A DNA stretch of 64,000 nucleotides from Microcoleus sp. FACHB-68 (GTDB lineage Bacteria; Cyanobacteriota; Cyanobacteriia; Cyanobacteriales; Oscillatoriaceae). The DNA lies in NCBI RefSeq assembly GCF_014695715.1, contig NZ_JACJOT010000015.1:62001-126000 (forward strand), written 5' to 3'. Made by a program: the position numbers and the translations under genes. A model generated the notes under the pieces. That model was not told the DNA's origin and ran no database searches. It saw only the letters and a list, made by a program, of their open reading frames with translations. This document shows positions 1-64,000 of this stretch, one piece after another (positions within the stretch are counted from its first letter, which is position 1; the number at the start of each line of letters is the position of its first letter).

Positions 1-516
1 GGCAAGCAACCGCGAGTGTGTGTAGTGATCGGCTTTCCCACCGGCGCAACAACATCGGCAGTGAAATTGCATGAAGCTCAAGAAGCTGTAGAGAATGGTG
101 CGACTGAACTGGATGTGGTGATTAACTTAGGTTGGTTGAAAGCCGGCAAAACAGACGAACTGCACCGGGAGATTGCGGAAATTTGTGACGAGACAGGGCA
201 ACCTGTTAAAGCAATCTTAGAAACAGCATTACTCACAGACGAGGAAAAAATTATCGCTGCTGAACTTTGTATGGATGCCGGTGTGGATTTCCTCAAAACC
301 AGCACAGGCGTTTACGGGGGGGCAACTGTGGAAGATATCCGCTTGCTCAAAGAGTTCAGCAAAGGACAGGCAGGAATCAAAGCATCGGGGGGAATCCGTA
401 CTTATCAGCAAGCTGTGGAGTTAATTTTAGCCGGCGCAACGCGGCTAGGCACCTCTCGAGGACCCGAATTAATTCGCTTACGCGATAACCTGGAAGAGAA
501 GCATGAAGAAACATAA
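1..516 (+). CDS. deoC: Deoxyribose-phosphate aldolase, 5'-truncated by window
   Basis: Cytosolic class I aldolase that cleaves 2-deoxyribose-5-phosphate into acetaldehyde and glyceraldehyde-3-phosphate in deoxynucleoside catabolism. The frame is open from base 1, so about 171 C-terminal residues are present and the N-terminus lies outside the window; the GTG at 16 is internal. Visible family motifs are [12 protein letters not shown] (Asp of the proton relay), FLKTSTG (the Schiff-base lysine) and GIKASGGIR (second catalytic lysine). All are in the order expected for DeoC. recO follows after a 156-bp heptamer-repeat spacer. Identification is secure. Confidence 0.95.
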
Positions 517-524
517 AGGGGCTA

Positions 525-660
525 GGGACTAGAGACTAGGGACTAAGAGGAAAAATTTGTACAATGCCCCATGCCCGATGCCCGTACCTTTAGGTTGGCG
601 CAGCCATGCCCAATGCCCCATGCCCCATGCCCCATGCCCCATGCCCCATGCCCCATCCCC
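525..660. repeat. Heptameric STRR array (CCCCATG-type)
   Basis: The spacer between deoC and recO starts with degenerate GACTAGG-type heptamers. It continues with about ten CCCCATG/CCCAATG/CCCGATG units, interrupted by a short GTACCTTTAGGTTGGCGCAG segment. The last units are near-perfect tandem copies and run to about 12 bases before the recO start codon. This is the short tandemly repeated repetitive DNA typical of filamentous cyanobacteria. No promoter is visible in it. Confidence 0.85.
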
Positions 661-672
661 TAAATACTAAAA

Positions 673-1710
673 ATGGGTCAAACTTACAAAGCGACTGGAA
701 TTAACCTGAAAGGCTCACCAATGGGCGAGTCTGACCGGCTCTTGACGATTTTGACGCGGGAGTTTGGTTTAATTCGCGCAGTCGTACCGGGGGCGAGAAA
801 GCCAAACTCGCAGATGGGGGGGCGTGGTGGCTTGTTTGTGGTTAACGAATTGCTGATTCAAAAGGGGCGTTCGCTTGATAAAATTGCCCAAGCAGAAACT
901 TTAGAATCTTATCCGGGTTTAAGTCGGGATCTGGGAAAACTTGCAGCTGGGCAGTATTTGGCTGAAGTGGTACTTTGTCAAGCGTTGAGCGAACAACCGC
1001 AGGAAGAACTTTTTTGCTTGCTAAACGAGCATTTGAGCCGAATTGAGCAGTTACCCAACGCAGGCGAGGGTGCAATGTCTGTGCCGGTGCTAGCCCACTT
1101 AACGCACGGTGTTTATCACCTTTTGGCTTTAGCCGGCATTGCACCTCAAGTTCAATCCTGCTCTATCACCCAGCGCCCACTCATCCCAGACTTTACCGCG
1201 CCAGACTGGCGAGTTGGGTTTAGTATCGCTGCCGGCGGAACCGTGAGTTTACCAGAGAAACGCCGGTTGGAAGGGCCAGGTTCAGGGCCGGCCATCGAAC
1301 TACCACGATCCGCTTCTTATACTACAAAATTTGCAAGCAGTCAAACTGGATTTAAAGCCGGCACAGAAACGCGACCCAACAAGAATTCTGCCTTAAAAAG
1401 CATTGCCATCGGCAACAAAGTGGCTGAGACTACTAACAACAGCTACCGCACACTCATCCATCCCGAAAGACCCGTAAAAATCGATACCCAGCTCAATGCG
1501 GTCGAGCTGGCATTACTTCAGCAGCTAGCGGAACCTCAGATATCTTGGCCCCATGCCGGTTTATCTCATTTACGAACCCAGAACACAGAGACAGCTTGGG
1601 TCGCAGTTGAACGCATTTTGCGTCAGTACGCTCAGTCTCAATTTGATCGCTCGATCCGCTCGGCTGCTTTAATAGATTCCTATTTTGCCTCCCTGCCCAT
1701 TTCCCCGTGA
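673..1710 (+). CDS. recO: DNA repair protein RecO
   Basis: RecFOR-pathway mediator that loads RecA on SSB-coated ssDNA and anneals strands. The N-terminal OB-fold (about residues 1-80) has the typical [16 protein letters not shown] and [12 protein letters not shown] stretches. It is followed by the helical domain with GQYLAEVVL. At 345 aa it is longer than most RecO proteins (about 240-290), because residues about 195-275 hold a low-similarity Ser/Thr/Lys-rich insertion before the C-terminal helices. The four zinc-binding cysteines of many RecO proteins are not present; one Cys remains at QSCS. The MFS gene starts 3 bp after the stop, so co-transcription is likely. Confidence 0.92.
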
Positions 1711-1713
1711 GCC

Positions 1714-3306
1714 ATGATGCGACTGTCTGATTCTGATTTTAAAATACAGCATTCACCCCTAAAACACGCTAACCAGCCAGCCAACGAGGTGAGCCAACCC
1801 CGCCATCCCGGTAATGGTAGTAATCAAACGCCTTATCGTCGCCCAAGCGCTGATCGCTCAAACGGCAGCAAAGAGCCGGCAGCCCACAGGCTTGATAAAA
1901 TGCCGGCATCCGAGACTGCCTCGCAAAAAACAGGCGAACCGGCAAATGGACACGGGGCAGCAGATGAGCGAGAGAACATTGAAGCGACACCCCAGGCTGT
2001 CTCCCCCTCCACTCCAGAAACCCTCGAACCGGCAGAACCAGAAGAAACAGGATTTAGGCCGATTCTGAGAAATCGCAACTTTGTGACGATGTGGAGCGGC
2101 CAGATATTTTCCCAACTGGCCGATAAGGTGTATCTAGTGCTGATGATTGCGCTGATCGCCAGTCGCTTTCAAGCATCAGGACAAACAATCAGTTCCTGGG
2201 TTTCAGCGATTATGATCGCCTTTACCATTCCAGCCGTGCTGTTGGGTTCTCTCGCCGGCGCGTTTGTGGATCGGTGGCCCAAAAAGATAGTGATGGTGAT
2301 CACGAATTTACTGCGTGGTGCGATTGTTTTGGCGCTGCCGGTGCAGTTGTGGGTGGTTCAGGATTGGGCACCTGTGGCGGGACTGCCGGTGGGTTTCTGC
2401 ATTTTACTCGCCGCAACATTCCTGGTTTCAACGCTGACGCAATTTTTTGCGCCGGCAGAACAAGCAGCCCTGCCTTTGATCGTAGGACGTGGCCAGCTTT
2501 TAGCGGCAAATTCACTCTACACCACAACCATGATGGCCTCGGTCATTATTGGGTTTGCCGTGGGAGAACCGTTGCTGGCACTGGCAGACACCTTATTTGG
2601 TCACTTGGAAATTGGCAAAGAACTGGTGGTAGGAGGTAGCTATTGCATCGCCGGCTTGCTGCTGCTAGTCCTTAAAACCGGCGAAAAGTCAATGCCGGCA
2701 GATCATGAATCTCCCCATGTTTGGGAAGATATTCGGGATGGTCTGCGCTACTTGCGGGAGAACCGGCGCGTCCGTAACGCGATGATTCAATTGGTCATTC
2801 TCTTCTCAATCTTTGCCGCCTTAGCAGTTTTGGCCGTTCGTTTAGCGGAATTGATCCCTGCGATGAAAGCCTCTCAATTTGGCTTTTTACTCGCTGCCGG
2901 TGGGGTGGGCATGGGTGCCGGTGCCGCAATTCTCGGTCACGGAGGCCAGCGCTTTTCCCACTCTCAAATGAGTCTGGCCGGTTCAATGGGCATGGCAGCC
3001 TCTCTTGCCGGTCTGTCCGTATTCACACAACAACTATGGCCGACATTATTGCTGATTACCCTGCTAGGGGCATTTGCCGCCGTGGTCGGCGTTCCCATGC
3101 AAACCACCATTCAGGCAGAAACCCCCGAAGAAATGCGGGGCAAAGTATTTGGGCTACAGAATAACGGCATTAATATCGCTCTCACCTTACCCTTAGCCTT
3201 AGCCGGTGTTGCCGAAACTTTCTTCGGATTAAAAGTCGTTTTTCTAGGCTTAGCCGCATTAGCCCTCGCCGGAGGCGTCTTAACCTGGTATATTTCCCGT
3301 AAATAG
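1714..3306 (+). CDS. MFS transporter with long hydrophilic N-terminus
   Basis: Predicted inner-membrane major facilitator exporter; substrate unknown. Residues about 1-120 are hydrophilic and rich in Pro, Ser, Asn and Glu. The transporter core starts near residue 122 (ILRNRNFVTMWSGQIFSQLADK) and shows about 12 hydrophobic segments. These include a cytoplasmic-loop motif GAFVDRWPKK, related to the MFS motif A, after the second helix. The ATG chosen lies 3 bp after recO. A later start (for example Met at about 63) would shorten the tail, but codon use in the tail matches the neighbours. It is an unrelated branch to the MFS genes at 11460 and 56232. Confidence 0.85.
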   Translation: MMRLSDSDFKIQHSPLKHANQPANEVSQPRHPGNGSNQTPYRRPSADRSNGSKEPAAHRLDKMPASETASQKTGEPANGHGAADERENIEATPQAVSPSTPETLEPAEPEETGFRPILRNRNFVTMWSGQIFSQLADKVYLVLMIALIASRFQASGQTISSWVSAIMIAFTIPAVLLGSLAGAFVDRWPKKIVMVITNLLRGAIVLALPVQLWVVQDWAPVAGLPVGFCILLAATFLVSTLTQFFAPAEQAALPLIVGRGQLLAANSLYTTTMMASVIIGFAVGEPLLALADTLFGHLEIGKELVVGGSYCIAGLLLLVLKTGEKSMPADHESPHVWEDIRDGLRYLRENRRVRNAMIQLVILFSIFAALAVLAVRLAELIPAMKASQFGFLLAAGGVGMGAGAAILGHGGQRFSHSQMSLAGSMGMAASLAGLSVFTQQLWPTLLLITLLGAFAAVVGVPMQTTIQAETPEEMRGKVFGLQNNGINIALTLPLALAGVAETFFGLKVVFLGLAALALAGGVLTWYISRK

Positions 3307-3322
3307 CTGTCATGGTTGAGTA

Positions 3323-3456
3323 GACTTCTTGCAAAAACCCTTAATCGCATCGAACTTTTAACCTTATCTGCCTATTCCTAACGGCAGAGGATGACCAACA
3401 TCTGCGCTATCATCTGCGTTTATCTGGGATAAAAAAAACAACCATTGCAAGAAGTC
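3323..3456. repeat. Putative MITE-like element with 12-bp terminal inverted repeats
   Basis: GACTTCTTGCAA at 3323-3334 is repeated exactly in inverted orientation as TTGCAAGAAGTC at 3445-3456, enclosing 110 bp with no ORF. The interior carries ATCTGCG-type short repeats (about 3401-3430) and a poly-A tract. The size, perfect ends and lack of coding capacity fit a miniature inverted-repeat element. No convincing target-site duplication is visible, so this is inference. Confidence 0.45.
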
Positions 3457-3559
3457 AAGTGTTAACGGTTAATTGTTCGCGCCTGAGTGCGATCAACAAT
3501 AAACCCTGAAAAATCAACACTGCTCACCGGCAACCCATTGGGCAACAAACAAATAAACA

Positions 3560-4834
3560 ATGCACATCGCTTGGCTTGGAAAAAAATCACCCTTTTGTGG
3601 CAATGTAACCTACTCTCGCGAGGTCACCAATGCGCTGCTAGACCGGGGATACGAAGTGAGCTTCCTCCACTTTGCCCAAGAAGCCTTCGACCCGGATAAC
3701 TTTTTTCCTTACCTGCGGGCCGGTCAGTTCGGCAGCACCGTCCGCACTGCTTTACAGAAGTCAAAAATTGCTCCAATTGTTGCAGAAGCAAGCACCGGCC
3801 CTGTTGCCTGCGAAGTTTCTCTACCTTGCCTCTACAAATCCACGATTTACACAATTCCCACCTTAAAATCGAGCAAGGTGTTGAGCGACTCGCTGCGGAA
3901 GCTTAAGCCTGACTTGGTTCATGCGTCTCTGACGCTGTCTCCCCTCGACTTTATGCTGCCAGAAATCTGTGAGGAACTGAATTTGCCCTTAGTGGCAACG
4001 TTCCACCCGCCGTTTGATGGCAAATTGCGGAATTTGACTTCAGGAACGCAGCAGTTGATGTACCAGTTGTATGCGCCATTTTTGGCAAATTATGACCGGA
4101 CAATTGTTTTTTCCCAACTACAGCGAGATGTGCTGATGCGCTTGGGCGTTCCAGAATCACGGCTGGCAGTGATTCCGAATGGGGTTGATGTCCAGAAGTA
4201 TTCCCCTGGCCCTTCCCAGTTAAAGGCTGAATTGGGTGCAAAGCGGATTTTTGTCTATCAAGGCCGCGTTGCCTTGGAAAAGAATGTAGAGGCGCTGCTG
4301 AAGGCGTGGAAGCGGGCTGAAATGGGTGCTGATAGCCGGCTCGTGATTGTGGGCAATGGGCCGATGGCAGCCTCGCTGATGCAGTTTTACGGGGAAGATT
4401 ACGGCATCACTTGGCTGGGATTTATTGGGGATGAGCAGCGGCGGATAGAAATTCTGCGAGGGGCAGATGTGTTTATTTTGCCTTCTTTAGTCGAGGGGCT
4501 TTCCCTGTCGCTGTTGGAAGCGATGGCGTGCGGGTTGGCGTGTTTGGCGACGGATGCCGGGGCGGATGGGGAAGTGCTGGAAGCGGGTGCCGGCGTGGTT
4601 TTGAGGACGCAGGGGGTGACGGGACAGTTGCGAACGTTGCTGCCGGTGTTTGAACAGCAGCCGGAATTTACCACGATGCTGGGGCAAAAAGCGCGTCAGC
4701 GAGTTTTGGAACGTTACACGCTCAGCAGCAATATCTCGCAAGTCGAGAAGCTTTATACTGAGGTCTTGCAGCAACACCGGCAGGTGCCTTTAAAAGTTAG
4801 CAGCAGTCAGGCAAGATTTATGAATCCGTTTTAA
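3560..4834 (+). CDS. GT4-family glycosyltransferase
   Basis: Retaining GT-B glycosyltransferase of 424 aa. The N-terminal acceptor domain begins MHIAWLGKKSPFCGNVTYS. The C-terminal donor-binding domain has IPNGVDVQKYSPGP, FVYQGRVALEKNVEALLKAW, LVIVGNGPMAASL and the E-x7-E type motif in LVEGLSLSLLEAMACG. The protein has no clear membrane span and is probably cytosolic or peripheral on the membrane. A glycolipid role such as digalactosyl-lipid synthesis (DgdA-like) is possible from memory of the cyanobacterial family, but the sequence alone does not prove it, so no symbol is given. It converges with the helicase gene downstream. Confidence 0.85.
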   Translation: MHIAWLGKKSPFCGNVTYSREVTNALLDRGYEVSFLHFAQEAFDPDNFFPYLRAGQFGSTVRTALQKSKIAPIVAEASTGPVACEVSLPCLYKSTIYTIPTLKSSKVLSDSLRKLKPDLVHASLTLSPLDFMLPEICEELNLPLVATFHPPFDGKLRNLTSGTQQLMYQLYAPFLANYDRTIVFSQLQRDVLMRLGVPESRLAVIPNGVDVQKYSPGPSQLKAELGAKRIFVYQGRVALEKNVEALLKAWKRAEMGADSRLVIVGNGPMAASLMQFYGEDYGITWLGFIGDEQRRIEILRGADVFILPSLVEGLSLSLLEAMACGLACLATDAGADGEVLEAGAGVVLRTQGVTGQLRTLLPVFEQQPEFTTMLGQKARQRVLERYTLSSNISQVEKLYTEVLQQHRQVPLKVSSSQARFMNPF

Positions 4835-4924
4835 AGTTTTGGTGAATGGAATTTATGCCGGCATCTGCAGATTTGGGGTGCCGGTTTTACATTTATGCCG
4901 GCTTACTGTTAACAATTCAAATAA

Positions 4925-7327
4925 CTAAAAACCCAGGATAGTTTCAGCAGATAAATGCATTACAGAATTGGGAAACCGGCCTTTGAGTGCCGGCAGCACA
5001 GGACAGGGTTTTTTATCTTCTAAGTTATTCGGTTTATTCCAGGTAAAAGGCGCTTTTTGAGCCGCAGACATCCACAGCAAACGCTTCGCGCGCGTCATCG
5101 CCACATAAAGCAAACGAAACTCTTCTGCTGTTTTTAAATAACCGGCTTGTTCCCAAGCATTGCCAACATCTGGAATAGGTTTCTTATGTAAGCCGGCACG
5201 AATCTTTGCCCTAGCAACTTCCGCCAGTGTGAACTCTCCAAGAAACTGTACTTGAGGCGGCACCCACAATCGGCCTGGAATCGTTTGTTCGTGCAAAAAT
5301 GGGAGAAAAACGTAATCCCAATCTAACCCTTTTGCCTTGTGCATCGTGATAATTGTCAGCTTGCCGGCTTGCGTATAAAGTGACTCATTATCATCTGTTT
5401 CCACCCCTTCAAATCGCTCTGAACTGACAATATCACTCAAAACTGTCAGCACAGAACTCATGGAACTATTTCCGGCATTTTGTTGAGCAACTCTTTCTGC
5501 TAATTTATCCGCTGTTGCTAACTCTGCTTGGTTATAATTCAGCGCCAAAGCTAGAAATGAAATTAAATTATAAATCGGTAATTCCATCCGAGCGCGAAGT
5601 AAACTACAACAGTAGCGACGTGCTTGCTCAACCGGCTGCGGTTGCGGTTGCGGATCAAGAGGGCCGGGATAGAGGAATTGTTCGGGTAAACTTGCTAAAG
5701 TGTTAAGGTCTTGAGTGGGAATTAGCCGGCGTTCCACCAGTACCGTTAGCGCCGCTTTCAAGTAATCTGGAGAATGAGGCCGATCAAGGAATTGCAGCAT
5801 TGCTAAAATTTGAGCCGGCACATGAGAACGCCGTTCCTGCTGCACCACATCATAAACATCGATCTTGTCTTTATATTGGCGGCTGAGTTCGTTGCCTAAC
5901 CATTCGCCTTGCCGGTTTTCTCGCACTAAAACTGCTGCCGTACTTTCTGGGTTTTCAGCAAATAACTCAATAACCCGCGCTCCTATCAACTGAACGGTAT
6001 TATAAATATCGCGGGGCGTGTAAATTTCCAAGCCATGACCGACCGGATCGGGGTTCGCATTCGCTTGCGGATCTCCCACATCAACCCGGTTAATTTGCTG
6101 CTCCTCAAAAGGCGGTTCACTTCCCGCTAAATGAGAATTATTCACCCATTTTAAGACAAAATTAGCCGCCTCAATAATAATTTGAGAACTGCGACCGGCT
6201 TCATACATTTTCACGCGCCGGTTTTCAGTTGCACAATCCTTACAGAATTCCCGAAAGTATTTGGGATCAGCCGGTGTAAACGTAGAATTAATTGCTTGAT
6301 TTGGATCTCCTACTCGGACTAGATTTAAAGTTGGAAATGGGGCATTGGGGATTGGGAATTGGGCATTGGTTAGTTTGCCTCTTTCTCCATCTCTTCCTCT
6401 GCGCGACTGAGTTGCGAGGATTTCTAGTAACCGAGTTTGCAAGGGTGACGAATCTTGGGCTTCATCTTCAAAAACGGCAAAGACTTGGTTTTGCCACAAT
6501 TGCCTTGTCCCTTCATTTTCAAGGACGCGCAAGGCTGCTAAAATCATGTCATCGTAATCGATAAAATCACGAGATTGTAGCAAATTTTGATAATTTTCAT
6601 ATAAGCCGGCGGCAATGGTTAAAATCTCATATTCATCCTCTGAAATACCCTCGCTCATCGTGAATAAATCTTGCGGTAAGCAACCCGATGATTTGGCTTC
6701 GTGAATCACAGTCATTGCCAAATTTGGCAACACTTCTGTGCGTAAAACAGATTGCCGGCGTAGTCTTTCTGTTTCCTCTCCATCAAATTGCCGCCCTTCG
6801 AGTAATCTTTGATACCGGCGCGGATTTGCGGCGATCCACTGTTCCACACAAGTGCGAATTAGCCGGTGATTTTGAGTCGGCGTTACTAATGTGGCAGTAT
6901 CGAGGCTTAAATGTGAAAGTTCTGGATGGCGAGTGGCAATGTTCAACGCCAAGCCATGCAATGTATTGACCGTAAACCCGGAATAGGGTAATGATAAATT
7001 TTTCAGATATTCGCGAATTTTAGCTTTAATATTGGCAGCAGCGGCACGGGTAAAGGTGACAACAACCAACTGCCGGCGGGTGTGTAACTGGTTATTTGCA
7101 ATTGCCAAAGCTGCGGCAGCCGCCATGCCTGTCGATTTGCCGGCACCAGGAACAGCGGAAACCGCCAAAGGGCCACCTTGCCAGTCCGTCATTTGCTGCT
7201 GTCCCGATCGCAGTCCCTCCCGAATGCGACGCACAGCTAACTCGCGTAGCGCTGCCGGTGTGAGTGCTTGCGTCTCGGTATCCGCACTCTCTGAATGGGT
7301 AATATTTTTATCTGAATCTTTTGGCAT
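4925..7327 (-). CDS. UvrD/PcrA-like superfamily 1 DNA helicase
   Basis: SF1A ATP-dependent helicase, 800 aa. Walker A is GAGKST at residues 61-66. Other motifs are VVVTFTRAAAANIK (motif Ia), FEDEAQD near 289 (Walker B), VRVGDPNQAI (motif III region), ITMHKAKGLDWDYVFLP (motif V) and LLYVAMTRAK (motif VI). It is likely a cytosolic DNA repair or conflict-resolution helicase. Between Walker B and motif III, residues about 310-333 are an extra segment. That segment is encoded by G-rich heptamer repeats (6339-6369), an STRR carried in frame. The gene converges on the glycosyltransferase gene with a 90-bp gap. Confidence 0.9.
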   Translation of the reverse strand: MPKDSDKNITHSESADTETQALTPAALRELAVRRIREGLRSGQQQMTDWQGGPLAVSAVPGAGKSTGMAAAAALAIANNQLHTRRQLVVVTFTRAAAANIKAKIREYLKNLSLPYSGFTVNTLHGLALNIATRHPELSHLSLDTATLVTPTQNHRLIRTCVEQWIAANPRRYQRLLEGRQFDGEETERLRRQSVLRTEVLPNLAMTVIHEAKSSGCLPQDLFTMSEGISEDEYEILTIAAGLYENYQNLLQSRDFIDYDDMILAALRVLENEGTRQLWQNQVFAVFEDEAQDSSPLQTRLLEILATQSRRGRDGERGKLTNAQFPIPNAPFPTLNLVRVGDPNQAINSTFTPADPKYFREFCKDCATENRRVKMYEAGRSSQIIIEAANFVLKWVNNSHLAGSEPPFEEQQINRVDVGDPQANANPDPVGHGLEIYTPRDIYNTVQLIGARVIELFAENPESTAAVLVRENRQGEWLGNELSRQYKDKIDVYDVVQQERRSHVPAQILAMLQFLDRPHSPDYLKAALTVLVERRLIPTQDLNTLASLPEQFLYPGPLDPQPQPQPVEQARRYCCSLLRARMELPIYNLISFLALALNYNQAELATADKLAERVAQQNAGNSSMSSVLTVLSDIVSSERFEGVETDDNESLYTQAGKLTIITMHKAKGLDWDYVFLPFLHEQTIPGRLWVPPQVQFLGEFTLAEVARAKIRAGLHKKPIPDVGNAWEQAGYLKTAEEFRLLYVAMTRAKRLLWMSAAQKAPFTWNKPNNLEDKKPCPVLPALKGRFPNSVMHLSAETILGF
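6339..6369. repeat. In-frame heptamer STRR inside helicase gene
   Basis: On the + strand GGGGCATT, GGGGATT, GGGAATT and GGGCATT follow each other with a 7-bp period, the same style as the intergenic STRRs. Read on the coding (minus) strand, this gives NAQFPIPNAPFPTL inside the UvrD-like protein without breaking the frame. Confidence 0.85.
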
Positions 7328-7612
7328 CGTTTGCTTGGCGGCGGAATTTTGAGCCGGTCGTAATTTTGAGTTTATCTCTTAAATAGCAATTCGGAAAATC
7401 CCGTTATCTCGTTAGACAGCTGACAAAAATATGAATATAGCAGCGGGTTTAGCCGGCATTTAACGCCTATCGTCCCTTAATTTCCCTGTAAACTCGCCCT
7501 ACCCCAACTGTTGGCGTTTCAATTTTTGTATCAGTTATGTACACACGATTTATTTGAGGTTAACTTGGGTACACCCAGGAAACAGCACTCGATTTTCGCT
7601 AAACAAATCCTT

Positions 7613-8569
7613 ATGAAAATTGACTTCAAACCCAAATCTGCCCAATATTTTGCCCGATTAAACCCGCCTCAAACCTGTGCCGGCAGCCAGCGTTTTAGTG
7701 TTGTCTTGCTGCTTGCAGTGCTATCTGCCGTCATGATGGGAAGCTGTGCCCAGCAAGCCAGTCAATACAACGCCTCTATGGCAAGTCCTCCCATGTCGCC
7801 GGCAAGTGCTCCAGCACCAGCAAATCAGGCTGTCGCGGCTGCTGAAGTGCCGAAAGCTCCACCCCAACTGATTAAAAATGCAGGACTAACTCTCATGGTT
7901 AAATCCATTGACAAAACCATGAAAGAAGTTTCTGCAATCGCCCAAACCCAGCAGGGTGATATCTTGGGATTTCAGAATCAAAAGCCTCAAGATTCCAGTA
8001 TGCGGCACACAGCATCCATGCGAATTCGGGTGCCACAAAACAAACTTGAAGCTACGTTAGATGCTTTAAATAGATTAGGAACTGTGCAAAAACAAACCCT
8101 CACCGCAGAGGATGTTTCTAATCAGTTAGTCGATTTAGATGCGCGGCTGCGAAATTTACGAAAATCTGAAGAATTGACTTTAAAAATAATGGAGCGATCT
8201 GGTTCTATTGGGGATGTTTTGAAGGCATCTCAACAAGTAAATACCATTCGCGATGAGATTGAGCGCATTGATGCTCAGTTAAAAAAACTGCGAGATCAGG
8301 TTGCGTACTCGACTATTTTGCTAAATTTAGAAGCGGCTGTTTCTGCTTCGTCTGAGACGGAGCCGGCCCTAGGTTTGCGGATGCAGGAAACCTGGGGACA
8401 AGCAACTCAGTCAGTGAGTGAATTTAGTTTAGCTTTACTTGCTTTGAGCATTTGGTTAGTTGCTTTCAGCCCTTATTTGCTGTTAGGGGGTGCGGCTATC
8501 TATGGCTTTCAACGATTTAGAAAACACAAGTCTCTTGCGACGGTTAATGAGACGAAAGTAAGGGAGTGA
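7613..8569 (+). CDS. DUF4349-type lipoprotein
   Basis: 318-aa envelope protein of unknown function. The start at 7613 (MKIDFKPK) places a signal peptide (RFSVVLLLAVLSAVMMGSC) with a lipobox-like Cys at about residue 45. The frame stays open upstream to a TTG at 7511, but that would bury the signal. After a Pro/Ala linker comes the DUF4349 core (LIKNAGLTLMVKSIDKTM). A coiled coil follows (DARLRNLRKSEELTLKIM to AQLKKLRDQ), then a C-terminal membrane helix (LALLALSIWLVAFSPYLLL) and a basic tail. The last 60 bp and the 3' flank are duplicated at 11321-11420. Confidence 0.85.
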   Translation: MKIDFKPKSAQYFARLNPPQTCAGSQRFSVVLLLAVLSAVMMGSCAQQASQYNASMASPPMSPASAPAPANQAVAAAEVPKAPPQLIKNAGLTLMVKSIDKTMKEVSAIAQTQQGDILGFQNQKPQDSSMRHTASMRIRVPQNKLEATLDALNRLGTVQKQTLTAEDVSNQLVDLDARLRNLRKSEELTLKIMERSGSIGDVLKASQQVNTIRDEIERIDAQLKKLRDQVAYSTILLNLEAAVSASSETEPALGLRMQETWGQATQSVSEFSLALLALSIWLVAFSPYLLLGGAAIYGFQRFRKHKSLATVNETKVRE

Positions 8570-8695
8570 AGGGGAGAAATAAAGGTCGAGCCGGTGCTTG
8601 GTAATTATCTATAGCAGAATGGCTCTGATGGGATGCTTTCGTTGGGTTTCGCTTCAAATCCGGTTACATCGGAATCATACAGTAGCGAAAGTGAT

Positions 8696-8733
8696 CGTCT
8701 CGCTCGCTATAATTAGCGAAAGCGAACGAGACG
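8696..8733. terminator. Hairpin between convergent genes
   Basis: CGTCTCGCTCGCT (8696-8708) and AGCGAACGAGACG (8721-8733) form a 13-bp stem with one mismatch (G-T or A-C depending on strand) and a 12-nt loop. It lies between the converging DUF4349 and pathogen-related-type genes. It has no T-run, so a bidirectional terminator or a dispersed palindromic repeat are both possible. Confidence 0.45.
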
Positions 8734-8778
8734 GTTGCATTACAACGCCAGCGGAAACAAGATGACCTCTTCCTTTGA

Positions 8779-9435
8779 TTAATGACTTACGGGACATCCT
8801 CCTCTCGTTAACCCTGTTAAGAAATTATTGGTGTCAAAGAAATGTTCTACAGACTCAATTTTTAAATCCTCTGTGACTTTAGCAATACTAAGACCAATAA
8901 TTTCAATAGTTTCTCCTTTCCCTTGATGATCTTTGTAAGATCCCTTAAAGATACCCCAGTGTCTCCACTTAAACACAACGCTAGGAGGCCCTGCAACGAC
9001 TTCGATTAATTCCCAGTGAAAACCGTCGGGAAAAGCTGTGTGAAAGAGGTTGTAGGAGGATTGAAAGGTTTCATCAGACGCGCGGTAGTGGTCTGAGTTT
9101 TCTAGAAAGAGATTATAGGTTCCCTGATCTACAATCTCTTCGGCTGTGTATTCTTTTCCTCCATTAGTTCTCATACGGAATTTATCCGTAACGACAGAGA
9201 TCCATTGTTGGGGATTGGTTTTGAAGGATGCTTCCATTTCAAATGTTCTCACCAGATTATAGGCGATCGCATTCAAAGACCCTTCAACATGATTGTGTTT
9301 CTTTTCCTTTTCCAAGGAAGCATTAGTGTGAGAATAGTCTGGACGACTTCCGTACCGCCATTCTACTCCGTCATCCTGTTTCAAAACTTCTTCTCTATCT
9401 TGCACCCAGAGGGGTAAGCCGGGAGTTGTACTCAT
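8779..9435 (-). CDS. SnoaL/NTF2-like protein resembling plant pathogen-related protein
   Basis: 218 aa, soluble, no signal peptide. The sequence matches what I recall of barley and other plant pathogen-related proteins, which have a SnoaL-like NTF2 fold. The shared stretches are WRYGSRPDYSHTN, VEGSLNAIAYNLVRTFEMEA, HTAFPDGFHWELIEVVAGPP, FKWRHWG and ESVEHFFDTNNFLTGL. These correspond to WRHGAPPNY, EGSLEEQVQNLVKTWEME, FRHWG and VEFFFD in the plant proteins. Biochemical activity is unknown. AGGAG about 11 bases upstream supports the ATG. The gene has no GCCGGC sites, unlike most neighbours, and sits beside an IS630 copy, so acquisition by transfer is plausible. Confidence 0.8.
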   Translation of the reverse strand: MSTTPGLPLWVQDREEVLKQDDGVEWRYGSRPDYSHTNASLEKEKKHNHVEGSLNAIAYNLVRTFEMEASFKTNPQQWISVVTDKFRMRTNGGKEYTAEEIVDQGTYNLFLENSDHYRASDETFQSSYNLFHTAFPDGFHWELIEVVAGPPSVVFKWRHWGIFKGSYKDHQGKGETIEIIGLSIAKVTEDLKIESVEHFFDTNNFLTGLTRGGCPVSH

Positions 9436-9970
9436 ATCTGTTAATCTCCTAGGATTTGGGTTAATACAAATCTTGATACTACAATGAAAGACTGACGGTT
9501 TTGATTCGAGAGTATTGGAAAAAATAATATTAGACTGAAAATTGTCGCCCTGTCAATCCTAGGCAGCCATAAACCTAAGAGAATGTTTTAAAAGTGAAGA
9601 CGTATTGTAAGAAAGCTCACAAGGCTTAAGCTGAAATTTGTAGATACCGGCCAGGGCTGTTTCATTCTAGTTGAGTAGTGGATATGTTAGTAAAGTATCG
9701 TACTCATCCCCCGGAGTTGTATGTCTCAACTTGCCATTCTCGAAGCCTTTGCAGACTTGCCTAACACCTATCGCACCGAGTAACCGAATGGGATTCAAAT
9801 CTCTAACTAACAGCATCGGTACTTTTTAGAGGACTCAGACTAAATTTTGTTTGCTTATACTCCTTTGAAAACAGATGAATACAGATGCTTAATTCGTTGG
9901 GGCGAGGATTTATTTTTTTAACCGCAGATCAATCCAGATGTTGGTCATACTCTTTTTTGGGAAAAGGTTA
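9436..9970. other. Gene-poor flank of the IS630 element
   Basis: This 535-bp stretch lies between the pathogen-related-type gene and the IS630 copy. It holds the likely promoter of the former near its right-hand start. It also holds a short transposase-like start at 9721 and ATCTGCGG/CAGATG-type short repeats (about 9870-9945) like those inside the 3323-3456 element. No complete gene is seen. Confidence 0.6.
9721..9783 (+). pseudogene. Possible 5' remnant of a transposase
   Basis: An ATG opens a 20-codon frame MSQLAILEAFADLPNTYRTE followed by TAA. The wording ILEAFADLP resembles the N-termini of ISAs1-like transposase genes in filamentous cyanobacteria, as I recall them. No continuation is found downstream in any frame. 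If correct, only the first codons survived; it may equally be a chance short ORF. Confidence 0.3.
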
Positions 9971-9980
9971 TACCAATTCT

Positions 9981-10547
9981 CTAAACGTTAACTACAGATA
10001 GAGCCTCAAGAATATAGGCTCTTCCCGCTATTGATTTAATAACTTCTTTCGTCAATTGTTCCAGTTGTTTACTAATTAAACTCCTCAACTCATCTAAAGT
10101 CTTTGGTAATTCCCATCTCAAACCTCGCTTAAGATACTGCCACACTTGTTCTATTGGGTTTGATTCCGGTGTGTGCGGCGGCTGAAACATTAAAATAATG
10201 TTATTCGGTATTTTCAGTTTTTTCGCTTTATGAAACCTGACATTATCTAATTGAATAATCAATACGCTATCCGGAAATCTTTGGGCTACCAATTCTAAAA
10301 ATATCTGAAAGCATTGACTATTCAAATGGGTAAACTCATAAAAGAAATGCTCTCCGGTTTCGGGTTCAACCACCCCATATATATATGTTCCTTGGAATTT
10401 CCATTGCACTTTTCCTATGGGTTTTACCCCCGGGCAAGTAATTCTTCTGCCACTTATTGTTTTTAGTCCTATTCGGGTTTCATCTTGACAGAAAAATCTG
10501 ATCTTTTTCCCTAACCCCATGATGGTTACTGCTATTACGCTCAGCAT
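9981..10547 (-). CDS. IS630 transposase, DDE catalytic part (ORF B)
   Basis: C-terminal catalytic half of the IS630/Tc1-mariner-type transposase. First Asp is in CQDETRIGLK, second Asp in IQLDNVRFHKAKKL, and the Glu in PPHTPESNPIEQVWQYLK; all three acidic residues are present. The real reading probably enters from ORF A by a -1 shift. In that frame the sequence is open upstream of the ATG at 10547 and adds FLENLA. Translation from the ATG alone would give a catalytic part without the DNA-binding domain. Confidence 0.9.
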   Translation of the reverse strand: MLSVIAVTIMGLGKKIRFFCQDETRIGLKTISGRRITCPGVKPIGKVQWKFQGTYIYGVVEPETGEHFFYEFTHLNSQCFQIFLELVAQRFPDSVLIIQLDNVRFHKAKKLKIPNNIILMFQPPHTPESNPIEQVWQYLKRGLRWELPKTLDELRSLISKQLEQLTKEVIKSIAGRAYILEALSVVNV

Positions 10548-10558
10548 GGCTAGGTTTT

Positions 10559-11062
10559 CTAAAAAGTTTTTTTAAAATCTTTTAATCTTTCCTCTGACTG
10601 TTCTGTGCTTTTTGGTCTGGCTATTTTTGGGGCGGCTTTGAGTCGATAATATACTAATTGATGGACTGTTTTATAATTGGCTTCTATCCCTAGCTTCTCT
10701 CTCAACCATGAGCAAATTTCTCCATAACTGTCGAATCCCCTTGGCGACTGGAGTTTTTTCTGTAGTTCTTTTTCTGCCCACGCTGGGATTTTTCTAGGTC
10801 TTCCTGTGCTGACTTTTTTCGCTAAAAGTTCAATGAGTCCTCCTTGACGGTATTTGGTTAACCAATCTTGGACTGTGACTCGATTTCTGCCAATCAGTTC
10901 TGCGGCTTCTTTGACCGTTTTAGCTTTTTTTGTTTTGAGTAGGTACAACACTTGTAATCTTTCTTTTCCTGATGCGGTTTTTTCTTGGCTCAGTCGTTTT
11001 TTGAGTTCGCTTTCACTTTCTGTGATTTCTAGCTGATAAACTCCTGCCATTTTTTTCCTCAA
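10559..11062 (-). CDS. IS630 transposase, helix-turn-helix part (ORF A)
   Basis: N-terminal DNA-binding half. KTVKEAAELIGRNRVTVQDW is a helix-turn-helix, and GRPRKIPAWAEKELQK followed by the winged-helix-like GFDSYGEICSWLREKLGI completes the region. The frame ends in LKDFKKTF just after an A7-C-T5 run (10562-10574 on the + strand). This run is a plausible -1 slippage site joining it to ORF B. Start MRKKMAG at 11062; the second Met four codons in is an alternative. Confidence 0.88.
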   Translation of the reverse strand: MRKKMAGVYQLEITESESELKKRLSQEKTASGKERLQVLYLLKTKKAKTVKEAAELIGRNRVTVQDWLTKYRQGGLIELLAKKVSTGRPRKIPAWAEKELQKKLQSPRGFDSYGEICSWLREKLGIEANYKTVHQLVYYRLKAAPKIARPKSTEQSEERLKDFKKTF

Positions 11063-11125
11063 ACTCTATTCAACGTACTATTCTATCCGATGCGTAGTAC
11101 CTATTTCAAGAACTGGTATTACTAG

Positions 11126-11420
11126 GGCTGGGATGAAATGAGATAGGCCGTGCAAGAATACTGCTGGTCTTTTTGTATCTTTTTCTTTTAACAAGTTTGG
11201 GAGTATATTGATTGATAAGTTGTTAGTGGGATGAACTGCGTTCTTAGGGAACCACTGCACCAGATAGGAGACATCATTGCTGAGCGATACCGGCTCATCA
11301 ATCTTTTAGGGCAGGGTGGAAACGATTTAGAAAACACAAGTCTCTTTCCAGAGTTCACGAGGTGAAAGTAAGAGAGTGAAAGATAGAAGTGAAAAGTTGA
11401 GTGTTTGCCTGGTAATTATC
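11126..11420 (+). pseudogene. Chimeric scar: kinase 5' copy fused to DUF4349 3' copy
   Basis: Bases 11126-11319 match the upstream region and first codons of the kinase gene at 14778-14969. This covers the GTATCTTTTTCTTTTAACAAG stretch, the start context and codons for EPLHQ-GDIIA-RYRL through GQGG. At 11321 the match switches abruptly to the 3' end of the DUF4349 gene (8511-8609): AACGATTTAG, AAAACACAAG, GAAAGTAAG and GGTAATTATC. The kinase frame therefore stops at a TAG (11328-11330) after about 32 codons. The segment records a duplication-deletion event joining copies of two genes that now lie about 6 kb apart. Both halves have drifted, so it is not recent. Confidence 0.8.
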
Positions 11421-11459
11421 GAGGAGATTCTTCCTTTAGCCTTAAAATTCTGGCAAAAA

Positions 11460-13043
11460 TTAGAGGTGAGAATCAGGCAGATCGCTTGCCGGCAAAGTTT
11501 CGGGTGATTGTTCTGTTGGTGTTTGTTCTAAAGGCTCAGCTTCTTCAAGGATGAATGGTTGAAAACGAATATCACCCGGTTCAATGGCTAGCCTTCGCCA
11601 CCAAGCTGGTAACAGAAGCTGCCAAAACTTACCCAGAGAGACAGCGCGTTGCTCATGAACAAAAACCAAAGGCAGGAGAGCAACCAGCCGCAGGACGGCT
11701 GAGAGGGCAAACAGCCCCGGCAAGCCATTGAACTCACTGACAGTTGCGAGAAAGCCACCAAGCGTGATTCCCATTGCGCCGGTGACACCAGGAACCGCCG
11801 CCGCGATCGCAAAGTAAATAGACTGATTTCGCAGGGGTGCCACTCCCATCAAAAGATTGCTGCTGCACAGATCAATTGCTGCCCATGTCCCACCGCCGAC
11901 GATATGCAACAGGGGGAACCAAACCCAAAGGAAAATTGGGGCAGTTCCAGCTTCCAGCCAGAGTAGCGGTGTTAGCGCTACCAAAACCCCGACGGCGATC
12001 ATCAGGGGCCGATTTCCCACCCGATCAGCCAGTTTCCCCCAGAAAACTAGCATTAGCAAGTTAGCACCGGCTCCTAAGCTGCCATAAAGCGTAACCACGC
12101 TGACATCTATTGCTAAGTCATCGAGCAGATAGAGGTTAAAGAAGGGTGCGCTAACATTGACCGCAAAGCTCCATAGAGCAGAGTAAAGCAAAAACTTCAA
12201 ATAATTGGCGTCTTTGAGGAAGCTAAAAACACTCCCTGTGGACGACTTTTGGGCGGTATCTGAATGGGTGAGATGTACTAGCTGCGGGTTCACATCGGCC
12301 ATAAAGAACTGAAAGCACAGGCTGACTAACCCCACCGCAATCGCTAGAACTAAGACAGCGCTGTAACCTTGGAGCGTTCCACCAGGCCACTTTGAGATCA
12401 CTAAACCCACCACCGGCACACCAATAAGATTGGTCAAGCTGATCGCACTGTTGCGAAAGCCAAAATACCGGCCCCGCAATCGCTGAGGGACTAAGGCAGC
12501 CAACCAGCTGAACCAAGAAGCTCGGCCCAAAGCTTCCATGATATTGGTGATCCAAATAATGGCCAGTGTTAGCTGCACCAGCCGGTGGTTAGTGATATGA
12601 AACGAGCCTCCGAACCAAAGTGCCGGCACGAGAATCAACCACAGCAGTCGTGATGGGCCGAAAATCCAGATGGAATACCAGTGCCGGCTTTTCATCCGAT
12701 CTGCTATATATGCTCCTAACGGTTGCAGCAGATTCGTTAACTGAGGAATCGAGGCTAGCATCCCGATTTCTACAGGACCGGCACCTAAACCGAGCAAGAA
12801 ATTGCTGAGCAATGCGCCGCCGATGATGCTGTAAAAAATCGTGGCGAAGATACCTTCGAGCGTTATTGCTTTCAGGCTTGAGCGAATTGCCGGCTTAGAA
12901 ATTTTTTGAGGCGCGTTTGCCAGAAGTGCTGTCTCTGATGATGCCCGATCTTCTTGGATTTCCTGAAGGGTAAGAGGGATTGCTTCCCCTAAGCTCTCAT
13001 TTTCGACTTGACTGAATATACTAGACAGCCAATTTTTTAGCAT
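11460..13043 (-). CDS. MFS transporter (paralogue of 56232-57761)
   Basis: 527-aa inner-membrane protein of the major facilitator fold with about 12 hydrophobic segments; substrate unknown. The cytosolic N-terminus of about 65 aa precedes the first helix. IRSSLKAITLEGIFATIFYS, LQPLGAYIADRMKSRHWY, LRGRYFGFRNSAISLTNLIG and GGTWAAIDLCSSNLLMG align with the same blocks in the protein at 56232-57761. The central loop and the tail after about residue 470 are hydrophilic and divergent. The promoter must lie in the AT-rich gap 13044-13363. Confidence 0.88.
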   Translation of the reverse strand: MLKNWLSSIFSQVENESLGEAIPLTLQEIQEDRASSETALLANAPQKISKPAIRSSLKAITLEGIFATIFYSIIGGALLSNFLLGLGAGPVEIGMLASIPQLTNLLQPLGAYIADRMKSRHWYSIWIFGPSRLLWLILVPALWFGGSFHITNHRLVQLTLAIIWITNIMEALGRASWFSWLAALVPQRLRGRYFGFRNSAISLTNLIGVPVVGLVISKWPGGTLQGYSAVLVLAIAVGLVSLCFQFFMADVNPQLVHLTHSDTAQKSSTGSVFSFLKDANYLKFLLYSALWSFAVNVSAPFFNLYLLDDLAIDVSVVTLYGSLGAGANLLMLVFWGKLADRVGNRPLMIAVGVLVALTPLLWLEAGTAPIFLWVWFPLLHIVGGGTWAAIDLCSSNLLMGVAPLRNQSIYFAIAAAVPGVTGAMGITLGGFLATVSEFNGLPGLFALSAVLRLVALLPLVFVHEQRAVSLGKFWQLLLPAWWRRLAIEPGDIRFQPFILEEAEPLEQTPTEQSPETLPASDLPDSHL

Positions 13044-13363
13044 ATAAATATTTAATTAGTATGAGTTTGTATTGCCTGACACAAATATCTAAACTTATAA
13101 GCCAATTGTGATTGTAACTGTATTCGTTTTCTGTAGATTCTTCCAAAGGAATGATTTTTAGATGAAATTAGTTTGTATTATTTTATACAAAATTTTGGAT
13201 AACAAGAAAAATTCTTTCTCCTTGATGTTTTGATTTATTAGCTATGTTTGAGGTTTTATTGCTTTTTATTAGCTAGCTTTGAAATTAAAAATTTATTTCA
13301 ATTTATACAAAAAAATGCTGGCATTGTTGTCATACCACCAGCCTTTGGCTTTGTGTCAAAATT
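13044..13363. other. AT-rich intergenic gap
   Basis: 320 bp between the MFS start and the 3' end of the serine hydrolase, both on the minus strand. It is strongly AT-rich. It should contain the MFS promoter, but I see no confident -35/-10 pair, repeat or RNA. Confidence 0.5.
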
Positions 13364-14563
13364 TCATTTATTTAAGAATCGCTTTTTCTTTCTGCAAGCC
13401 TTCTCTAAAACCTCACAAACTTTTTTCAAATTAGCCCATTCCGAGTTACTCATCGCCACAAATGCCAGACGTTCATCTGGATAAATTATGAAGCGGGTTC
13501 TCGTTTTTGGCTGAGCGCCGATAGCGACAATACGGTTTCTACCTTCGCCGCTTTTCAAAAGAACATCTTTTTTAAACTGTGCCGGCAGCAGATCTTCTCG
13601 ATTCATCAACCCGTTGCAATATTGTGCCAAATTTTCAACGGTGGAAATAAACCCGCCAGCCGGTAATCTCCAACTCACATCTTTACTTTCAACTCTTGCA
13701 TATTCTTTCGTTTTTTCATTATAAATATATCCAATTGCCCGACGTGGAATATTCACCCATTCCCAATCTGGTTGAAAGCAACTTTCTGATAAATAACCGG
13801 CTTCAGGGTGATTGGGAATGGATGCCGGTGTCATACCAAACGGCACGGCTATTTTGTCACGCACTTTTTCCCAATAAGACTGAGATGTATTGCCGGCACG
13901 CTCAATCACCATTCCCGCAAGGGTGTAGCCGTAAACGGAATAACTGTATTGAGTGCCGGGAATATAAAGCAAATGATCGGGATCATTCCAAAAATATTCT
14001 CCTGCCCAAAAGATGCCGGTGTTAACATTGGGATCATTAATTAAATGATCTGGAGGAACACCCGCTTCATTTGGACCATTCCTAAAGTCTTTGATCCCTG
14101 AAGTATGGTTAAGAAGCATTCGAGGGGTAATGTATAAGCTCGGAGAATTGGGAAGCGGTTGTCTCTGAAACTTGCCATTTTCTAAGGGATAAGCGTAACT
14201 ATTTGGGAATTTATATTCAGGCACATAATTTCTTACGTCTGTATCGAGATCGAGGGTGCCGGCAAACACAGCTTGCATTGCTGCAACACTTGTTACTGAT
14301 TTTGACAGGGACGCCCAACGGAACATGGTTTTATGAGCTTCCACCGGCACTTTGTTTTCAAAGTCTTCGTAGCCATAACCTTTTAAATAAATAATTTCTT
14401 CATCTTTAACGATGCCAATAGCTAGCCCGTAAAGTTCTTGTTTGCCCATTTCTATCTGCACTGCCCGATCAATTTCCAGATCGTTGGAGTAAGGGTTTGA
14501 CGTGTTTTCTTCTTTTACTTTATAAGGGCTATTAGGCTGATTCCAAGAAAAGAATTTTTTCAA
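13364..14563 (-). CDS. Serine hydrolase of the class C beta-lactamase/DD-peptidase fold
   Basis: 399-aa PF00144-type protein; likely a peptidase or esterase rather than a true beta-lactamase. The nucleophile motif S-x-x-K is SLSK at residues 85-88 in MFRWASLSKSVTSVAAMQ. HTSGI follows in LLNHTSGIKDF. The second motif, usually Y-x-N, reads YSV in QYSYSVYGYTLAGMVIE, so the Asn is replaced by Val. The third, H/K-T-G, is not recognisable (near residue 360 it reads IVAIGAQPKTRTRF). No signal peptide is visible, although relatives are usually exported. It is divergent from the kinase gene, across a 316-bp gap. Confidence 0.82.
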   Translation of the reverse strand: MKKFFSWNQPNSPYKVKEENTSNPYSNDLEIDRAVQIEMGKQELYGLAIGIVKDEEIIYLKGYGYEDFENKVPVEAHKTMFRWASLSKSVTSVAAMQAVFAGTLDLDTDVRNYVPEYKFPNSYAYPLENGKFQRQPLPNSPSLYITPRMLLNHTSGIKDFRNGPNEAGVPPDHLINDPNVNTGIFWAGEYFWNDPDHLLYIPGTQYSYSVYGYTLAGMVIERAGNTSQSYWEKVRDKIAVPFGMTPASIPNHPEAGYLSESCFQPDWEWVNIPRRAIGYIYNEKTKEYARVESKDVSWRLPAGGFISTVENLAQYCNGLMNREDLLPAQFKKDVLLKSGEGRNRIVAIGAQPKTRTRFIIYPDERLAFVAMSNSEWANLKKVCEVLEKACRKKKRFLNK

Positions 14564-14879
14564 AGTTTTTTGTAAAGGTTGATTTTTTTTACTGTAGATG
14601 ATAGCGCAGCGGGCCGTGAGACATACGCCGATGATAGCGCAGCGGGCCGTTAGGCAGATACAAATGATTAATCATTATAGATGATTGCAGATAGGGTTAA
14701 CCGACAAATGGTGTATGCTTCTCAGTAGGTTATCGTTAATATTTGTATTTTTTTATTAAAAATTTTGCAGAAAAGAGGCTGGGATGAGATAAGAGAAGTT
14801 GTAAAAATGCCAATTCTCTGTTTGTATCTTTTTCTTTTAACAAGTTTGAGAGTATATTAATTGATGAGTTGTTAGTGGG
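14564..14879. promoter_or_regulatory. Divergent promoter region with 21-bp direct repeat
   Basis: This gap separates the hydrolase (minus) from the kinase (plus) and must hold both promoters. The 21 bases at 14597-14617, starting GATGATAGCGCAG and ending GGGCCGT, recur exactly at 14630-14650, a 33-bp period. The region from 14778 onward is the one copied to 11126. No clear sigma-70 boxes are called. Confidence 0.5.
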
Positions 14880-16250
14880 ATGCGCTGCGCTCTTATGGAA
14901 CCACTGCACCAGATGGGAGACATCATTGCTGACCGATACCGGCTCACCAATATTTTAGGGCAGGGTGGGATTGGTATCACTTATGAAGCTGAAGATCAGG
15001 AAACCGGCAAGCGAGTGGCACTGAAGGAAGTATCACTACGCCGGCTGAGGGATTGGAAGGTTCTAGAATTGTTTGAACGAGAGGCGCGGGTACTCTCAGA
15101 ACTCAATCATCCAAGCATTCCGGCTTACTTAGATTACTTTCAGGTGGATACCGCCAGTGATCGTAGTTTCTATTTGGTTCAGGAAATTGCACCGGGGAAG
15201 TCACTCTCGGCGCTAGTAGAAGCCGGCTGGCGGGCGTCGGAAGGTGAAGCGCAAAAACTGGCAATTCGAGTGTTAGAAATCCTTAGCTATCTGCACAGTT
15301 TAACGCCGCCGGTGATTCACCGAGATATTAAGCCACAAAATATTATTCTGGCGGAAGATGGGCAAGTTTCTTTAGTTGATTTTGGGGCGGTACAAGACAC
15401 TTACCGGCATACATTTGCCGGCAGCAGTACGGTAGTGGGTACTTATGGATATATGGCACCGGAACAATTTCGGGGGCACGCAGAACCGGCAACAGATTTG
15501 TACGGTTTAGGGGCAACTTTATTATTTTTGCTAACACACCAATCGCCGGCAGATTTGCCCCAGCGCCGGCTTAAAATTGAATTTCGCTCTCAAGTTAACA
15601 TCTCAGATGACTTTGCCGGCTGGATAGAAACCCTCATTGAGCCGGCTGTGGAAGATCGGTTCACTTCAGCAAAGGAAGCGCTGGCAGTGCTATTAGGTGA
15701 ACGAGAAATGATTTATCCTCGATCATCCACTCTTCAGCAACCAGCCGGTAGTCGCATCGTTTTGAACAAAACTGCCTCACGTTTAGTTGTAGATATTCCA
15801 CCTTATAGATTCCACGATTCTCTTACCCTAGTCATCGAAGGTGTATTTATCAGCTTCTATGTATTGATGATATGTTGGGTAATTTTCTACATAAGTTCAG
15901 GAATAATCTCCTTGTTACCCTTGCTTGATATGTCATTCAGGTTTGCTGTGGGAATTCCAGGAGTAATTATTTGCGTGAGTGCGATAGAATCTTGCCTGTC
16001 CAGGATCATTCTTAGTGAGCAATTAGAGATAGACCTGCAAACCTTCCGGCTGCGTTGGAAGTTACTGGGTGTTGTTAGTCACCAAGTCAAGGGACGAACG
16101 GAAAATATAGAACTTCGCTGCGATCCTTTTTCTGGCACTTTAGTAGAGGGAGCGAAAAAGTACCGTTTTGGAACAAAGTTAATGCCGGCGGAAAAAGAAT
16201 GGTTAGTGGCGGAATTAAATAATTTTCTGGGAAAACTACGGTACAAGTAG
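14880..16250 (+). CDS. Membrane-anchored Ser/Thr protein kinase (Hanks type)
   Basis: 456 aa. The kinase domain spans residues about 18-280. It has the Gly-rich loop LGQGGIGITYEAED, the catalytic Lys in RVALKEVSL, VIHRDIKPQNIIL, DFGAVQ in place of DFG-x-x, and GTYGYMAPEQFRG. All catalytic residues are present. Two or three hydrophobic segments follow (VIEGVFISFYVLMICWVIF and FAVGIPGVIICVSAI). A C-terminal globular part (LEIDLQTFRLRWKLLG) looks like a small PH-like domain on the cytosolic side. The second ATG at 14895 is an alternative start; in the scar copy that codon is AGG. Substrates are unknown. Confidence 0.9.
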   Translation: MRCALMEPLHQMGDIIADRYRLTNILGQGGIGITYEAEDQETGKRVALKEVSLRRLRDWKVLELFEREARVLSELNHPSIPAYLDYFQVDTASDRSFYLVQEIAPGKSLSALVEAGWRASEGEAQKLAIRVLEILSYLHSLTPPVIHRDIKPQNIILAEDGQVSLVDFGAVQDTYRHTFAGSSTVVGTYGYMAPEQFRGHAEPATDLYGLGATLLFLLTHQSPADLPQRRLKIEFRSQVNISDDFAGWIETLIEPAVEDRFTSAKEALAVLLGEREMIYPRSSTLQQPAGSRIVLNKTASRLVVDIPPYRFHDSLTLVIEGVFISFYVLMICWVIFYISSGIISLLPLLDMSFRFAVGIPGVIICVSAIESCLSRIILSEQLEIDLQTFRLRWKLLGVVSHQVKGRTENIELRCDPFSGTLVEGAKKYRFGTKLMPAEKEWLVAELNNFLGKLRYK

Positions 16251-16329
16251 GCGATAGGCGGTAGGCTTAGGGGCGATAGGAAACCAGAAAGCCTATTATT
16301 TGTTGCTAGCTTGCCTACTGCCTGACAGA
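16251..16329. repeat. Heptamer-type repeat spacer
   Basis: GGCGATAGGCGGTAGGCTTA and related GCGATAGG units follow the kinase stop directly. They form a short degenerate STRR before the next gene. Confidence 0.6.
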
Positions 16330-18060
16330 ATGCGATTTTTTCAACATTACCTAGCGCTGGCTGGGGTGATTGCCTTGGGCGGTGTCCTGCGCTTCGCTCA
16401 GCTTGACTTCAAATCCCTGTGGCTGGATGAAGTGATTACCGCTTTGTTCAGCTTGGGACGCAACTACTATGACATCCCCCTGGATGCAGTGTTTAAGATT
16501 GAACAATTAAAGGAAATTTTTACACTAAATCCAGAAACCACCTGCAACCAAATTTCTCACAACCTTGCCATTCAATCAACACATCCGCCACTATTTTTTT
16601 GCTTGATGCATCGCTGGTTGATTTGGCTGAATCAGTTTAACTGGCTTTCTGCATCTGACGGAAATTGGGAGTTAGCATGGCAGTTACGATCTCTGCCGGC
16701 ATTATTCGGTGTGGCTTCAATTGCTGCGGTTTATTGGCTAAATCGTCTTGCTTTCTCCCCGGCAGCAGGATTAATTGCGGCTGCTGTTATGGCGGTTTCT
16801 CCTTATAGCGTTTACCTGTCTCAAGAAGCACGACACTACACGCTGCCGGTGTTATTAATTACCCTGGCTTTAGTAGCATTAACTCTCATTCAGCAAGACT
16901 TTGATAACCGGCAGCGCAGCCGACCTCTTATTTGGGCGAGTTGGGTTATTGTTAACACCCTTGGTCTTTATGTTCACTACTTTTTTATTCTTGCCCTAAT
17001 CGCCCAACCGCTCGTTTTAATTTTTAATGTTAGCTCCCCCAGCCGAAATCTAAAATACAAACTGCAAAATAGTTTAATTTTTGGGTTTCTGCCCTTTGCC
17101 TTGTTTATCCCTTGGTTGCCAATTTTGATCGGTCATTTTGGGCGTTCTGAAACCAATTGGCTACCGCAACCCCACAATATTGCCCCGTTCTATCAAACCC
17201 TTGCCGGCTGGCTGACAATGGTTGTGATGCTGCCGGTGGAAAAGCAACCTCTTTGGATTATAATTCCTGCCGGCTTCTTCATACTTTTGTTCGGATTGGG
17301 GATGGGATGGCTTTTTTTTGCGGGATTGAAAAAACTCTGGGGCAATTCAGAAACCCTGCCGGCAACCCGAACTCTGCTTAGCTTCACACTTTGGGTGCTG
17401 CTGGCATTTCTGGCAATTGTTTATCTATTAAACAAGGATATTACGATTGCCCCTCGATATCACTTTGTCTACTATCCTGCTTTTTGTGCCTTACTCGGAG
17501 CAAGCCTTTGGAAAATGCAAAATGCCCGCGTGAAAATGCCCAAAAAAAGGCCGTTAACACGATGGATTACACCCTTTACACTGTTATTGGTTGGCATCAT
17601 TAGTTGCCTTTGTGTTACTTCTGATTTAGCTTTTAAAAAGCCTTTTCATCCCCAGCGAGTTGGGCTAGATATGAGCTTAGAGCCGGCTATTTCCCGCCTA
17701 GTTGTCGTGGCATATAAAACCTTTCAAGATGTAGCGCTAGGGGTGAGCTTTGCTTTAGAAATTCACAAACATGATCTCCCTGAAAATGCCGGTTCTTATA
17801 TGGCTTTTTTGCAGCAGGAAACAGATTACGAGCAAGTTTGGCAAAACTTATCTCAACTACCACTGCCGGCACTCCCGCTCAATTTGTGGGTGGTTGCACC
17901 CGAATTGCTGCAACAACAAGACTATCCACAGCAGCTATTTGCCTTAACACCACTCACCGCTGAGTCTCAGCAAATTGTTTGTACAATCGATGCCGCCCAT
18001 TATTACCGCGTGGGTGTTCCTTATCAGCTATACCGTTGTCTGCCGGGAGAGAGGAAGTGA
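16330..18060 (+). CDS. Polytopic membrane glycosyltransferase (ArnT/GT39-like)
   Basis: About 576 aa with roughly ten membrane spans. The N-terminal signature RFAQLDFKSLWLDEVIT carries the acidic pair (D-E) that lipid-linked-sugar transferases of the GT-C class use in the first periplasmic loop. SVYLSQEARHYTLPVLLITL is the second conserved loop (EARHY). This family transfers sugars from polyprenyl-phosphate carriers to glycans, lipids or proteins at the periplasmic face; the acceptor cannot be predicted. The ATG at 16330 (MRFFQHYLALAG) is preferred to an in-frame TTG at 16300, which would fall in the repeat spacer. Confidence 0.85.
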   Translation: MRFFQHYLALAGVIALGGVLRFAQLDFKSLWLDEVITALFSLGRNYYDIPLDAVFKIEQLKEIFTLNPETTCNQISHNLAIQSTHPPLFFCLMHRWLIWLNQFNWLSASDGNWELAWQLRSLPALFGVASIAAVYWLNRLAFSPAAGLIAAAVMAVSPYSVYLSQEARHYTLPVLLITLALVALTLIQQDFDNRQRSRPLIWASWVIVNTLGLYVHYFFILALIAQPLVLIFNVSSPSRNLKYKLQNSLIFGFLPFALFIPWLPILIGHFGRSETNWLPQPHNIAPFYQTLAGWLTMVVMLPVEKQPLWIIIPAGFFILLFGLGMGWLFFAGLKKLWGNSETLPATRTLLSFTLWVLLAFLAIVYLLNKDITIAPRYHFVYYPAFCALLGASLWKMQNARVKMPKKRPLTRWITPFTLLLVGIISCLCVTSDLAFKKPFHPQRVGLDMSLEPAISRLVVVAYKTFQDVALGVSFALEIHKHDLPENAGSYMAFLQQETDYEQVWQNLSQLPLPALPLNLWVVAPELLQQQDYPQQLFALTPLTAESQQIVCTIDAAHYYRVGVPYQLYRCLPGERK

Positions 18061-18123
18061 GTGTGGAATGGGAGATTTAGGAGTCTCCCATAAAATAGGG
18101 AATTAAATGCGCTTTAGCTGAGC

Positions 18124-18903
18124 TTAAATATATCGGGTGAGTTGAACGCGATATCGCTCTTTTTTGGTAATAGCCACTTCTCCAACTTCAAGGCGTCCTT
18201 TGCCACGAATTGCAATTAAATCTCCTGATTTAACCGGCTGGCTAGATTGGGTGGTTTCTTTCCAATTTACGCGCACATCACCGGCAGCAATTAAATCGAC
18301 CATTTTGCTACGAGACATCCCAAAGCCTGCAGAAGCCACCGCATCCAGCCTTAAGGAAGCCTCTACCGTGGTTAATTCTTTCTTTTTGGGTTCTTTGATC
18401 TTCAGCTCGCTCAACTCAATCCGCTGTGTTTTCACCGGCACTGAGCGCACCTGCTTGAGTTCGAGTTCCAAAAATTCCACCATCTCCGGCACGACAATTG
18501 CCTGAGCACCTCGCTCACCCAACACAATTACGTCACCGAGCTTTTCTCGCACAATGCCGGTGCCTAAAATCGCCCCCATAAAGTCTCGGTGAGTGGCGGT
18601 ATCGAATAAGAAATTGCCGGCAATCTCCAGCGCTGCCACTTCCACTTGTGCCGGTTCTAAGGGCAATTCTGAGCGGGCAATCCCCAGCCGCTGTCTTTCT
18701 GCCTGCGGATAGCCACCCCAGGCAACCAACTGCACCTCTGTCAGACGCTTAAAAGCCTGCTGCGCCTCAGCCTGCACCGGCGGCGAGAGAAAATCCGTCA
18801 AGACAACTTCCCACGTTTTAATCGCCTGATCCGCTTGGTCGATCACACGAGCCACTGTGTCTCGATTTTCAACGCCTTTTAACAGTTCTTCTCTTGGCAA
18901 CAT
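18124..18903 (-). CDS. Photosystem II S4 domain protein
   Basis: 259-aa YlmH-like RNA-binding protein conserved in cyanobacteria and plastids and annotated as photosystem II S4 domain protein. The N-terminal part is MLPREELLKGVENRDTVARV. The central part has THRDFMGAILGTGIVREKLG and GERGAQAIVV. The C-terminal S4 RNA-binding domain begins at about residue 188, with RLDAVASAGFGMSRSKMVDL and AGDVRVNW. A role in ribosome or photosystem biogenesis is presumed; the molecular role is not established. It is a monocistronic unit between a + strand gene on each side. Confidence 0.93.
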   Translation of the reverse strand: MLPREELLKGVENRDTVARVIDQADQAIKTWEVVLTDFLSPPVQAEAQQAFKRLTEVQLVAWGGYPQAERQRLGIARSELPLEPAQVEVAALEIAGNFLFDTATHRDFMGAILGTGIVREKLGDVIVLGERGAQAIVVPEMVEFLELELKQVRSVPVKTQRIELSELKIKEPKKKELTTVEASLRLDAVASAGFGMSRSKMVDLIAAGDVRVNWKETTQSSQPVKSGDLIAIRGKGRLEVGEVAITKKERYRVQLTRYI

Positions 18904-19123
18904 TCTGGCAGTATTTTATTTAATCACTATTCTGATTCTATCGATTGAGCGGCGCGATTAAAACATCATTCGTTGTAGAGATACCTAGAATAAATGATCG
19001 CCTTTTACGAATTTTATAAATTTTTGTCTTTTTTTATACGCCTAAATAGTCGAGTCTGCCTTAATTGTTTATCTAATATCTAAAATTAATAGATTCCCTT
19101 TGCCGCGCCATTGAGCGCAGTTT

Positions 19124-19705
19124 ATGAATACTGATGTGATTGAGCGATTACTCGCACTCTACCAACAAATTGACGAGGAAACGACCGCATTTCAAGCGGC
19201 AACCGGCTTGCAATGTCCTGCCGGCTGCGGTCGATGTTGTGCCAATCCTGAAGTAGAAGCAACGCCACTAGAAATGCTGCCTTTAGCAATAGAATTATTC
19301 CGTCGAGGCGAGGCACAGTATTGGTTAGAGCGACTTGCCGATCACAACGAACTGGGCGTTTGTGTTTTCTATCAAAGCGATCCTCTCATCCCTGGAAATG
19401 GTCGTTGCGGAGTCTATGCTTGGCGACCGGCTGTGTGCCGGCTGTTTGGCTATGCCACCGTTAAAAATAAGCAAGGAACGCCAGAATTAGCAGCCTGCCG
19501 GCATCATAAACAAACGGTGCCGGCAACCGTAGAAATTGCGAAGAAAGCCGTAACAGCGGGGGTGCCGGCACCTGATTTTTCCCAATATGGCAATGAGATT
19601 GCCAACCTTGACCCGCATCTAGGACAAGAGCAAATGCCACTTAACCAAGCGATAAAAATTGCGATTGAACGCGTGGGATTAATTGCTCAGTTTGGAGGCG
19701 AGTGA
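19124..19705 (+). CDS. YkgJ-family cysteine cluster protein
   Basis: 193 aa. CPAGCGRCCANPEVEATPLE at about residues 30-49 is the C-x3-C-x2-CC cluster that defines the family, thought to bind zinc or an Fe-S centre. Further conserved parts are CVFY, GRCGVYAWRPAVCRLFGYA and ACRHHK, giving Cys residues spaced along the protein. Function is unknown. The ATG at 19124 lies just after a 220-bp AT-rich gap. Confidence 0.88.
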   Translation: MNTDVIERLLALYQQIDEETTAFQAATGLQCPAGCGRCCANPEVEATPLEMLPLAIELFRRGEAQYWLERLADHNELGVCVFYQSDPLIPGNGRCGVYAWRPAVCRLFGYATVKNKQGTPELAACRHHKQTVPATVEIAKKAVTAGVPAPDFSQYGNEIANLDPHLGQEQMPLNQAIKIAIERVGLIAQFGGE

Positions 19706-19814
19706 AGGGCGTAAAAAGTCAAATTTAAAAAGGTCAAAGAAAAATTTTTACAGTAGTTTCTCTCCTCAGATACTTGACTTTTTACGCTTTTTTTACATTT
19801 TGCAAGCTGGGTTC

Positions 19815-20330
19815 TTACACACTACCGGGTTCTGCATAACCTTGGATATTTTCCGGCTCAAACGGGCGGATGATAGAGGTAGCGCGGCGCGTTAGGCTTT
19901 CAGAACCTTTGACGACAACCAGATATTTGCCGGCATTAAGTCGGTTGCGGTAAGGCAAAGCCTCACCGCTTCTAAACATCAAGCCGACACCTCCGCCAAC
20001 AAAAACACTACCCATTGCACCGGCAATGGCACCGAAAAATCCCCCAATAAAATGATTGCCAAAATCCCCGGCCCAGGAAACAATTGATAAGCCGGTGATC
20101 GCGTTAAAAATGAAACCGCCGACAAAACCAAAGGGAATCAGCCAAGTGGCCATCAGTTTAGCTTGTTTGCCGGCCTCCTCATTCGGGTCAATCAAGCCAT
20201 ATTCATCAGCACTTTTATAACCCCTGCCCAGAATGGCCACTTGCTCCATCGGCAAGCCTTCTTTCTCTAGGGCAGAGTAAGCAGCTTCTGCTTTGATGCG
20301 GTCTGGCAGCACAGCGACGAGATAATACAT
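19815..20330 (-). CDS. Glycine-rich membrane protein of unknown function
   Basis: 171 aa. The N-terminal 50 residues (MYYLVAVLPDRIKAEAAYSA, then EQVAILGRG) look like a small alpha/beta module seen in cyanobacterial stress-type proteins. Residues about 60-130 form one or two hydrophobic, Gly-zipper-like segments (GGFIFNAITGL and GGFFGAIAGAMGSVFVGGG). A soluble tail follows with YLVVVKGSESLTRRATSII. It is probably in the cytoplasmic membrane. Function not recognised. Confidence 0.75.
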   Translation of the reverse strand: MYYLVAVLPDRIKAEAAYSALEKEGLPMEQVAILGRGYKSADEYGLIDPNEEAGKQAKLMATWLIPFGFVGGFIFNAITGLSIVSWAGDFGNHFIGGFFGAIAGAMGSVFVGGGVGLMFRSGEALPYRNRLNAGKYLVVVKGSESLTRRATSIIRPFEPENIQGYAEPGSV

Positions 20331-20376
20331 AGCAGCGAATCAGTGTCTGAGAGTGGTTAACGGTCTACCTAACAGA

Positions 20377-20600
20377 GTGACATCCTCCTGCGCTAAATCT
20401 TGCGATTATAGGGCAGGCTTCCAAACCTCACGATTTGACATTCCTAGTTCTTCTCTTACGAGGTTTCGCCTCTGACCTAGACTGACTTTCATCAATCCCC
20501 GGCAGACAGACTGCATAGGCGTTTTCAATTCCGCAGAGTCCCTGCGTACTAATGAGTTCTAGACCGCGCAACCTGATTACTTCTGATGCTGCGTGATCAC
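20377..20600 (-). ncRNA. Candidate TnpB guide RNA (omega/reRNA) region
   Basis: In characterised TnpB systems the guide RNA scaffold is made from the 3' end of tnpB plus the right end, and the guide is the flanking DNA just beyond. By analogy the scaffold here would run through the last part of tnpB to about 20377. The guide would be the bases immediately below that position, reading TCTGTTAGGTAGACC. This is positional inference only; no structure was computed. Confidence 0.35.
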
Positions 20601-21699
20601 GAGCTGTTTCGTACGCACAACCATCACACTTATGAACCCGTTTGGAAAGTTCTTTCTTTCCTGTATGCGTTCCGCACTTAGGACAGGTTTGAGAGGTTCC
20701 ATCCGGATTGACACGGGCAAAGTAGATTTGATGTTTCTTCGCTACCCATTCCAGCAAGTTGAGGAACTGACCGACAGCGGCATCTAAGGTATGTTTTCTC
20801 AACATCCCTCTCGACATCGCTTTCAAGTTCAAGTCCTCAACAAACACCATCCCAATACTTTCTTTGGTACACAGATGGTTAGCCAGTTTGAACTGCCAAT
20901 CCTTCCGAATACTAGCGATGTGGTTGTGGAATCTGGCAACCTTGAGTCGAGCCTTCTCACGATTTTTAGAACCTGTCTTCGTTCTGGCATACTTGCGTTG
21001 CAGTAATTGGAGCTTGCCGTACAAGGATGTCAGGAATCGAGGTCTAGCGATAAACTCTCTATCCGAGGTAGTTAAAAACTTCTCCAATCCCAAATCGATA
21101 CCCAGTGCATCTCCATGAGGTTGGGCGTCTGGTATCGACACCTCAGACTCTATCGTGACAACGACTTCCCATCTATCCGCTTTCCTCAAGACCCTCGCTT
21201 GCTTGACCACAAACCCTTCTGGGATGGGTCGGTGCAAGTTGATGGGCATTCTCCCGACTTTGGGAAGACTGATTTGCCATCCAGTAATCGGGTTGGTTTT
21301 GAATTGCGGAAACAGCATGGACTTCATTTGTCCAAACTTCTTGAAGCGAGGAAAGCCAAATCCCCTCTTTTGGAAGTAATTCCAAGCGTCGTGCAATCTA
21401 CGGATAGTAGTTTGCAGAACTTGAGAAGGTGCTTCTCCCAATCCAGGAAATTCTTTCTTTGCTTTGGGAAGTGCGTTTTGTTGAGCGTAATAGGTAGGGA
21501 AGAGTTTGTCGGGTGGAATAATGTATTCACGTTCCAGCGAACAATAGTCCCAGCTACATTTACGCGAATTCACCCAATCTTTGATTTCCCGCAAAGCGTA
21601 GTTGTACACCTTGCGAGATATTTCCAGCCAATGCAGCATTGTCTGCTCTTGGCTAGCGTCTGGATAAATTCGGTAGCAGTCGTTCATGATGAAAGTCAT
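20428..21699 (-). CDS. tnpB: TnpB RNA-guided endonuclease-type protein
   Basis: 423 aa, full length for the family. The RuvC-like triad is complete: Asp202 in GIDLGLEKF, Glu288 in VFVEDLNLKAM and Asp368 in TARDHAASE. A zinc ribbon is formed by Cys339, Cys342, Cys358 and Cys361 (CPKCG and CDGC). The C-terminal tail is basic (SEAKPRKRRTRN). Two starts are possible: Met1 at 21699 or the Met at 21687 that begins MNDCYRIYPDASQ, where homology usually starts. The intact triad suggests retained nuclease function and not a decayed relic. Confidence 0.92.
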   Translation of the reverse strand: MTFIMNDCYRIYPDASQEQTMLHWLEISRKVYNYALREIKDWVNSRKCSWDYCSLEREYIIPPDKLFPTYYAQQNALPKAKKEFPGLGEAPSQVLQTTIRRLHDAWNYFQKRGFGFPRFKKFGQMKSMLFPQFKTNPITGWQISLPKVGRMPINLHRPIPEGFVVKQARVLRKADRWEVVVTIESEVSIPDAQPHGDALGIDLGLEKFLTTSDREFIARPRFLTSLYGKLQLLQRKYARTKTGSKNREKARLKVARFHNHIASIRKDWQFKLANHLCTKESIGMVFVEDLNLKAMSRGMLRKHTLDAAVGQFLNLLEWVAKKHQIYFARVNPDGTSQTCPKCGTHTGKKELSKRVHKCDGCAYETARDHAASEVIRLRGLELISTQGLCGIENAYAVCLPGIDESQSRSEAKPRKRRTRNVKS

Positions 21700-22197
21700 G
21701 AGACTGATTCTAATGCAGAATCGTTGGTCTATAAACCTATGCCTATTGTTAATTTCACGGGGTTCAATACCCCGTAAAATTAACTTGGGGGTGGCTGTAT
21801 CCTGTCGCTAAAATAGCGGGCGCAACAACTGCGTTGTTTTAAATCGCCCTTCCTTATTTATAGCGAGGGACTTATCCACCGCCAAACCCCCATTAGTTAA
21901 CAGCGCACAAGCGGACAAATCTTTTAGCCAAAAACACAGCCCACTGGCGCTCAGCAAAGCCAAGCGGTAGTGGATAATAAGAATGAACCGCCTGTCACGC
22001 CCACAGAAGGTAAAAACTTTCGGGCAGTTGGCAGTTTCAGGCTCCATTACAGTTAAAATGACCTACTGCGGTGAAACCTTTCCATCGAGTAAAAGACCGT
22101 TCCTGTGCTCGCCCTCCAGTCTTATGCCTTGCGGCTAGAGGCTGCGCTCACTGCCGGTGATCTTTCACCTCTTGCTGTTGCAACCTATCTGCTGACC
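21700..22197. other. Gap between TnpB element and serA
   Basis: It holds the left-end hairpin of the TnpB element (21748-21784) and, next to it, nested inverted repeats at about 21820-21857 (GGGCG with CGCCC around AACAA with TTGTT). The serA promoter must lie in the right half, where no clear boxes are seen. The frame upstream of serA is open from 22105 but is not needed for the protein. Confidence 0.5.
21748..21784. repeat. 37-nt hairpin at left end of the TnpB element
   Basis: GTTAATTTCACGGGGT (21748-21763) pairs with ACCCCGTAAAATTAAC (21769-21784) over 16 bp with one mismatch, leaving the 5-nt loop TCAAT. Hairpins of this kind mark the ends of IS200/IS605 elements and are read by TnpA. 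The core resembles a tRNA T-arm (GGGG-TTCAATA-CCCC), but no other tRNA parts are present. Confidence 0.75.
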
Positions 22198-23781
22198 ATG
22201 CCAAAGGTTCTTGTTTCCGATCCGATTGACCAAGCCGGTATCGATATTCTTTCCCAAGTCGCCCAAGTTGACGTAAAAACTGGTCTGGCACCCGAAGAAC
22301 TGGTGCGGATCATGCCAGAGTACGACGCCTTAATGATTCGCTCCGGCACCCGCGTCACCCAAGCGGTGATAGAAGCCGGCGCACAATTAAAAATCATTGG
22401 GCGTGCCGGTGTGGGTGTGGATAATGTGGATGTGCCGGCAGCCACTCGTCAGGGAATTGTCGTCGTTAATTCTCCTGAAGGTAACACAATTGCGGCAGCC
22501 GAACACGCTCTGGCTATGATGTTCTCCCTCTCCCGCTACATTCCCGACGCCAACCAATCTGTTAAAAGTGGCCAGTGGGATCGCAAAACCTTTATCGGTG
22601 CTGAAATTTACAAAAAAACTTTGGGCATCGTGGGACTGGGAAAAATTGGTTCCCATGTCGCCACAGCCGCAAAAGCAATGGGCATGAGACTGCTCGCTTA
22701 CGATCCGTTCATTTCAACAGAGCGTGCCGAGCAATTGGGCTGTCGCTTAGTGGATCTCGATGTACTGTTCCGCGAATCCGACTACATCACCCTGCACATC
22801 CCGAAAACAACAGAGACGGCTAACTTAATTAATGCCGAAGCGCTGGCGAAGATGAAACCCACCGCCCGGATTATTAACTGTTCTCGTGGGGGGATTATTG
22901 ACGAGCCGGCGCTGGCAACCGCCTTGAAAGAAGGCAGAATTGCCGGTGCGGCTTTGGATGTTTACAACAACGAACCGCTGGAAGCCGATTCGCCTTTGCG
23001 TTCACTTTCTAAGGAAATCGTCCTTACCCCCCACCTAGGAGCCTCAACAGCAGAAGCGCAGATCAATGTCGCCATCGACGTTGCCGAACAAATTCGCGAT
23101 GTGCTGCTGGGGCTGCCGGCACGTTCGGCGGTGAACATTCCCGGCTTGTACCCCGACGTACTCGAAAAGCTCAAACCTTATATGCAACTGGCTGAAACCT
23201 TGGGCAACTTGGTGAGCCAGCTAGCAGGGGGACGCGTTGATTTTCTCAATGTGCGCTTACAGGGAGAATTAGCAACCAGTGAAAGCAAGCCGGTGGTGGT
23301 GGCATCGCTAAAAGGATTGCTCTCCCAAGCCTTGCGCGAACGCGTTAACTACGTCAATGCCAGCATTGAAGCCAAGGAACGCGGAATTCGCGTCGTGGAA
23401 ACACGCGATGCTTCAGTTCGTGACTACACCGGCTCGTTGCACCTAGAGGCGAAAGGCTCTCTGGGCGAGCACTCCGTAACCGGCGCAGTCCTCGGAGATG
23501 GTGAAATTCGGATCACCAACGTTGATGAGTTCCCGATCAACGTGCCCCCCACTCACCATATGTTGTTTACCCGTCACCGGGATATGCCAGGAATTATTGG
23601 CAAAATCGGTTCTCTTCTGGGTAGTTTTAATGTCAATATTGCCAGTATGCAGGTAGGCCGTAAAATAGTCCGGGGTGATGCAGTCATGGTTCTCAGTCTT
23701 GACGATCCCTTACCTGATGGCATTTTGGCTGAAATTACCAAAGTTTCGGGCATTCGTGATGCCTACACGGTGACGCTGTAA
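22198..23781 (+). CDS. serA: D-3-phosphoglycerate dehydrogenase
   Basis: First committed step of serine synthesis: 3-phosphoglycerate to 3-phosphohydroxypyruvate with NAD+. The form is 527 aa, long, with the intervening ASB domain and a C-terminal ACT domain. Motifs are SGTRVTQAVIEAG, the Rossmann loop GLGKIGSHVATAAKAMG, NCSRGGIIDEPAL (catalytic Arg), and LTPHLGASTAEAQ (catalytic His), with ALDVYNNEP in between. The ACT domain starts near HMLFTRHRDMPGIIGKIG and probably mediates serine feedback. I chose MPKVLVSDPIDQAG at 22198 as start; the frame is open to 22105, but that extension lacks family similarity. Confidence 0.95.
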   Translation: MPKVLVSDPIDQAGIDILSQVAQVDVKTGLAPEELVRIMPEYDALMIRSGTRVTQAVIEAGAQLKIIGRAGVGVDNVDVPAATRQGIVVVNSPEGNTIAAAEHALAMMFSLSRYIPDANQSVKSGQWDRKTFIGAEIYKKTLGIVGLGKIGSHVATAAKAMGMRLLAYDPFISTERAEQLGCRLVDLDVLFRESDYITLHIPKTTETANLINAEALAKMKPTARIINCSRGGIIDEPALATALKEGRIAGAALDVYNNEPLEADSPLRSLSKEIVLTPHLGASTAEAQINVAIDVAEQIRDVLLGLPARSAVNIPGLYPDVLEKLKPYMQLAETLGNLVSQLAGGRVDFLNVRLQGELATSESKPVVVASLKGLLSQALRERVNYVNASIEAKERGIRVVETRDASVRDYTGSLHLEAKGSLGEHSVTGAVLGDGEIRITNVDEFPINVPPTHHMLFTRHRDMPGIIGKIGSLLGSFNVNIASMQVGRKIVRGDAVMVLSLDDPLPDGILAEITKVSGIRDAYTVTL

Positions 23782-23890
23782 GGCTTGGAAAATAGGGAAT
23801 TAGGCGGGGAGAAAGTTTGAAAGAGTCAGGGGAAATTATTTGATCGAATGCTGATTTCTTAATTCCACCGCTTCTCATCAAGCAAGCTAC

Positions 23891-23913
23891 GGTTGTGGTG
23901 AAATCCCACAACC
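23891..23913 (+). terminator. Hairpin after serA
   Basis: GGTTGTGG (23891-23898) and CCACAACC (23906-23913) form a perfect 8-bp stem with a 7-nt loop. T-rich sequence (GATTTTCCATTTTCC) follows at 23919-23933. It is a plausible serA terminator ahead of prmA. Confidence 0.5.
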
Positions 23914-23980
23914 TCGCTGATTTTCCATTTTCCAATCTCCATTTCTCAGTTCTCAATTCCTAATTTTTAATTCCAAGAAG

Positions 23981-24871
23981 TTGGCACATAGCTGGTGGGA
24001 AATTCAAATTCTGGGCGATCCAGCCCTAGAAGATACAATCTTCTGGCGGCTGGAAACGTTTGGCTGTCGCGGCACTTCCAGTGAAATTAAAGGTTATGCC
24101 TGCCTGATATGCGCTTACTTACCTGAAGAACAGGCGCAGTTATTAGATTTGGCAGCTTTATCTCTGTTGCTGCGCCAAGATGCCCTCTGTATGAGTTTGC
24201 CACCGCCGGCAATGCAGTGGCACTTAATTGATGAGGAAGATTGGGCAAGCAACTGGAAGCAATACTGGCATCCAATGGAGATTGGGGATCAGTTGTTAGT
24301 CTATCCAGCATGGCTGCCTTTACCTGAAGAACCAGGCCGGCACCTGTTACGCTTAGATCCCGGTGTAGCGTTTGGCACCGGCACCCACGCCACAACTCAG
24401 CTGTGTCTAGAAGCATTAGAGATGCGGCTGGGATATGAAAAAACTGATGCCCTAATTGCTGATATCGGTTGCGGTTCCGGCATTTTATCGATTGCCGCGA
24501 TTCTCTTGGGTGCAAGAAAGGCTTACGGTGTAGATATCGATCCCTTAGCTGTAAAATCTGCTCGCAGCAATCGAGAACTCAATGGCATTTCTAACAAGCG
24601 CCTCGTTTTTGAACTTGGCAGTCTGGATCGCTTGGGCAAATTAGTAGATGAGCCGGTTGATGGCATTCTCTGCAATATTTTGGCAGAAGTGATTATTGAC
24701 TTGATCCCGCACCTGGATATGTTAGCCAAACCGACTACTTGGGGGATTATTAGCGGTGTTTTGTTAGATCAAGCCAAGCCGGTTGCCGATACGCTAGAGC
24801 AACATGGCTGGATAGTGGCTACCCTCTGGCGCAGGCAAGATTGGTGCTGTTTTAATATTCGCCGGTCTTAG
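23981..24871 (+). CDS. prmA: Ribosomal protein L11 methyltransferase
   Basis: SAM-dependent methyltransferase that trimethylates Lys and N-terminal amines of ribosomal protein L11. 296 aa. The N-terminal substrate-recognition domain starts with [17 protein letters not shown]. The catalytic domain has [20 protein letters not shown], the SAM loop [24 protein letters not shown] and the catalytic-loop sequence [15 protein letters not shown] start at 23981 is used; homologues begin MANSWWEI at the same point, and no ATG fits. It is preceded by an STRR-like pyrimidine-rich stretch (23925-23970). Confidence 0.93.
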
Positions 24872-24979
24872 TTAGATGAAAATTGAAGTGGGAAAGACGG
24901 TTTTTGTCAGCGACTAAGCATCTAATTTTCCAGTTGCCGGTAAAAAAAGCTCTCTGCCTTTCCCCACTCACTCACTCAG

Positions 24980-25783
24980 CTAGGGCAATCCTGGGCGTGG
25001 AATACGCAAGCTATTCGTTTTTGCATGGGGCGAACTTGGCTGGAGAAAATTTGGGTAAGAAAAACCGGATGTGGGTGCTTCTGAGTTGGGCGAATTATGT
25101 TGTCGAACGGTAACGGGGGTTTCGGTATAAAGTCCTATTGCACCGTCTAACTGAGCACCACTGAGGTTAGCGCCGGCAATATTAGCCCCCGTTAGGTTGG
25201 CACCACTGAGGTTGGCATTTAATAAGTTTCCACTCGAAAGATTAGCCCCACTCAAATTGGCATCACTGAGATCCGTCCCAACTAACTGGCATTCTCTCAA
25301 GTCAGCATTTGACAGGTTAGCCCCCATTAAAACTGCATTACTGAGATTCGCCCCACTCAGTCCCGCACCGCTGAGATTAGCACCTTCGAGATCCGCACCA
25401 ATTAAATTAGCGCCTTCCAAATCCGCACCACTCAAGTTGGCGTTTTGCAAGTTGGTATTCACACAGTTGGCAAAAATCAGTTCGGCCCCTCTAATATTAG
25501 ACCCTTTGAGGTTGGCATCTAGCAGATTGATGCCTTTCCCGTCAACGCCACTGAGGTCTGCTTTTGTTAAATCAGCAGCGACTAAATTGGCAAAAGTCAG
25601 ATCAGCACCACTCAAATTAGCATTGCTAAGGGTGGCACCATTAAGATTGCTATAGGACAGCTTGGCACCACTCAAGTCAGCACCACTGAGATTAAACCGA
25701 GCCATGTTAGCATCACGCAGGTCACCTCCCTGACACTGTTTGGTTTCTAGCAAGCGTTTGATGTGTGCGGTATTTGCAGCCAT
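24980..25783 (-). CDS. Pentapeptide-repeat protein
   Basis: 267 aa with about 35 consecutive A(D/N)LxX repeats (for example LSGADLSGAKLSYSNLNGA) from residue 22 to about 220. They should form a right-handed quadrilateral beta-helix. The N-terminus HIKRLLETKQCQGGDLRDAN has the short helical cap common in cyanobacterial members. The Pro/Ser-rich C-terminal 45 residues lack repeats. No signal peptide, so probably cytosolic. AGGA is 6 bases before the ATG at 25783 but touches the ATG at 25789, so the former start is preferred. Function unknown; related to the exported paralogue next door. Confidence 0.88.
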   Translation of the reverse strand: MAANTAHIKRLLETKQCQGGDLRDANMARFNLSGADLSGAKLSYSNLNGATLSNANLSGADLTFANLVAADLTKADLSGVDGKGINLLDANLKGSNIRGAELIFANCVNTNLQNANLSGADLEGANLIGADLEGANLSGAGLSGANLSNAVLMGANLSNADLRECQLVGTDLSDANLSGANLSSGNLLNANLSGANLTGANIAGANLSGAQLDGAIGLYTETPVTVRQHNSPNSEAPTSGFSYPNFLQPSSPHAKTNSLRIPRPGLP

Positions 25784-26238
25784 AATCATTCCTAAAAGCT
25801 CAAAGCCAAAATTTATTTAATGGAAAACTTGGAACCTTAAATATTCCTACCTGGGGAAGGGGCGTTTCTCCCGTGAAAAAATCTATCTAACTATTCCGTC
25901 TTTACAAAAGAATTTGGAGAGATCAGGAACCCTACCGATGAGTTATTGCTGTTCGCGATTGAGCAATCCCTTCAACCTTTTCTAAAGGTAACAAAAAGAT
26001 TCAACTCTCCCTTGAACACGGCGACAGTGGGAGATTGAAAGATAGGCAGAACTGTACTGGTTTGTTAAGGCGTCTTACAAAAAGTTCCAACCGGCCTTTG
26101 ATAGGGCTATTGTCTCAACTATTTTTTTATCAAGTAGAATTGCTTAAACCTTAAAAACTGAAAATGAAATAGGGGTGCAAGCCGGCACCCCTAAAAAGTT
26201 AAAAGCTTGGAGATAGACTCCCCATCTGCCTGGATTTT
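25784..26238. other. Gap between the two pentapeptide-repeat genes
   Basis: Apart from the terminator hairpin at 26171-26192, I see no RNA, repeat array or coding signal here. The right-hand gene ends at its edge, and the promoter of the left-hand gene should lie in the first 150 bp. Confidence 0.5.
26171..26192 (-). terminator. Rho-independent-like terminator of exported pentapeptide gene
   Basis: AGGGGTGC and GCACCCCT form a perfect 8-bp stem with a 6-nt loop. On the minus strand the stem is followed by ATTTCATTTT. It lies 47 bp past the stop of the gene at 26239. Confidence 0.65.
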
Positions 26239-26961
26239 TTAGTCTCTGATAGCATCGGTCACATTAACACCCGTCATATCTACATTCGTTAGATTGGCAC
26301 CTCTCAAGTCGGCACCTCTCAAGTTAGCCGGTGTGACTGTACAGGAACTAAAGTCGTTGGCTTCCCGCTTATTACACGTACTCATGTCATAACGCAAATT
26401 CGTTGGCACCATCCCTTCCCCTTCACCGAAGGGTCTGAAATCTGCACCCCTTAAATTTGCAAACTCTAGGGTTGCATTACCCATTTGAGCGCCTCGAAGA
26501 ATCGCGTTACTCAAGTTCGCTTGGCGCATAAATGCACTTAAGTGAGCGTTTGTCAAGTTAGCCTTTGCGAGAGTGGCATTATCAAGCTGCGCTTTATTGA
26601 GGTTCGCAAAGCTCAGGTTTGCACCTTCTAAGTTAGCGCCTCTGAGGTCTGCACCGACTAACAGAGAACCTCTTAAATCAGCACCACTCAGGTTAGCGCC
26701 TCTGAGATCAGCACCACTGAGATCGGCGAAGGAAAAGGAGACTCCGCTGAGGTTTGCACCTCTTAAAGTCGCTCCCTCAAAAATGATGGGATCAAGGAAT
26801 CGCCGGCCTGCTAAGACAAGACCATCCAGATTGCACCCCCGACATTCTCCTGTGTTTAAAAGCCGTTCAATCGTCGATGCATTTTGAGCGTTCACTCGAT
26901 GGGTTAAACCCATCGTGATTAACAGTGTGGCAAATGCAAGGCTTCCTAGTTTTTTGTTCAT
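26239..26961 (-). CDS. Exported pentapeptide-repeat protein
   Basis: 240 aa. The N-terminal signal peptide (KLGSLAFATLLITMGLTHRV, predicted cleavage after VNA) directs export to the periplasm or thylakoid lumen. TIERLLNTGECRGCNLDGL then leads into about 22 pentapeptide repeats (LRGANLSGVSFSFADLSGAD and similar). They are interrupted near residue 185 by a repeat-free loop with GEGEGMVPTNLRYDMSTC that contains two further Cys. An AGGGGA Shine-Dalgarno lies 6 bases before the ATG. It shares the N-terminal cap (I-x-RLL-x-T-x-x-C) with the cytosolic paralogue at 24980. Function unknown. Confidence 0.88.
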   Translation of the reverse strand: MNKKLGSLAFATLLITMGLTHRVNAQNASTIERLLNTGECRGCNLDGLVLAGRRFLDPIIFEGATLRGANLSGVSFSFADLSGADLRGANLSGADLRGSLLVGADLRGANLEGANLSFANLNKAQLDNATLAKANLTNAHLSAFMRQANLSNAILRGAQMGNATLEFANLRGADFRPFGEGEGMVPTNLRYDMSTCNKREANDFSSCTVTPANLRGADLRGANLTNVDMTGVNVTDAIRD

Positions 26962-27145
26962 TTTTGTCCCCTAAAGTAGCAACTCTTGCTGATTGCAAAA
27001 ATCACGAGTAAATATCTGAAATTGTCGGTATTTCAGCTTGAATCTAGACTTTATCAGCCAATTGTAAGCCTAAATTCTTCTTTTACCAGGATTGTTAATT
27101 TTATTTTTCTTTCCCTCCCTTAACAGTCTGTCATTCACAAAAATT

Positions 27146-27463
27146 TTAAATTAAGGGTTGCAAGCGCTGAATTAACTGTTGAGCTTGCAGAACCCCTTCG
27201 ATGCGCTCCACCGGCTGCCCATTCTTGAACAGCACCAGCGTTGGCAAAGCGTGAATGTGATAAGTGGTTGCCAAGTCAGGATAGTTATCGGAGTTAATTT
27301 TGACAACTCTCAGCCGGTCTTTGAGCCGGCTATTGACCTCCTCCAAAATCGGAGCCATCATTTGACACGGGCCGCACCAAGGCGCGTAAAAATCTACCAA
27401 AACCGGCAACTCGGAACCAGATAACAATTCTTGAAAGCTGCTGAATTGCTTTTTAACTGCCAT
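27146..27463 (-). CDS. trxA: Thioredoxin
   Basis: 105-aa cytosolic dithiol oxidoreductase. The active site WCGPC has Cys30 and Cys33 in LVDFYAPWCGPCQMMAPIL. The cis-Pro motif is ALPTLVLF. The fold length is standard for a bacterial thioredoxin. An AGAGGA site 5 bases upstream supports the ATG. In cyanobacteria such proteins pass reducing power from ferredoxin- or NADPH-thioredoxin reductase to Calvin-cycle and stress enzymes; which thioredoxin type this is cannot be settled here. Confidence 0.93.
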   Translation of the reverse strand: MAVKKQFSSFQELLSGSELPVLVDFYAPWCGPCQMMAPILEEVNSRLKDRLRVVKINSDNYPDLATTYHIHALPTLVLFKNGQPVERIEGVLQAQQLIQRLQPLI

Positions 27464-27673
27464 AAAAATCCTCTTTTTACGCGGTTAGTTTGAACACTTT
27501 TATGATATATCGACGGCGTTATACGACGCTTATAATTAATACAATTTTAAATTTTAAACTTGAGATTTCAAATTAACCCAACCCTATCGTTCAAAGACCT
27601 AGATTCTCCCGTAGTAGTGCAAATTTATAGCAAAATTATCCAGTTCACCCTTCACCCTTCATCGTTCCGATAA

Positions 27674-28477
<804 letters not shown>

Positions 28478-28499
28478 GCTGACAATATTTAACGCACAG

Positions 28500-28562
28500 A
28501 ACGCAAAGGAAATGCACACAATTTGTAGAGGATTGTGTAATGACTTCTGCGCTCTTTGCGTT
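28500..28562. terminator. Nested hairpins between convergent fabG and Crp/Fnr gene
   Basis: AACGCAAAG (28500-28508) is complementary to CTTTGCGTT (28554-28562). Inside it, ACACAAT (28516-28522) pairs with ATTGTGT (28532-28538). The outer arms read like AACGCAAAGG repeats known from other cyanobacteria. It is a plausible bidirectional terminator. Confidence 0.5.
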
Positions 28563-28580
28563 AAAACTGCCTGCTTTTAT

Positions 28581-29171
28581 TTAAATTTCATAGTGCCAAA
28601 ACGGCTGCCGGTCGGGTACAACAATATAACGCTGTTGATGCCGGCTGATGAGTCCTTGCTTTTCAAAATTCTTCAGCATCCGGGTGACGGTTACGCGGTT
28701 TGAACCGATCATTTCTGAAATTTCTTGATGAGTCAAACGCAGATCGATGAGCTGTCCTTGCTCAACTGCACGACCAAATCTTTGAGAGAGCCAAGTTAAC
28801 AGTTTTAAAAGAGAGGCATCAATTGGTTTGCAATGCCGCAATTCTAAGAATTCTTCTAACTGTTGAGTGTGCTGGATCAGCGCTTTGATAAATTCGTAAC
28901 TGTTATTTGCCGGCAAAACAGTTGCCTCCACCAGCGTCAAGCATTCAATGGTATAAGGTTCAGCTTTTGATAGCGCTTTGCCAACTATATCCTGGGAACC
29001 CCATAATCCTAGGGGAATCAGCGTTCCGTCTTCACTCCAGGTAAATGTCCGCACCACGCCGGTTTTAATCTGCCAGATTTCATGGGGTTTCAAAGGCAGT
29101 AGAGATCGGCGGGCAAAGGTTGTTTGCGTCCGGTTGGGATACTGATCTAATAAAACAGGAGAAACTATCAT
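28581..29171 (-). CDS. Crp/Fnr-family transcriptional regulator
   Basis: 196 aa. The N-terminal half is a reduced cyclic-nucleotide-binding-like beta-barrel (RRSLLPLKPHEIWQIKTGVV, FTWSEDGTLIPLGLWGSQDI). It lacks the full phosphate-binding cassette, so ligand binding is doubtful. It is followed by the dimer helix and a winged HTH (LRLTHQEISEMIGSNRVTVT, RMLKNFEKQGLI). No Fe-S cysteine cluster of Fnr type. Targets unknown; it is not NtcA by these motifs. It lies upstream, in transcription order, of fabG only in the convergent sense. Confidence 0.88.
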   Translation of the reverse strand: MIVSPVLLDQYPNRTQTTFARRSLLPLKPHEIWQIKTGVVRTFTWSEDGTLIPLGLWGSQDIVGKALSKAEPYTIECLTLVEATVLPANNSYEFIKALIQHTQQLEEFLELRHCKPIDASLLKLLTWLSQRFGRAVEQGQLIDLRLTHQEISEMIGSNRVTVTRMLKNFEKQGLISRHQQRYIVVPDRQPFWHYEI

Positions 29172-29408
29172 CTTTAATTCTTATTTATTGAGGATTTCTT
29201 TAATGAGAAGATTCTAAGTTTTAAAGAATTTATGAATTTGTTCTTTAAAATGGCGCTGTGGGAAAGATTTTCTTCGAGTTTCTTGTGTTCAATATCGCTT
29301 TAAGAATTGAAGCCGGTTAAACAAGGCTTGAATCATTTTTGCTTTTGGATATAGACCGGCTTTCCTTGTCGTCAGCCAATTCTCCCTAAAACAGCAATAG
29401 CAAACCCA

Positions 29409-29717
29409 TTAAAAGGAATGTCTTGGAGAATTAGGAAACTGGCACCGACGACTGCTAGAGGTTTCCTTAAAATAAGCTCCCCCAAACGCACCGAGAAGCG
29501 CTCCTGCAATGGCTCCAGTAAGGGTGCCGGCAATTAGTGCCGCAACCCGCCAAATGATGGCAAACCGGCGTGGTTTCGTCTCTATCTGTACTGTAAACAT
29601 GAAGCCGGTAATTGCTCCATATATCAGACCGTAACCCGACCAAAACAAGGTTTCACCCACGGGTTCAAAGGGAGTCCTTATCGCGTCAATTGTGGTTAAA
29701 ACTATTTTTTTCATCAC
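29409..29717 (-). CDS. Small glycine-zipper membrane protein
   Basis: 102 aa, not recognised. Two hydrophobic segments: LFWSGYGLIYGAITGFMFTV and, after a basic loop (ETKPRRFAIIWR), AALIAGTLTGAIAGALLGAF, which has the G-x3-G-x3-G spacing of glycine zippers. It is divergent from the Rrf2 regulator across 214 bp. The inverted repeat at 29778-29809 lies 61-92 bp before its start, so it may share regulation with that gene. Confidence 0.65.
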   Translation of the reverse strand: MMKKIVLTTIDAIRTPFEPVGETLFWSGYGLIYGAITGFMFTVQIETKPRRFAIIWRVAALIAGTLTGAIAGALLGAFGGAYFKETSSSRRCQFPNSPRHSF

Positions 29718-29777
29718 AGCATTTCTCTCTGACTAAACTTGAGCACAAATCTGCTCAGTCGCTCATTGAATTAGATA

Positions 29778-29809
29778 AACTACGGTAAGCCGATAAACAT
29801 ACCGTAGTT
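29778..29809. promoter_or_regulatory. Inverted-repeat operator candidate for the Rrf2 regulator
   Basis: AACTACGGTA (29778-29787) and TACCGTAGTT (29800-29809) are exact reverse complements around a 12-nt spacer. A third half-site, ACCGTAGT, occurs at 29884-29891 and runs into a -10 box. The motif is found between the divergent glycine-zipper and Rrf2 genes. Binding by the Rrf2 protein is inferred from position. Confidence 0.6.
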
Positions 29810-29866
29810 AGTGAGCGTTAATCAGGAGTATGTCACGAGCAAGCCCAGTTCGTCAAGAAAAAATAC

Positions 29867-29896
29867 TTAAACTCCATCGGGTAACCGTAGTATAAT
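29867..29896 (+). promoter_or_regulatory. Promoter of the Rrf2 gene
   Basis: A perfect -10 TATAAT lies at 29891-29896, with a weak -35-like TTAAAC at 29867-29872 (18-bp spacing). The ACCGTAGT half-site overlaps the first T of the -10. Bound repressor would therefore block this promoter, which suggests autoregulation. The expected start of transcription is about 30 bases before the ATG at 29932. Confidence 0.55.
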
Positions 29897-29931
29897 AAAA
29901 ATCGATGTTGGCCTTTGGGTGATGGCAACTC

Positions 29932-30372
29932 ATGGAACTATCGTGTAAAGTCAAGTACGCTATGGTGGCACTTCTAGAACTTGCCAGCCGGTATGGACAC
30001 GGGGAACCCGTGCAGATCAGTCAAATTGCGGCAAGTCAGCAGATACCAGACCGTTATTTAGAGCAACTGTTAACCACACTCCGTCGTGGGGGTTTCGTCC
30101 GCAGTCAGCGCGGATCGAAAGGCGGTTATTTGTTGGCTAAGCCGCCTTGGCAGATTCCACTGTTAGAAGTGTTCGATTGCTTAGAAGGGCCACAAAGTGT
30201 TGAACGCGAAGGACAGCCGGATTCAGCCCCGACGCCGGAGAGTGCGGCACTTCAAGAGGTGTGGGCAGAATCAAATTTAGCCGCTCAAGAAGTTTTGCGG
30301 CGCTATTCGTTACAGGATTTGTGCCTAAAACGGGATGATTGCCAGCGATTGAATATTATGTATTACATATAG
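29932..30372 (+). CDS. Rrf2-family regulator, CymR-like
   Basis: 146-aa winged-helix dimer. The recognition part is [20 protein letters not shown], with the wing [26 protein letters not shown] and the C-terminal end NIMYYI follow. The three clustered Cys of Fe-S IscR are absent, while YLEQL, RG-x2-GGY, LEGP and the terminal (M)-x-YI match what I recall of Bacillus CymR, the cysteine-metabolism repressor. In Bacillus, CymR works in complex with CysK, and cysK is the next gene here, 53 bp away. CymR-type function is a strong inference but is untested. Confidence 0.88.
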
Positions 30373-30425
30373 CGTTTAGCAAATTACGCTATCCCTCAAT
30401 TCAAAACTCAAAACTTAAAACAGTT

Positions 30426-31388
30426 ATGCGGATTGCTCATGATGTTACAGAACTAATTGGCCACACACCTTTAGTTCAGCTAAATCGAATTCCCCAAGCA
30501 GAAGGGTGTGTTGCCAGAATTGTTGTGAAGTTGGAGGGGATGAACCCAGCCTCTTCTGTTAAAGATCGCATTGGCATTAGTATGGTTCAGGCGGCTGAGG
30601 AAGCCGGTGAAATTCAGCCGGGAAAAACAGTTTTAGTGGAACCCACCTCTGGAAACACCGGCATCGCCTTGGCAATGGTGGCAGCAGCCAAGGGATACCG
30701 CTTAATCTTAACGATGCCCGAAACCATGAGCCAAGAACGGCGGGCAATGCTGAAAGCTTATGGGGCGCAGCTAGAATTAACCCCTGGCGTTGAAGGCATG
30801 AAAGGGGCAATTGCCAGGGCCGAACAAATTGTGGCCACAACCCCCAATGCCTTTATGCTGCAACAGTTTCGTAACCCGGCCAATGCTAAAATCCACCGGG
30901 AAAGCACAGCGGAAGAAATTTGGGCAGATACAGATGGCGAAGTGGATATTTTGGTGGCTGGGGTTGGCACCGGCGGCACCATTACCGGCGTCGCTGAGGT
31001 GATTAAACAGCGTAAACCCAGTTTTCAAGTCATTGCCGTTGAACCTGTCAACAGTCCCGTGCTTTCTGGGGGATATGCCGGCCCGCATAAAATTCAAGGA
31101 ATTGGTGCCGGCTTTATTCCAGAAGTGTTGAAAGTCGATTTAATTGATGAAGTCATCGCCATTAGTGACGACGATTCAATGGCATATAGCCGGCGTCTGG
31201 CGCGGGAAGAGGGTTTGCTCTCTGGCATCTCTGCCGGCGCTGCTTTAGCCGCTGCAATCCAAGTGGCAAAGCGTCCAGAAAATGCCGGTCGTTTGATTGT
31301 AATGGTGCAGCCAAGTTTTGGCGAACGCTACTTGAGTACACCGCTGTTTCAAGATTTAGAAAAGCTTGAGGCTGTGGCAGTTAAATAA
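30426..31388 (+). CDS. cysK: Cysteine synthase A (O-acetylserine sulfhydrylase)
   Basis: PLP enzyme converting O-acetylserine and sulfide to cysteine; 320 aa, normal length. Motifs: [10 protein letters not shown], the PLP lysine in [11 protein letters not shown], the substrate loop [10 protein letters not shown], the phosphate-binding [13 protein letters not shown], and GISAGAAL. The start is the ATG at 30426 ([10 protein letters not shown]); the frame is open further upstream only by overlapping the regulator. It lies 53 bp after the Rrf2 gene and is likely co-transcribed with it. A complex with the regulator is possible, as for CymR-CysK. Confidence 0.95.
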
Positions 31389-32072
31389 GGGCAAAAACGG
31401 GGTTTTTTAAGCTGAATTTAGGGAATGTAACATTCTCTAAATTGCCAAAGAAACTTATAGAATTAATATGGGTAAGGGGGATTGTAAATTCAACATTTTG
31501 CATTTCTCTAAAAAAGGGCGAATTTGGTAAAAATTTTGTAAAGATTAAATTCAACCCAAAACTCGCCCGTCTTCCCATTGTGGATACTTGCTTCAGTTTT
31601 TCTTCCCTTTACTCTTGCGCCCGGATGTAATAGAAACCGAGCCATTCGTCGTCCCAATCTGAATAATTGTCATAAGTAATTAGATGTAAACCCTATTGAT
31701 AAAATAAGGTGCCAAGATATCTTCGTTTTCCTATGGCAGAATTCCCACCGCAAAAACTCGAAGTTTTGCCGGCTCCTAATTCCATTCCTCTGCTGTCATA
31801 ATAAAATCCTAAGACTAGAAGCTTGATTGATTAAATTATTTTATTTATATAAAATACCAGAGTTGGGAAAATTCTGGCTCCTGCGGACAAGGGCCAACCA
31901 ACCCTACATGGCCCTGACTGCACTGCCACCGACTAAGCTAACGCCCATCTAATTCAGCATTCCCTATTCGTCTCTCCCCCGAATCTCAACAGAAAAACTG
32001 ATTTGCCTAGCAGCTTAACGCCCTATGGGCTAAAATCCGCTCAACTTTGTTCGGTGCTCCACACTCAAAAAT
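31389..32072. other. Long gap between cysK and groEL
   Basis: It holds an 11-bp inverted repeat at 31418-31440 (TTAGGGAATGT and ACATTCTCTAA around one base) soon after cysK. There is a 21-codon frame at 31734-31799 (MAEFPPQKLEVLPAPN) with no recognisable identity. The groEL promoter and CIRCE close the right end. No tRNA or known RNA found. Confidence 0.5.
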
Positions 32073-32099
32073 TTAGCACTCAACACCTGGGAGTGCTAA
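32073..32099 (+). promoter_or_regulatory. CIRCE operator (HrcA binding site)
   Basis: TTAGCACTC-N9-GAGTGCTAA, an exact match to the CIRCE consensus, is 33 bp before the groEL start. HrcA binds it and represses chaperonin genes, with release on heat stress. The hrcA gene is not in the window. Confidence 0.95.
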
Positions 32100-32120
32100 A
32101 TTGTCTACTTGGAGAACTAA

Positions 32121-33824
<1,704 letters not shown>

Positions 33825-33883
33825 TTCTCAGCACTTAGCCGTCAGCAGTCACTCGTCAAGAGTAATTAATTGCTGAACAATAG

Positions 33884-33917
33884 AAGCAGTTTGCCTTTCC
33901 TGGCAAGCTGCTTTTTT
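33884..33917 (+). terminator. Rho-independent-like terminator of groEL
   Basis: AAGCAGTTTGCC (33884-33895) pairs with GGCAAGCTGCTT (33902-33913) over 12 bp with one G-T pair and a 6-nt loop. It is followed by a T-run to 33917. It starts 60 bp after the groEL stop. Confidence 0.85.
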
Positions 33918-34022
33918 GATAGGGGAACTTGAGCGCAGCCCTGTAAATGTAACCAATAGATACACAGAATTTAGGATAAATCGCTTAAAATCACGAGTGC
34001 AAATCTGTTCAGGTCACATAAC

Positions 34023-35186
34023 ATGACAGAAAACCGCATATCACCTTCCCAACTCGAAATCCAAGCTGACGAGGAAGAAGAAGATTACTTTGATTACTTC
34101 TTTGATAAACCAGGCAGTTTACCGGGCACCCTTGACCTTGAACCAAATGCCCCGCCTCCCGATATTGTGCTGATAGATTACTGCGAAGCCAATGCCAGCC
34201 GGCACAAAGTTACCACGCCCGAAGCTTGTGCGCCCTACTTAGATACCGAGTCAGTTTCTTGGGTGGATGTTCTGGGTTTAGGCAATCAAGAAACTTGGCG
34301 CAAACTCGGTCAAGTTTTTAATTTGCATCCCCTCACCCAAGAAGATATCGTTAACGTGCCTCAACGTCCGAAAGTCGCTGATTATAATGACCACTTAGTG
34401 ATCATTACTCAGATGGTGATGCCCAAAGAAAAGACAGGCGGTTTTTGGATTGAGCAAGTCAGTTTGGTTTTAGGGAAACATTACCTACTCACGGTGCAAG
34501 AAGAACCAGAACACGATTGTTTTGGGCCGGTGCGCGAACGCATTCGTGCAAATCGCGGCAGTATTCGCAAAAGTGGGGCAGATTATTTAGCCTACGCTTT
34601 GTTAGATGCAATTATTGATGGCTTTTTTCCCGTGTTAGAAGATTATGGTGAGCGCATTGACGAACTAGAAGATGAAGTCGTAATGAACCCAACTCGCCAA
34701 ACATTAGAAAAAGTTTATCAAGTCAGACGCGAATTACTTGCATTGCGTCGCGCTATTTGGCCACAGCGAGATGCAATTAATGCCCTGATTCGAGATGGCA
34801 GCGATCTGCTCAGCCCATCCGTGCGAATTTACCTGCGAGACTGTTATGACCACGCCGTTCAAGTCATGGATATGGTAGAAACTTATCGAGAGCTAACTTC
34901 AGGTTTGATGGATGTTTATCTCTCTTCAATGGGTAACCGAATGAATGAAATCATGAAACTTTTAACTGTTGTCTCTAGTATATTTATTCCCCTGACCTTT
35001 ATTGCCGGCGTGTACGGCATGAACTTTAATGTAGAAACATCACCTTGGAATATGCCAGAGCTGAATTGGTATTTTGGCTATCCGCTCTGCTGGGTAGTAA
35101 TGTTTACAACTGCCTTTGGTTTGGTCTATTTTTTCTGGAAACGGGGCTGGTTTGAGAATTTTTCTGCAATTAAGAAGAAACCTTAA
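34023..35186 (+). CDS. corA: Magnesium/cobalt transporter CorA
   Basis: 387-aa pentameric divalent cation channel. The long acidic N-terminal cytosolic domain (EADEEEEDYFDYFF-like region at residues 10-30) precedes the funnel domain (LHPLTQEDIVNVPQRPKV). Two C-terminal membrane helices follow (LLTVVSSIFIPLTFIAGVYG). The CorA selectivity signature YGMNF is present, and the second helix ends before a basic tail (KRGWFENFSAIKKKP). ATG at 34023 follows ATAAC. No Mg riboswitch fits in the 105-bp upstream gap. Confidence 0.92.
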   Translation: MTENRISPSQLEIQADEEEEDYFDYFFDKPGSLPGTLDLEPNAPPPDIVLIDYCEANASRHKVTTPEACAPYLDTESVSWVDVLGLGNQETWRKLGQVFNLHPLTQEDIVNVPQRPKVADYNDHLVIITQMVMPKEKTGGFWIEQVSLVLGKHYLLTVQEEPEHDCFGPVRERIRANRGSIRKSGADYLAYALLDAIIDGFFPVLEDYGERIDELEDEVVMNPTRQTLEKVYQVRRELLALRRAIWPQRDAINALIRDGSDLLSPSVRIYLRDCYDHAVQVMDMVETYRELTSGLMDVYLSSMGNRMNEIMKLLTVVSSIFIPLTFIAGVYGMNFNVETSPWNMPELNWYFGYPLCWVVMFTTAFGLVYFFWKRGWFENFSAIKKKP

Positions 35187-35453
35187 TATAGCAAGATTTT
35201 AAGTTAATATTTGAGGCATCTAATAGTGCTGTCAAAAATTAATTAGATTTAGCTCAAATATCTAAATCCTAAAATCTTGAATTAAAACGTATCCCGATAA
35301 TTGCGGACAAATTTACAAAGAAAGGTCAGAACAATTAGCACTAACCCCCTCACACACAATTAAAAAATTGCTTCCTCGATCCCTTCGTTCTTTATCATCG
35401 CGCTGCTCGTGTTACTCGCCCGAAACTCAACAATAGAAACGCTCGTTTAGGTC
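35187..35453. other. Gap after corA
   Basis: This 267-bp AT-rich stretch carries the promoter of the next gene. Nothing else is visible. Confidence 0.4.
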
Positions 35454-36107
35454 ATGACTGAATACGACCTCCTAATTTTGACTATTTATGTGATAGTCGT
35501 CACATCCGTCCTTTACCAATCCATCAACTCAATCGGAGAGCAAATCACGATTAAATTTGAGCGAGCGAGCTTTAGGCAACAACTTGCCGACAAAGATATT
35601 GCCGATCTGGTTGAAGTTAAATTTGACTTCAAAGAACGTTACCAATTCGAGGAACTGCGTGAGTTAGTCATTAACATTAAAAATAATTCCCCAGAATATG
35701 ACATTGACGTGGATTGGGAAAGCTGCTGTCTGATTGGCCCAGATGGGCAAACACAGCGAATTGTGCGACTTACACAGGGCTTAACTTACGATTTGTTTCA
35801 ACCCCAAGTTGACAGCGTAATTGCCCCAGGTAAAAACCTCAAGGAAAAACTCACCTCTGAAACTGTCCTGAAACGCGAGTCAGAAATTGGCCCCTTCAAA
35901 CCCGCCGCGCCTTTAATCAAACGCTCTCAGCTCAAGCCAAAATCTGGCTCCACAAACCCCTGGACTTCATTTTCCCTGAGACTGGTGCTGCGGCTGAGTG
36001 ATCCCACCAGTCCTGAGGAGGTGAAGCCCTCTTACGCTTTGTATTGCCTGTTAAGTGTCAAAAAACTTGAGTGGACATACGCCCTTCCTTGGTATTCCAA
36101 GCGGTAA
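35454..36107 (+). CDS. Unknown protein with one N-terminal membrane helix
   Basis: 217 aa, not recognised. One hydrophobic segment, LLILTIYVIVVTSVLYQSI (residues 6-24), acts as an anchor. The rest is a soluble domain with beta-rich segments such as VEVKFDFKERYQFEELRELV, INIKNNSPEYDIDVDW and LRLVLRLSD. The stretch around NIKNNSPEYDIDVDW suggests an immunoglobulin-like domain, but no family is clear. ATG at 35454 follows GTC. rnpB starts 37 bp downstream on the same strand. Confidence 0.7.
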   Translation: MTEYDLLILTIYVIVVTSVLYQSINSIGEQITIKFERASFRQQLADKDIADLVEVKFDFKERYQFEELRELVINIKNNSPEYDIDVDWESCCLIGPDGQTQRIVRLTQGLTYDLFQPQVDSVIAPGKNLKEKLTSETVLKRESEIGPFKPAAPLIKRSQLKPKSGSTNPWTSFSLRLVLRLSDPTSPEEVKPSYALYCLLSVKKLEWTYALPWYSKR

Positions 36108-36144
36108 GCGTAAAAAGTCCCTCAAGGAATTAGACTGGAATTAA

Positions 36145-36583
36145 GGAGAGAGTAGGCGCAGGTGGTTGCGGATGGGCGTGCTAACCCGTCTGAGGAAAGT
36201 CCGGGCTCCCGAAAGACCAAACTTGCTGGGTAACGCCCAGTGCGGGTGACCGTGAGGAAAGTGCCACAGAAAGATACCGCCAAACTTCGTCCTGAGTCCT
36301 AAGTCGTGAGTCTCTTTAAACTCAGCACTCAGCACTCAGGGCTGTTTTGGTAAGGGTGCAAAGGTGCGGTAAGAGCGCACCAGCAGCGTCGAGAGGCGCT
36401 GGCTCGGTAAACCCCGGTTGGGAGCAAGGTCAGAGGAACTACGGTTGGTCTTTTACCCGTTCCGTCGAGATGTACCGCTAGAGGCGTCTGGTAACAGGCG
36501 TCGGAGATAGATAGCTGCCTTCTTAGCTGCGCGTCAGCTAGGAAAACAGAACCCGGCTTATGTCCGACTCTCTCCCCTTTTTT
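36145..36583 (+). ncRNA. rnpB: RNase P RNA, bacterial class A
   Basis: Catalytic RNA that matures tRNA 5' ends. Conserved 5' core: GAGGAAAGTCCGGGCTCC at 36191-36208. Conserved 3' core: ACAGAACCCGGCTTATG near 36546. P1 forms between GGAGAGAGT at the start (36145) and ACTCTCTCC at the end (36567-36575). A cyanobacterial heptamer-repeat insertion occurs at 36289-36341, with CCTGAGT and ACTCAGG as base-paired flanks. T-rich sequence at 36578-36583 is the likely termination point. The boundaries are approximate to a few bases. The RNase P protein gene is not in the window. Confidence 0.96.
36289..36341 (+). repeat. STRR insertion inside rnpB
   Basis: GTCCTGAGTCCTAAGTCGTGAG and CTCAGCACTCAGCACTCAGG-type heptamers are inserted in one helix of the RNase P RNA. 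The arms are complementary (CCTGAGT with ACTCAGG), so the insert only extends a stem. This is the helix reported to carry STRRs in filamentous cyanobacteria. Related heptamers recur at 55107-55167. Confidence 0.8.
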
Positions 36584-36666
36584 ATTTGGAATTCTAGATT
36601 TTAGAATTTGAATTGGCGATAACATTTAAACTTCAAACTCTAAAATTCCAATCAAGCTGTTCTGTC

Positions 36667-37398
36667 ATGACCCTCACTCACCCTCACCGCCAAAAGCAAC
36701 TCCAAAAACTGCTCCAAAAATTAGGACTTTCTGAAAACTCGCCGGTGCAATGGCAACTGCTCGATTTAGCACTGACTCATCCGACAATTTCACCGGCAGC
36801 TAATTATGAGCAACTAGAATTTGTCGGAGATGCCGTGGTGCGTCTGGCGGCGGCAGAGTTGTTATTAGAAACTTATCCAGACTGTCAAGTGGGTGAGTTT
36901 GCCGCAATTCGCTCGGTGTTGGTGAGTGATCGCGCTCTGGCAAGGATCGCTGATAGCTACGGTTGGGACCGTTATTTGCTGGTTGCTAATAGTGCTGCTG
37001 CTGACACAGCCGGCTTGGAGTCACGTTTGGCAGATTCTTTGGAAGCTGTCTTAGCGGCGCTTTATCTAAGTACGCACACGCTGGAACTTGTCCGCCCGTG
37101 GCTGGATTCTCATTTTAAGCAACTAGCGACTGAAATTCGCACTGATCCCGCTCGCCAAAATTACAAAGCCGCTCTCCAAGAATGGACTCAAGCGCACTAC
37201 AAAGCTTTGCCGGTTTATCGCGTTAAGGAAACGACGCAAGTTCACGATGATGCCCAGCGATTCACGGCTGAGGTGTTGCTGGAAGGCCGCCGGTTGGGTC
37301 AAGGCAAAGGCCGGTCAATTAAAGCCGCTCAACAAGCTGCTGCCCAAGAAGCTTTTTTGTCTTTGCATGAGGCATCTCATCCCGATTTTGAGCCTTGA
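36667..37398 (+). CDS. rnc: Ribonuclease III
   Basis: Double-stranded RNA endonuclease used in rRNA and mRNA processing; 243 aa. The N-terminal catalytic domain carries the signature YEQLEFVGDAVVRLAAAELL (Asp/Glu metal ligands) and LADSLEAVLAALYL (the distal D-x2-E). A C-terminal dsRNA-binding domain follows (NYKAALQEWTQAHY, FTAEVLLEGRRLGQGKGRSI, KAAQQAAAQEAF). The ATG at 36667 (MTLTHPHRQ) is chosen over 36613, which would extend into the rnpB terminator region. It is preceded immediately by rnpB, another RNA-processing gene. Cyanobacteria often have two RNase III genes; this could be either. Confidence 0.92.
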   Translation: MTLTHPHRQKQLQKLLQKLGLSENSPVQWQLLDLALTHPTISPAANYEQLEFVGDAVVRLAAAELLLETYPDCQVGEFAAIRSVLVSDRALARIADSYGWDRYLLVANSAAADTAGLESRLADSLEAVLAALYLSTHTLELVRPWLDSHFKQLATEIRTDPARQNYKAALQEWTQAHYKALPVYRVKETTQVHDDAQRFTAEVLLEGRRLGQGKGRSIKAAQQAAAQEAFLSLHEASHPDFEP

Positions 37399-37832
37399 AA
37401 GAAAGCTTTTCTATTAGTTGGAATGATTAGAATGGATGAACATCAAAAAATGTGCGGTTTTGCTGAGTCTTGCAGAAATTTTTTATAATTTTTTTGAAAA
37501 AATAAGGGTTTCAAAAATTTGTATGGTATTATATTACAATAGAAATCTGTGCGTAAATAATATTTTTGCAACCATCTGATTATGATAATTATAACCTGTC
37601 AATAGCAAATTAAATATTACAAACAGTAAAAATTAAAAAGTCAGCGACTGTATTTTTAAACCTCTAAAATTTTGTAGAAAATTTTTGTAATAAACTTTTG
37701 AAGAGCCGGCATCTTAACTCAATTACAGGCTTGAACCGTGTTGCATTTATTGATGTGTAACGGCATATCGTTCGCGCCAAAGTTTGAAATTTAAGAAAAA
37801 TAGGCGAACAGTCAATTATAAGTTAGGAATTA
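37399..37832. other. AT-rich gap
   Basis: 434 bp with long A and T runs and no coding signal, repeat or RNA that I can identify. It should carry the promoter of the oxidoreductase gene. Confidence 0.5.
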
Positions 37833-38873
37833 ATGCAAAATCTAACATCTGAAATCGAAAAGCCGATGGGGATTGCGGTATTGGGCGCTGGCCGGTGGGG
37901 TGCCCATTTGGTTCGCAATTTCCTAGAACATCCCCTAGCGCGGATTGTGGCTGTGGTAGACCCCCATCCGGAACGCTTGAGCGTACTCCAGCAGCGGTCG
38001 AAGTTGGATGCCGGCGTAATTTGGGCTACCGACTGGGCGCAGGTGCGGCACCTGCCGGCAATTGAGGCGGTTGTGATCGCAACGCCGGCACTGACTCACT
38101 ATGCCTTAATTGCTGACGCGCTCACGCAGGGATACCACGTCCTGGCAGAAAAACCTTTAACACTGAATGTCGCTGAATCTGTGGAACTGTGCCATCTGGC
38201 GGAACACCACGGCTGTGTTCTGGTGGTTGACCACACTTACCTGTTTCACCCAGCGGTCGAACAGGGCGAGAAAACGATTCAGTCGGGCTGTCTGGGCCAG
38301 TTGCGCTACGGCTATGCCACCCGCACCCACCAAGGGCCGGTTCGCTCGGATGTTGATGCTTTGTGGGATTTGGCCGTCCACGACATTAACATTTTTAATA
38401 CCTGGCTGGGGCTTGTTCCCACTCAAGTGCAAGCCACCGGCACTGTCTGGCTTCAGCGAGAGGGGGAAAAGAATTTGGCTGACTTAGTCTGGGTGACACT
38501 CAGTTATGCCACCGGCTTTCAAGCGTTTATCCACTTGTGCTGGTGCAATCCCGATAAACAAAGACGGTTGGGGGTTGTGGGTAGCCACGGGACTTTAATT
38601 TTTGATGAAATGTCACCGGAGGCAGTGCTGAGCTTATATCCAGGTTATTTAGAGGGCACCGGCACAGGATTTACCCCAACGGTTGAGCCTCGTGAGGTAC
38701 TCAGCTTAGAGCCGGCTGAGCCTTTAGCGCGGGTTTGCGATCACTTTCTGAACTGTGCCATCAAAAAAACACCCTCCCCTGTTTCGTCAGGTTGGAAGGG
38801 TGTGGAGTTGGTGCGAATTCTCAGCGCTTTAACCGAGTCAATGAAGCGGGGAGGGTTAGCGGTGCCGGTTTAG
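37833..38873 (+). CDS. Gfo/Idh/MocA-family oxidoreductase
   Basis: 346-aa NAD(P)-dependent sugar or cyclitol dehydrogenase-like protein. Rossmann motif MGIAVLGAGRWGAHLVRNFL at residue 12 onward. VIATPALTHYALIADAL and HVLAEKPLTLNVAES follow, the latter with the family's EKP catalytic lysine. A DLAVHDINIF motif (His) lies in the C-terminal domain. Substrate unknown. The second Met (37866) is an alternative start. The stop overlaps that of the histidine kinase gene by 4 bp on the opposite strand (tail to tail). Confidence 0.88.
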   Translation: MQNLTSEIEKPMGIAVLGAGRWGAHLVRNFLEHPLARIVAVVDPHPERLSVLQQRSKLDAGVIWATDWAQVRHLPAIEAVVIATPALTHYALIADALTQGYHVLAEKPLTLNVAESVELCHLAEHHGCVLVVDHTYLFHPAVEQGEKTIQSGCLGQLRYGYATRTHQGPVRSDVDALWDLAVHDINIFNTWLGLVPTQVQATGTVWLQREGEKNLADLVWVTLSYATGFQAFIHLCWCNPDKQRRLGVVGSHGTLIFDEMSPEAVLSLYPGYLEGTGTGFTPTVEPREVLSLEPAEPLARVCDHFLNCAIKKTPSPVSSGWKGVELVRILSALTESMKRGGLAVPV

Positions 38874-40966
38874 GACGGATTGGGGTTTGCGATCGGCATT
38901 TCGGAAGCGGGGGAGGGTCGATCCGCGTGCTCGGTGTGCGGTTGGGTTTCTTCCGTTTTCTGAGTTGCTGCCGGCGAGGGCGACGGCGTCATATCGATCA
39001 GCGGCAAAGCAATTTCAACCGTCGTGCCTTGGCCTATCCCAGAACTGTGCAGGGTAATGGAGCCTTTCATGAGTTCAACTAGGTTCCGAGAGATGGCCAG
39101 CCCCAATCCTGTGCCACCATGCTTGCGAGTTCGCTTGCCATCCACCATCACAAACGGTTGAAACAGCCGGTGCTGCTGGGTGGGATCGATGCCAATTCCC
39201 GTATCTTGGATCGCGACAATCACACGAGACTCGCATACAGGTGCCGCTGTTGCTGCTTGGGGACTTGACTGAGTTGACTGGCAAGGCTCTATCCGAGTCT
39301 TCAGGGTAATGCTGCCGGTATCGGTAAACTTAATCGCGTTGCCTACGACATTGAGCAGCACCTGCTTGAGCTTCGCGGTATCCGCTTCGACAATCAGCGT
39401 TTCTGGATGCTCGTGCCAATTTAACTGCAAGCCTTTCTGTTGAATGTGGCTTGTCTGTAAATCTACGACTTCCCTGAGTAATTTTGGGAGATCGACCGGC
39501 TCAGTGATCACCGACAAGGTGCCGGCTTCAATTTTGGCAATATCAAGCACGTCATTGATAATGTCAAGCAAATGAATTGCAGCGTCATCCGCCCGCTGCA
39601 AGAACTCCATTTCCTCTTCCTCATCATCACAGCAGTCATCGCGCACCAGCCGGATGCACCCAATAATCGCATTCAGCGGCGTTCTCAGCTCGTGGGAAGT
39701 ATTGGCCAAAAACTCATTTTTCAGTTCGTTGGCGACTTTTGCTTCCTTCCATGCCGTTTCTAGCTCCTCCGCCCACGCTGTCAGCCGCTCTACCATACTG
39801 TCGAGCGATTCTGCCAGTTGATTGAACTCCTTGATTTTGAAGTTGTGGGGAACTCGATCTAAAGAGCGCCTGCCCTCTACTGTTAGGGCGTAGTAGCCAA
39901 GTTTTTCTAAAGGACGCGCCAGATCGCGAGATAGATAGACGGTTGCCAGCAGGTTAGCCGCTAACAAACCCAAAATCAGCGTCACCAGAACGTGCTGAAT
40001 TTCTTCTAAGCCGGCCAGGGCGTTATCCAGACGAGTGATGGCTAAAATGATCCACTTTTGATTGCGATCATTGGTAATGGGGCTAGGAATCGCCGTATAG
40101 CCGGCCAGCAATTCCACACCTTTGTTTTCAAACCCAAATAGGTGGCCAAAATCTGTTTTCCCGTTGAGCGCCGTACCCACCATATTTCTGAGTCGTTCGG
40201 CGTCTTTCTCCTGCTGAATGTTCCGTCCCACTCGGCTGGCATTCGGATGATTTAGAATCGTTCCATCTTGGCCAATCACCACCGTATAGCCAGATAAAGA
40301 TCTTGGTTTATCCTTCTCTGGCTCAAGCAGTGCTGACTGAATTCTCAGCGCGTAGCGCAATTCCCCCGTGCCCTGATCGTAAACCGGCGCACTTAACAGC
40401 AAACTGAGTTTGCTTTCACCGCTCATTGTGGCAGTTTGGTTCGCCGGCAATGCCTCTTGGGAGACATTGGGCAGCAGCGCTGTGACTCGCACATCTGAAG
40501 CTTCTGGAACCAGTCGATCACGCCGCTGAGGCCACATATTAGCCGGCAGCTCTCCAATCGGTTGCACTCCACAGGTACTCACTTCAATTGCGCCCGTCTT
40601 TACATTCGTCAATTGAATGCACTGGATCGGGGTTGGCAATTGTTGCGCCAGCTGCTCTAAAAATTGTTTAGATACCTCTAACGAACCTGATTGCAGGGCT
40701 GTGGTTTCACTGGCTGTGATCAGTCCCGCTTGTAATGCTTTGATGGAGTCTTGAATTCTTTCTCCCTTTCTAACAGCGCTTTCAGAAAGGTTCTGGCGGG
40801 CAGTTTCTAGTAGGCCAGAGCGTGCCTTTCGGTAAGTCCCATATTCCCCAAGCAGTAGAACCGGCACGCTCAGAAGTAAGATGCGCGACAGCAGAATTCT
40901 GCGAAAGGAAGTCGGACCGATCTCAGTAAAACGAAATTGTTTCAATAGACCGGATAGATTAGGCAT
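38870..40966 (-). CDS. Membrane sensor histidine kinase
   Basis: 698 aa. A first membrane helix (ILLSRILLLSVPVLLLGEYG) and a second (VLVTLILGLLAANLLATVYL) flank a large extracytoplasmic sensor region of about 280 aa, dCache-like. HAMP segment (LARPLEKLGYYALTVEGRRS) and coiled coil follow. The transmitter has the H-box NTSHELRTPLNAII, N-box LKQVLLNVVGNAIKF, G1 DTGIGIDPTQQ, F LFQPF and G2 GGTGLGLAISRN. No receiver domain and no adjacent response regulator. Ligand unknown. The C-terminal 40 residues are Pro/Thr/Glu-rich. Confidence 0.92.
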   Translation of the reverse strand: MPNLSGLLKQFRFTEIGPTSFRRILLSRILLLSVPVLLLGEYGTYRKARSGLLETARQNLSESAVRKGERIQDSIKALQAGLITASETTALQSGSLEVSKQFLEQLAQQLPTPIQCIQLTNVKTGAIEVSTCGVQPIGELPANMWPQRRDRLVPEASDVRVTALLPNVSQEALPANQTATMSGESKLSLLLSAPVYDQGTGELRYALRIQSALLEPEKDKPRSLSGYTVVIGQDGTILNHPNASRVGRNIQQEKDAERLRNMVGTALNGKTDFGHLFGFENKGVELLAGYTAIPSPITNDRNQKWIILAITRLDNALAGLEEIQHVLVTLILGLLAANLLATVYLSRDLARPLEKLGYYALTVEGRRSLDRVPHNFKIKEFNQLAESLDSMVERLTAWAEELETAWKEAKVANELKNEFLANTSHELRTPLNAIIGCIRLVRDDCCDDEEEEMEFLQRADDAAIHLLDIINDVLDIAKIEAGTLSVITEPVDLPKLLREVVDLQTSHIQQKGLQLNWHEHPETLIVEADTAKLKQVLLNVVGNAIKFTDTGSITLKTRIEPCQSTQSSPQAATAAPVCESRVIVAIQDTGIGIDPTQQHRLFQPFVMVDGKRTRKHGGTGLGLAISRNLVELMKGSITLHSSGIGQGTTVEIALPLIDMTPSPSPAATQKTEETQPHTEHADRPSPASEMPIANPNPS

Positions 40967-41289
40967 CCATCCACCACTATCTTAGGGGCTTAGGTGAAGT
41001 GTTTATGCCAGCACAGAGCGGCTGGTCAACAACATCAGTCACTACATTTCAATCAATTATAGGGGCTATTTGGTGTGCCGCCCATAATTTGACAGATCAA
41101 AACCAAAATGCTATTAAAACTTCGCCAGACGTAAACAGGCTTTTTTAAATAATTGCATTTGGCATTTTACAAATCCTACTGTTTTGTGGTAAGACTGCAA
41201 TTGATTTACGTCAACTTTCTCTTGAAATATTAACCTAAATAATCCGCAGATTAATCGCAAATTCGTAAAAATTAACAGATTATAACGAG
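40967..41289. other. Divergent promoter gap
   Basis: 323 bp between the histidine kinase (minus) and the RibD-C gene (plus), AT-rich. No regulatory motif or RNA recognised. Confidence 0.4.
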
Positions 41290-41988
41290 ATGATGCAAAA
41301 CAATTTAACGCGCCCTGAGACAATAGTAGTTGTTGCCATGAGTGCTGATGGCAAAATTGCGGAAGCCTCACGAAACCAAGTGCTGTTCGGTTCCCCAGCA
41401 GATAAAGCCCACCTGGAAAACCAAATGGCTACAGCCGATGGCGTGATATTTGGAGCCGGCACCCTGCGTGCCGGTGGCAGCGCCATGAGAGTCACCCACC
41501 CCGAACTCCTCAAACAGCGCCAGGAACAAGGCAAACCCAGCCAGCCGGTGCAGATAGTGTGTTCACGCTCAGCTAACATTGACTCCAACTTAAAATTTTT
41601 TCAGCAACCGATCCCCCGCTGGTTGCTTACTACCGCTGCGGGAGAAAGCCGGTGGCGAGAACAGCCAGGATTCGAGCGAATTTTGGCCATCGAGACATCC
41701 CAGCAAGCAATAGACTTACCCGCAGCCCTACAACATCTGGCCACTTTAGGGTTAAAGCGTCTTGCAGTTTTAGGAGGCGGCGAACTCATCGCTTCATTGC
41801 TAGCCGTTGATTTGATTGATGAATTGTGGATCACCGTTTGTCCGTTAATTTTAGGGGGATCGACAGCCCCAACCCCCGTAGACGGCAACGGATTTTTAAC
41901 CGAACAAGCCCCTCGTCTGGAACTGTTAGAAGTTAAGCCGGTTGGACAGGAAGTATTTTTGCACTATCGCCGGCAGCGTGATGAGTGA
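41290..41988 (+). CDS. RibD C-terminal-domain reductase
   Basis: 232 aa, a stand-alone RibD-C/dihydrofolate-reductase-like NADPH-binding domain. Features: VVAMSADGKIAEASRNQV, DGVIFGAGTLRAGGSAMRV (substrate and cofactor contact), LAVLGGGELIASLLAVDLID and ELWITVCPLILGGS. It corresponds to the reductase half of riboflavin-pathway RibD without the N-terminal deaminase. The role may be in riboflavin synthesis or as a general pyrimidine/folate-type reductase. The first codons MMQ leave the second Met as an alternative start. Confidence 0.85.
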   Translation: MMQNNLTRPETIVVVAMSADGKIAEASRNQVLFGSPADKAHLENQMATADGVIFGAGTLRAGGSAMRVTHPELLKQRQEQGKPSQPVQIVCSRSANIDSNLKFFQQPIPRWLLTTAAGESRWREQPGFERILAIETSQQAIDLPAALQHLATLGLKRLAVLGGGELIASLLAVDLIDELWITVCPLILGGSTAPTPVDGNGFLTEQAPRLELLEVKPVGQEVFLHYRRQRDE

Positions 41989-42106
41989 TTGCATTACCCT
42001 ATATTAGGAAAGCGCTGCACAAGAGCAAGGACAGAGAAACCAACACTAGCCTCTATCTCCCTCTCTCCCCCTTTCCCTCTCTAGCCCCTAGCCCCCCATC
42101 CCACCT

Positions 42107-43288
42107 ATGGTTGAACAGCTCAAGCCAAGCTATTCGGTTGCGTGGATTAACAAAATCGCCTCTGTACCCCAGTCCGAGTGGGATGCTTTGGCTTTACCGC
42201 TGAAAACCCCATTTCTAGAGTGGGAATGGCTGAACAATATGGAAACCTCTGGCAGTGCTACGGCAAAAGCCGGTTGGCTGCCCAATCACTTGATTGTATG
42301 GCGAGACCGGCAGCTGATCGCTGCTGCCCCACTTTATATCAAAGGTCATAGCTACGGCGAATTTGTCTTTGATCACCAGTGGGCAGATTTGGCCCACCGG
42401 CTGGGCATTGAATATTATCCCAAATTGCTCGGTATGAGTCCGTTTACGCCGGCAGAAGGCTATCGCTTTTTAATCGCCCCTTCAGAAGATGAAGACGAAA
42501 TGACCGGCTTAATGGTTAATGCCATTGACCATTTCTGCGCTCGCAACAGCATTTCTGGCTCTCATTTTTTATATGTCGATCCCGCATGGCGACCAATTCT
42601 TGAACGCCACGGCTTTACAAGTTGGCTGCACCACAGCTACATTTGGCAAAACAATGGATTTGATAGCTTTGATGATTATTTAGGAGCCTTCAACGCGAAC
42701 CAGCGCCGCAACATCAAACGAGAGCGCAAAGCCGTGGAAAAAGCCGGCCTGCGACTGTTAACCCTCACGGGCGATGAAATTCCCAAACCCCTGTTTTCCA
42801 AAATGTATAGCTTTTATGAAAATACTTGCGACAAATTTGGCTGGTGGGGAAGTAAATACTTAACTAAACGGTTTTTTGAACAGTTGCATCACAACTATCG
42901 GCATCGAGTTTTGTTTGTTGCGGCTTATACAGAAGCAGACGAACGGCAACCGATAGGAATGTCTTTTTGTATTACCAAAGGCGACCAACTTTATGGGCGC
43001 TACTGGGGAAGCTTTGATGAAATCGACTGCCTGCACTTTGATGCGTGTTATTACACACCCATTGACTGGGCTGTGAACCACGGCATCCAAACTTTCGATC
43101 CGGGGGCTGGGGGCCGGCACAAGAAACGACGCGGCTTTCCTGCAACTCCAAACCATAGTTTGCACCGATTTTACAATCAGCGTCTTAGCCAAGTTTTGCG
43201 GTCTTATATAGGTGAAATCAACGAAATGGAACGGCGAGAAATTGATGCCATTAATCAAGACTTGCCTTTTAGCCCGCAGCCCTCTTAA
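42107..43288 (+). CDS. FemAB-like acyltransferase (peptidogalycan biosynthesis type)
   Basis: 393 aa of the FemAB-like family (PF04339) related to GNAT transferases. Conserved parts are TPFLEWEWLNNMETSGSA, FVFDHQWADLAHRLGIEYYP, the long central helix NQRRNIKRERKAVEKAGL and DACYYTPIDWAVNHGI with FDPGAGGRHKKRRGF. Members are annotated as peptidogalycan biosynthesis proteins; the donor and acceptor are unknown. It is soluble, with no signal peptide. It is preceded by a pyrimidine-rich heptamer stretch (42053-42105). Confidence 0.8.
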   Translation: MVEQLKPSYSVAWINKIASVPQSEWDALALPLKTPFLEWEWLNNMETSGSATAKAGWLPNHLIVWRDRQLIAAAPLYIKGHSYGEFVFDHQWADLAHRLGIEYYPKLLGMSPFTPAEGYRFLIAPSEDEDEMTGLMVNAIDHFCARNSISGSHFLYVDPAWRPILERHGFTSWLHHSYIWQNNGFDSFDDYLGAFNANQRRNIKRERKAVEKAGLRLLTLTGDEIPKPLFSKMYSFYENTCDKFGWWGSKYLTKRFFEQLHHNYRHRVLFVAAYTEADERQPIGMSFCITKGDQLYGRYWGSFDEIDCLHFDACYYTPIDWAVNHGIQTFDPGAGGRHKKRRGFPATPNHSLHRFYNQRLSQVLRSYIGEINEMERREIDAINQDLPFSPQPS

Positions 43289-43617
43289 TTTTTTCGTAAC
43301 CTGGGAACTTTTCTAGAAAAATAACCGTCTCAACAAATTTTTATTATGTAAAACTCAAGGTCTAATCAACCTTTTAAACAATATCAACAAGCCTAACTGC
43401 TAAGTTGAAAAAACTCAGGAGAGGCTGAATCGCTGAAATCTTGCCAAAATCGAGATTTTGCGGGCTTTTATGTCCGTAAATAAAAGCCTGTGTTAATGAT
43501 TCTTAAACCGAATTTTTCGCATCTACCTAAGTGATTAAATTGAACCTTTATGCGGGTATACTCTCAAAATAAGTAGGAACACGGAAATAAATAAGGTTTG
43601 CAGTTAGGAGCATCAAA
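43289..43617. promoter_or_regulatory. Upstream region of the RTX/Calx-beta gene
   Basis: 329 bp, AT-rich. A Shine-Dalgarno-like GGAG at 43607 precedes the ATG at 43618. No confident -35/-10 pair is called. No repeat array. Confidence 0.4.
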
Positions 43618-46600
43618 ATGGCAGAGATCATCGGCTCATCAAATAATGACTTTATAGACGCCTCAGGTATTAATGCCCTACTAGGTCTGGAGGGAGACGA
43701 CACGATCCTTGGTGCTAAAGGAGATGACAGTGTCAGTGGGGGCCAAGGAGACGACCTCGTTGCCAGTGACCAAGGCAACGATACCGTGCTCGGCGATGAA
43801 GGCGATGACCAACTATTTGGGGGGCAAGGCGATGACCAACTATTTGGCAATATCGGAAATGACGATATTTTTGGCAACGAAGGGAACGACTCTATAGACG
43901 GCGGTCTGGGCAATGATACAGGCCGGGGCGGCATCGGCAATGACTTAGTTGCAGGTGGGCAGGGTGATGATCAACTTTTTGGCGATCCAGGCGACGACTT
44001 GGTAAGAGGCGGCAGTGGCAGCGATGCCCTTTCTGGCGGCGAGGGAAATGACCGGCTAGAGGGAGAAGAAGACGACGACAGACTGCTGGGCGACGAAGGC
44101 AATGACGTGCTTGTGGGGGGTGCCGGTAATGACTCACTCAGGGGGGGTGTTGGCGGCGATACCCTTGATGGCGCTGATGGCAATGATTTTTTACTAGGGG
44201 ACTTAGACACTCCTCAACCCGTAATCGAACTTGATACACAGGTTCCTTTACCTGGGCTGGAAAACTTTTTGAGCAACGATCTGGCTCAGGATGTGATCGT
44301 CGGCGGGGCCGGCAATGATACCGCAGTCGGCAGCAATGGGAATGACGATATCTTTGGCAACTTGGGCGACGATCAGTTGTTTGGCAACCAAGGAGCTGAT
44401 GATATGTATGCCGGCCAAGGCAACGATTCAATGCGAGGTGGCCAAGACAACGACCAAATGTATGGCGACCAAGGCAACGATGTCATGTTAGGTGATATCG
44501 GCAACGACCTAGTCGCTGGGGGAGATGGTAATGATTCTCTCTATGGCAACCAAGGCAACGACGTTGTCTATGGCAACGAAGGCAACGATAGCGCCTATGG
44601 TGGTCAGGGTAACGATAGTTTACAGGGCGGTAAAGGCAACGATCAGTTATTTGGCGAGGTTGGAGATGACAACCTCGCCGGTGAATTGGGAAGCGACACT
44701 TTAACTGGCGGACAGGGACGCGATATTTTTGGCATTTCTAAAGAAAGTGGAGGCGCAACCGTCACCATTGCAGATTTCGTAACAGACTTTGAAGACACCA
44801 CTGATTTTATTGAGCTGGCTTCTGGTCTGGCGTTTACCGATCTCAATATCTTTCAAGGCACAGACGTAAACGCAGCGAACACCGTCATTCAAGATAAGCT
44901 GACGGGCCAGTTTTTGCTCGTCCTCAACAATGTGAACGTCGCCGCCATCACTCAAGAGGATTTCGTGCCGGCACCTCCCGCACCCCCTGGCCAAGTTGCG
45001 CCGCCGGCCCTTGGCACCCTACAGTTTAGTGCGGCAGCCTACCAATACAATGAAAATGGGACACCGATCAGCGTCGCAGTTACCGTCACCCGCACCGGCG
45101 GGAGTGATGGGGAAGCTAGCGCACAGATCACACTAGCCGGCGGCACAGCCACACCGGGCGAAGATTACGATAATGCTACACCCACTGAAGTTACTTTCGC
45201 CGATGGCGCAGAAACAGCGACAGTAATAATTCCGATTACCCCTGATACTACTCCCAACGAGGAGGATGAAACGGTGACTTTAACGTTAGGGAATGCTGTT
45301 GGGGCAAACATCGGTGCTCAAAATACCGCCACTTTGACGATTGTTGACGATGATAAGCCTGGTGTTCTCGAATTTACTGCGCCAACCTTCACGATCAACG
45401 AAGACGGCACCACCTCAGCCGCGATCACGGTGAAACGTACCCTCGGTAGTGCGGGAGAGGTAACCGCCACCGTAACCCTGGCAGATGGCACAGCCATCGG
45501 CGGTGTAGATTACACCAACACTCCCATCACTGTCAGATTCTTTGACGGGCAAACGGCTGAGCAAACCGTGACCATTGCGATTACGCAGGACGTGCTGGTT
45601 GAGGGCAATGAGACCCTGACTGCGACATTAGGCACCCCCACAGGCGGTGCGACGATTGGCACCCAGGCTACGGCTGCTGTAAATATTGCCGACGATGACG
45701 TTCCCACTGTCTCGATTGTGGCCACTGGCGACGCAACGGCAGCAGAACAGGGCCAAACGACGGGCGGATTTACCATTACCAATAGTGGCGCAACCGCTGT
45801 CGTGGTGAATTACACCGTTGCCGGCACAGCCGCCACCGATAACTCAGATTACACCGTCACCTCTTCCAACCCCGCCGATCTGGTCGGTCAAATTACTGTT
45901 GCGGGAAATAGCACGGCAACCCTGACGGTAACGCCGATTGATGATGTGCTATTAGAAGGCACTGAGACGGTGGATGTGTCGCTGACTGCTTCTACCGGCT
46001 ACAACGTCGATGCCACGAAAAATACAGCCTCGGTGTCAATTATTGACAATGACGTTCCCATTGTTGAGATCGTTGCCGCTAACCCCAATGCCAGGGAAGG
46101 GGCAGATCAGGGTCTCTACACAGTCAGCCGCCGGGACGGTGCCGGAAATCCTATCACCACCGGCAATCTTACAGTTAATTACACGAGCGGCGGCTCAGCG
46201 AAGGTGAACAATGATTATGACGCCTTGACGGGTACGATTGTCATCCCAGAGGGTCAGTCCACTGCCAACATTACCTTAAATCCCGTTGATGATGCGACTG
46301 TGGAGCTAACTGAGTCGGTCAAGCTGACTTTATCCAATTCTACGACCTATAGTGTTGGGCCTTTAAAAGATGCCACTGTCAACATTAAGGACAACGAAAC
46401 TCCGACGATGGTCATCTTCGCATCTGATGATCGGGCTGAAGAAGCTGACCTAAGCACCGGCTCATTCCTCATCCAGCGTCTGGGTGATCTCAGTGGCTCC
46501 CTAACGGTAAATTATGCGGTTGCCGGCACCAGTAGCGCCACCCCGGGTATTGACTACGTCCAATTAGGCAATACTGTGACGTTCGCACCTGAACAGCGCG

Positions 46601-46755
46601 ATGCCTTTGTGACGGTAACAGCGTTGAATGACATCGGCAGCGAACCGGAACCCCCCTATGACGAATTGCAGGTGGATTTAGTAGAAGGCGCTGGATACAG
46701 CTTAGGCTTCCCAGAGAGCAACACAGTCTATATCGTTAACAACGGTGGCCTGTAA
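43618..46755 (+). CDS. RTX and Calx-beta repeat protein, probably secreted or surface
   Basis: 1045 aa, acidic. Residues about 5-375 hold many nonapeptide RTX repeats (GG-x-G-N-D-x-L type, for example GDDQLFGNIGNDDIFGNEG), which bind Ca2+ in a beta-roll. About 375-445 is an RTX-terminal-type module (ADFVTDFEDTTDFIELASG). About 463-1045 are five Calx-beta domains in tandem, each ending in D-x-D/N motifs (IVDDD, IADDD, IIDND, IKDNE). There is no N-terminal signal peptide, consistent with type I secretion, yet the protein ends in a Calx-beta domain. The role is probably adhesion or surface layer. The gene has strong terminators. Confidence 0.9.
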   Translation: MAEIIGSSNNDFIDASGINALLGLEGDDTILGAKGDDSVSGGQGDDLVASDQGNDTVLGDEGDDQLFGGQGDDQLFGNIGNDDIFGNEGNDSIDGGLGNDTGRGGIGNDLVAGGQGDDQLFGDPGDDLVRGGSGSDALSGGEGNDRLEGEEDDDRLLGDEGNDVLVGGAGNDSLRGGVGGDTLDGADGNDFLLGDLDTPQPVIELDTQVPLPGLENFLSNDLAQDVIVGGAGNDTAVGSNGNDDIFGNLGDDQLFGNQGADDMYAGQGNDSMRGGQDNDQMYGDQGNDVMLGDIGNDLVAGGDGNDSLYGNQGNDVVYGNEGNDSAYGGQGNDSLQGGKGNDQLFGEVGDDNLAGELGSDTLTGGQGRDIFGISKESGGATVTIADFVTDFEDTTDFIELASGLAFTDLNIFQGTDVNAANTVIQDKLTGQFLLVLNNVNVAAITQEDFVPAPPAPPGQVAPPALGTLQFSAAAYQYNENGTPISVAVTVTRTGGSDGEASAQITLAGGTATPGEDYDNATPTEVTFADGAETATVIIPITPDTTPNEEDETVTLTLGNAVGANIGAQNTATLTIVDDDKPGVLEFTAPTFTINEDGTTSAAITVKRTLGSAGEVTATVTLADGTAIGGVDYTNTPITVRFFDGQTAEQTVTIAITQDVLVEGNETLTATLGTPTGGATIGTQATAAVNIADDDVPTVSIVATGDATAAEQGQTTGGFTITNSGATAVVVNYTVAGTAATDNSDYTVTSSNPADLVGQITVAGNSTATLTVTPIDDVLLEGTETVDVSLTASTGYNVDATKNTASVSIIDNDVPIVEIVAANPNAREGADQGLYTVSRRDGAGNPITTGNLTVNYTSGGSAKVNNDYDALTGTIVIPEGQSTANITLNPVDDATVELTESVKLTLSNSTTYSVGPLKDATVNIKDNETPTMVIFASDDRAEEADLSTGSFLIQRLGDLSGSLTVNYAVAGTSSATPGIDYVQLGNTVTFAPEQRDAFVTVTALNDIGSEPEPPYDELQVDLVEGAGYSLGFPESNTVYIVNNGGL

Positions 46756-46780
46756 TACCGGCATTTGTAAAATTACCCCT

Positions 46781-46808
46781 TAGTAAAAATCAAATTTGAT
46801 TTTTACTA
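46781..46808 (+). terminator. Perfect 28-bp palindrome after the RTX gene
   Basis: TAGTAAAAATCAAA (46781-46794) is followed directly by its exact reverse complement TTTGATTTTTACTA. It lies 26 bp after the stop and is AT-rich. It may terminate transcription in either direction or be a protein-binding palindrome. Confidence 0.6.
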
Positions 46809-46811
46809 TTT

Positions 46812-46856
46812 CTCCCCCTCTCTGAACTTTTATAGAGATGGGGGAGTTATTTTTTG
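46812..46856 (+). terminator. Rho-independent terminator of the RTX gene
   Basis: CTCCCCCTCTCT (46812-46823) pairs with AGAGATGGGGGAG (46834-46846) with one bulged base and a 10-nt loop. It is followed by TTATTTTTTG. It is G/C-rich with a T-run, a classic terminator placed 3 bp after the perfect palindrome. Confidence 0.85.
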
Positions 46857-46940
46857 TAGATATTAGCCAACCCGTTAAACAATTCAGGAATCTTTCTTTC
46901 CTGTTAATTGAAGTAGCCCTTGCAAAGCGTCAAGTCTGTT

Positions 46941-47849
46941 TTACTTCGTGGCTTTATGAAGTAACTGCACCAACTGCACCAGCTGCTCTTTACTAAAGGC
47001 TTGGATCAGCGTTTTTGCTGCTGCCTTGGGTTCTACAACCACAACGACTTGCTTTAAACCGGCAGCCGGTGCACCGGCTGCTAGTTGCTGCAAACTGTAA
47101 CTGGGTGCAATTTTCTCGGCTTTACCAACGACGACTAAATCACTGGCTTGCTTGAGTTCTTTAATCACAAAAGGAGCCAAGATCGCATAAGAATGCTGTG
47201 GATGAGAAATTGCTTTATGAGCAGTTTTAACAAGTTTGAGCCAAGTTTCCGCACCGGCATCCATCTTTGCTAAGCCGGCACACAATTTCTGTAACTGCTG
47301 GCGACTGGCTGGCGTTTCTTTTTGTTTAAACAGTTGTAACATCTGTTTAAGAACACTCACCACTTGATCACCAAAAACACTCGCGTCTGTACCCGCTTCA
47401 TCGGACGCGCCTCCAGCGATCCGGCTGTTCAAATAATCTTGAAGTTGAGTAAAAGCCGGTTCGGTTTCTTGAACCACGCGATCTCCTTCTTCCTCCCGCA
47501 AGCCAAATGGTCCTTGGAGACGTTCGAGCAAGTCTTTGAGGGCGTCATACCCCTTTAAAAATAGAGCTTCTATCTTTGGATCGACCTTAACTTGATTCTC
47601 TTTAAGGATTTTCAAACAATCCTCTAGCCTGTGAGAAATTTGCTGAATGCTGTTGAAACCCAGCATTGCAGCGCCTCCTTTAACAGAATGGGCGGCTCGA
47701 AACAATTCGTTAACCCGTTCTTGGTCTGTTACAGTAGCTTGCAGCTCTAAGAATCCTTTTTCTAAGGTTTCGAGGTGCTCTTTGGCCTCCTCTAGGAAAT
47801 AACCTAAAATCTGTTGCTGCTTCCCGGCATCCACGGCTGTGTTCCTCAA
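46941..47849 (-). CDS. Hpt-domain phosphotransfer protein
   Basis: 302 aa. The N-terminal four-helix Hpt domain (residues about 12-115) carries the phosphoacceptor His in NELFRAAHSVKGGAAMLGF. The rest (RLQGPFGLREEEGDRVVQ, then a helical C-terminal region) is not recognised. It could relay phosphate between hybrid kinases and a receiver, or resemble the N-terminal end of a CheA-type protein without the catalytic part. No partner is adjacent; the histidine kinase at 38870 has no receiver domain, so it is not an obvious donor. Confidence 0.85.
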   Translation of the reverse strand: MRNTAVDAGKQQQILGYFLEEAKEHLETLEKGFLELQATVTDQERVNELFRAAHSVKGGAAMLGFNSIQQISHRLEDCLKILKENQVKVDPKIEALFLKGYDALKDLLERLQGPFGLREEEGDRVVQETEPAFTQLQDYLNSRIAGGASDEAGTDASVFGDQVVSVLKQMLQLFKQKETPASRQQLQKLCAGLAKMDAGAETWLKLVKTAHKAISHPQHSYAILAPFVIKELKQASDLVVVGKAEKIAPSYSLQQLAAGAPAAGLKQVVVVVEPKAAAKTLIQAFSKEQLVQLVQLLHKATK

Positions 47850-47952
47850 CGTGACGATTCTTCGTGGCTATAAATTGCGCTAGTTTTGGCGATGGGGGAT
47901 AGGAGAATGTTTCCCAAACCCCCGCCAACCCCCCTCTCATCCCAATAGTGGG

Positions 47953-48480
47953 TTAATTTGGTGTGGGTGCCGGCGTCCCTGGCAGCTGATTTTGGGGGAT
48001 AAAGCTGGGATCGAAATCGGCAATGCGATCCGCTGCATCAATGCACACAGTCATTGCTTGAGCGGGAACTACATCAATATTACGGCTGAGACCGACCACA
48101 CACTCGGAATAGCGCTTCGGCAACAGACTGCGCCGGCAGTTGTCTAAAACGTCTGGGGTTAATGAGGCTTGAGCAGTTTTGCTAATATCCACCACGCAAG
48201 TCGCTAATTCGTTGGGACGCCGTACCCTGCGGCAAGTCGTCAAGGCATCTGTCGCGGCAATGTCAGTTCTCCGATATATTTTCACAACGCAGCTAGCCAT
48301 TTCCTCAGGATCGAGGGCACCGGCACAGGCTGGGGCTACTGTTTCTGGAAAAAGACCGGCATTTAACAGTTTAGACGCACAACTTTGATAATTATTTCCG
48401 TGCGTGGCAGTAGCCGGCTGCTGGGGAACTGCCATTGCCAGTAACCCGGCAATCACCAACTGCCTTACAGAAAAGCGCAT
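47953..48480 (-). CDS. Exported Cys-repeat protein, cyanobacterial unknown
   Basis: 176 aa from the ATG at 48480. RQLVIAGLLAMAVPQQPATA (residues 5-24) is a signal peptide with cleavage expected after ATA. The mature part has Cys-containing repeats of about 38 residues. Examples are CAGALDPEEMASCVVKIYR, CRRVRRPNELATCVVDISK and CRRSLLPKRYSECVVGLSR, each with two Cys, and part of a fourth. Disulfide pairing within each unit is likely. The frame is open to 48591, but an upstream start would bury the signal. Function unknown. Confidence 0.75.
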   Translation of the reverse strand: MRFSVRQLVIAGLLAMAVPQQPATATHGNNYQSCASKLLNAGLFPETVAPACAGALDPEEMASCVVKIYRRTDIAATDALTTCRRVRRPNELATCVVDISKTAQASLTPDVLDNCRRSLLPKRYSECVVGLSRNIDVVPAQAMTVCIDAADRIADFDPSFIPQNQLPGTPAPTPN

Positions 48481-48634
48481 CAAACGCTTGGCTTTTCGGC
48501 TGCCGGCCCGATCACAGCCTTGGCCGATCCTGGGGAGATCATAGTGCAAACGATTAAGAGGAAGCATAGCCATTCTAGTTAATGTCCTCAAAATGAATCC
48601 AACTTAACACGGGTAAGTCACAGTCGTTAAGGTT

Positions 48635-48640
48635 TATACT
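48635..48640 (+). promoter_or_regulatory. Possible rpsD -10 box
   Basis: TATACT lies 48 bp before the rpsD start. A strong ribosome binding site (GAGAGGAAA at about 48675) follows. A weak TTAAGG-like element lies just upstream, but not at standard spacing. Confidence 0.35.
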
Positions 48641-48687
48641 AGAATGTCTGGGTAAAATTCCACCGAAGGATATAGAGAGGAAATTCC

Positions 48688-49296
48688 ATGTCGCGATACA
48701 GAGGCCCGCGCCTCAGAATTGTACGTCGTCTGGGCGACCTGCCAGGGCTTACTCGCAAACAGCCGAAACGAGCCTACCCACCGGGCCAACATGGCCAAAA
48801 CCGCAAAAAACGGTCTGAGTATGCTATCCGCCTTGAGGAAAAGCAAAAGCTCCGTTTCAATTATGGTCTCACGGAACGGCAACTGCTGCGCTATGTCCGC
48901 AAAGCCCGCCGAGTCACCGGCTCCACCGGCCAGGTCATCCTGCAGTTGTTGGAGATGCGTCTCGATAACACCGTCTTCCGCTTGGGCATGGCTCCCACCA
49001 TTCCAGCCGCCCGTCAGCTGGTAAATCACGGCCACATTACCGTCAACGGTCGTGGAGTCAATATTGCCAGCTATCAGTGCAGGCCGGGAGAAATCATTGC
49101 GGTTAAAGACAAAGAAGCTTCCCGCAAGATAGTTGAAGCCAACTTGGCCAACCCAGGCTTGGCCCACACGCCCAGCCATTTGGAGTTTGACAAAAACACC
49201 TTGGTTGGTAAGGTCAACGGCGTTGTTGAGCGCGAATGGGTGGCTCTACAAGTTAACGAACTGCTTGTGGTTGAATACTATTCCCGCAAAGCTTAG
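48688..49296 (+). CDS. rpsD: 30S ribosomal protein S4
   Basis: 202 aa, full length. It binds 16S rRNA early in small-subunit assembly and restrains translational ambiguity. The N-terminus [20 protein letters not shown] is cyanobacterial in type. The S4 RNA-binding domain is at about residues 95-155 ([39 protein letters not shown]). The C-terminus is [11 protein letters not shown]. It is a monocistronic unit, as is common for rpsD in cyanobacteria. Confidence 0.97.
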
Positions 49297-49355
49297 GTCA
49301 CTTGTCTTTTGTCCTGCGTTTACTGTCTTAGGGCAAGTGACAAAGGACAATTGAC
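49297..49355. terminator. Inverted repeat shared by convergent rpsD and moaA
   Basis: GTCACTTGTCTTTTGTC (49297-49313) is complementary to GACAAAGGACAATTGAC (49339-49355) over 17 bp with two mismatches. It fills the 58-bp gap and touches the last base of the moaA stop codon. The GTC-rich arms look like STRR units arranged as a stem. Likely bidirectional terminator. Confidence 0.65.
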
Positions 49356-50344
49356 TAACCTCCTATCTGTGACATGGTGCGCGTATAGATGCCGGCAGCC
49401 GTGCCTGACTCGCGCTGTTTAAAGTTAATCTCTGGTTTGAGACCGAGTAACTGGCGCACCTTCTCCCTCAACTCAGCTAAGGGAACTCGGCTTCGCAGAG
49501 CCGTTTTCAAGTCGATCTGGCCAGTTTCATTTAACAAGCACGGTCGCAACCAGCCGTCTGCTGAGAGGCGCATCCGGTTGCACCGATCACAAAAACATTC
49601 TGACATTTGACTGATAAATCCTAGTGTGCCTTTGGCACCAGGAATTTGGAATACGTCAGCCGGCCCAGCACCTGTGACTCGCGATTCGACCAATCCCCAG
49701 CGATCACTAATTTGCTGCCGCAACTGCGCTGATGGCACCCACCCGCGACCATCAAATAAATCGCCGTTGCCAATTGGCATAAACTCAATAAATCGGACGT
49801 GCCACCGGCGTTCAATGGTAAGCGCGGCTAAATCTAAAACTTCCCCATCATTTACGCCCGGAATTACCACGACATTCAGCTTGAGTGGGTCAAACCCCAC
49901 CCGATGAGCTGCCTGAATTCCCGCCCAAACTTGTGGCCACCGGCTTCGACCTGCTTTACCGGCAATTCGGTCAAAGGTTGCCGGTTCCAGCGAGTCTAAA
50001 CTGATATTAATTCGCCGCAGGCCGGCCTGATACAAATCTTCAGCCAGATCGGCTAATAAAAATCCATTCGTCGTCATCGCCAAGTCTTCGGTTTCTGACA
50101 ACTGGGCAATCTGGCCTACCAATTGCACCACATTCGGACGCAGCAGCGGTTCTCCCCCAGTGAGACGAAACCGACGAAATCCAACTGGTATAAAGATTTC
50201 TCGAATTAGCGTCAGCAGTTCTTCATTGCTTAGCAAATTCTGCTTCAGGATGTAGTCAATTTCTGCGCCCTCTGGCATACAGTATTGGCAGTTGAAATTG
50301 CACCGATCAATCAGACTGATGCGAAGATAATCTACCTGATTCAT
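49355..50344 (-). CDS. moaA: GTP 3',8-cyclase MoaA
   Basis: Radical SAM enzyme for the first step of molybdenum cofactor synthesis; 329 aa. The SAM cluster motif is CNFNCQYC (C-x3-C-x2-C) in [36 protein letters not shown] follows. The second 4Fe-4S cluster is formed by [15 protein letters not shown] with a third Cys in LRPC. ATG at 50344 ([10 protein letters not shown]) has AGGA 8 bases upstream. The frame is open to 50437, but that extension is not family-like. No other moa genes lie nearby. Confidence 0.95.
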
Positions 50345-51251
50345 GTTTTTATCCTGACCCGGCTTGCGAGTCTGACTGCCGGAACTAGCCTGAGTCCATA
50401 CTTCTAGACTAGAGGCGGTTGATTGGCCGGCTCTCACTTGGGCCAGAGCTGCGGCTCTCTTAATCTTACTTAATATTTACAGTTTAGAGGATTTCAGCGA
50501 TTTCCCGAATTCTCTGAACTACGGGTAACCGTCTCTCGATTGCCAAACGCCTAATCGCTCAACGATGCTGGACGGGAAAGGGCTGCTTGCGAGTTAATTA
50601 TGCAAAGTCTTCATTGATAGCCGACATTTCCTTAAATTGTAAAACATTTTGTAACTGAGGAGGCTGCTAGATCAGCTAGCTATTCGCTGCCATAAAAACT
50701 TGATTTTCAATAAAAAATTAATAAAATCCCTATAATTTTATCATAAAATGTCCTATATTATAAACTATAAGGTTTTGATAAACTATGAAGATTCTACAAA
50801 GGTGTTTTCTGGACAAATGCTTAAATTAAACTACTTGTTCTGGCATTGATTCTTAAAGTTCTCACTAAAGCCTTAATAAAGTTACAATCCTTAAAAAAAT
50901 GTAAGATTACAATCAAGATAATAAAGAGTCAAGTATCTTTGTGTCAACTTCAGCGTAGCCAAAGGGGCAGAGCGAAGCATTTGAGCGATTTGGCGGTGGC
51001 AGGTTAGGAGAAAAAACTAAATTTGTTTACAAAGACCAGTCATCAGAGCGAGTCTATTCGCACCAAAATAGCTTGAATCGAAGGCTAACTGAAAACACTT
51101 GTTTGTATTTTAAGTTACAACTAAATCAACAGCAAAACAAATTAAATAGTCTGTGTGTCTAACGCACTGTCAGCGAAATTTTCAAACATTCGGGCAAAAC
51201 CGGCAGATCGCAGGGTTCAAATTGGCAAGCCAGCAAGAGCTAGAGGATGCA
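50345..51251. other. Long gap between moaA and the c-di-GMP gene
   Basis: About 900 bp, AT-rich in the centre (50700-50900) with several A and T runs. It must hold two divergent promoters. I found no RNA motif, array or long palindrome. A stretch open in frame with the next gene (from 51153) is not needed, because the internal ATG at 51252 has a good ribosome binding site. Confidence 0.5.
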
Positions 51252-54200
51252 ATGATTCCAACAACAATGCCGAAAAGTCAAACAGATGAGCTTGCTACTT
51301 CGCCTGCCAAAACACATGGATTTGAACCTTGGCTTGAAGAGGCATTGGAAGAGATTACCCGCCTAGCCGCACAGGTGTGCGACGCACCCATTGCCCTAAT
51401 CTCCCTTGAAAACGGCTACCAGCATTGCTTTAAATTAAAAGAAAACTTGGAGTTGCCGGCAATTCCTGCTCCCCACGCTTCCAGCGATATCGCCTTTTAT
51501 GCGAAAATCCCCCTCATTGATGCACAAGGTTCTAAAATCGGCACCTTATCCGTGATAGACTTTTTGCCTCACAATCTGGCAGAACCGCAAAGGAAAGCCC
51601 TGCAAGCCTTAAGCCACAAGGCTGTTATTCTCCTCTGGCGGCACCAGTACCCAACCGACTTACCTGGTGAACTTGCCCAATTCGCGCACAAGTCGGCATC
51701 TGACACAATAAAACATGGCGTTGATATGGCAGCCGAAGCAGTCTTCTGGATCACCTCAGATGGGCGATGCGTCTATGCCAGTGAAGCCGCCTGCCGGCAA
51801 ATAGGCTATTCCCGCGAAGCACTGCTTAAGTTGAGTATTTGGGATATCAACCCTGATCTGAGTGCCACAAATTGGGCACAGCACTGGCACACCCTAAAAC
51901 AAACCGGCTCCTTCACTTTAAAATCGTGTCAGCTCCACAAAAACGGTCAAAATGTGCCGGTGAAATTCACAGGATATTATCTCGAATTAGAGGGCAAGCA
52001 ATACTGTTGCGCCATTGCCCAGCCGCTTGCTGAGTCCACTGAAACCAAGGCTTCTCTTCCGGCTGTTGAAGGGGTAGTAAATTTAACGTGTGCCGAGTTG
52101 GAAAGTCAATTGATCGCCCTCAAGACTCAATTAAACCAGGCAAACGAGCAATTACAAAAAGAGATTGAGGAGCGGAAAAAGGTTGAAAAAGCTCTACAAG
52201 AGAGAGAAGAAAGGGTGCAGGCGCTTCTGAATGCGCCGGCAGAGTCAGCCTTGTTGATTGATCCCCAAGGAATTATTCTCGCTACGAGCGAAATCGCTGC
52301 CCAAAGATTAGGCGTATCCCCTAAAGAAATCACCGGCAAGTGTATTTACGAGCTACAATCTGCCGAACTTGCTCAACAAAAAAAAGTACAAATTGAGCAA
52401 GTCATTCGCACATCAAAGCCTGTGCGATTTGAAGAAGACTATGCAGAAATTTGCCTAGAAAATGTGATATTTCCAGTCTTTGATGATCAGGGCGATGTAA
52501 CAAGACTGGCTATTTTTGCTTGGAAAATAAGCAAGCCAAAACAAAATATTGAAATAAAAGATTTTACTTCTATCTTGGAATATCGCCCGCTACTTGAGCA
52601 GATTAACGAAGGTTTATTAATTGCCGGCAAAGACGGCACCATCGAATTTGTGAATCAGCACTTTTGTGAAATGCTGGGCTACAAAGCAGAGGAATTGCTA
52701 GGGCGCTCGGAAGATGACTTAGCAATGGGAGAAGCCGGCTATTGCTTGTTGCAAGAAAAAAGACAGCAATGCAGCACCGGCACTTACGAAGATTATGAAA
52801 TCGAACTGCGGACAAAGTCGGGAGAAACAATTTGGGTGTTAGTTAGTGGGACGCCGGTGTTTGATGGATATCACTGCCTGAGCGGTTCGATGAAAATTCA
52901 CACAGACATCACCAAGCGCAAACAAGCCGAAGCAGCACTGCAAGCCTCGGAAGAGTTACATCGAATCACTCTATCTAACATTACAGAAGCAGTTTTTATC
53001 ACCGATGACGCCGGCAAAATAACATTTATCGGACCCAACGCCCAAGTTTTGTTCGGATATTCAGTCGCCGAAATTCATGCCTTAGGCAAGATTTCCAAGC
53101 TGCTAGGAGAAAATATTTTTGACTGGGATCAGCTGAAAACAACCGGAGAAGTTCAAAATATCGAGCGCCAGGTAAGGAACAAAGTCGGTAAGCGTCGCAC
53201 CATGCTCGTGAACGTCAAGCGCGTCTCCATCCAAGAGGGAACCATTCTTTATAGCTGCCGGGACATTACAGATCGCAGAAAGGCAGAGGAAGCGCTGTAT
53301 GAAGAGAGAGAGAGCTTCCGCCTTTTACTAGAAAGCGTCAAAGACTACGCCATTTTCATGCTAGATCCCCTCGGTCAGGTGGTTAGTTGGAATCCAGGTG
53401 CGGAAGGCATCACCGGCTATTTAGCCTCTGAGATTGTGGGAAAGCATTTTTCTTGCTTTTACACCAGCGAAGAAATTCAGGAAGAAAAACCTTGGAAAGT
53501 CCTGAAACAAGCTGCTCTGGCAGGCCGGCTCGAAGAAGAAGGCTGGCGCGTGCGGCAAGACGGTTCGCAATTTTGGGCTGATGTGATCATTACCGTCTCC
53601 CGCGATAAATTTGGTTATCTGCGGGGTTTTTCAGTCGTCACCCGCGATATAACAGAGCGCAAGCGGGCGCAAGAGCAATTATGGCACGCAGCGTTTCATG
53701 ATCCCCTCACCGGCTTACCAAACCGCGCTTTGTTCACTAAATGCTTGTGGAATGCCGTCGAAGTCGCCAAACAGCGCTCTGATTACAGATTTGCCGTGCT
53801 GTTTCTAGATTGGGATCGCTTCAAGCTGATTAATGATAGCCTTGGGCACAGTATAGGGGATCAGCTGCTCGTCGCTTTTGCCCACCGGCTGCAAACCTGT
53901 CTGCGTCCTGGTGATACCGTCGCGCGTCTGGGAGGGGATGAATTTGCCATCCTCCTCGACAGTATCCACGATGCCGGTGATGCCGACGCTGTAGCAGAGC
54001 AGATCCACGCTTCCTTAAAGTCACCTTTTCACGTCAATGGACATGAAGTGTTTACAACAGTCAGCATTGGCATTGCCTTGAGTAAAAGTGAAGTCCAAGA
54101 AATTGCTGCTGGAAACGCTTCCGCCTTCACCCTTCACTCTTATAGCCGGCCTGAAGACCTCCTGCGCGATGCTGACACCGCCATGTATCGCGCCAAAAGC

Positions 54201-55100
54201 TTAGGAAGAGCGCGTCATGAAGTTTTCAACGCCGCCATGCACGCCAACGCATTAGAACGCCTGCACTTAGAAACAGACTTGCGGCGAGCCATCTTAGGAA
54301 AAGATGAAGCAGCAACGATAAAAAATGGGGAAAAAATTCTTAATTCTCCTGTCTCTAGTCTCAATACTTCATTCCTGCTTCACTATCAACCGATTGTGTC
54401 CCTCAAGACGGGTAAACTCTTAGGTTTCGAGGCACTTCTTCGTTGGCAGCACCCCACACGAGGCTTCATTTCACCAACCGAATTCATTCCCATTGCCGAA
54501 GATACCGGCTTGATTGTTCCTCTCGGACAGTGGGTTTTGCGCGAAGCTTGTTTGCAGATGGCCGAATGGCAAAAACAGTTCAACACTCAAGAACTGTCCG
54601 TGAATGTGAATCTATCTAGCAAACAACTCACAGCACCGTGTTTAATCGAGCAAATTGATGCAGTTCTCCTCGAAAGTGGGCTAGATGCGACGAGCTTAAA
54701 GCTGGAAATTACGGAAAGTTTGCTAATGGAGAATGCCGCAGCCGCAGCGGAAGCGCTCGACCAACTTAAAGCCAGAAATATTCAGTTATGTATCGATGAT
54801 TTTGGCACCGGCTATTCTTCTTTAAGCTACTTGCAAAGCTTGCCGGTGAGTACCTTAAAAATTGATCGTTCCTTTGTCAGCCGGTTAGATACTCAGGATG
54901 AAAATTCAGAAATCGTTAAAGCCATCGTTGTGCTAGCAAATAATTTGGGGATGGATGTAGTCGCAGAGGGAATAGAAACCGAGCAACAACTGCTGCAACT
55001 CAAAGGACTGCAATGCGACTCCGGGCAAGGATATTTATTTTCTAAACCTTTAGATACAAAAAAAGCTGAGGCGTTGATAACCTCAGAACCTCAGTGGTGA
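51252..55100 (+). CDS. GAF/PAS sensor with GGDEF and EAL domains
   Basis: 1282 aa from the ATG at 51252, preceded by GAGG at 5 bases. An N-terminal GAF-like part (QVCDAPIALISLENGYQHCF) is followed by about five PAS domains and PAC segments ending in DITKRKQAE, DITDRRKAEE and DITERKRAQE. GGDEF domain: FHDPLTGLPNRALF and RLGGDEFAILLD (intact cyclase motif). EAL domain: FEALLRWQHPTRG, NLSSKQLTAP and IDDFGTGYSSLSYL (intact phosphodiesterase motifs). No membrane span, so a cytosolic c-di-GMP enzyme. Insertions in GGDEF (about 54095-54150) and the GGDEF-EAL linker (about 54300-54375) look repeat-derived. Confidence 0.92.
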   Translation: MIPTTMPKSQTDELATSPAKTHGFEPWLEEALEEITRLAAQVCDAPIALISLENGYQHCFKLKENLELPAIPAPHASSDIAFYAKIPLIDAQGSKIGTLSVIDFLPHNLAEPQRKALQALSHKAVILLWRHQYPTDLPGELAQFAHKSASDTIKHGVDMAAEAVFWITSDGRCVYASEAACRQIGYSREALLKLSIWDINPDLSATNWAQHWHTLKQTGSFTLKSCQLHKNGQNVPVKFTGYYLELEGKQYCCAIAQPLAESTETKASLPAVEGVVNLTCAELESQLIALKTQLNQANEQLQKEIEERKKVEKALQEREERVQALLNAPAESALLIDPQGIILATSEIAAQRLGVSPKEITGKCIYELQSAELAQQKKVQIEQVIRTSKPVRFEEDYAEICLENVIFPVFDDQGDVTRLAIFAWKISKPKQNIEIKDFTSILEYRPLLEQINEGLLIAGKDGTIEFVNQHFCEMLGYKAEELLGRSEDDLAMGEAGYCLLQEKRQQCSTGTYEDYEIELRTKSGETIWVLVSGTPVFDGYHCLSGSMKIHTDITKRKQAEAALQASEELHRITLSNITEAVFITDDAGKITFIGPNAQVLFGYSVAEIHALGKISKLLGENIFDWDQLKTTGEVQNIERQVRNKVGKRRTMLVNVKRVSIQEGTILYSCRDITDRRKAEEALYEERESFRLLLESVKDYAIFMLDPLGQVVSWNPGAEGITGYLASEIVGKHFSCFYTSEEIQEEKPWKVLKQAALAGRLEEEGWRVRQDGSQFWADVIITVSRDKFGYLRGFSVVTRDITERKRAQEQLWHAAFHDPLTGLPNRALFTKCLWNAVEVAKQRSDYRFAVLFLDWDRFKLINDSLGHSIGDQLLVAFAHRLQTCLRPGDTVARLGGDEFAILLDSIHDAGDADAVAEQIHASLKSPFHVNGHEVFTTVSIGIALSKSEVQEIAAGNASAFTLHSYSRPEDLLRDADTAMYRAKSLGRARHEVFNAAMHANALERLHLETDLRRAILGKDEAATIKNGEKILNSPVSSLNTSFLLHYQPIVSLKTGKLLGFEALLRWQHPTRGFISPTEFIPIAEDTGLIVPLGQWVLREACLQMAEWQKQFNTQELSVNVNLSSKQLTAPCLIEQIDAVLLESGLDATSLKLEITESLLMENAAAAAEALDQLKARNIQLCIDDFGTGYSSLSYLQSLPVSTLKIDRSFVSRLDTQDENSEIVKAIVVLANNLGMDVVAEGIETEQQLLQLKGLQCDSGQGYLFSKPLDTKKAEALITSEPQW

Positions 55101-55106
55101 AGGAGG

Positions 55107-55167
55107 AGTCCTGAGTGATGAGTTCTCAGTTCTAAGTCCTGAGTCTTGACTTTTGAGTGTTGAGTCC
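55107..55167. repeat. STRR array after the c-di-GMP gene
   Basis: GAGTCCTGAGTGATGAGT, CTAAGTCCTGAGTCTTGAC and GTGTTGAGTCC form degenerate CTGAGTC-type heptamers directly after the stop. The same heptamer family is inserted in rnpB. Confidence 0.75.
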
Positions 55168-55312
55168 AACAGGTTGATAAGCTAATGAGCATTTAACTTT
55201 GCAATTTCTCTCCCACTCTCCGCTAGGAGGGTAGAAAGAATTTTGAGAAAAGGGGAAGCGTAACCTTAGCTTTCCTAGTGATTAAGCGTATGAAATATGG
55301 GCAGGTAAGAAT

Positions 55313-56161
55313 ATGTCTTTAAGAGGCTATGTATATTCCAGCGGGTTCAAACTCCAGTACATTGTTGAAGGTAAGGGGGTTCCTGCCATCGTGGTTGGAA
55401 GTTCACTATATTACTCTCGAACCTTCTCTAACAATCTGCGTAATAGTCTAAAGTTGGTTTTTGTCGATCATCGAGGGTTTTCACCTCCTTATGATTGTAA
55501 AGATACGGCTCAGTTCCAGTTAGATAGACTGAGTGATGATATTGAACTCGTTAGAAAAGAGTTAGGATTCGATCAAATTATTGTTATTGGTCATTCAGGT
55601 CATGCATTTATGGCGCTGGAATATGCGAAGAAATATCCTGCCCATGTGTCTCATGTGGTAATGATCTGTGCCGGCCCGAATTTGTCGCAGGAAGGGCATC
55701 TTGCGGCTCAACGATATTTGAATGACTCGGTTTGCCCTGAGCGTAAAGCAGCGCTTGCTGAAAATCTAGCCCGGTTGCCTCAAGAAATCGAAGCCGCACC
55801 TGAGAAAGCCTTTATTACCTATTGCCTTCTCATGGCACCCAAAAGTTGGTTTGACTACAACTTTGATGCGACAAAACTTTGGGAAGGAGTAGAAGTCAAT
55901 ATGGCTATGTTTGATTATGTTTGGGGCGAGGTTTTTCGGGACATAGATATTACTCAAAACTTAGATAAGTTACAAGCGCCTGTATTTCTTGCCCTTGGTC
56001 GCTATGATTATCTTCAGCCGCCGGCATATCTGTGGGAATCCGTCAGAGACAAGTTCAGTAATCTGACTATCCGCATATTTGAAAAGAGCAGCCATGCGCC
56101 TCAGTTTGAAGAACCGGCACTATTCGATAAAGAATTAGTCGAGTGGCTTTTCAATGGCTAA
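55313..56161 (+). CDS. Alpha/beta-hydrolase-fold protein
   Basis: 282 aa, soluble. The nucleophile elbow is IVIGHSGHAFMALEYAKKYP with Ser in GHSGH; the second Gly of the usual G-x-S-x-G is His here. The oxyanion-side segment is FVDHRGFSPPYDC. The acid is probably Asp in FLALGRYDYLQPP, and the base His in FEKSSHAPQFEEP. Substrate unknown; the layout resembles proline iminopeptidase-like or haloalkane dehalogenase-like members. It starts at ATG after GTAAGAAT. Confidence 0.85.
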   Translation: MSLRGYVYSSGFKLQYIVEGKGVPAIVVGSSLYYSRTFSNNLRNSLKLVFVDHRGFSPPYDCKDTAQFQLDRLSDDIELVRKELGFDQIIVIGHSGHAFMALEYAKKYPAHVSHVVMICAGPNLSQEGHLAAQRYLNDSVCPERKAALAENLARLPQEIEAAPEKAFITYCLLMAPKSWFDYNFDATKLWEGVEVNMAMFDYVWGEVFRDIDITQNLDKLQAPVFLALGRYDYLQPPAYLWESVRDKFSNLTIRIFEKSSHAPQFEEPALFDKELVEWLFNG

Positions 56162-56231
56162 CCACTCGTTCTCTCAGATTTTATGCTCACCCGATTGACT
56201 CAAGAGCCTAATTTTTTTAATTTACTAGCCC

Positions 56232-57761
56232 CTAGTCCCTTTCTGAGGTTTGCGAGATCGCCATAGAACCGGCTACAGGAATTGCGGCTAAAACCGGCAC
56301 CCTTTGCGGCTTTAACGGTAAGAAATTACGAATAAGCTGGCCCAGTGAAAGACTACGACGCTCTTGGACAAACAGCAAAGGCACAATGGCTACCAGTCGC
56401 AGGACGGCTGAGAGGGCAAATAAGCCGGTTAAACCACCGACTGCCGGGATCTCGGCAAGAAAGCCGCCGACTGTAGTTCCCAACGCACCCGTCACACCGG
56501 CAACGGCTGCGGCAATGGCAAAGTATGTAGACGGCTGCCGCTTCGGCGCGATTTCCATCTGAATATTATTGCTACACAGGTCAATTGCCGCCCAAGTTCC
56601 GCCACCCAGCGCGTGCAGCAGTGGCAACAACAACCAAAGAGACAGAGGATTGTTGCTGGTGCCTACCCAGAGTAAAGGCGTCACTCCCACTAAAATCCCC
56701 ACTAAAAGCAGGATGGGCCGGTTGCCCAGCCGATCTGCCAATTTACCCCAAAGCATCAGCATCAGCAGGTTCGCCCCAGCGCTAAAGCTGTTAAAAATCG
56801 TTACCCAACTCACATCCAAGCCTAAATCTTTCAGCAGGTAGAGATTGAAAAACGGGCTGCTGAGATTAACCGCAAACGTCCAAAAGCCAAAGTAAAGCAG
56901 AAACGTTAAGAAATTGGTGTCTTTGAGGAGTGTAGCGAAGTTTTTTGTCTCTGTCTCTCCTTCTTCCCCCGTCTCCGCCTTTTGAGGGTTTTCCTGCTGC
57001 TGGGGGTTAACATCTGCCATGAAACACTGGCACCCCAGACTGATCAATCCGGCTATAACTGCGACAGATAAAGCGACTCCATAGCCTTGAATTGTACCGC
57101 CGGCCCATGCAGATACGACGATTCCCATCAGCGGCACGCCCAGCAGTGTTGTCAAGCTGCCGGCACTGTTGCGAAAGCCAAAATACCGTCCCCGCAGCTT
57201 GTGGGGAACTAATACGCTCATCCAGCTTAGCCAGGAGGCGCTGCCGAGTGCTGAGAGCAAATTAGCGGCAAAGACAATAAACAGTGTCCCTTGCAGCAGC
57301 AGGTGCCGGTCTGCGTGAGACCAACTAGCAAACCCGATCCCCACCACTAACATCAGCCACAGCAGCCTTGAGCAGCCAAACATTAGCAAGTTATACCGGC
57401 TGCGACTTGTTTGCCGGTCTGCTAAATAGGCTCCCACCGGCTGCAGAAAGTTCATCACCATCGGCAGCGCACACAGCAAGCCGATTTCCCAACTCGTCGC
57501 ACCTAACTGCAGCGTGAAGTCTGTTAGCAACACGCCGGTGGTGGCTGCGCCAAAAATGTTGGAAAAAACACTATCAAACGTTGAAGCTTTTAAGCTAGAA
57601 CGTATTGCCTGCTTGGAAATCCCCTTTTGCTCCCCCGCCGGTTCGCAAGTGCTGAGCACTTCGCAAGGCACTATGGAGTCGGAAATCATCGTTTCTGAAA
57701 TCTCCGGCTTTGAGAGAGAAAGTGATTCAACAGGAGCAAAATCCACCACGGTTCTGAGCAT
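56232..57761 (-). CDS. MFS transporter (paralogue of 11460-13043)
   Basis: 509-aa inner-membrane protein, about 12 hydrophobic segments. Blocks shared with the other copy are IRSSLKASTFDSVFSNIFG, LQPVGAYLADRQTSRSRYN, LRGRYFGFRNSAGSLTTLLG and GGTWAAIDLCSNNIQM. The central cytosolic loop (QQENPQKAETGEEGETETKN) is encoded by a pyrimidine-rich, repeat-like stretch at 56945-57000. The long N-terminus is hydrophilic. Substrate unknown; the two paralogues diverge enough to suggest different roles. Confidence 0.88.
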   Translation of the reverse strand: MLRTVVDFAPVESLSLSKPEISETMISDSIVPCEVLSTCEPAGEQKGISKQAIRSSLKASTFDSVFSNIFGAATTGVLLTDFTLQLGATSWEIGLLCALPMVMNFLQPVGAYLADRQTSRSRYNLLMFGCSRLLWLMLVVGIGFASWSHADRHLLLQGTLFIVFAANLLSALGSASWLSWMSVLVPHKLRGRYFGFRNSAGSLTTLLGVPLMGIVVSAWAGGTIQGYGVALSVAVIAGLISLGCQCFMADVNPQQQENPQKAETGEEGETETKNFATLLKDTNFLTFLLYFGFWTFAVNLSSPFFNLYLLKDLGLDVSWVTIFNSFSAGANLLMLMLWGKLADRLGNRPILLLVGILVGVTPLLWVGTSNNPLSLWLLLPLLHALGGGTWAAIDLCSNNIQMEIAPKRQPSTYFAIAAAVAGVTGALGTTVGGFLAEIPAVGGLTGLFALSAVLRLVAIVPLLFVQERRSLSLGQLIRNFLPLKPQRVPVLAAIPVAGSMAISQTSERD

Positions 57762-58033
57762 ATGGGAATTGGCAACCTTTTGATATAAGTTGGGGTTGAT
57801 GGCTGAGTGTTGCTGAGTGAAAGGGTAATTTGCTGAAACTGTTTTGTCTCATGGCTTTTACTGCTCAAACAAAACTCAAAATCCGTGCATTCAAAATCTT
57901 GGAAGTTAAGCGAGGAATGAAGCCAACCCCACCTTCAATAAGCAAGTATCGAAGGCGAGGCTAGCGTTACCGGGTAATTCTCTGAAAGTAAAGGGTGAGG
58001 TAGTGCGAGCACATCCATCAGCGGGGAGATATA

Positions 58034-58049
58034 TCTCAATATATTGAGA
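58034..58049. promoter_or_regulatory. 16-bp perfect palindrome upstream of the MFS gene
   Basis: TCTCAATATATTGAGA is its own reverse complement. It lies 273 bp upstream of the MFS start (minus strand). It has the form of a dimeric repressor site; the protein is unknown. Confidence 0.35.
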
Positions 58050-58315
58050 CAAAACTACATAATTTGTCCGGGCGTTGCTATGCAATTTGCGATCATCTAC
58101 ATTGCTTATTGACATTAAGACGAAGATATGCAGCTTATAGGTGTATTCTTCTTAGAATGCCCAATCAATGCCGGCTAATCTCAATGAATTGATAGGAACT
58201 GCAAATAGCCGAGATAAAAGCCTACGCCGCCCTCTTCCTTTGGCTGTAAAAAAGCAAGCTTGAGCAGCGGTTAACTTTGATGGTTGAGTCTGCCAGAAGA
58301 TAGGAAAAGCAACTG

Positions 58316-58482
58316 AACTATTGCCTACAAGAAATTCTGATAGGGGTTGAGGAACATTTGGCAATAATTTCCCAAGGGATTGATGTGTGGAATAATTGGA
58401 TGCCAAAGAATCCTGTAAGGAAGTCAAGCTGAGCAAGGCAAACCTCACAGATGCGTATTTACACGATTGAAATACCAAACCG
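58316..58482 (+). pseudogene. Frameshifted pentapeptide-repeat gene remnant
   Basis: In one frame bases 58331-58418 read EILIGVEEHLAIISQGIDVW and NNWMPKNPVRK. This matches the usual N-terminal cap of cyanobacterial pentapeptide-repeat proteins. A one-base shift then gives VKLSKANLTDAYLHD, which is repeat sequence, before a stop. Neither half can be expressed whole. Upstream similarity fades near 58316. Confidence 0.65.
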
Positions 58483-58831
58483 GCAGGGGTTGACAATTGG
58501 TAAATGGGGGAAATTTTTGCCACGGATTGAAAATTACAGGAAGCAAAGCAGTTGAATCTGAAGAGAGCGCTACTACTTAGGGTGAACCGGCAATTGCAGG
58601 GGATAATCGGAAAGTGTCTCAGTTGATGTATCTGCTGCTCAATCCTGAAAAACTTTCTGATGTCATCAAAGCGTTCGCTTTTACGCTTCCCCTAATTCTA
58701 ACTCGTCTTTTCCCAGCCGGCGCAAGGCAATTTTAACAACTAGATAAATAGGAAAAGTGTATTTTAATTTTTAATATAAATTTATCGCTCTGTCTGGCTG
58801 AAATTATCACATCAATTAACACAATTGCCTG

Positions 58832-59983
58832 ATGAATATCTCTAAACCCCGCTCTGGATATACGCTGCCGGTGTTTGCTTGTGCGGCTGCCCTCGCTGCA
58901 TTACACCGGCTTAAAAACGCTTTGCAACCGATCCCCTCAGTATCAATCGATTTAATTGAGCCGGCTGAAACAGTAGAAATTTCGATTGAACAGGTTGCCG
59001 GTATTAAAGAAGGGATGGCATTAGCTATTACGCGCAGCGATCCCGGCGATAATCTTGACCTAACACGCAATACGCCGATTTGGGCAATGGTAGAATTCCA
59101 AAACCGGCAGAACTCTTGTCAACAAAATCTTAGTGATTCCGAATCACAAATCATTATCCAAGGAGGCGAAGGAATTGGCCGGCAAATGAACGCCAATGAG
59201 CAACCGGCAATCTATGCCTATGCGCGGCGGTTGCTACAAGAAAACCTAAGCCGGCATTTGCAAGCCGGGGAAAAAATTACCGTCACAATTATTTTGCCAG
59301 AAGGCCGGCAGCTAGCTACGCGCACTTCCAATGAAGCCTTTGGCGTGATTGAAGGACTCTCGCTGCTGGGAACCTCCGCTATCTCTCAACCTTTAAGCGC
59401 CCCAGGACAACTTGACGCCTACTGCGAAGAACTGCGACAAAAAGCTTGCAATTTTGATAATTTAGTGCTTTGTGTTGGAGAAAATGGATTAGATTTAGCT
59501 AAAAGTTTAGGCGTTAATCCAGAACAGCTCGTGAAGACGGCTAACTGGTTAGGGCCAATTCTGGCACTTGCCGGCACCGTGGGACTGAAATCGCTCTTAT
59601 TATTTGGCTATCACGGCAAACTGATCAAACTAGCCGGTGGAATCTTTCATACCCACCACCACTTAGCCGACGGACGCCTAGAGATTCTTTGCGCTCATTG
59701 TGGGAATTTAGGGTTGCCGGCGCAGGATTTACAAGCAATTTTTAATTGTGCCACCGCAGAAGACGCGCTGCAATATCTTCGGGCTTTGGATCAAACTGCC
59801 GGCACTGATTGGGTCAACTTAGTTTATCGTGCAATCGCCCAAAAAATTGACCAGCGTTCACAGGATTACATCCGCAATCATACAGAAGCCGGTGTTCTCG
59901 TCGGTTGCGTTATGTTTGACCGCAAACGTCAAATCATTGTTAAAAGCGATTTAGGTGCTTCATTACTAGCAAAATTTTGTTAG
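58832..59983 (+). CDS. cbiD: Cobalt-precorrin-5B C(1)-methyltransferase CbiD
   Basis: SAM-dependent enzyme of the anaerobic cobalamin pathway; 383 aa, usual length. Family features: SGYTLPVFACAAALAAL near the N-terminus, the core ITRSDPGDNLDLTRN, IIQGGEGIGR, VTIILPEGRQLATRTSNEAF and GIIEG-like FGVIEGLSLLGTSAISQPL. The C-terminal part has LLFGYHGKLIKLAGGIFHTH. Cyanobacteria mainly make pseudocobalamin by this route. No other cob/cbi gene is in the window, which is common in this phylum. Confidence 0.92.
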   Translation: MNISKPRSGYTLPVFACAAALAALHRLKNALQPIPSVSIDLIEPAETVEISIEQVAGIKEGMALAITRSDPGDNLDLTRNTPIWAMVEFQNRQNSCQQNLSDSESQIIIQGGEGIGRQMNANEQPAIYAYARRLLQENLSRHLQAGEKITVTIILPEGRQLATRTSNEAFGVIEGLSLLGTSAISQPLSAPGQLDAYCEELRQKACNFDNLVLCVGENGLDLAKSLGVNPEQLVKTANWLGPILALAGTVGLKSLLLFGYHGKLIKLAGGIFHTHHHLADGRLEILCAHCGNLGLPAQDLQAIFNCATAEDALQYLRALDQTAGTDWVNLVYRAIAQKIDQRSQDYIRNHTEAGVLVGCVMFDRKRQIIVKSDLGASLLAKFC

Positions 59984-60136
59984 TGTAGTTTAAATCCATA
60001 GAATGAACTCTATAGATAAGCAATTCACAAGATGCCATCAGCCTTAAGTATTCATGGCTAAATGCCGGCTTGCGAAGGGTTGATTGCTGATTGTTGAGTC
60101 AATCCAAAATCCACGCATCTAAAGTCTAAAATCAGC

Positions 60137-61768
60137 ATGACCCTGCCAACACAAACCCAACACCCCTCAGAGGCGCTCTCTTCAGGAGAGACGGAAGAAG
60201 AAGCGTTTGTAAATCGCCAAATGCTCGTAATTCTGGACTTTGGTTCTCAATATTCGGAATTAATCGCTCGCCGCATTCGTGAGACGCAAGTTTATTCGGA
60301 AGTTTTATCTTACCGCACCACCGCTGAACAGTTGCGCCGGTTGAATCCTAAAGGAATTATTCTTTCTGGGGGACCGAGTTCCGTTTATGATGCCGGTGCT
60401 CCCCATTGTGACCCAGAAATTTGGAACTTGGGCGTGCCGGTTCTCGGTGTCTGCTACGGAATGCAATTAATGGTGCAGCAGTTAGGCGGCGAAGTCGAAC
60501 GTGCCAAACGAGCTGAATATGGAAAAGCCTCCTTATTAATAGACGATCCCACAGATTTACTAACCAATGTGGACGATGGCACCACCATGTGGATGAGTCA
60601 TGGAGATTCTGTGACAAAACTGCCAGATGGGTTTAAAGTGCTCGCTCACACCGGCAATACATCCTGTGCCGCTGTTGCTCACCACGATAAAAAGTTTTAC
60701 GGCGTGCAGTTCCATCCAGAGGTGGTACATTCCATAGGCGGTTTGGCTTTAATTCGCAACTTTGTTTACCACATCTGCGAGTGCGAACCGACTTGGACAA
60801 CAGAAGCGTTTGTTGAAGAAGCCATTCGAGAAATTCAGGCAAAAGTCGGCGATAAACGAGTGCTGCTGGCGCTATCGGGAGGCGTTGATTCATCCACCCT
60901 GGCTTTCTTGCTGCACCGGGCAATTGGAGATCAGCTCACTTGTATGTTCATCGATCAAGGCTTTATGCGTAAGTATGAGCCAGAACGGTTGGTGAAGCTG
61001 TTCAAAGAGCAATTTCACATTGATGTAGAGTATGTGAATGCCCGCGAGCGTTTCCTTTCACAAATTGCCGGTGTCACCGATCCGGAGAAAAAACGCAAGA
61101 TAATTGGGCACGAATTTATTCAGGTATTTGAAGAAGAGTCTAAACGCCTCGGCCCTTTTGATTATCTGGCACAAGGCACTCTTTATCCAGATGTGATTGA
61201 GTCGGCTGATACGAACGTTGATCCCAAAACCGGCGAACGGGTGGCGGTGAAAATTAAGAGTCATCACAATGTCGGCGGTTTGCCAAAAGATTTGCGCTTT
61301 AAATTAGTTGAACCGCTGCGGAAACTATTTAAGGATGAAGTGCGTAAAGTTGGGCGATCTATTGGCTTACCCGAAGAAATTGTACGCCGGCATCCTTTCC
61401 CCGGCCCAGGTTTGGCTATTCGCATTTTGGGTGAAGTGACGGCAGAACGGTTAAATATTTTGCGAGATGCCGATTACGTTGTCCGCCAAGAAATTAATCA
61501 GCGGGGATTGTATCACGAATTCTGGCAGGCTTTTGCGGTGCTGTTACCGATTCGCAGTGTCGGTGTTATGGGTGATCAGCGCACCTATGCTTACCCGATT
61601 GTTTTGCGATTAATTTCTAGTGAAGATGGCATGACGGCTGACTGGTCCCGTGTGCCTTACGATCTACTGGAAACGCTTTCTAACCGAATTGTTAATGAGG
61701 TTAAAGGCGTGAACCGCGTGGTTTACGATATTACTTCTAAGCCGCCTGGAACCATTGAATGGGAGTAG
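60137..61768 (+). CDS. guaA: GMP synthase (glutamine-hydrolysing)
   Basis: Amidates XMP to GMP; 543 aa. N-terminal class I glutamine amidotransferase domain: nucleophile Cys in GVCYGMQLM, His/Glu in [10 protein letters not shown]. Middle ATP-PPase domain with the PP-loop [20 protein letters not shown]-terminal dimerisation domain with [19 protein letters not shown] and [18 protein letters not shown]. The first 25 residues are an extension seen in cyanobacterial forms. It follows cbiD by 153 bp on the same strand. Confidence 0.96.
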
Positions 61769-62157
61769 ATTGCCAATAGCAACCGGCTTTTATTTTAAAA
61801 ATTGATTGCTCTAGGATGTCCGATGGGTACAGGGTTAGCTTTGCTCAACCCAACCTCCCCTTGGGTCGCCTTCCTTTCTAAAATTGGGATGACGAGAGGA
61901 ATTAAAGCAGTCAGAGATGTTTCTCTCCCGCTTCTAATCTCCCCGTCTCCCTTTCGATCTACGTCGGGATTTAAACACGTAAGTCTTGCTTGAGAGAAAT
62001 GGCTGCCGGCACTGCTGAGCCGGTTAAAGTCGGATTAATGATTAGGAAGTTTGCTCTTAACCTTCCTATTAACTTTTGTGGAAAACTCCCCAAAAATCTG
62101 TGGAAAACTCCCCCTTTCTGTGGAAAACTTAGGGAAATTTTCCTCAACTGCCGGCAA
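61769..62157. other. Gap with DnaA-box-like repeats
   Basis: 389 bp between guaA and the CDF gene (both end here, convergent). Apart from the repeat cluster at 62077-62127 there is no coding signal; an open frame at 61990 has no recognisable content. Confidence 0.5.
62077..62127. repeat. Three tandem TGTGGAAAA (DnaA-box-like) repeats
   Basis: TGTGGAAAA occurs at 62077-62085, 62099-62107 and 62119-62127. The first two are part of an identical TGTGGAAAACTCCCC. On the minus strand each reads TTTTCCACA, which fits the DnaA-box consensus TTWTNCACA. Spacing is 22 and 20 bp, about two helical turns. Function is unproven. Confidence 0.6.
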
Positions 62158-63066
62158 CTAATTTGGCTCAGATTCAGATTTATAGGTGATATTTTCAGAC
62201 TGGTAAGCCGGCGGCTCGATATGAATCATAACTCGCACCGGGTTGTAACGTTCTTGCAGGCGAGTTTCGACTTCTTCTGTGATTTGGTGAGCGGTTTCCA
62301 CATCCTCGGCATTGACAATCATGTGCATTTCAATAAACACCTGCCGGCCTACTATGCCACGAGAAGCAATTTCATGACAATTAATCACTCCTGGTACTTG
62401 CATGACAATGGCATGAATGGCTTCAGGGGCAATTGCCATTTCATCAACCAGCCAGGGGAGATTATCTTTAATGACTTCCCAGCCACTGCGAAATACTAAC
62501 AGCGCGACGGGAAACGCCAGCAGAATATCGAGCCACATTACCCCCTGCCAGACACCGATTAAACCGGCAATAACAAGAATTGTCACCCAAACATCGCTCA
62601 TGGTGTGTTTGGCGTCTGCAATCAAAATACTGCTGCCAATGCGCTGCCCGACATTGCGCTCATAATAGGTGACAAAAATATTGATGCCCAGCACAAGTAA
62701 CAGCAACCACAGTTCTGAGGGAGAAATGTTCACCGGCTTGCCACCGTTGAGTAGCCGATCAACTGCCCCTTGGAGAATTTCAAAGCAGGCAATGCCTAAA
62801 AACGCGGCAATTCCCAGTGCTCCCACCCCGTCAAATTTCTGATGTCCGTAAGGGTGATCCCGATCTGGTGTGGGAGAGGCTAATTGGTTGGTCACCAGTC
62901 CTAATATATTGTTGGCGCTGTCGGTGACGCTATGCAAAGCATCGGCTAGTAAGCTAAGAGAGCCGGTGAGGAATCCCACCCCTGCTTTGATCGTCATCAC
63001 CACCAAATTTAGCAGCAGGGTAATGATTAAAACTTTGCGAATTTCGGCGCGGTTATCTTCTAACAT
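62158..63066 (-). CDS. Cation diffusion facilitator (CDF) transporter
   Basis: 302-aa divalent-metal exporter (Zn2+, Co2+, Fe2+ or Mn2+ type). Six membrane spans. The metal site residues are His/Asp in DALHSVTDSANNILG (TM2) and His/Asp in DAKHTMSDVWVTI (TM5). Between them is the conserved loop PDRDHPYGHQKFDGVGAL. The C-terminal cytosolic domain (HQITEEVETRLQERYNPVRV) is a ferredoxin-like dimerisation module. The H-x3-D pairs favour Zn or Fe over Mn, but metal choice is not certain. Convergent with guaA. Confidence 0.92.
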   Translation of the reverse strand: MLEDNRAEIRKVLIITLLLNLVVMTIKAGVGFLTGSLSLLADALHSVTDSANNILGLVTNQLASPTPDRDHPYGHQKFDGVGALGIAAFLGIACFEILQGAVDRLLNGGKPVNISPSELWLLLLVLGINIFVTYYERNVGQRIGSSILIADAKHTMSDVWVTILVIAGLIGVWQGVMWLDILLAFPVALLVFRSGWEVIKDNLPWLVDEMAIAPEAIHAIVMQVPGVINCHEIASRGIVGRQVFIEMHMIVNAEDVETAHQITEEVETRLQERYNPVRVMIHIEPPAYQSENITYKSESEPN

Positions 63067-63303
63067 AAAGTTGTCTGATTCACCATTAAGTTCTATGTCA
63101 TTTAGTGTAGAGCTTAATAGCTAAAAAGTTTCCAATCTGTTATGGGGTAAGGCTTTTAATGTTTGTAAGTTGCCAATGGGAAGACATTTTCCTGACACAA
63201 TTGATCAATTATGCTCAACCGCTCATCTGAGATTTCAAAAATGCTTTCCCTAATGCGACGCTATCTTTTAGCATTAAGAGCAGGATCTTAAATTTGATAG
63301 CCC

Positions 63304-63660
63304 ATGTCTGTTTCCCAACTAAAATTGAATCTCGTTGAAGGTTCTGTCTCCTTTAGCTTTAGCCCCCAAGCGGCGCGAGAGTTGCAAGGGGCACTGGCAG
63401 AATTAATGCTTAAACTCAAGGCTGTAGCCACTAAGACAGCCGTGGGGGGTGGCGGCAAACCTAGCCCTCAGAAACCGATGGAATATCAGCACGCCGGCGA
63501 GGTGTTTTTAGAAATTTTCTGCAACCCGAATATTTGGCCCAGTCCGTTTGCGGCGAAAGTTTTAATTACGCTGCGCGATGAGCGCATTCGCTTGACGACT
63601 GAAGCTGAACTGACTCGCACCCTTGAGGATGTTAACCAGTTTCTGGAGCAAGTGGGTTAA
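63304..63660 (+). CDS. Conserved-looking small protein, unknown
   Basis: 118 aa, not recognised. N-terminal SQLKLNLVEGSVSFSFSPQA and ARELQGALAELMLKLKAVA suggest an amphipathic helix. A Gly/Lys-rich linker (GGGGKPSPQKP) leads to a C-terminal alpha/beta half with EVFLEIFCNPNIWPSPFAAK and TTEAELTRTLEDVNQFLEQV. Soluble, no signal. ATG at 63304 follows TAGCCC. Same strand and orientation as the partial gene downstream, 147 bp away. Confidence 0.7.
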   Translation: MSVSQLKLNLVEGSVSFSFSPQAARELQGALAELMLKLKAVATKTAVGGGGKPSPQKPMEYQHAGEVFLEIFCNPNIWPSPFAAKVLITLRDERIRLTTEAELTRTLEDVNQFLEQVG

Positions 63661-63807
63661 ATTTTGGGGACGCGTCAAGGATCGGGGGATGGGGATATGC
63701 CGGCACCTTTGGAAACCGCCCCACACTCGCAGATAATGCCAGTGGGTAGCCGAAGCGACATCATTAGCTGTATTGTGTTCCAATCGTTTTGAAGCGATTT
63801 TTAACGA

Positions 63808-64000
63808 ATGAACCCAGATAATTTAACTGAGTTACTGCAAAAAGGATTTCGCGTCACCTTGGGCGCTACAGGTGCCTTAGTTGAAAGTCTGCAAGACTCC
63901 CAAAAACGCGATGAAAATCTTTCTAAGATGCAATCAGATTTCGGTAAACTAACTGAGGAGTGGGCGGACAAAGGCGCGGTGACTGAGCTGGAGGCCCGAA
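63808..64000 (+). CDS. Unknown protein, 3'-truncated by window
   Basis: Sixty-four codons are visible: MNPDNLTELLQKGFRVTLGA, then TGALVESLQDSQKRDENLSK and MQSDFGKLTEEWADKGAVTE. It is an amphipathic helical start with no signal peptide, cut by the window end. The composition resembles the short helical phasin-like or membrane-associated proteins of cyanobacteria. No function can be assigned. Confidence 0.6.
   Translation, partial: MNPDNLTELLQKGFRVTLGATGALVESLQDSQKRDENLSKMQSDFGKLTEEWADKGAVTELEAR

Follow-up and report, generated by a model that had tools for sequence, protein, structure and literature searches.

How did the start of a protein kinase gene come to be joined to the end of a DUF4349 gene in Microcoleus sp. 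FACHB-68, and did the IS630-type element beside the junction have a part in it? The chimeric stretch, hereafter the scar, lies in a window of 64,000 nucleotides whose relevant features are listed in Table 1. A BLASTN search with 11118-11460 against the whole genome returned three places only, namely the query itself, 14777-14968 and 8511-8609. The first-pass annotation had read 11126-11319 as a copy of the kinase 5' region and 11321-11420 as a copy of the DUF4349 end, and both identifications hold: the former matches 14777-14968 with 86% identity (E = 2.1e-59) and the latter 8511-8609 with 79% identity (E = 1.9e-16). When the halves were aligned with their sources, none of 200 dinucleotide-type shuffles equalled the score of either side; E values and shuffles together rule out chance similarity. 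The genome has no further copy and the plasmids, which were also searched, have none, ruling out a dispersed element or a plasmid origin. The switch at 11320 is as abrupt as had been described, reading GGGCAGGGTGG, A, AACGATTTAG with one ambiguous base, and no microhomology was seen there. It couples the kinase start (14968) to the DUF4349 end (8511) on the same strand, both sources being intact nearby, and the homology on the DUF4349 side runs out about 40 bp past the stop codon of that gene. The scar is a real but ordinary rearrangement relic, a 0.3-kb fusion of a kinase-start copy (K') with a DUF4349-end copy (D').

Table 1. Features of the scar and its surroundings, in positions of the window.
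Feature	Position	Strand	Remarks
DUF4349 gene	7511-8569	+	Intact source of the D copy; Pfam DUF4349, E = 7e-52
SnoaL-like gene block	8696-9578	-	ORF 8779-9435; not in G002; DNA 93% identical to that of G039, which belongs to another family and has it elsewhere, unlinked
K' upstream remainder	9893-9970	+	Beta-lactamase/kinase intergenic region, beyond the IS; partly dispersed CGCAGAT-type repeat
IS630-family element	9971-11118	-	Sits in K' at a TA target; two-frame transposase (10559-11062, 9981-10547); DDE_3 and HTH
K'	11119-11319	+	Copied from 14771-14968: upstream region of the kinase plus its first ~30 codons
Chimeric ORF across the joint	11231-11365	+	44 codons; no Pfam match; C-terminus differs in G001
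Joint K'/D'	11320	+	Identical in the window and G001
D'	11321-11420	+	DUF4349 3' end with ~40 bp of following sequence; adjoins the MFS gene, an arrangement shared with G002
MFS transporter gene	11460-13043	-	Pfam MFS_1; same place in G001 and G002; part of the original DUF4349-kinase segment
Serine beta-lactamase-like gene	13364-14563	-	Pfam Beta-lactamase; same place in G001, G002, G003, G006 and G007; original segment
Ser/Thr protein kinase gene	14880-16250	+	Intact source of the K copy; Pfam Pkinase, E = 2e-41

The comparison within the genus covers three genomes: this strain, G001 (Microcoleus vaginatus WJT46-NPBG5, a metagenome-assembled genome) and G002. Comparison with related strains, which the first-pass annotation had recommended, recovered the order that preceded the rearrangement. 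In G002 the genes run UvrD-like, DUF4349, MFS, beta-lactamase, kinase, GT; this genome aligns without a break over 11321-14589, and its locus has no scar, SnoaL gene or IS. G001 has the order DUF4349, SnoaL, scar, MFS, beta-lactamase, kinase, and the sequence of its joint is identical to ours. Outside the genus, the order in G003, G006 and G007, all from one other genus of the family, is UvrD-like, DUF4349, beta-lactamase and GT, with a kinase remnant before GT in two of the three, and two further genera (G004 and G005) have UvrD-like, DUF4349 and GT. From these orders it follows that DUF4349 upstream and kinase/GT downstream form the older frame, and that the joining of a kinase start to a DUF4349 end is derived. 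The three genomes of the genus are about equally distant from one another (91% over 55-73 kb), so that divergence dating cannot separate two histories for G002, one in which it was always free of the scar and one in which recombination between D and D' removed it; the divergence fits either.

The first-pass annotation had suggested that the IS630 copy, 7 bp from the matched part of the kinase copy, targeted or promoted the event. The element at 9971-11118 does belong to the IS630 family, having a DDE_3 transposase, an HTH domain and TA at both ends, and related copies occur elsewhere in G000, G001 and G002. At the corresponding site, however, G001 is contiguous (AGGTTATTAGGGCTGGG), an empty site in a genome that carries the same joint. 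The element therefore inserted later into an existing scar and did not cause it; it does not lie at the joint, and kinase-copy sequence flanks it on either side. Precise excision from G001 alone could rescue a causal role, which we regard as extremely improbable and reject as an explanation. The G001 scar was itself entered by a different IS630-type element (L035:8081-9040), carrying HTH_Tnp_IS630 and DDE_3 domains and 32-nt terminal repeats, at a TA inside K' that matches position 11190. With their two-frame transposase and TA target, and the terminal repeats of the G001 element, these insertions resemble those of the IS630/Tc1-mariner group, and both are secondary to the scar. Once the IS is set aside, K' proves longer than had been proposed: 11126-11319 is indeed kinase copy, but the copy goes on past the element. 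The upstream part, in its IS-free G001 version, aligns to the kinase upstream region of G002 with a score that beats 1000 of 1000 shuffles, and BLAST also matches the two; K' thus extends from about 9893 and takes in the entire beta-lactamase/kinase intergenic region.

Between the DUF4349 gene and K' lies the SnoaL-like block. The score of its protein (8779-9435) is slightly below the Pfam cut-off. Besides the DNA match to G039, the proteins of four genomes of G039's genus are 91-92% identical; across the order, homologues are patchy (86 of 291 genomes). Judged by these similarities, the block is a horizontal acquisition, by transfer between families. Its boundary with K' falls in a dispersed CGCAGAT-type repeat, which may have helped the rearrangement at this point. 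A short ORF start at 9724-9786 may resemble the N-terminus of ISAs1-type transposases.

The reading that we consider somewhat more probable than not is that an old tandem duplication left the scar as its joint, followed by loss and replacement within the first copy; the duplication-deletion proposed by the first-pass annotation is supported in this form, with the un-duplicated order in G002 and the scar shared by G001. In an ancestor common to this strain and G001, the segment comprising the DUF4349 end (D), MFS (M), beta-lactamase (B) and the first kinase codons (K) would have been duplicated in tandem, and a join without homology would have given D-M-B-K'/D'-M-B-K. The first copy would then have lost its M and B, with the horizontally acquired SnoaL-like gene (S) taking their place to give D-S-K'/D'-M-B-K, and the truncated and functionless K'-D' stretch would have drifted. 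Later, two different IS630-type elements would have entered it independently, one at 9971-11118 here and another in G001. The polarity of the joint, kinase start followed by DUF4349 end on one strand, is what a duplication of D to K would be expected to give, since it links, in direct orientation, the segment's downstream end to its upstream one. In this, and in having intact sources nearby, the scar is like the joints of tandem duplications and duplication-deletion forms in bacteria; it differs in being old (its copies are 79-86% identical), in that one repeat was replaced by a foreign gene, and in that the full duplication is preserved in no genome seen. Further support comes from the restriction of the homology to three places, the extent of K' over the whole intergenic region, the grouping of the two K' copies, the separate source of S, and the conservation of the order UvrD-like, DUF4349, (beta-lactamase), GT in other genera of the family. 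Within 8610-9893, where the first copy would have stood, nothing was recognised as left over from MFS or beta-lactamase. The claim is accordingly for a joint of duplication type, with a second copy of M and B assumed. The copies, the polarity of the joint, the un-duplicated arrangement in G002, the joint shared with G001 and the later arrival of the IS are observed; the tandem duplication itself, and the sequence in which genes were lost and gained, are deduced. Elsewhere in the window, a second MFS gene (56360-57245) is 66% similar to the one at 11460-13043.

The same final order could have come about in one event, through import from another strain of a fragment carrying DUF4349, SnoaL and a kinase 5' part, whose left end would have recombined homologously within DUF4349 and whose right end would have been joined non-homologously to the end of the resident DUF4349; in a variant, the fragment would have circularised at the K'/D' joint and integrated by a single crossover. 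We hold this to be a real possibility, though short of probable. It would yield D-S-K'/D'-M-B-K without any loss of MFS or beta-lactamase in this lineage, and homology-facilitated illegitimate recombination, in which only one of the two ends is homologous, is described in bacteria (PMC3240628). Compared with that process, which would lead to the same order, the scar differs in that no donor was found and its joint has no microhomology.

The divergence of the copies bears on both histories. K' is 85% identical to its own kinase, and in the two strains it differs from the kinases by 15-19%, whereas the kinases differ among themselves by 6-12%. The K' copies of the window and G001 are 96.5% identical and group together (19 sites), and between-strain divergence inside the scar is about that of the surroundings. 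The 148 nt of K' nearest the joint are closer to the G002 kinase (93%) than to the strain's own (about 88%), a pattern that favours import. D' is likewise nearer to the DUF4349 end of G002 (87%) than to that of its own strain (79%, 8511-8609); because of this, and because its continuity with MFS is shared by G002, D' is probably the resident, original sequence at this place. Past the DUF4349 stop, the D tail shows unusually low identity to G002 (76%), and both this tail and K' exceed the adjacent DNA in divergence. A diverged D tail and a K' more diverged than the kinases count against tandem duplication and would also fit import, as would the resemblance of D' to G002. Against import, the DUF4349 gene has no clear step in divergence except in its last ~100 bp, and SnoaL is found between DUF4349 and the kinase only in this strain and G001. 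Where DUF4349 and SnoaL could both be placed (G003, G007, G027 and G039) they are unlinked, and the donor arrangement DUF4349-SnoaL-kinase was not found in the other genomes of the family. Tandem duplication is modestly favoured because no such arrangement turned up, but the genus is sampled by three genomes only.

There is no sign of function in the scar, and the chimeric ORF is probably non-functional. The first-pass annotation had considered that a 32-residue peptide could still be expressed from the copied kinase promoter. An open frame across the joint does start from an ATG behind the copied upstream region, but it is 44 codons long here and 51 in G001, where the C-terminus differs and the other IS, lying 41 bp ahead of the ATG, separates the ORF from that region. 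No Pfam domain was found in the ORF, and its divergence is like that of the surrounding DNA. A functional ORF or copied promoter, producing a small protein or RNA, is accordingly very unlikely. Equally hard to credit is the combined scenario of one-step capture of the foreign SnoaL gene by half-homologous recombination with a leftover kinase promoter driving a short chimeric transcript. That two IS630-type elements inserted independently suggests that the scar is tolerated, non-functional DNA. Where the kinases have an ATG, the scar of the window has AGG, and from the alignment that ATG may be the true kinase start.

The kinase region has features of its own. A 33-nt unit (GATGATAGCGCAGCGGGCCGT...) occurs twice at 14585-14662, in the kinase upstream region; G002 lacks it at this place, and relatives of the unit lie on other contigs of this genome. 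Among the three genomes of the genus the N-terminal domain of the kinase is 90-94% identical, while a stretch of about 240 bp in the C-terminal part (15772-16010) is only 57-59% identical before the end is conserved again, possibly through domain replacement or diversification.

The meaning of the scar reaches little beyond local genome history. It cautions that an IS beside a rearrangement is no proof of having caused it, and it offers a clear case of a neutral duplication-type joint that later became the landing site of two independent IS630-type insertions.

Follow-up and report, generated by a model that had tools for sequence, protein, structure and literature searches.

Three exact copies of a DnaA box, facing the same way and about two helical turns apart, lie in the gap between guaA and a gene for a CDF cation efflux protein in Microcoleus sp. 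FACHB-68. The arrangement recurs in other cyanobacteria, and box pairs of this kind are nearly absent from genomes without dnaA. A titration or regulatory site is the best class of explanation for the array. We think on balance that it is a control site lying away from the origin of replication, conserved and, to judge from its letters and their evolution, very probably bound by DnaA.

The array lies in a window of 64 kb (C15:62001-126000), the whole stretch of DNA analysed here, from a 6.5-Mb genome in 19 contigs. An initial annotation of this window had described three evenly spaced repeats between guaA and the CDF gene and had taken the repeated 9-mer to be a DnaA box. Both statements stand. 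The three copies are where it placed them (Table 1), and TTTTCCACA is the DnaA box reported for cyanobacteria (PMC4674748). The near absence of pairs from genomes lacking dnaA, and the constancy of the boxes against their changing spacers, support the same identification.

RESULTS

The array and its surroundings

On the forward strand, TGTGGAAAA (the complement of TTTTCCACA) occurs three times in the gap, and the window holds no further copy. The three boxes share one orientation, with start-to-start distances of 22 and then 20 bp. guaA and the CDF gene are convergent, and the array falls past the stop codons of both; no replication gene stands beside it. The 118-aa orphan gene, which often travels with the array, encodes a protein conserved in cyanobacteria, with 486 relatives found. 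Elsewhere in the window, ORFs at 9981-11062 and 20428-21699 resemble, by eye, a split transposase and a TnpB-like protein.

Table 1. Features of the array and its neighbourhood (positions within the window)
Feature	Position	Strand	Remarks
guaA (GMP synthase)	60137..61768	+	Pfam GATase, GMP_synt_C
Inverted repeat TAGGAAG...CTTCCTA	62043..62068	.	imperfect; adjoins array
AAAGTTAA	62069..62076	-	directly after box 3
DnaA box 3	62077..62085	-	exact TTTTCCACA
DnaA box 2	62099..62107	-	exact TTTTCCACA
DnaA box 1	62119..62127	-	exact TTTTCCACA
TTTTCCTCA	62138..62146	+	one-mismatch box, orientation opposite to triplet
CDF cation efflux gene	62158..63066	-	Pfam Cation_efflux, ZT_dimer
118-aa orphan gene	63304..63660	+	no Pfam family

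Several smaller features surround the boxes. Letters identical or close to AAAGTTAA follow box 3 in several lineages, though not universally, as read from the flanks; a similar stretch is also present where the triplet sits elsewhere (L098, L113, L114). The inverted repeat and TTTTCCTCA are both unchanged in the three congeneric genomes compared, and the former is a possible 3' end structure of guaA or the CDF gene. The gap had been described as having no other function, which is roughly right: it has no Rfam match, and promoter-like and terminator-like sites are no commoner there than in shuffled sequence, so that we rejected a promoter or terminator as its identity. An RNA element was likewise rejected, there being no Rfam match and only slightly better folding than in shuffles, on the minus strand (z -2.0, 4 of 200).

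Chance expectation and the map of boxes

How readily would such an array arise by chance? Three or more single boxes would not stand out in 64 kb, since they appear in 9 of 100 dinucleotide shuffles. The spacing is another matter: a same-strand triplet at the array's pitch appeared in none of 100 shuffles of the window, and with 128 boxes in 6,526,090 bases the whole genome should contain about 3e-7 of them by chance. The case against chance had earlier been made from the helical spacing together with identical flanks. The spacing bears it out; the flanks do not, as ACTCCCC is common to only two of the three boxes and the third is followed by ACTTAGG. Nor is a shared flank the signal, because across relatives the spacers differ and the boxes do not.

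Genome-wide, the exact box is 2.6-fold commoner than the reversed 9-mer (128 against 50 copies), and only three places in the 6.5 Mb have two boxes 8-38 bp apart. The densest, with six exact boxes within 190 bp, is the dnaA-dnaN gap on another contig (C1:390568-390755). The second, on C10, lies upstream of a flavin amine-oxidoreductase gene (Pfam Amino_oxidase), which we take to encode protoporphyrinogen oxidase (PPOX). The third is the guaA/CDF array.

This map bears on the suggestion in the initial annotation that the array might be a replication origin. Its proposed check, a search for dnaA or dnaN near the array, found neither; both genes, confirmed by Pfam, flank the origin-like cluster on C1, where the boxes run in both directions and the GC skew turns locally. 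At the array we found no skew turn within its own contig. With a denser cluster between dnaA and dnaN and a skew turn there but not here, we conclude that the array is not the origin: the features expected of oriC (the densest cluster, adjacency to dnaA or dnaN, a skew turn) are found at C1:390568-390755 and not at the array. The same annotation had allowed for a species-wide short tandem repeat (STRR), a kind of element dispersed in many copies with common spacer sequence. We rejected a tandem-repeat family of this kind, because outside oriC the genome has a single such array, while the arrays are phylogenetically widespread and their spacers diverge between lineages.

Conservation of the boxes

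Of 60 relatives, 52 carry two boxes 8-38 bp from each other; the reversed control gave none. From 32 genomes we took 34 triplet loci (L082-L115). In 21 of them the triplet has as its neighbour guaA, the CDF or 118-aa gene, or more than one of these; among the other 13, four are near the genes of the PPOX site (L091, L097, L103, L110) and nine are elsewhere. No single gene always adjoins it. In several genomes (for example G039, G010 and G040) guaA is elsewhere and the triplet is still beside the CDF or 118-aa gene. At L089:3925-7106 the array lies between the 118-aa gene and what we read from its sequence as a purL-like gene, another purine gene; this may be coincidence.

The pitch is narrowly kept. 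Among 65 distinct triplets, defined by exact same-strand boxes, the two spacings were 21/21 bp in 21, 20/21 in 20, 20/22 in 11 and 22/21 in 6, with other combinations in 7. Their spacers carry little information except at the bases beside the boxes. All three boxes are invariant across 36 aligned guaA-site arrays, partly by construction, since exact same-strand boxes define the triplets and these arrays were chosen for them. In the three congeneric genomes, all 27 box positions are unchanged, and divergence is seen on the guaA side of the gap.

A further sample was chosen by the 118-aa protein and not by its boxes. We took the best 80 of the 486 relatives of the 118-aa protein; the alignment that picked them was built from array-bearing genomes, so the sample leans towards these. 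A triplet containing no more than one mismatch overall was present at 21 of the 80 loci, always upstream of the anchor gene and in constant orientation, and the reversed control was found at none. When a sequence model built from the 36 arrays was run on these loci, 21 matches scored at least 46 bits and none of the rest exceeded 12.6; the model was confined to them because it would also match the arrays at the origin and the PPOX site. Presence is likewise all-or-none at 46 CDF-adjacent loci counted by hand, L172 and L227 at the least being truncated where their contigs end: the 3' flank of the CDF gene holds two or three exact boxes in 19, none in 27 and exactly one in 0.

Flanking ORFs were called mechanically at 39 loci, and at L087 a convergent guaA is masked by an ORF that is probably spurious. 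They are convergent in 21 of the 39 and divergent in 3, two of these probably duplicates. L153/L101 and L180/L089 look duplicated, their contigs being of equal length; without the duplicates there are 21 convergent, 13 tandem, 2 divergent and 1 undetermined.

A phylum-wide scan of 386 genomes gave exact triplets in 38, as against one match for the reversed control. Nine genomes of other orders were examined, and in four of these (G067, G081, G087, G173) the triplet follows guaA, with a CDF gene facing it in two of the four. Barring horizontal transfer, the guaA-site arrangement therefore seems older than the divergence of several cyanobacterial orders. Further exact triplets in other orders, at L315, L312 and L322 (G087, G320, G330), have none of twelve marker genes nearby.

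A second conserved box pair or triplet outside the origin is found at L038:7789-7818 (G000:C10), the PPOX site, and in many relatives; among other orders it is present in G081 and G230. Beyond their Pfam hits, we take its neighbours to be a PPOX-like gene, a cryptochrome-like gene, ispE and a response regulator.

Box pairs and the presence of dnaA

Among 292 genomes of the order with a completeness of 95% or more, 204 have a box pair at a pitch of 19-23 bp and 248 have dnaA. Pairs occur in 202 of the 248 genomes with dnaA and in 2 of the 44 without (Fisher 1.4e-23, uncorrected for relatedness). The cross-tabulation joins two tables by hand, with 24 negatives unlisted, and agrees with the tallies of 204 and 248. 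Of the two exceptions, G028 is a draft with its boxes beside dnaN, and G054 of the same genus has dnaA; in G047 the spacers are identical, as in a plain tandem repeat. The 44 dnaA-negative genomes are spread over ten families, apparently a wider scatter than dnaA absence has in print.

Because origins count as pairs in this table, we made an origin-free recount among the 60 relatives. Pairs away from dnaA were present in 44 of 49 genomes with dnaA against 2 of 11 without (6.2e-6). This count, made by hand, treats a cluster on a contig other than that of dnaA as non-origin unless its neighbours indicated otherwise, and it drops G036, G023 and G025, where the spacing of the pairs exceeds 23 bp. 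In 30 named genomes, dnaA is absent from two, Planktothrix rubescens PCC7821 (L200) and KTt_bin-1839 (L195), absence here meaning no match at E 1e-40. Both keep the CDF gene next to the 118-aa gene and have no box pair anywhere. One of the 28 named genomes with dnaA, Nostoc carneum, is also pairless.

Forty-six of the 248 dnaA-bearing genomes have no pair, and among the Nostocales examined those with pairs have them adjoining dnaA; possession of dnaA is thus not enough to keep the site, and a dnaA-bearing cell can dispense with it. These findings fit a report that Nostoc PCC 7120 replicates without DnaA (PMC7198777).

DISCUSSION

Consensus boxes clustered away from oriC, beyond chance expectation and conserved, characterize a general kind of locus, the extra-origin DnaA-box cluster, and by its sequence the array is a member of that kind. 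It has the layout of neither of the two Escherichia coli systems: datA, where hydrolysis of DnaA-bound ATP is promoted, and the DARS sites, which reactivate DnaA by prompting it to release ADP. Like datA, it is a small non-coding group of DnaA boxes off oriC that is conserved in relatives (PMC4585315). The same source gives datA five boxes together with an IHF site, whereas the array has three co-oriented boxes at a 20-22 bp pitch; with three exact boxes and one one-mismatch box in the gap, we rejected datA as its architecture. The three-box core in a non-coding stretch recalls DARS1 and DARS2 (PMC4585315). Boxes I and II of DARS are opposed in the layout given in PMC8682772, and since all three boxes of the array face the same way, membership of DARS was rejected too. 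The distances of datA and DARS from oriC are conserved in E. coli (PMC5010248), unlike that between the array and dnaA, which in the three nearly closed genomes measured by hand is about 0.48 Mb (G006), 2.9 Mb (G039) and 1.4 Mb (G014). Bacillus subtilis also has intergenic groups of boxes outside its origin, bound there by DnaA (PMC4447404, PMC7198777). Those regions are tied to transcription of specific genes, whereas the genes flanking the array mostly point at it. The dnaA-dnaN origin of the same genome shares the 9-mer and, in part, the pitch (21 and 23 bp there), and differs in having boxes in both directions, between dnaA and dnaN, and a skew turn. Our literature search, mostly without subscription papers, found no description of the array, which is weak evidence of absence, nor any report of cyanobacterial sites resembling datA or DARS.

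What might the array do? DnaA very probably binds it in the cell, to judge from its letters and their evolution. Three DnaA molecules would bind the three same-facing boxes, and because these are about two helical turns apart, the bound molecules would be aligned on one face of the DNA, stackable in one direction. A structured complex is favoured since three of 128 boxes are few for passive titration. A promoter role is disfavoured because the flanking ORFs are mostly convergent and the array persists where guaA or the CDF gene is elsewhere. We lean towards an effect on the control of replication. The platform would most likely hold or inactivate ATP-DnaA, would itself be duplicated by the passing replication fork, as datA is in E. 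coli, and would help to restrain initiation at the dnaA-dnaN origin or set its timing. More tentatively, we propose an action like that of datA rather than an activating one, going by box orientation: boxes that all face one way favour head-to-tail stacking, and those of DARS are opposed (PMC8682772).

Other explanations were also weighed. The guaA/CDF/118-aa neighbourhood is old, DnaA controls nucleotide-synthesis genes in E. coli (PMC11317965), and at L089 and L093 the array is just upstream of the 118-aa gene, all of which would suit a DnaA that regulates transcription of guaA, the CDF gene or the 118-aa gene and so couples purine or metal balance to replication. This is nonetheless unlikely, given an array that lies here beyond the stop codons of both neighbours, has no constant neighbour gene and is flanked by divergent ORFs in only 3 of 39 loci, two of them probably one record. 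We think it improbable that the boxes are a passive sink, simply adding to DnaA titration with no special architecture. E. coli does titrate DnaA on many boxes (PMC12371093), and the excess of the 9-mer over its reversed form (128 against 50, 2.6-fold) is in keeping with such a role; yet three of 128 boxes are a small share, and nothing about a sink calls for a 20-22 bp pitch, a single orientation or all-or-none presence.

Equally doubtful is a site for something other than DnaA, be it another protein, an RNA 3' end element or a short repeat family. A conserved inverted repeat does adjoin the array, and the minus-strand RNA folds with z -2.0 (4 of 200 shuffles). The boxes themselves, however, are direct repeats, single-copy and without an Rfam match; their absence is linked with that of dnaA, and their letters are those reported for cyanobacterial origins (PMC4674748). 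A second replication origin is very improbable. The clustering of DnaA boxes is what speaks for it, against the denser two-direction cluster and skew turn at dnaA-dnaN, the lack of both a skew turn and an adjoining replication gene at the array, and the coexistence of array and dnaA-dnaN cluster in this and other genomes.

A bolder proposal is plausible but short of an even chance: that the array is an ancient cyanobacterial replication-control locus and, with the PPOX site, one of two extra-origin DnaA platforms, lost whenever a lineage stopped depending on DnaA. Were this true, the platforms would be a genomic marker of DnaA-dependent replication, and cyanobacteria would have a counterpart of datA and DARS with an architecture of its own. 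To the question why DnaA is required in some cyanobacteria and not in others, a conserved DnaA-box site missing wherever dnaA is missing would contribute a second sign of DnaA dependence legible in genome sequences, and it would offer a concrete target for learning how polyploid cyanobacteria control initiation.
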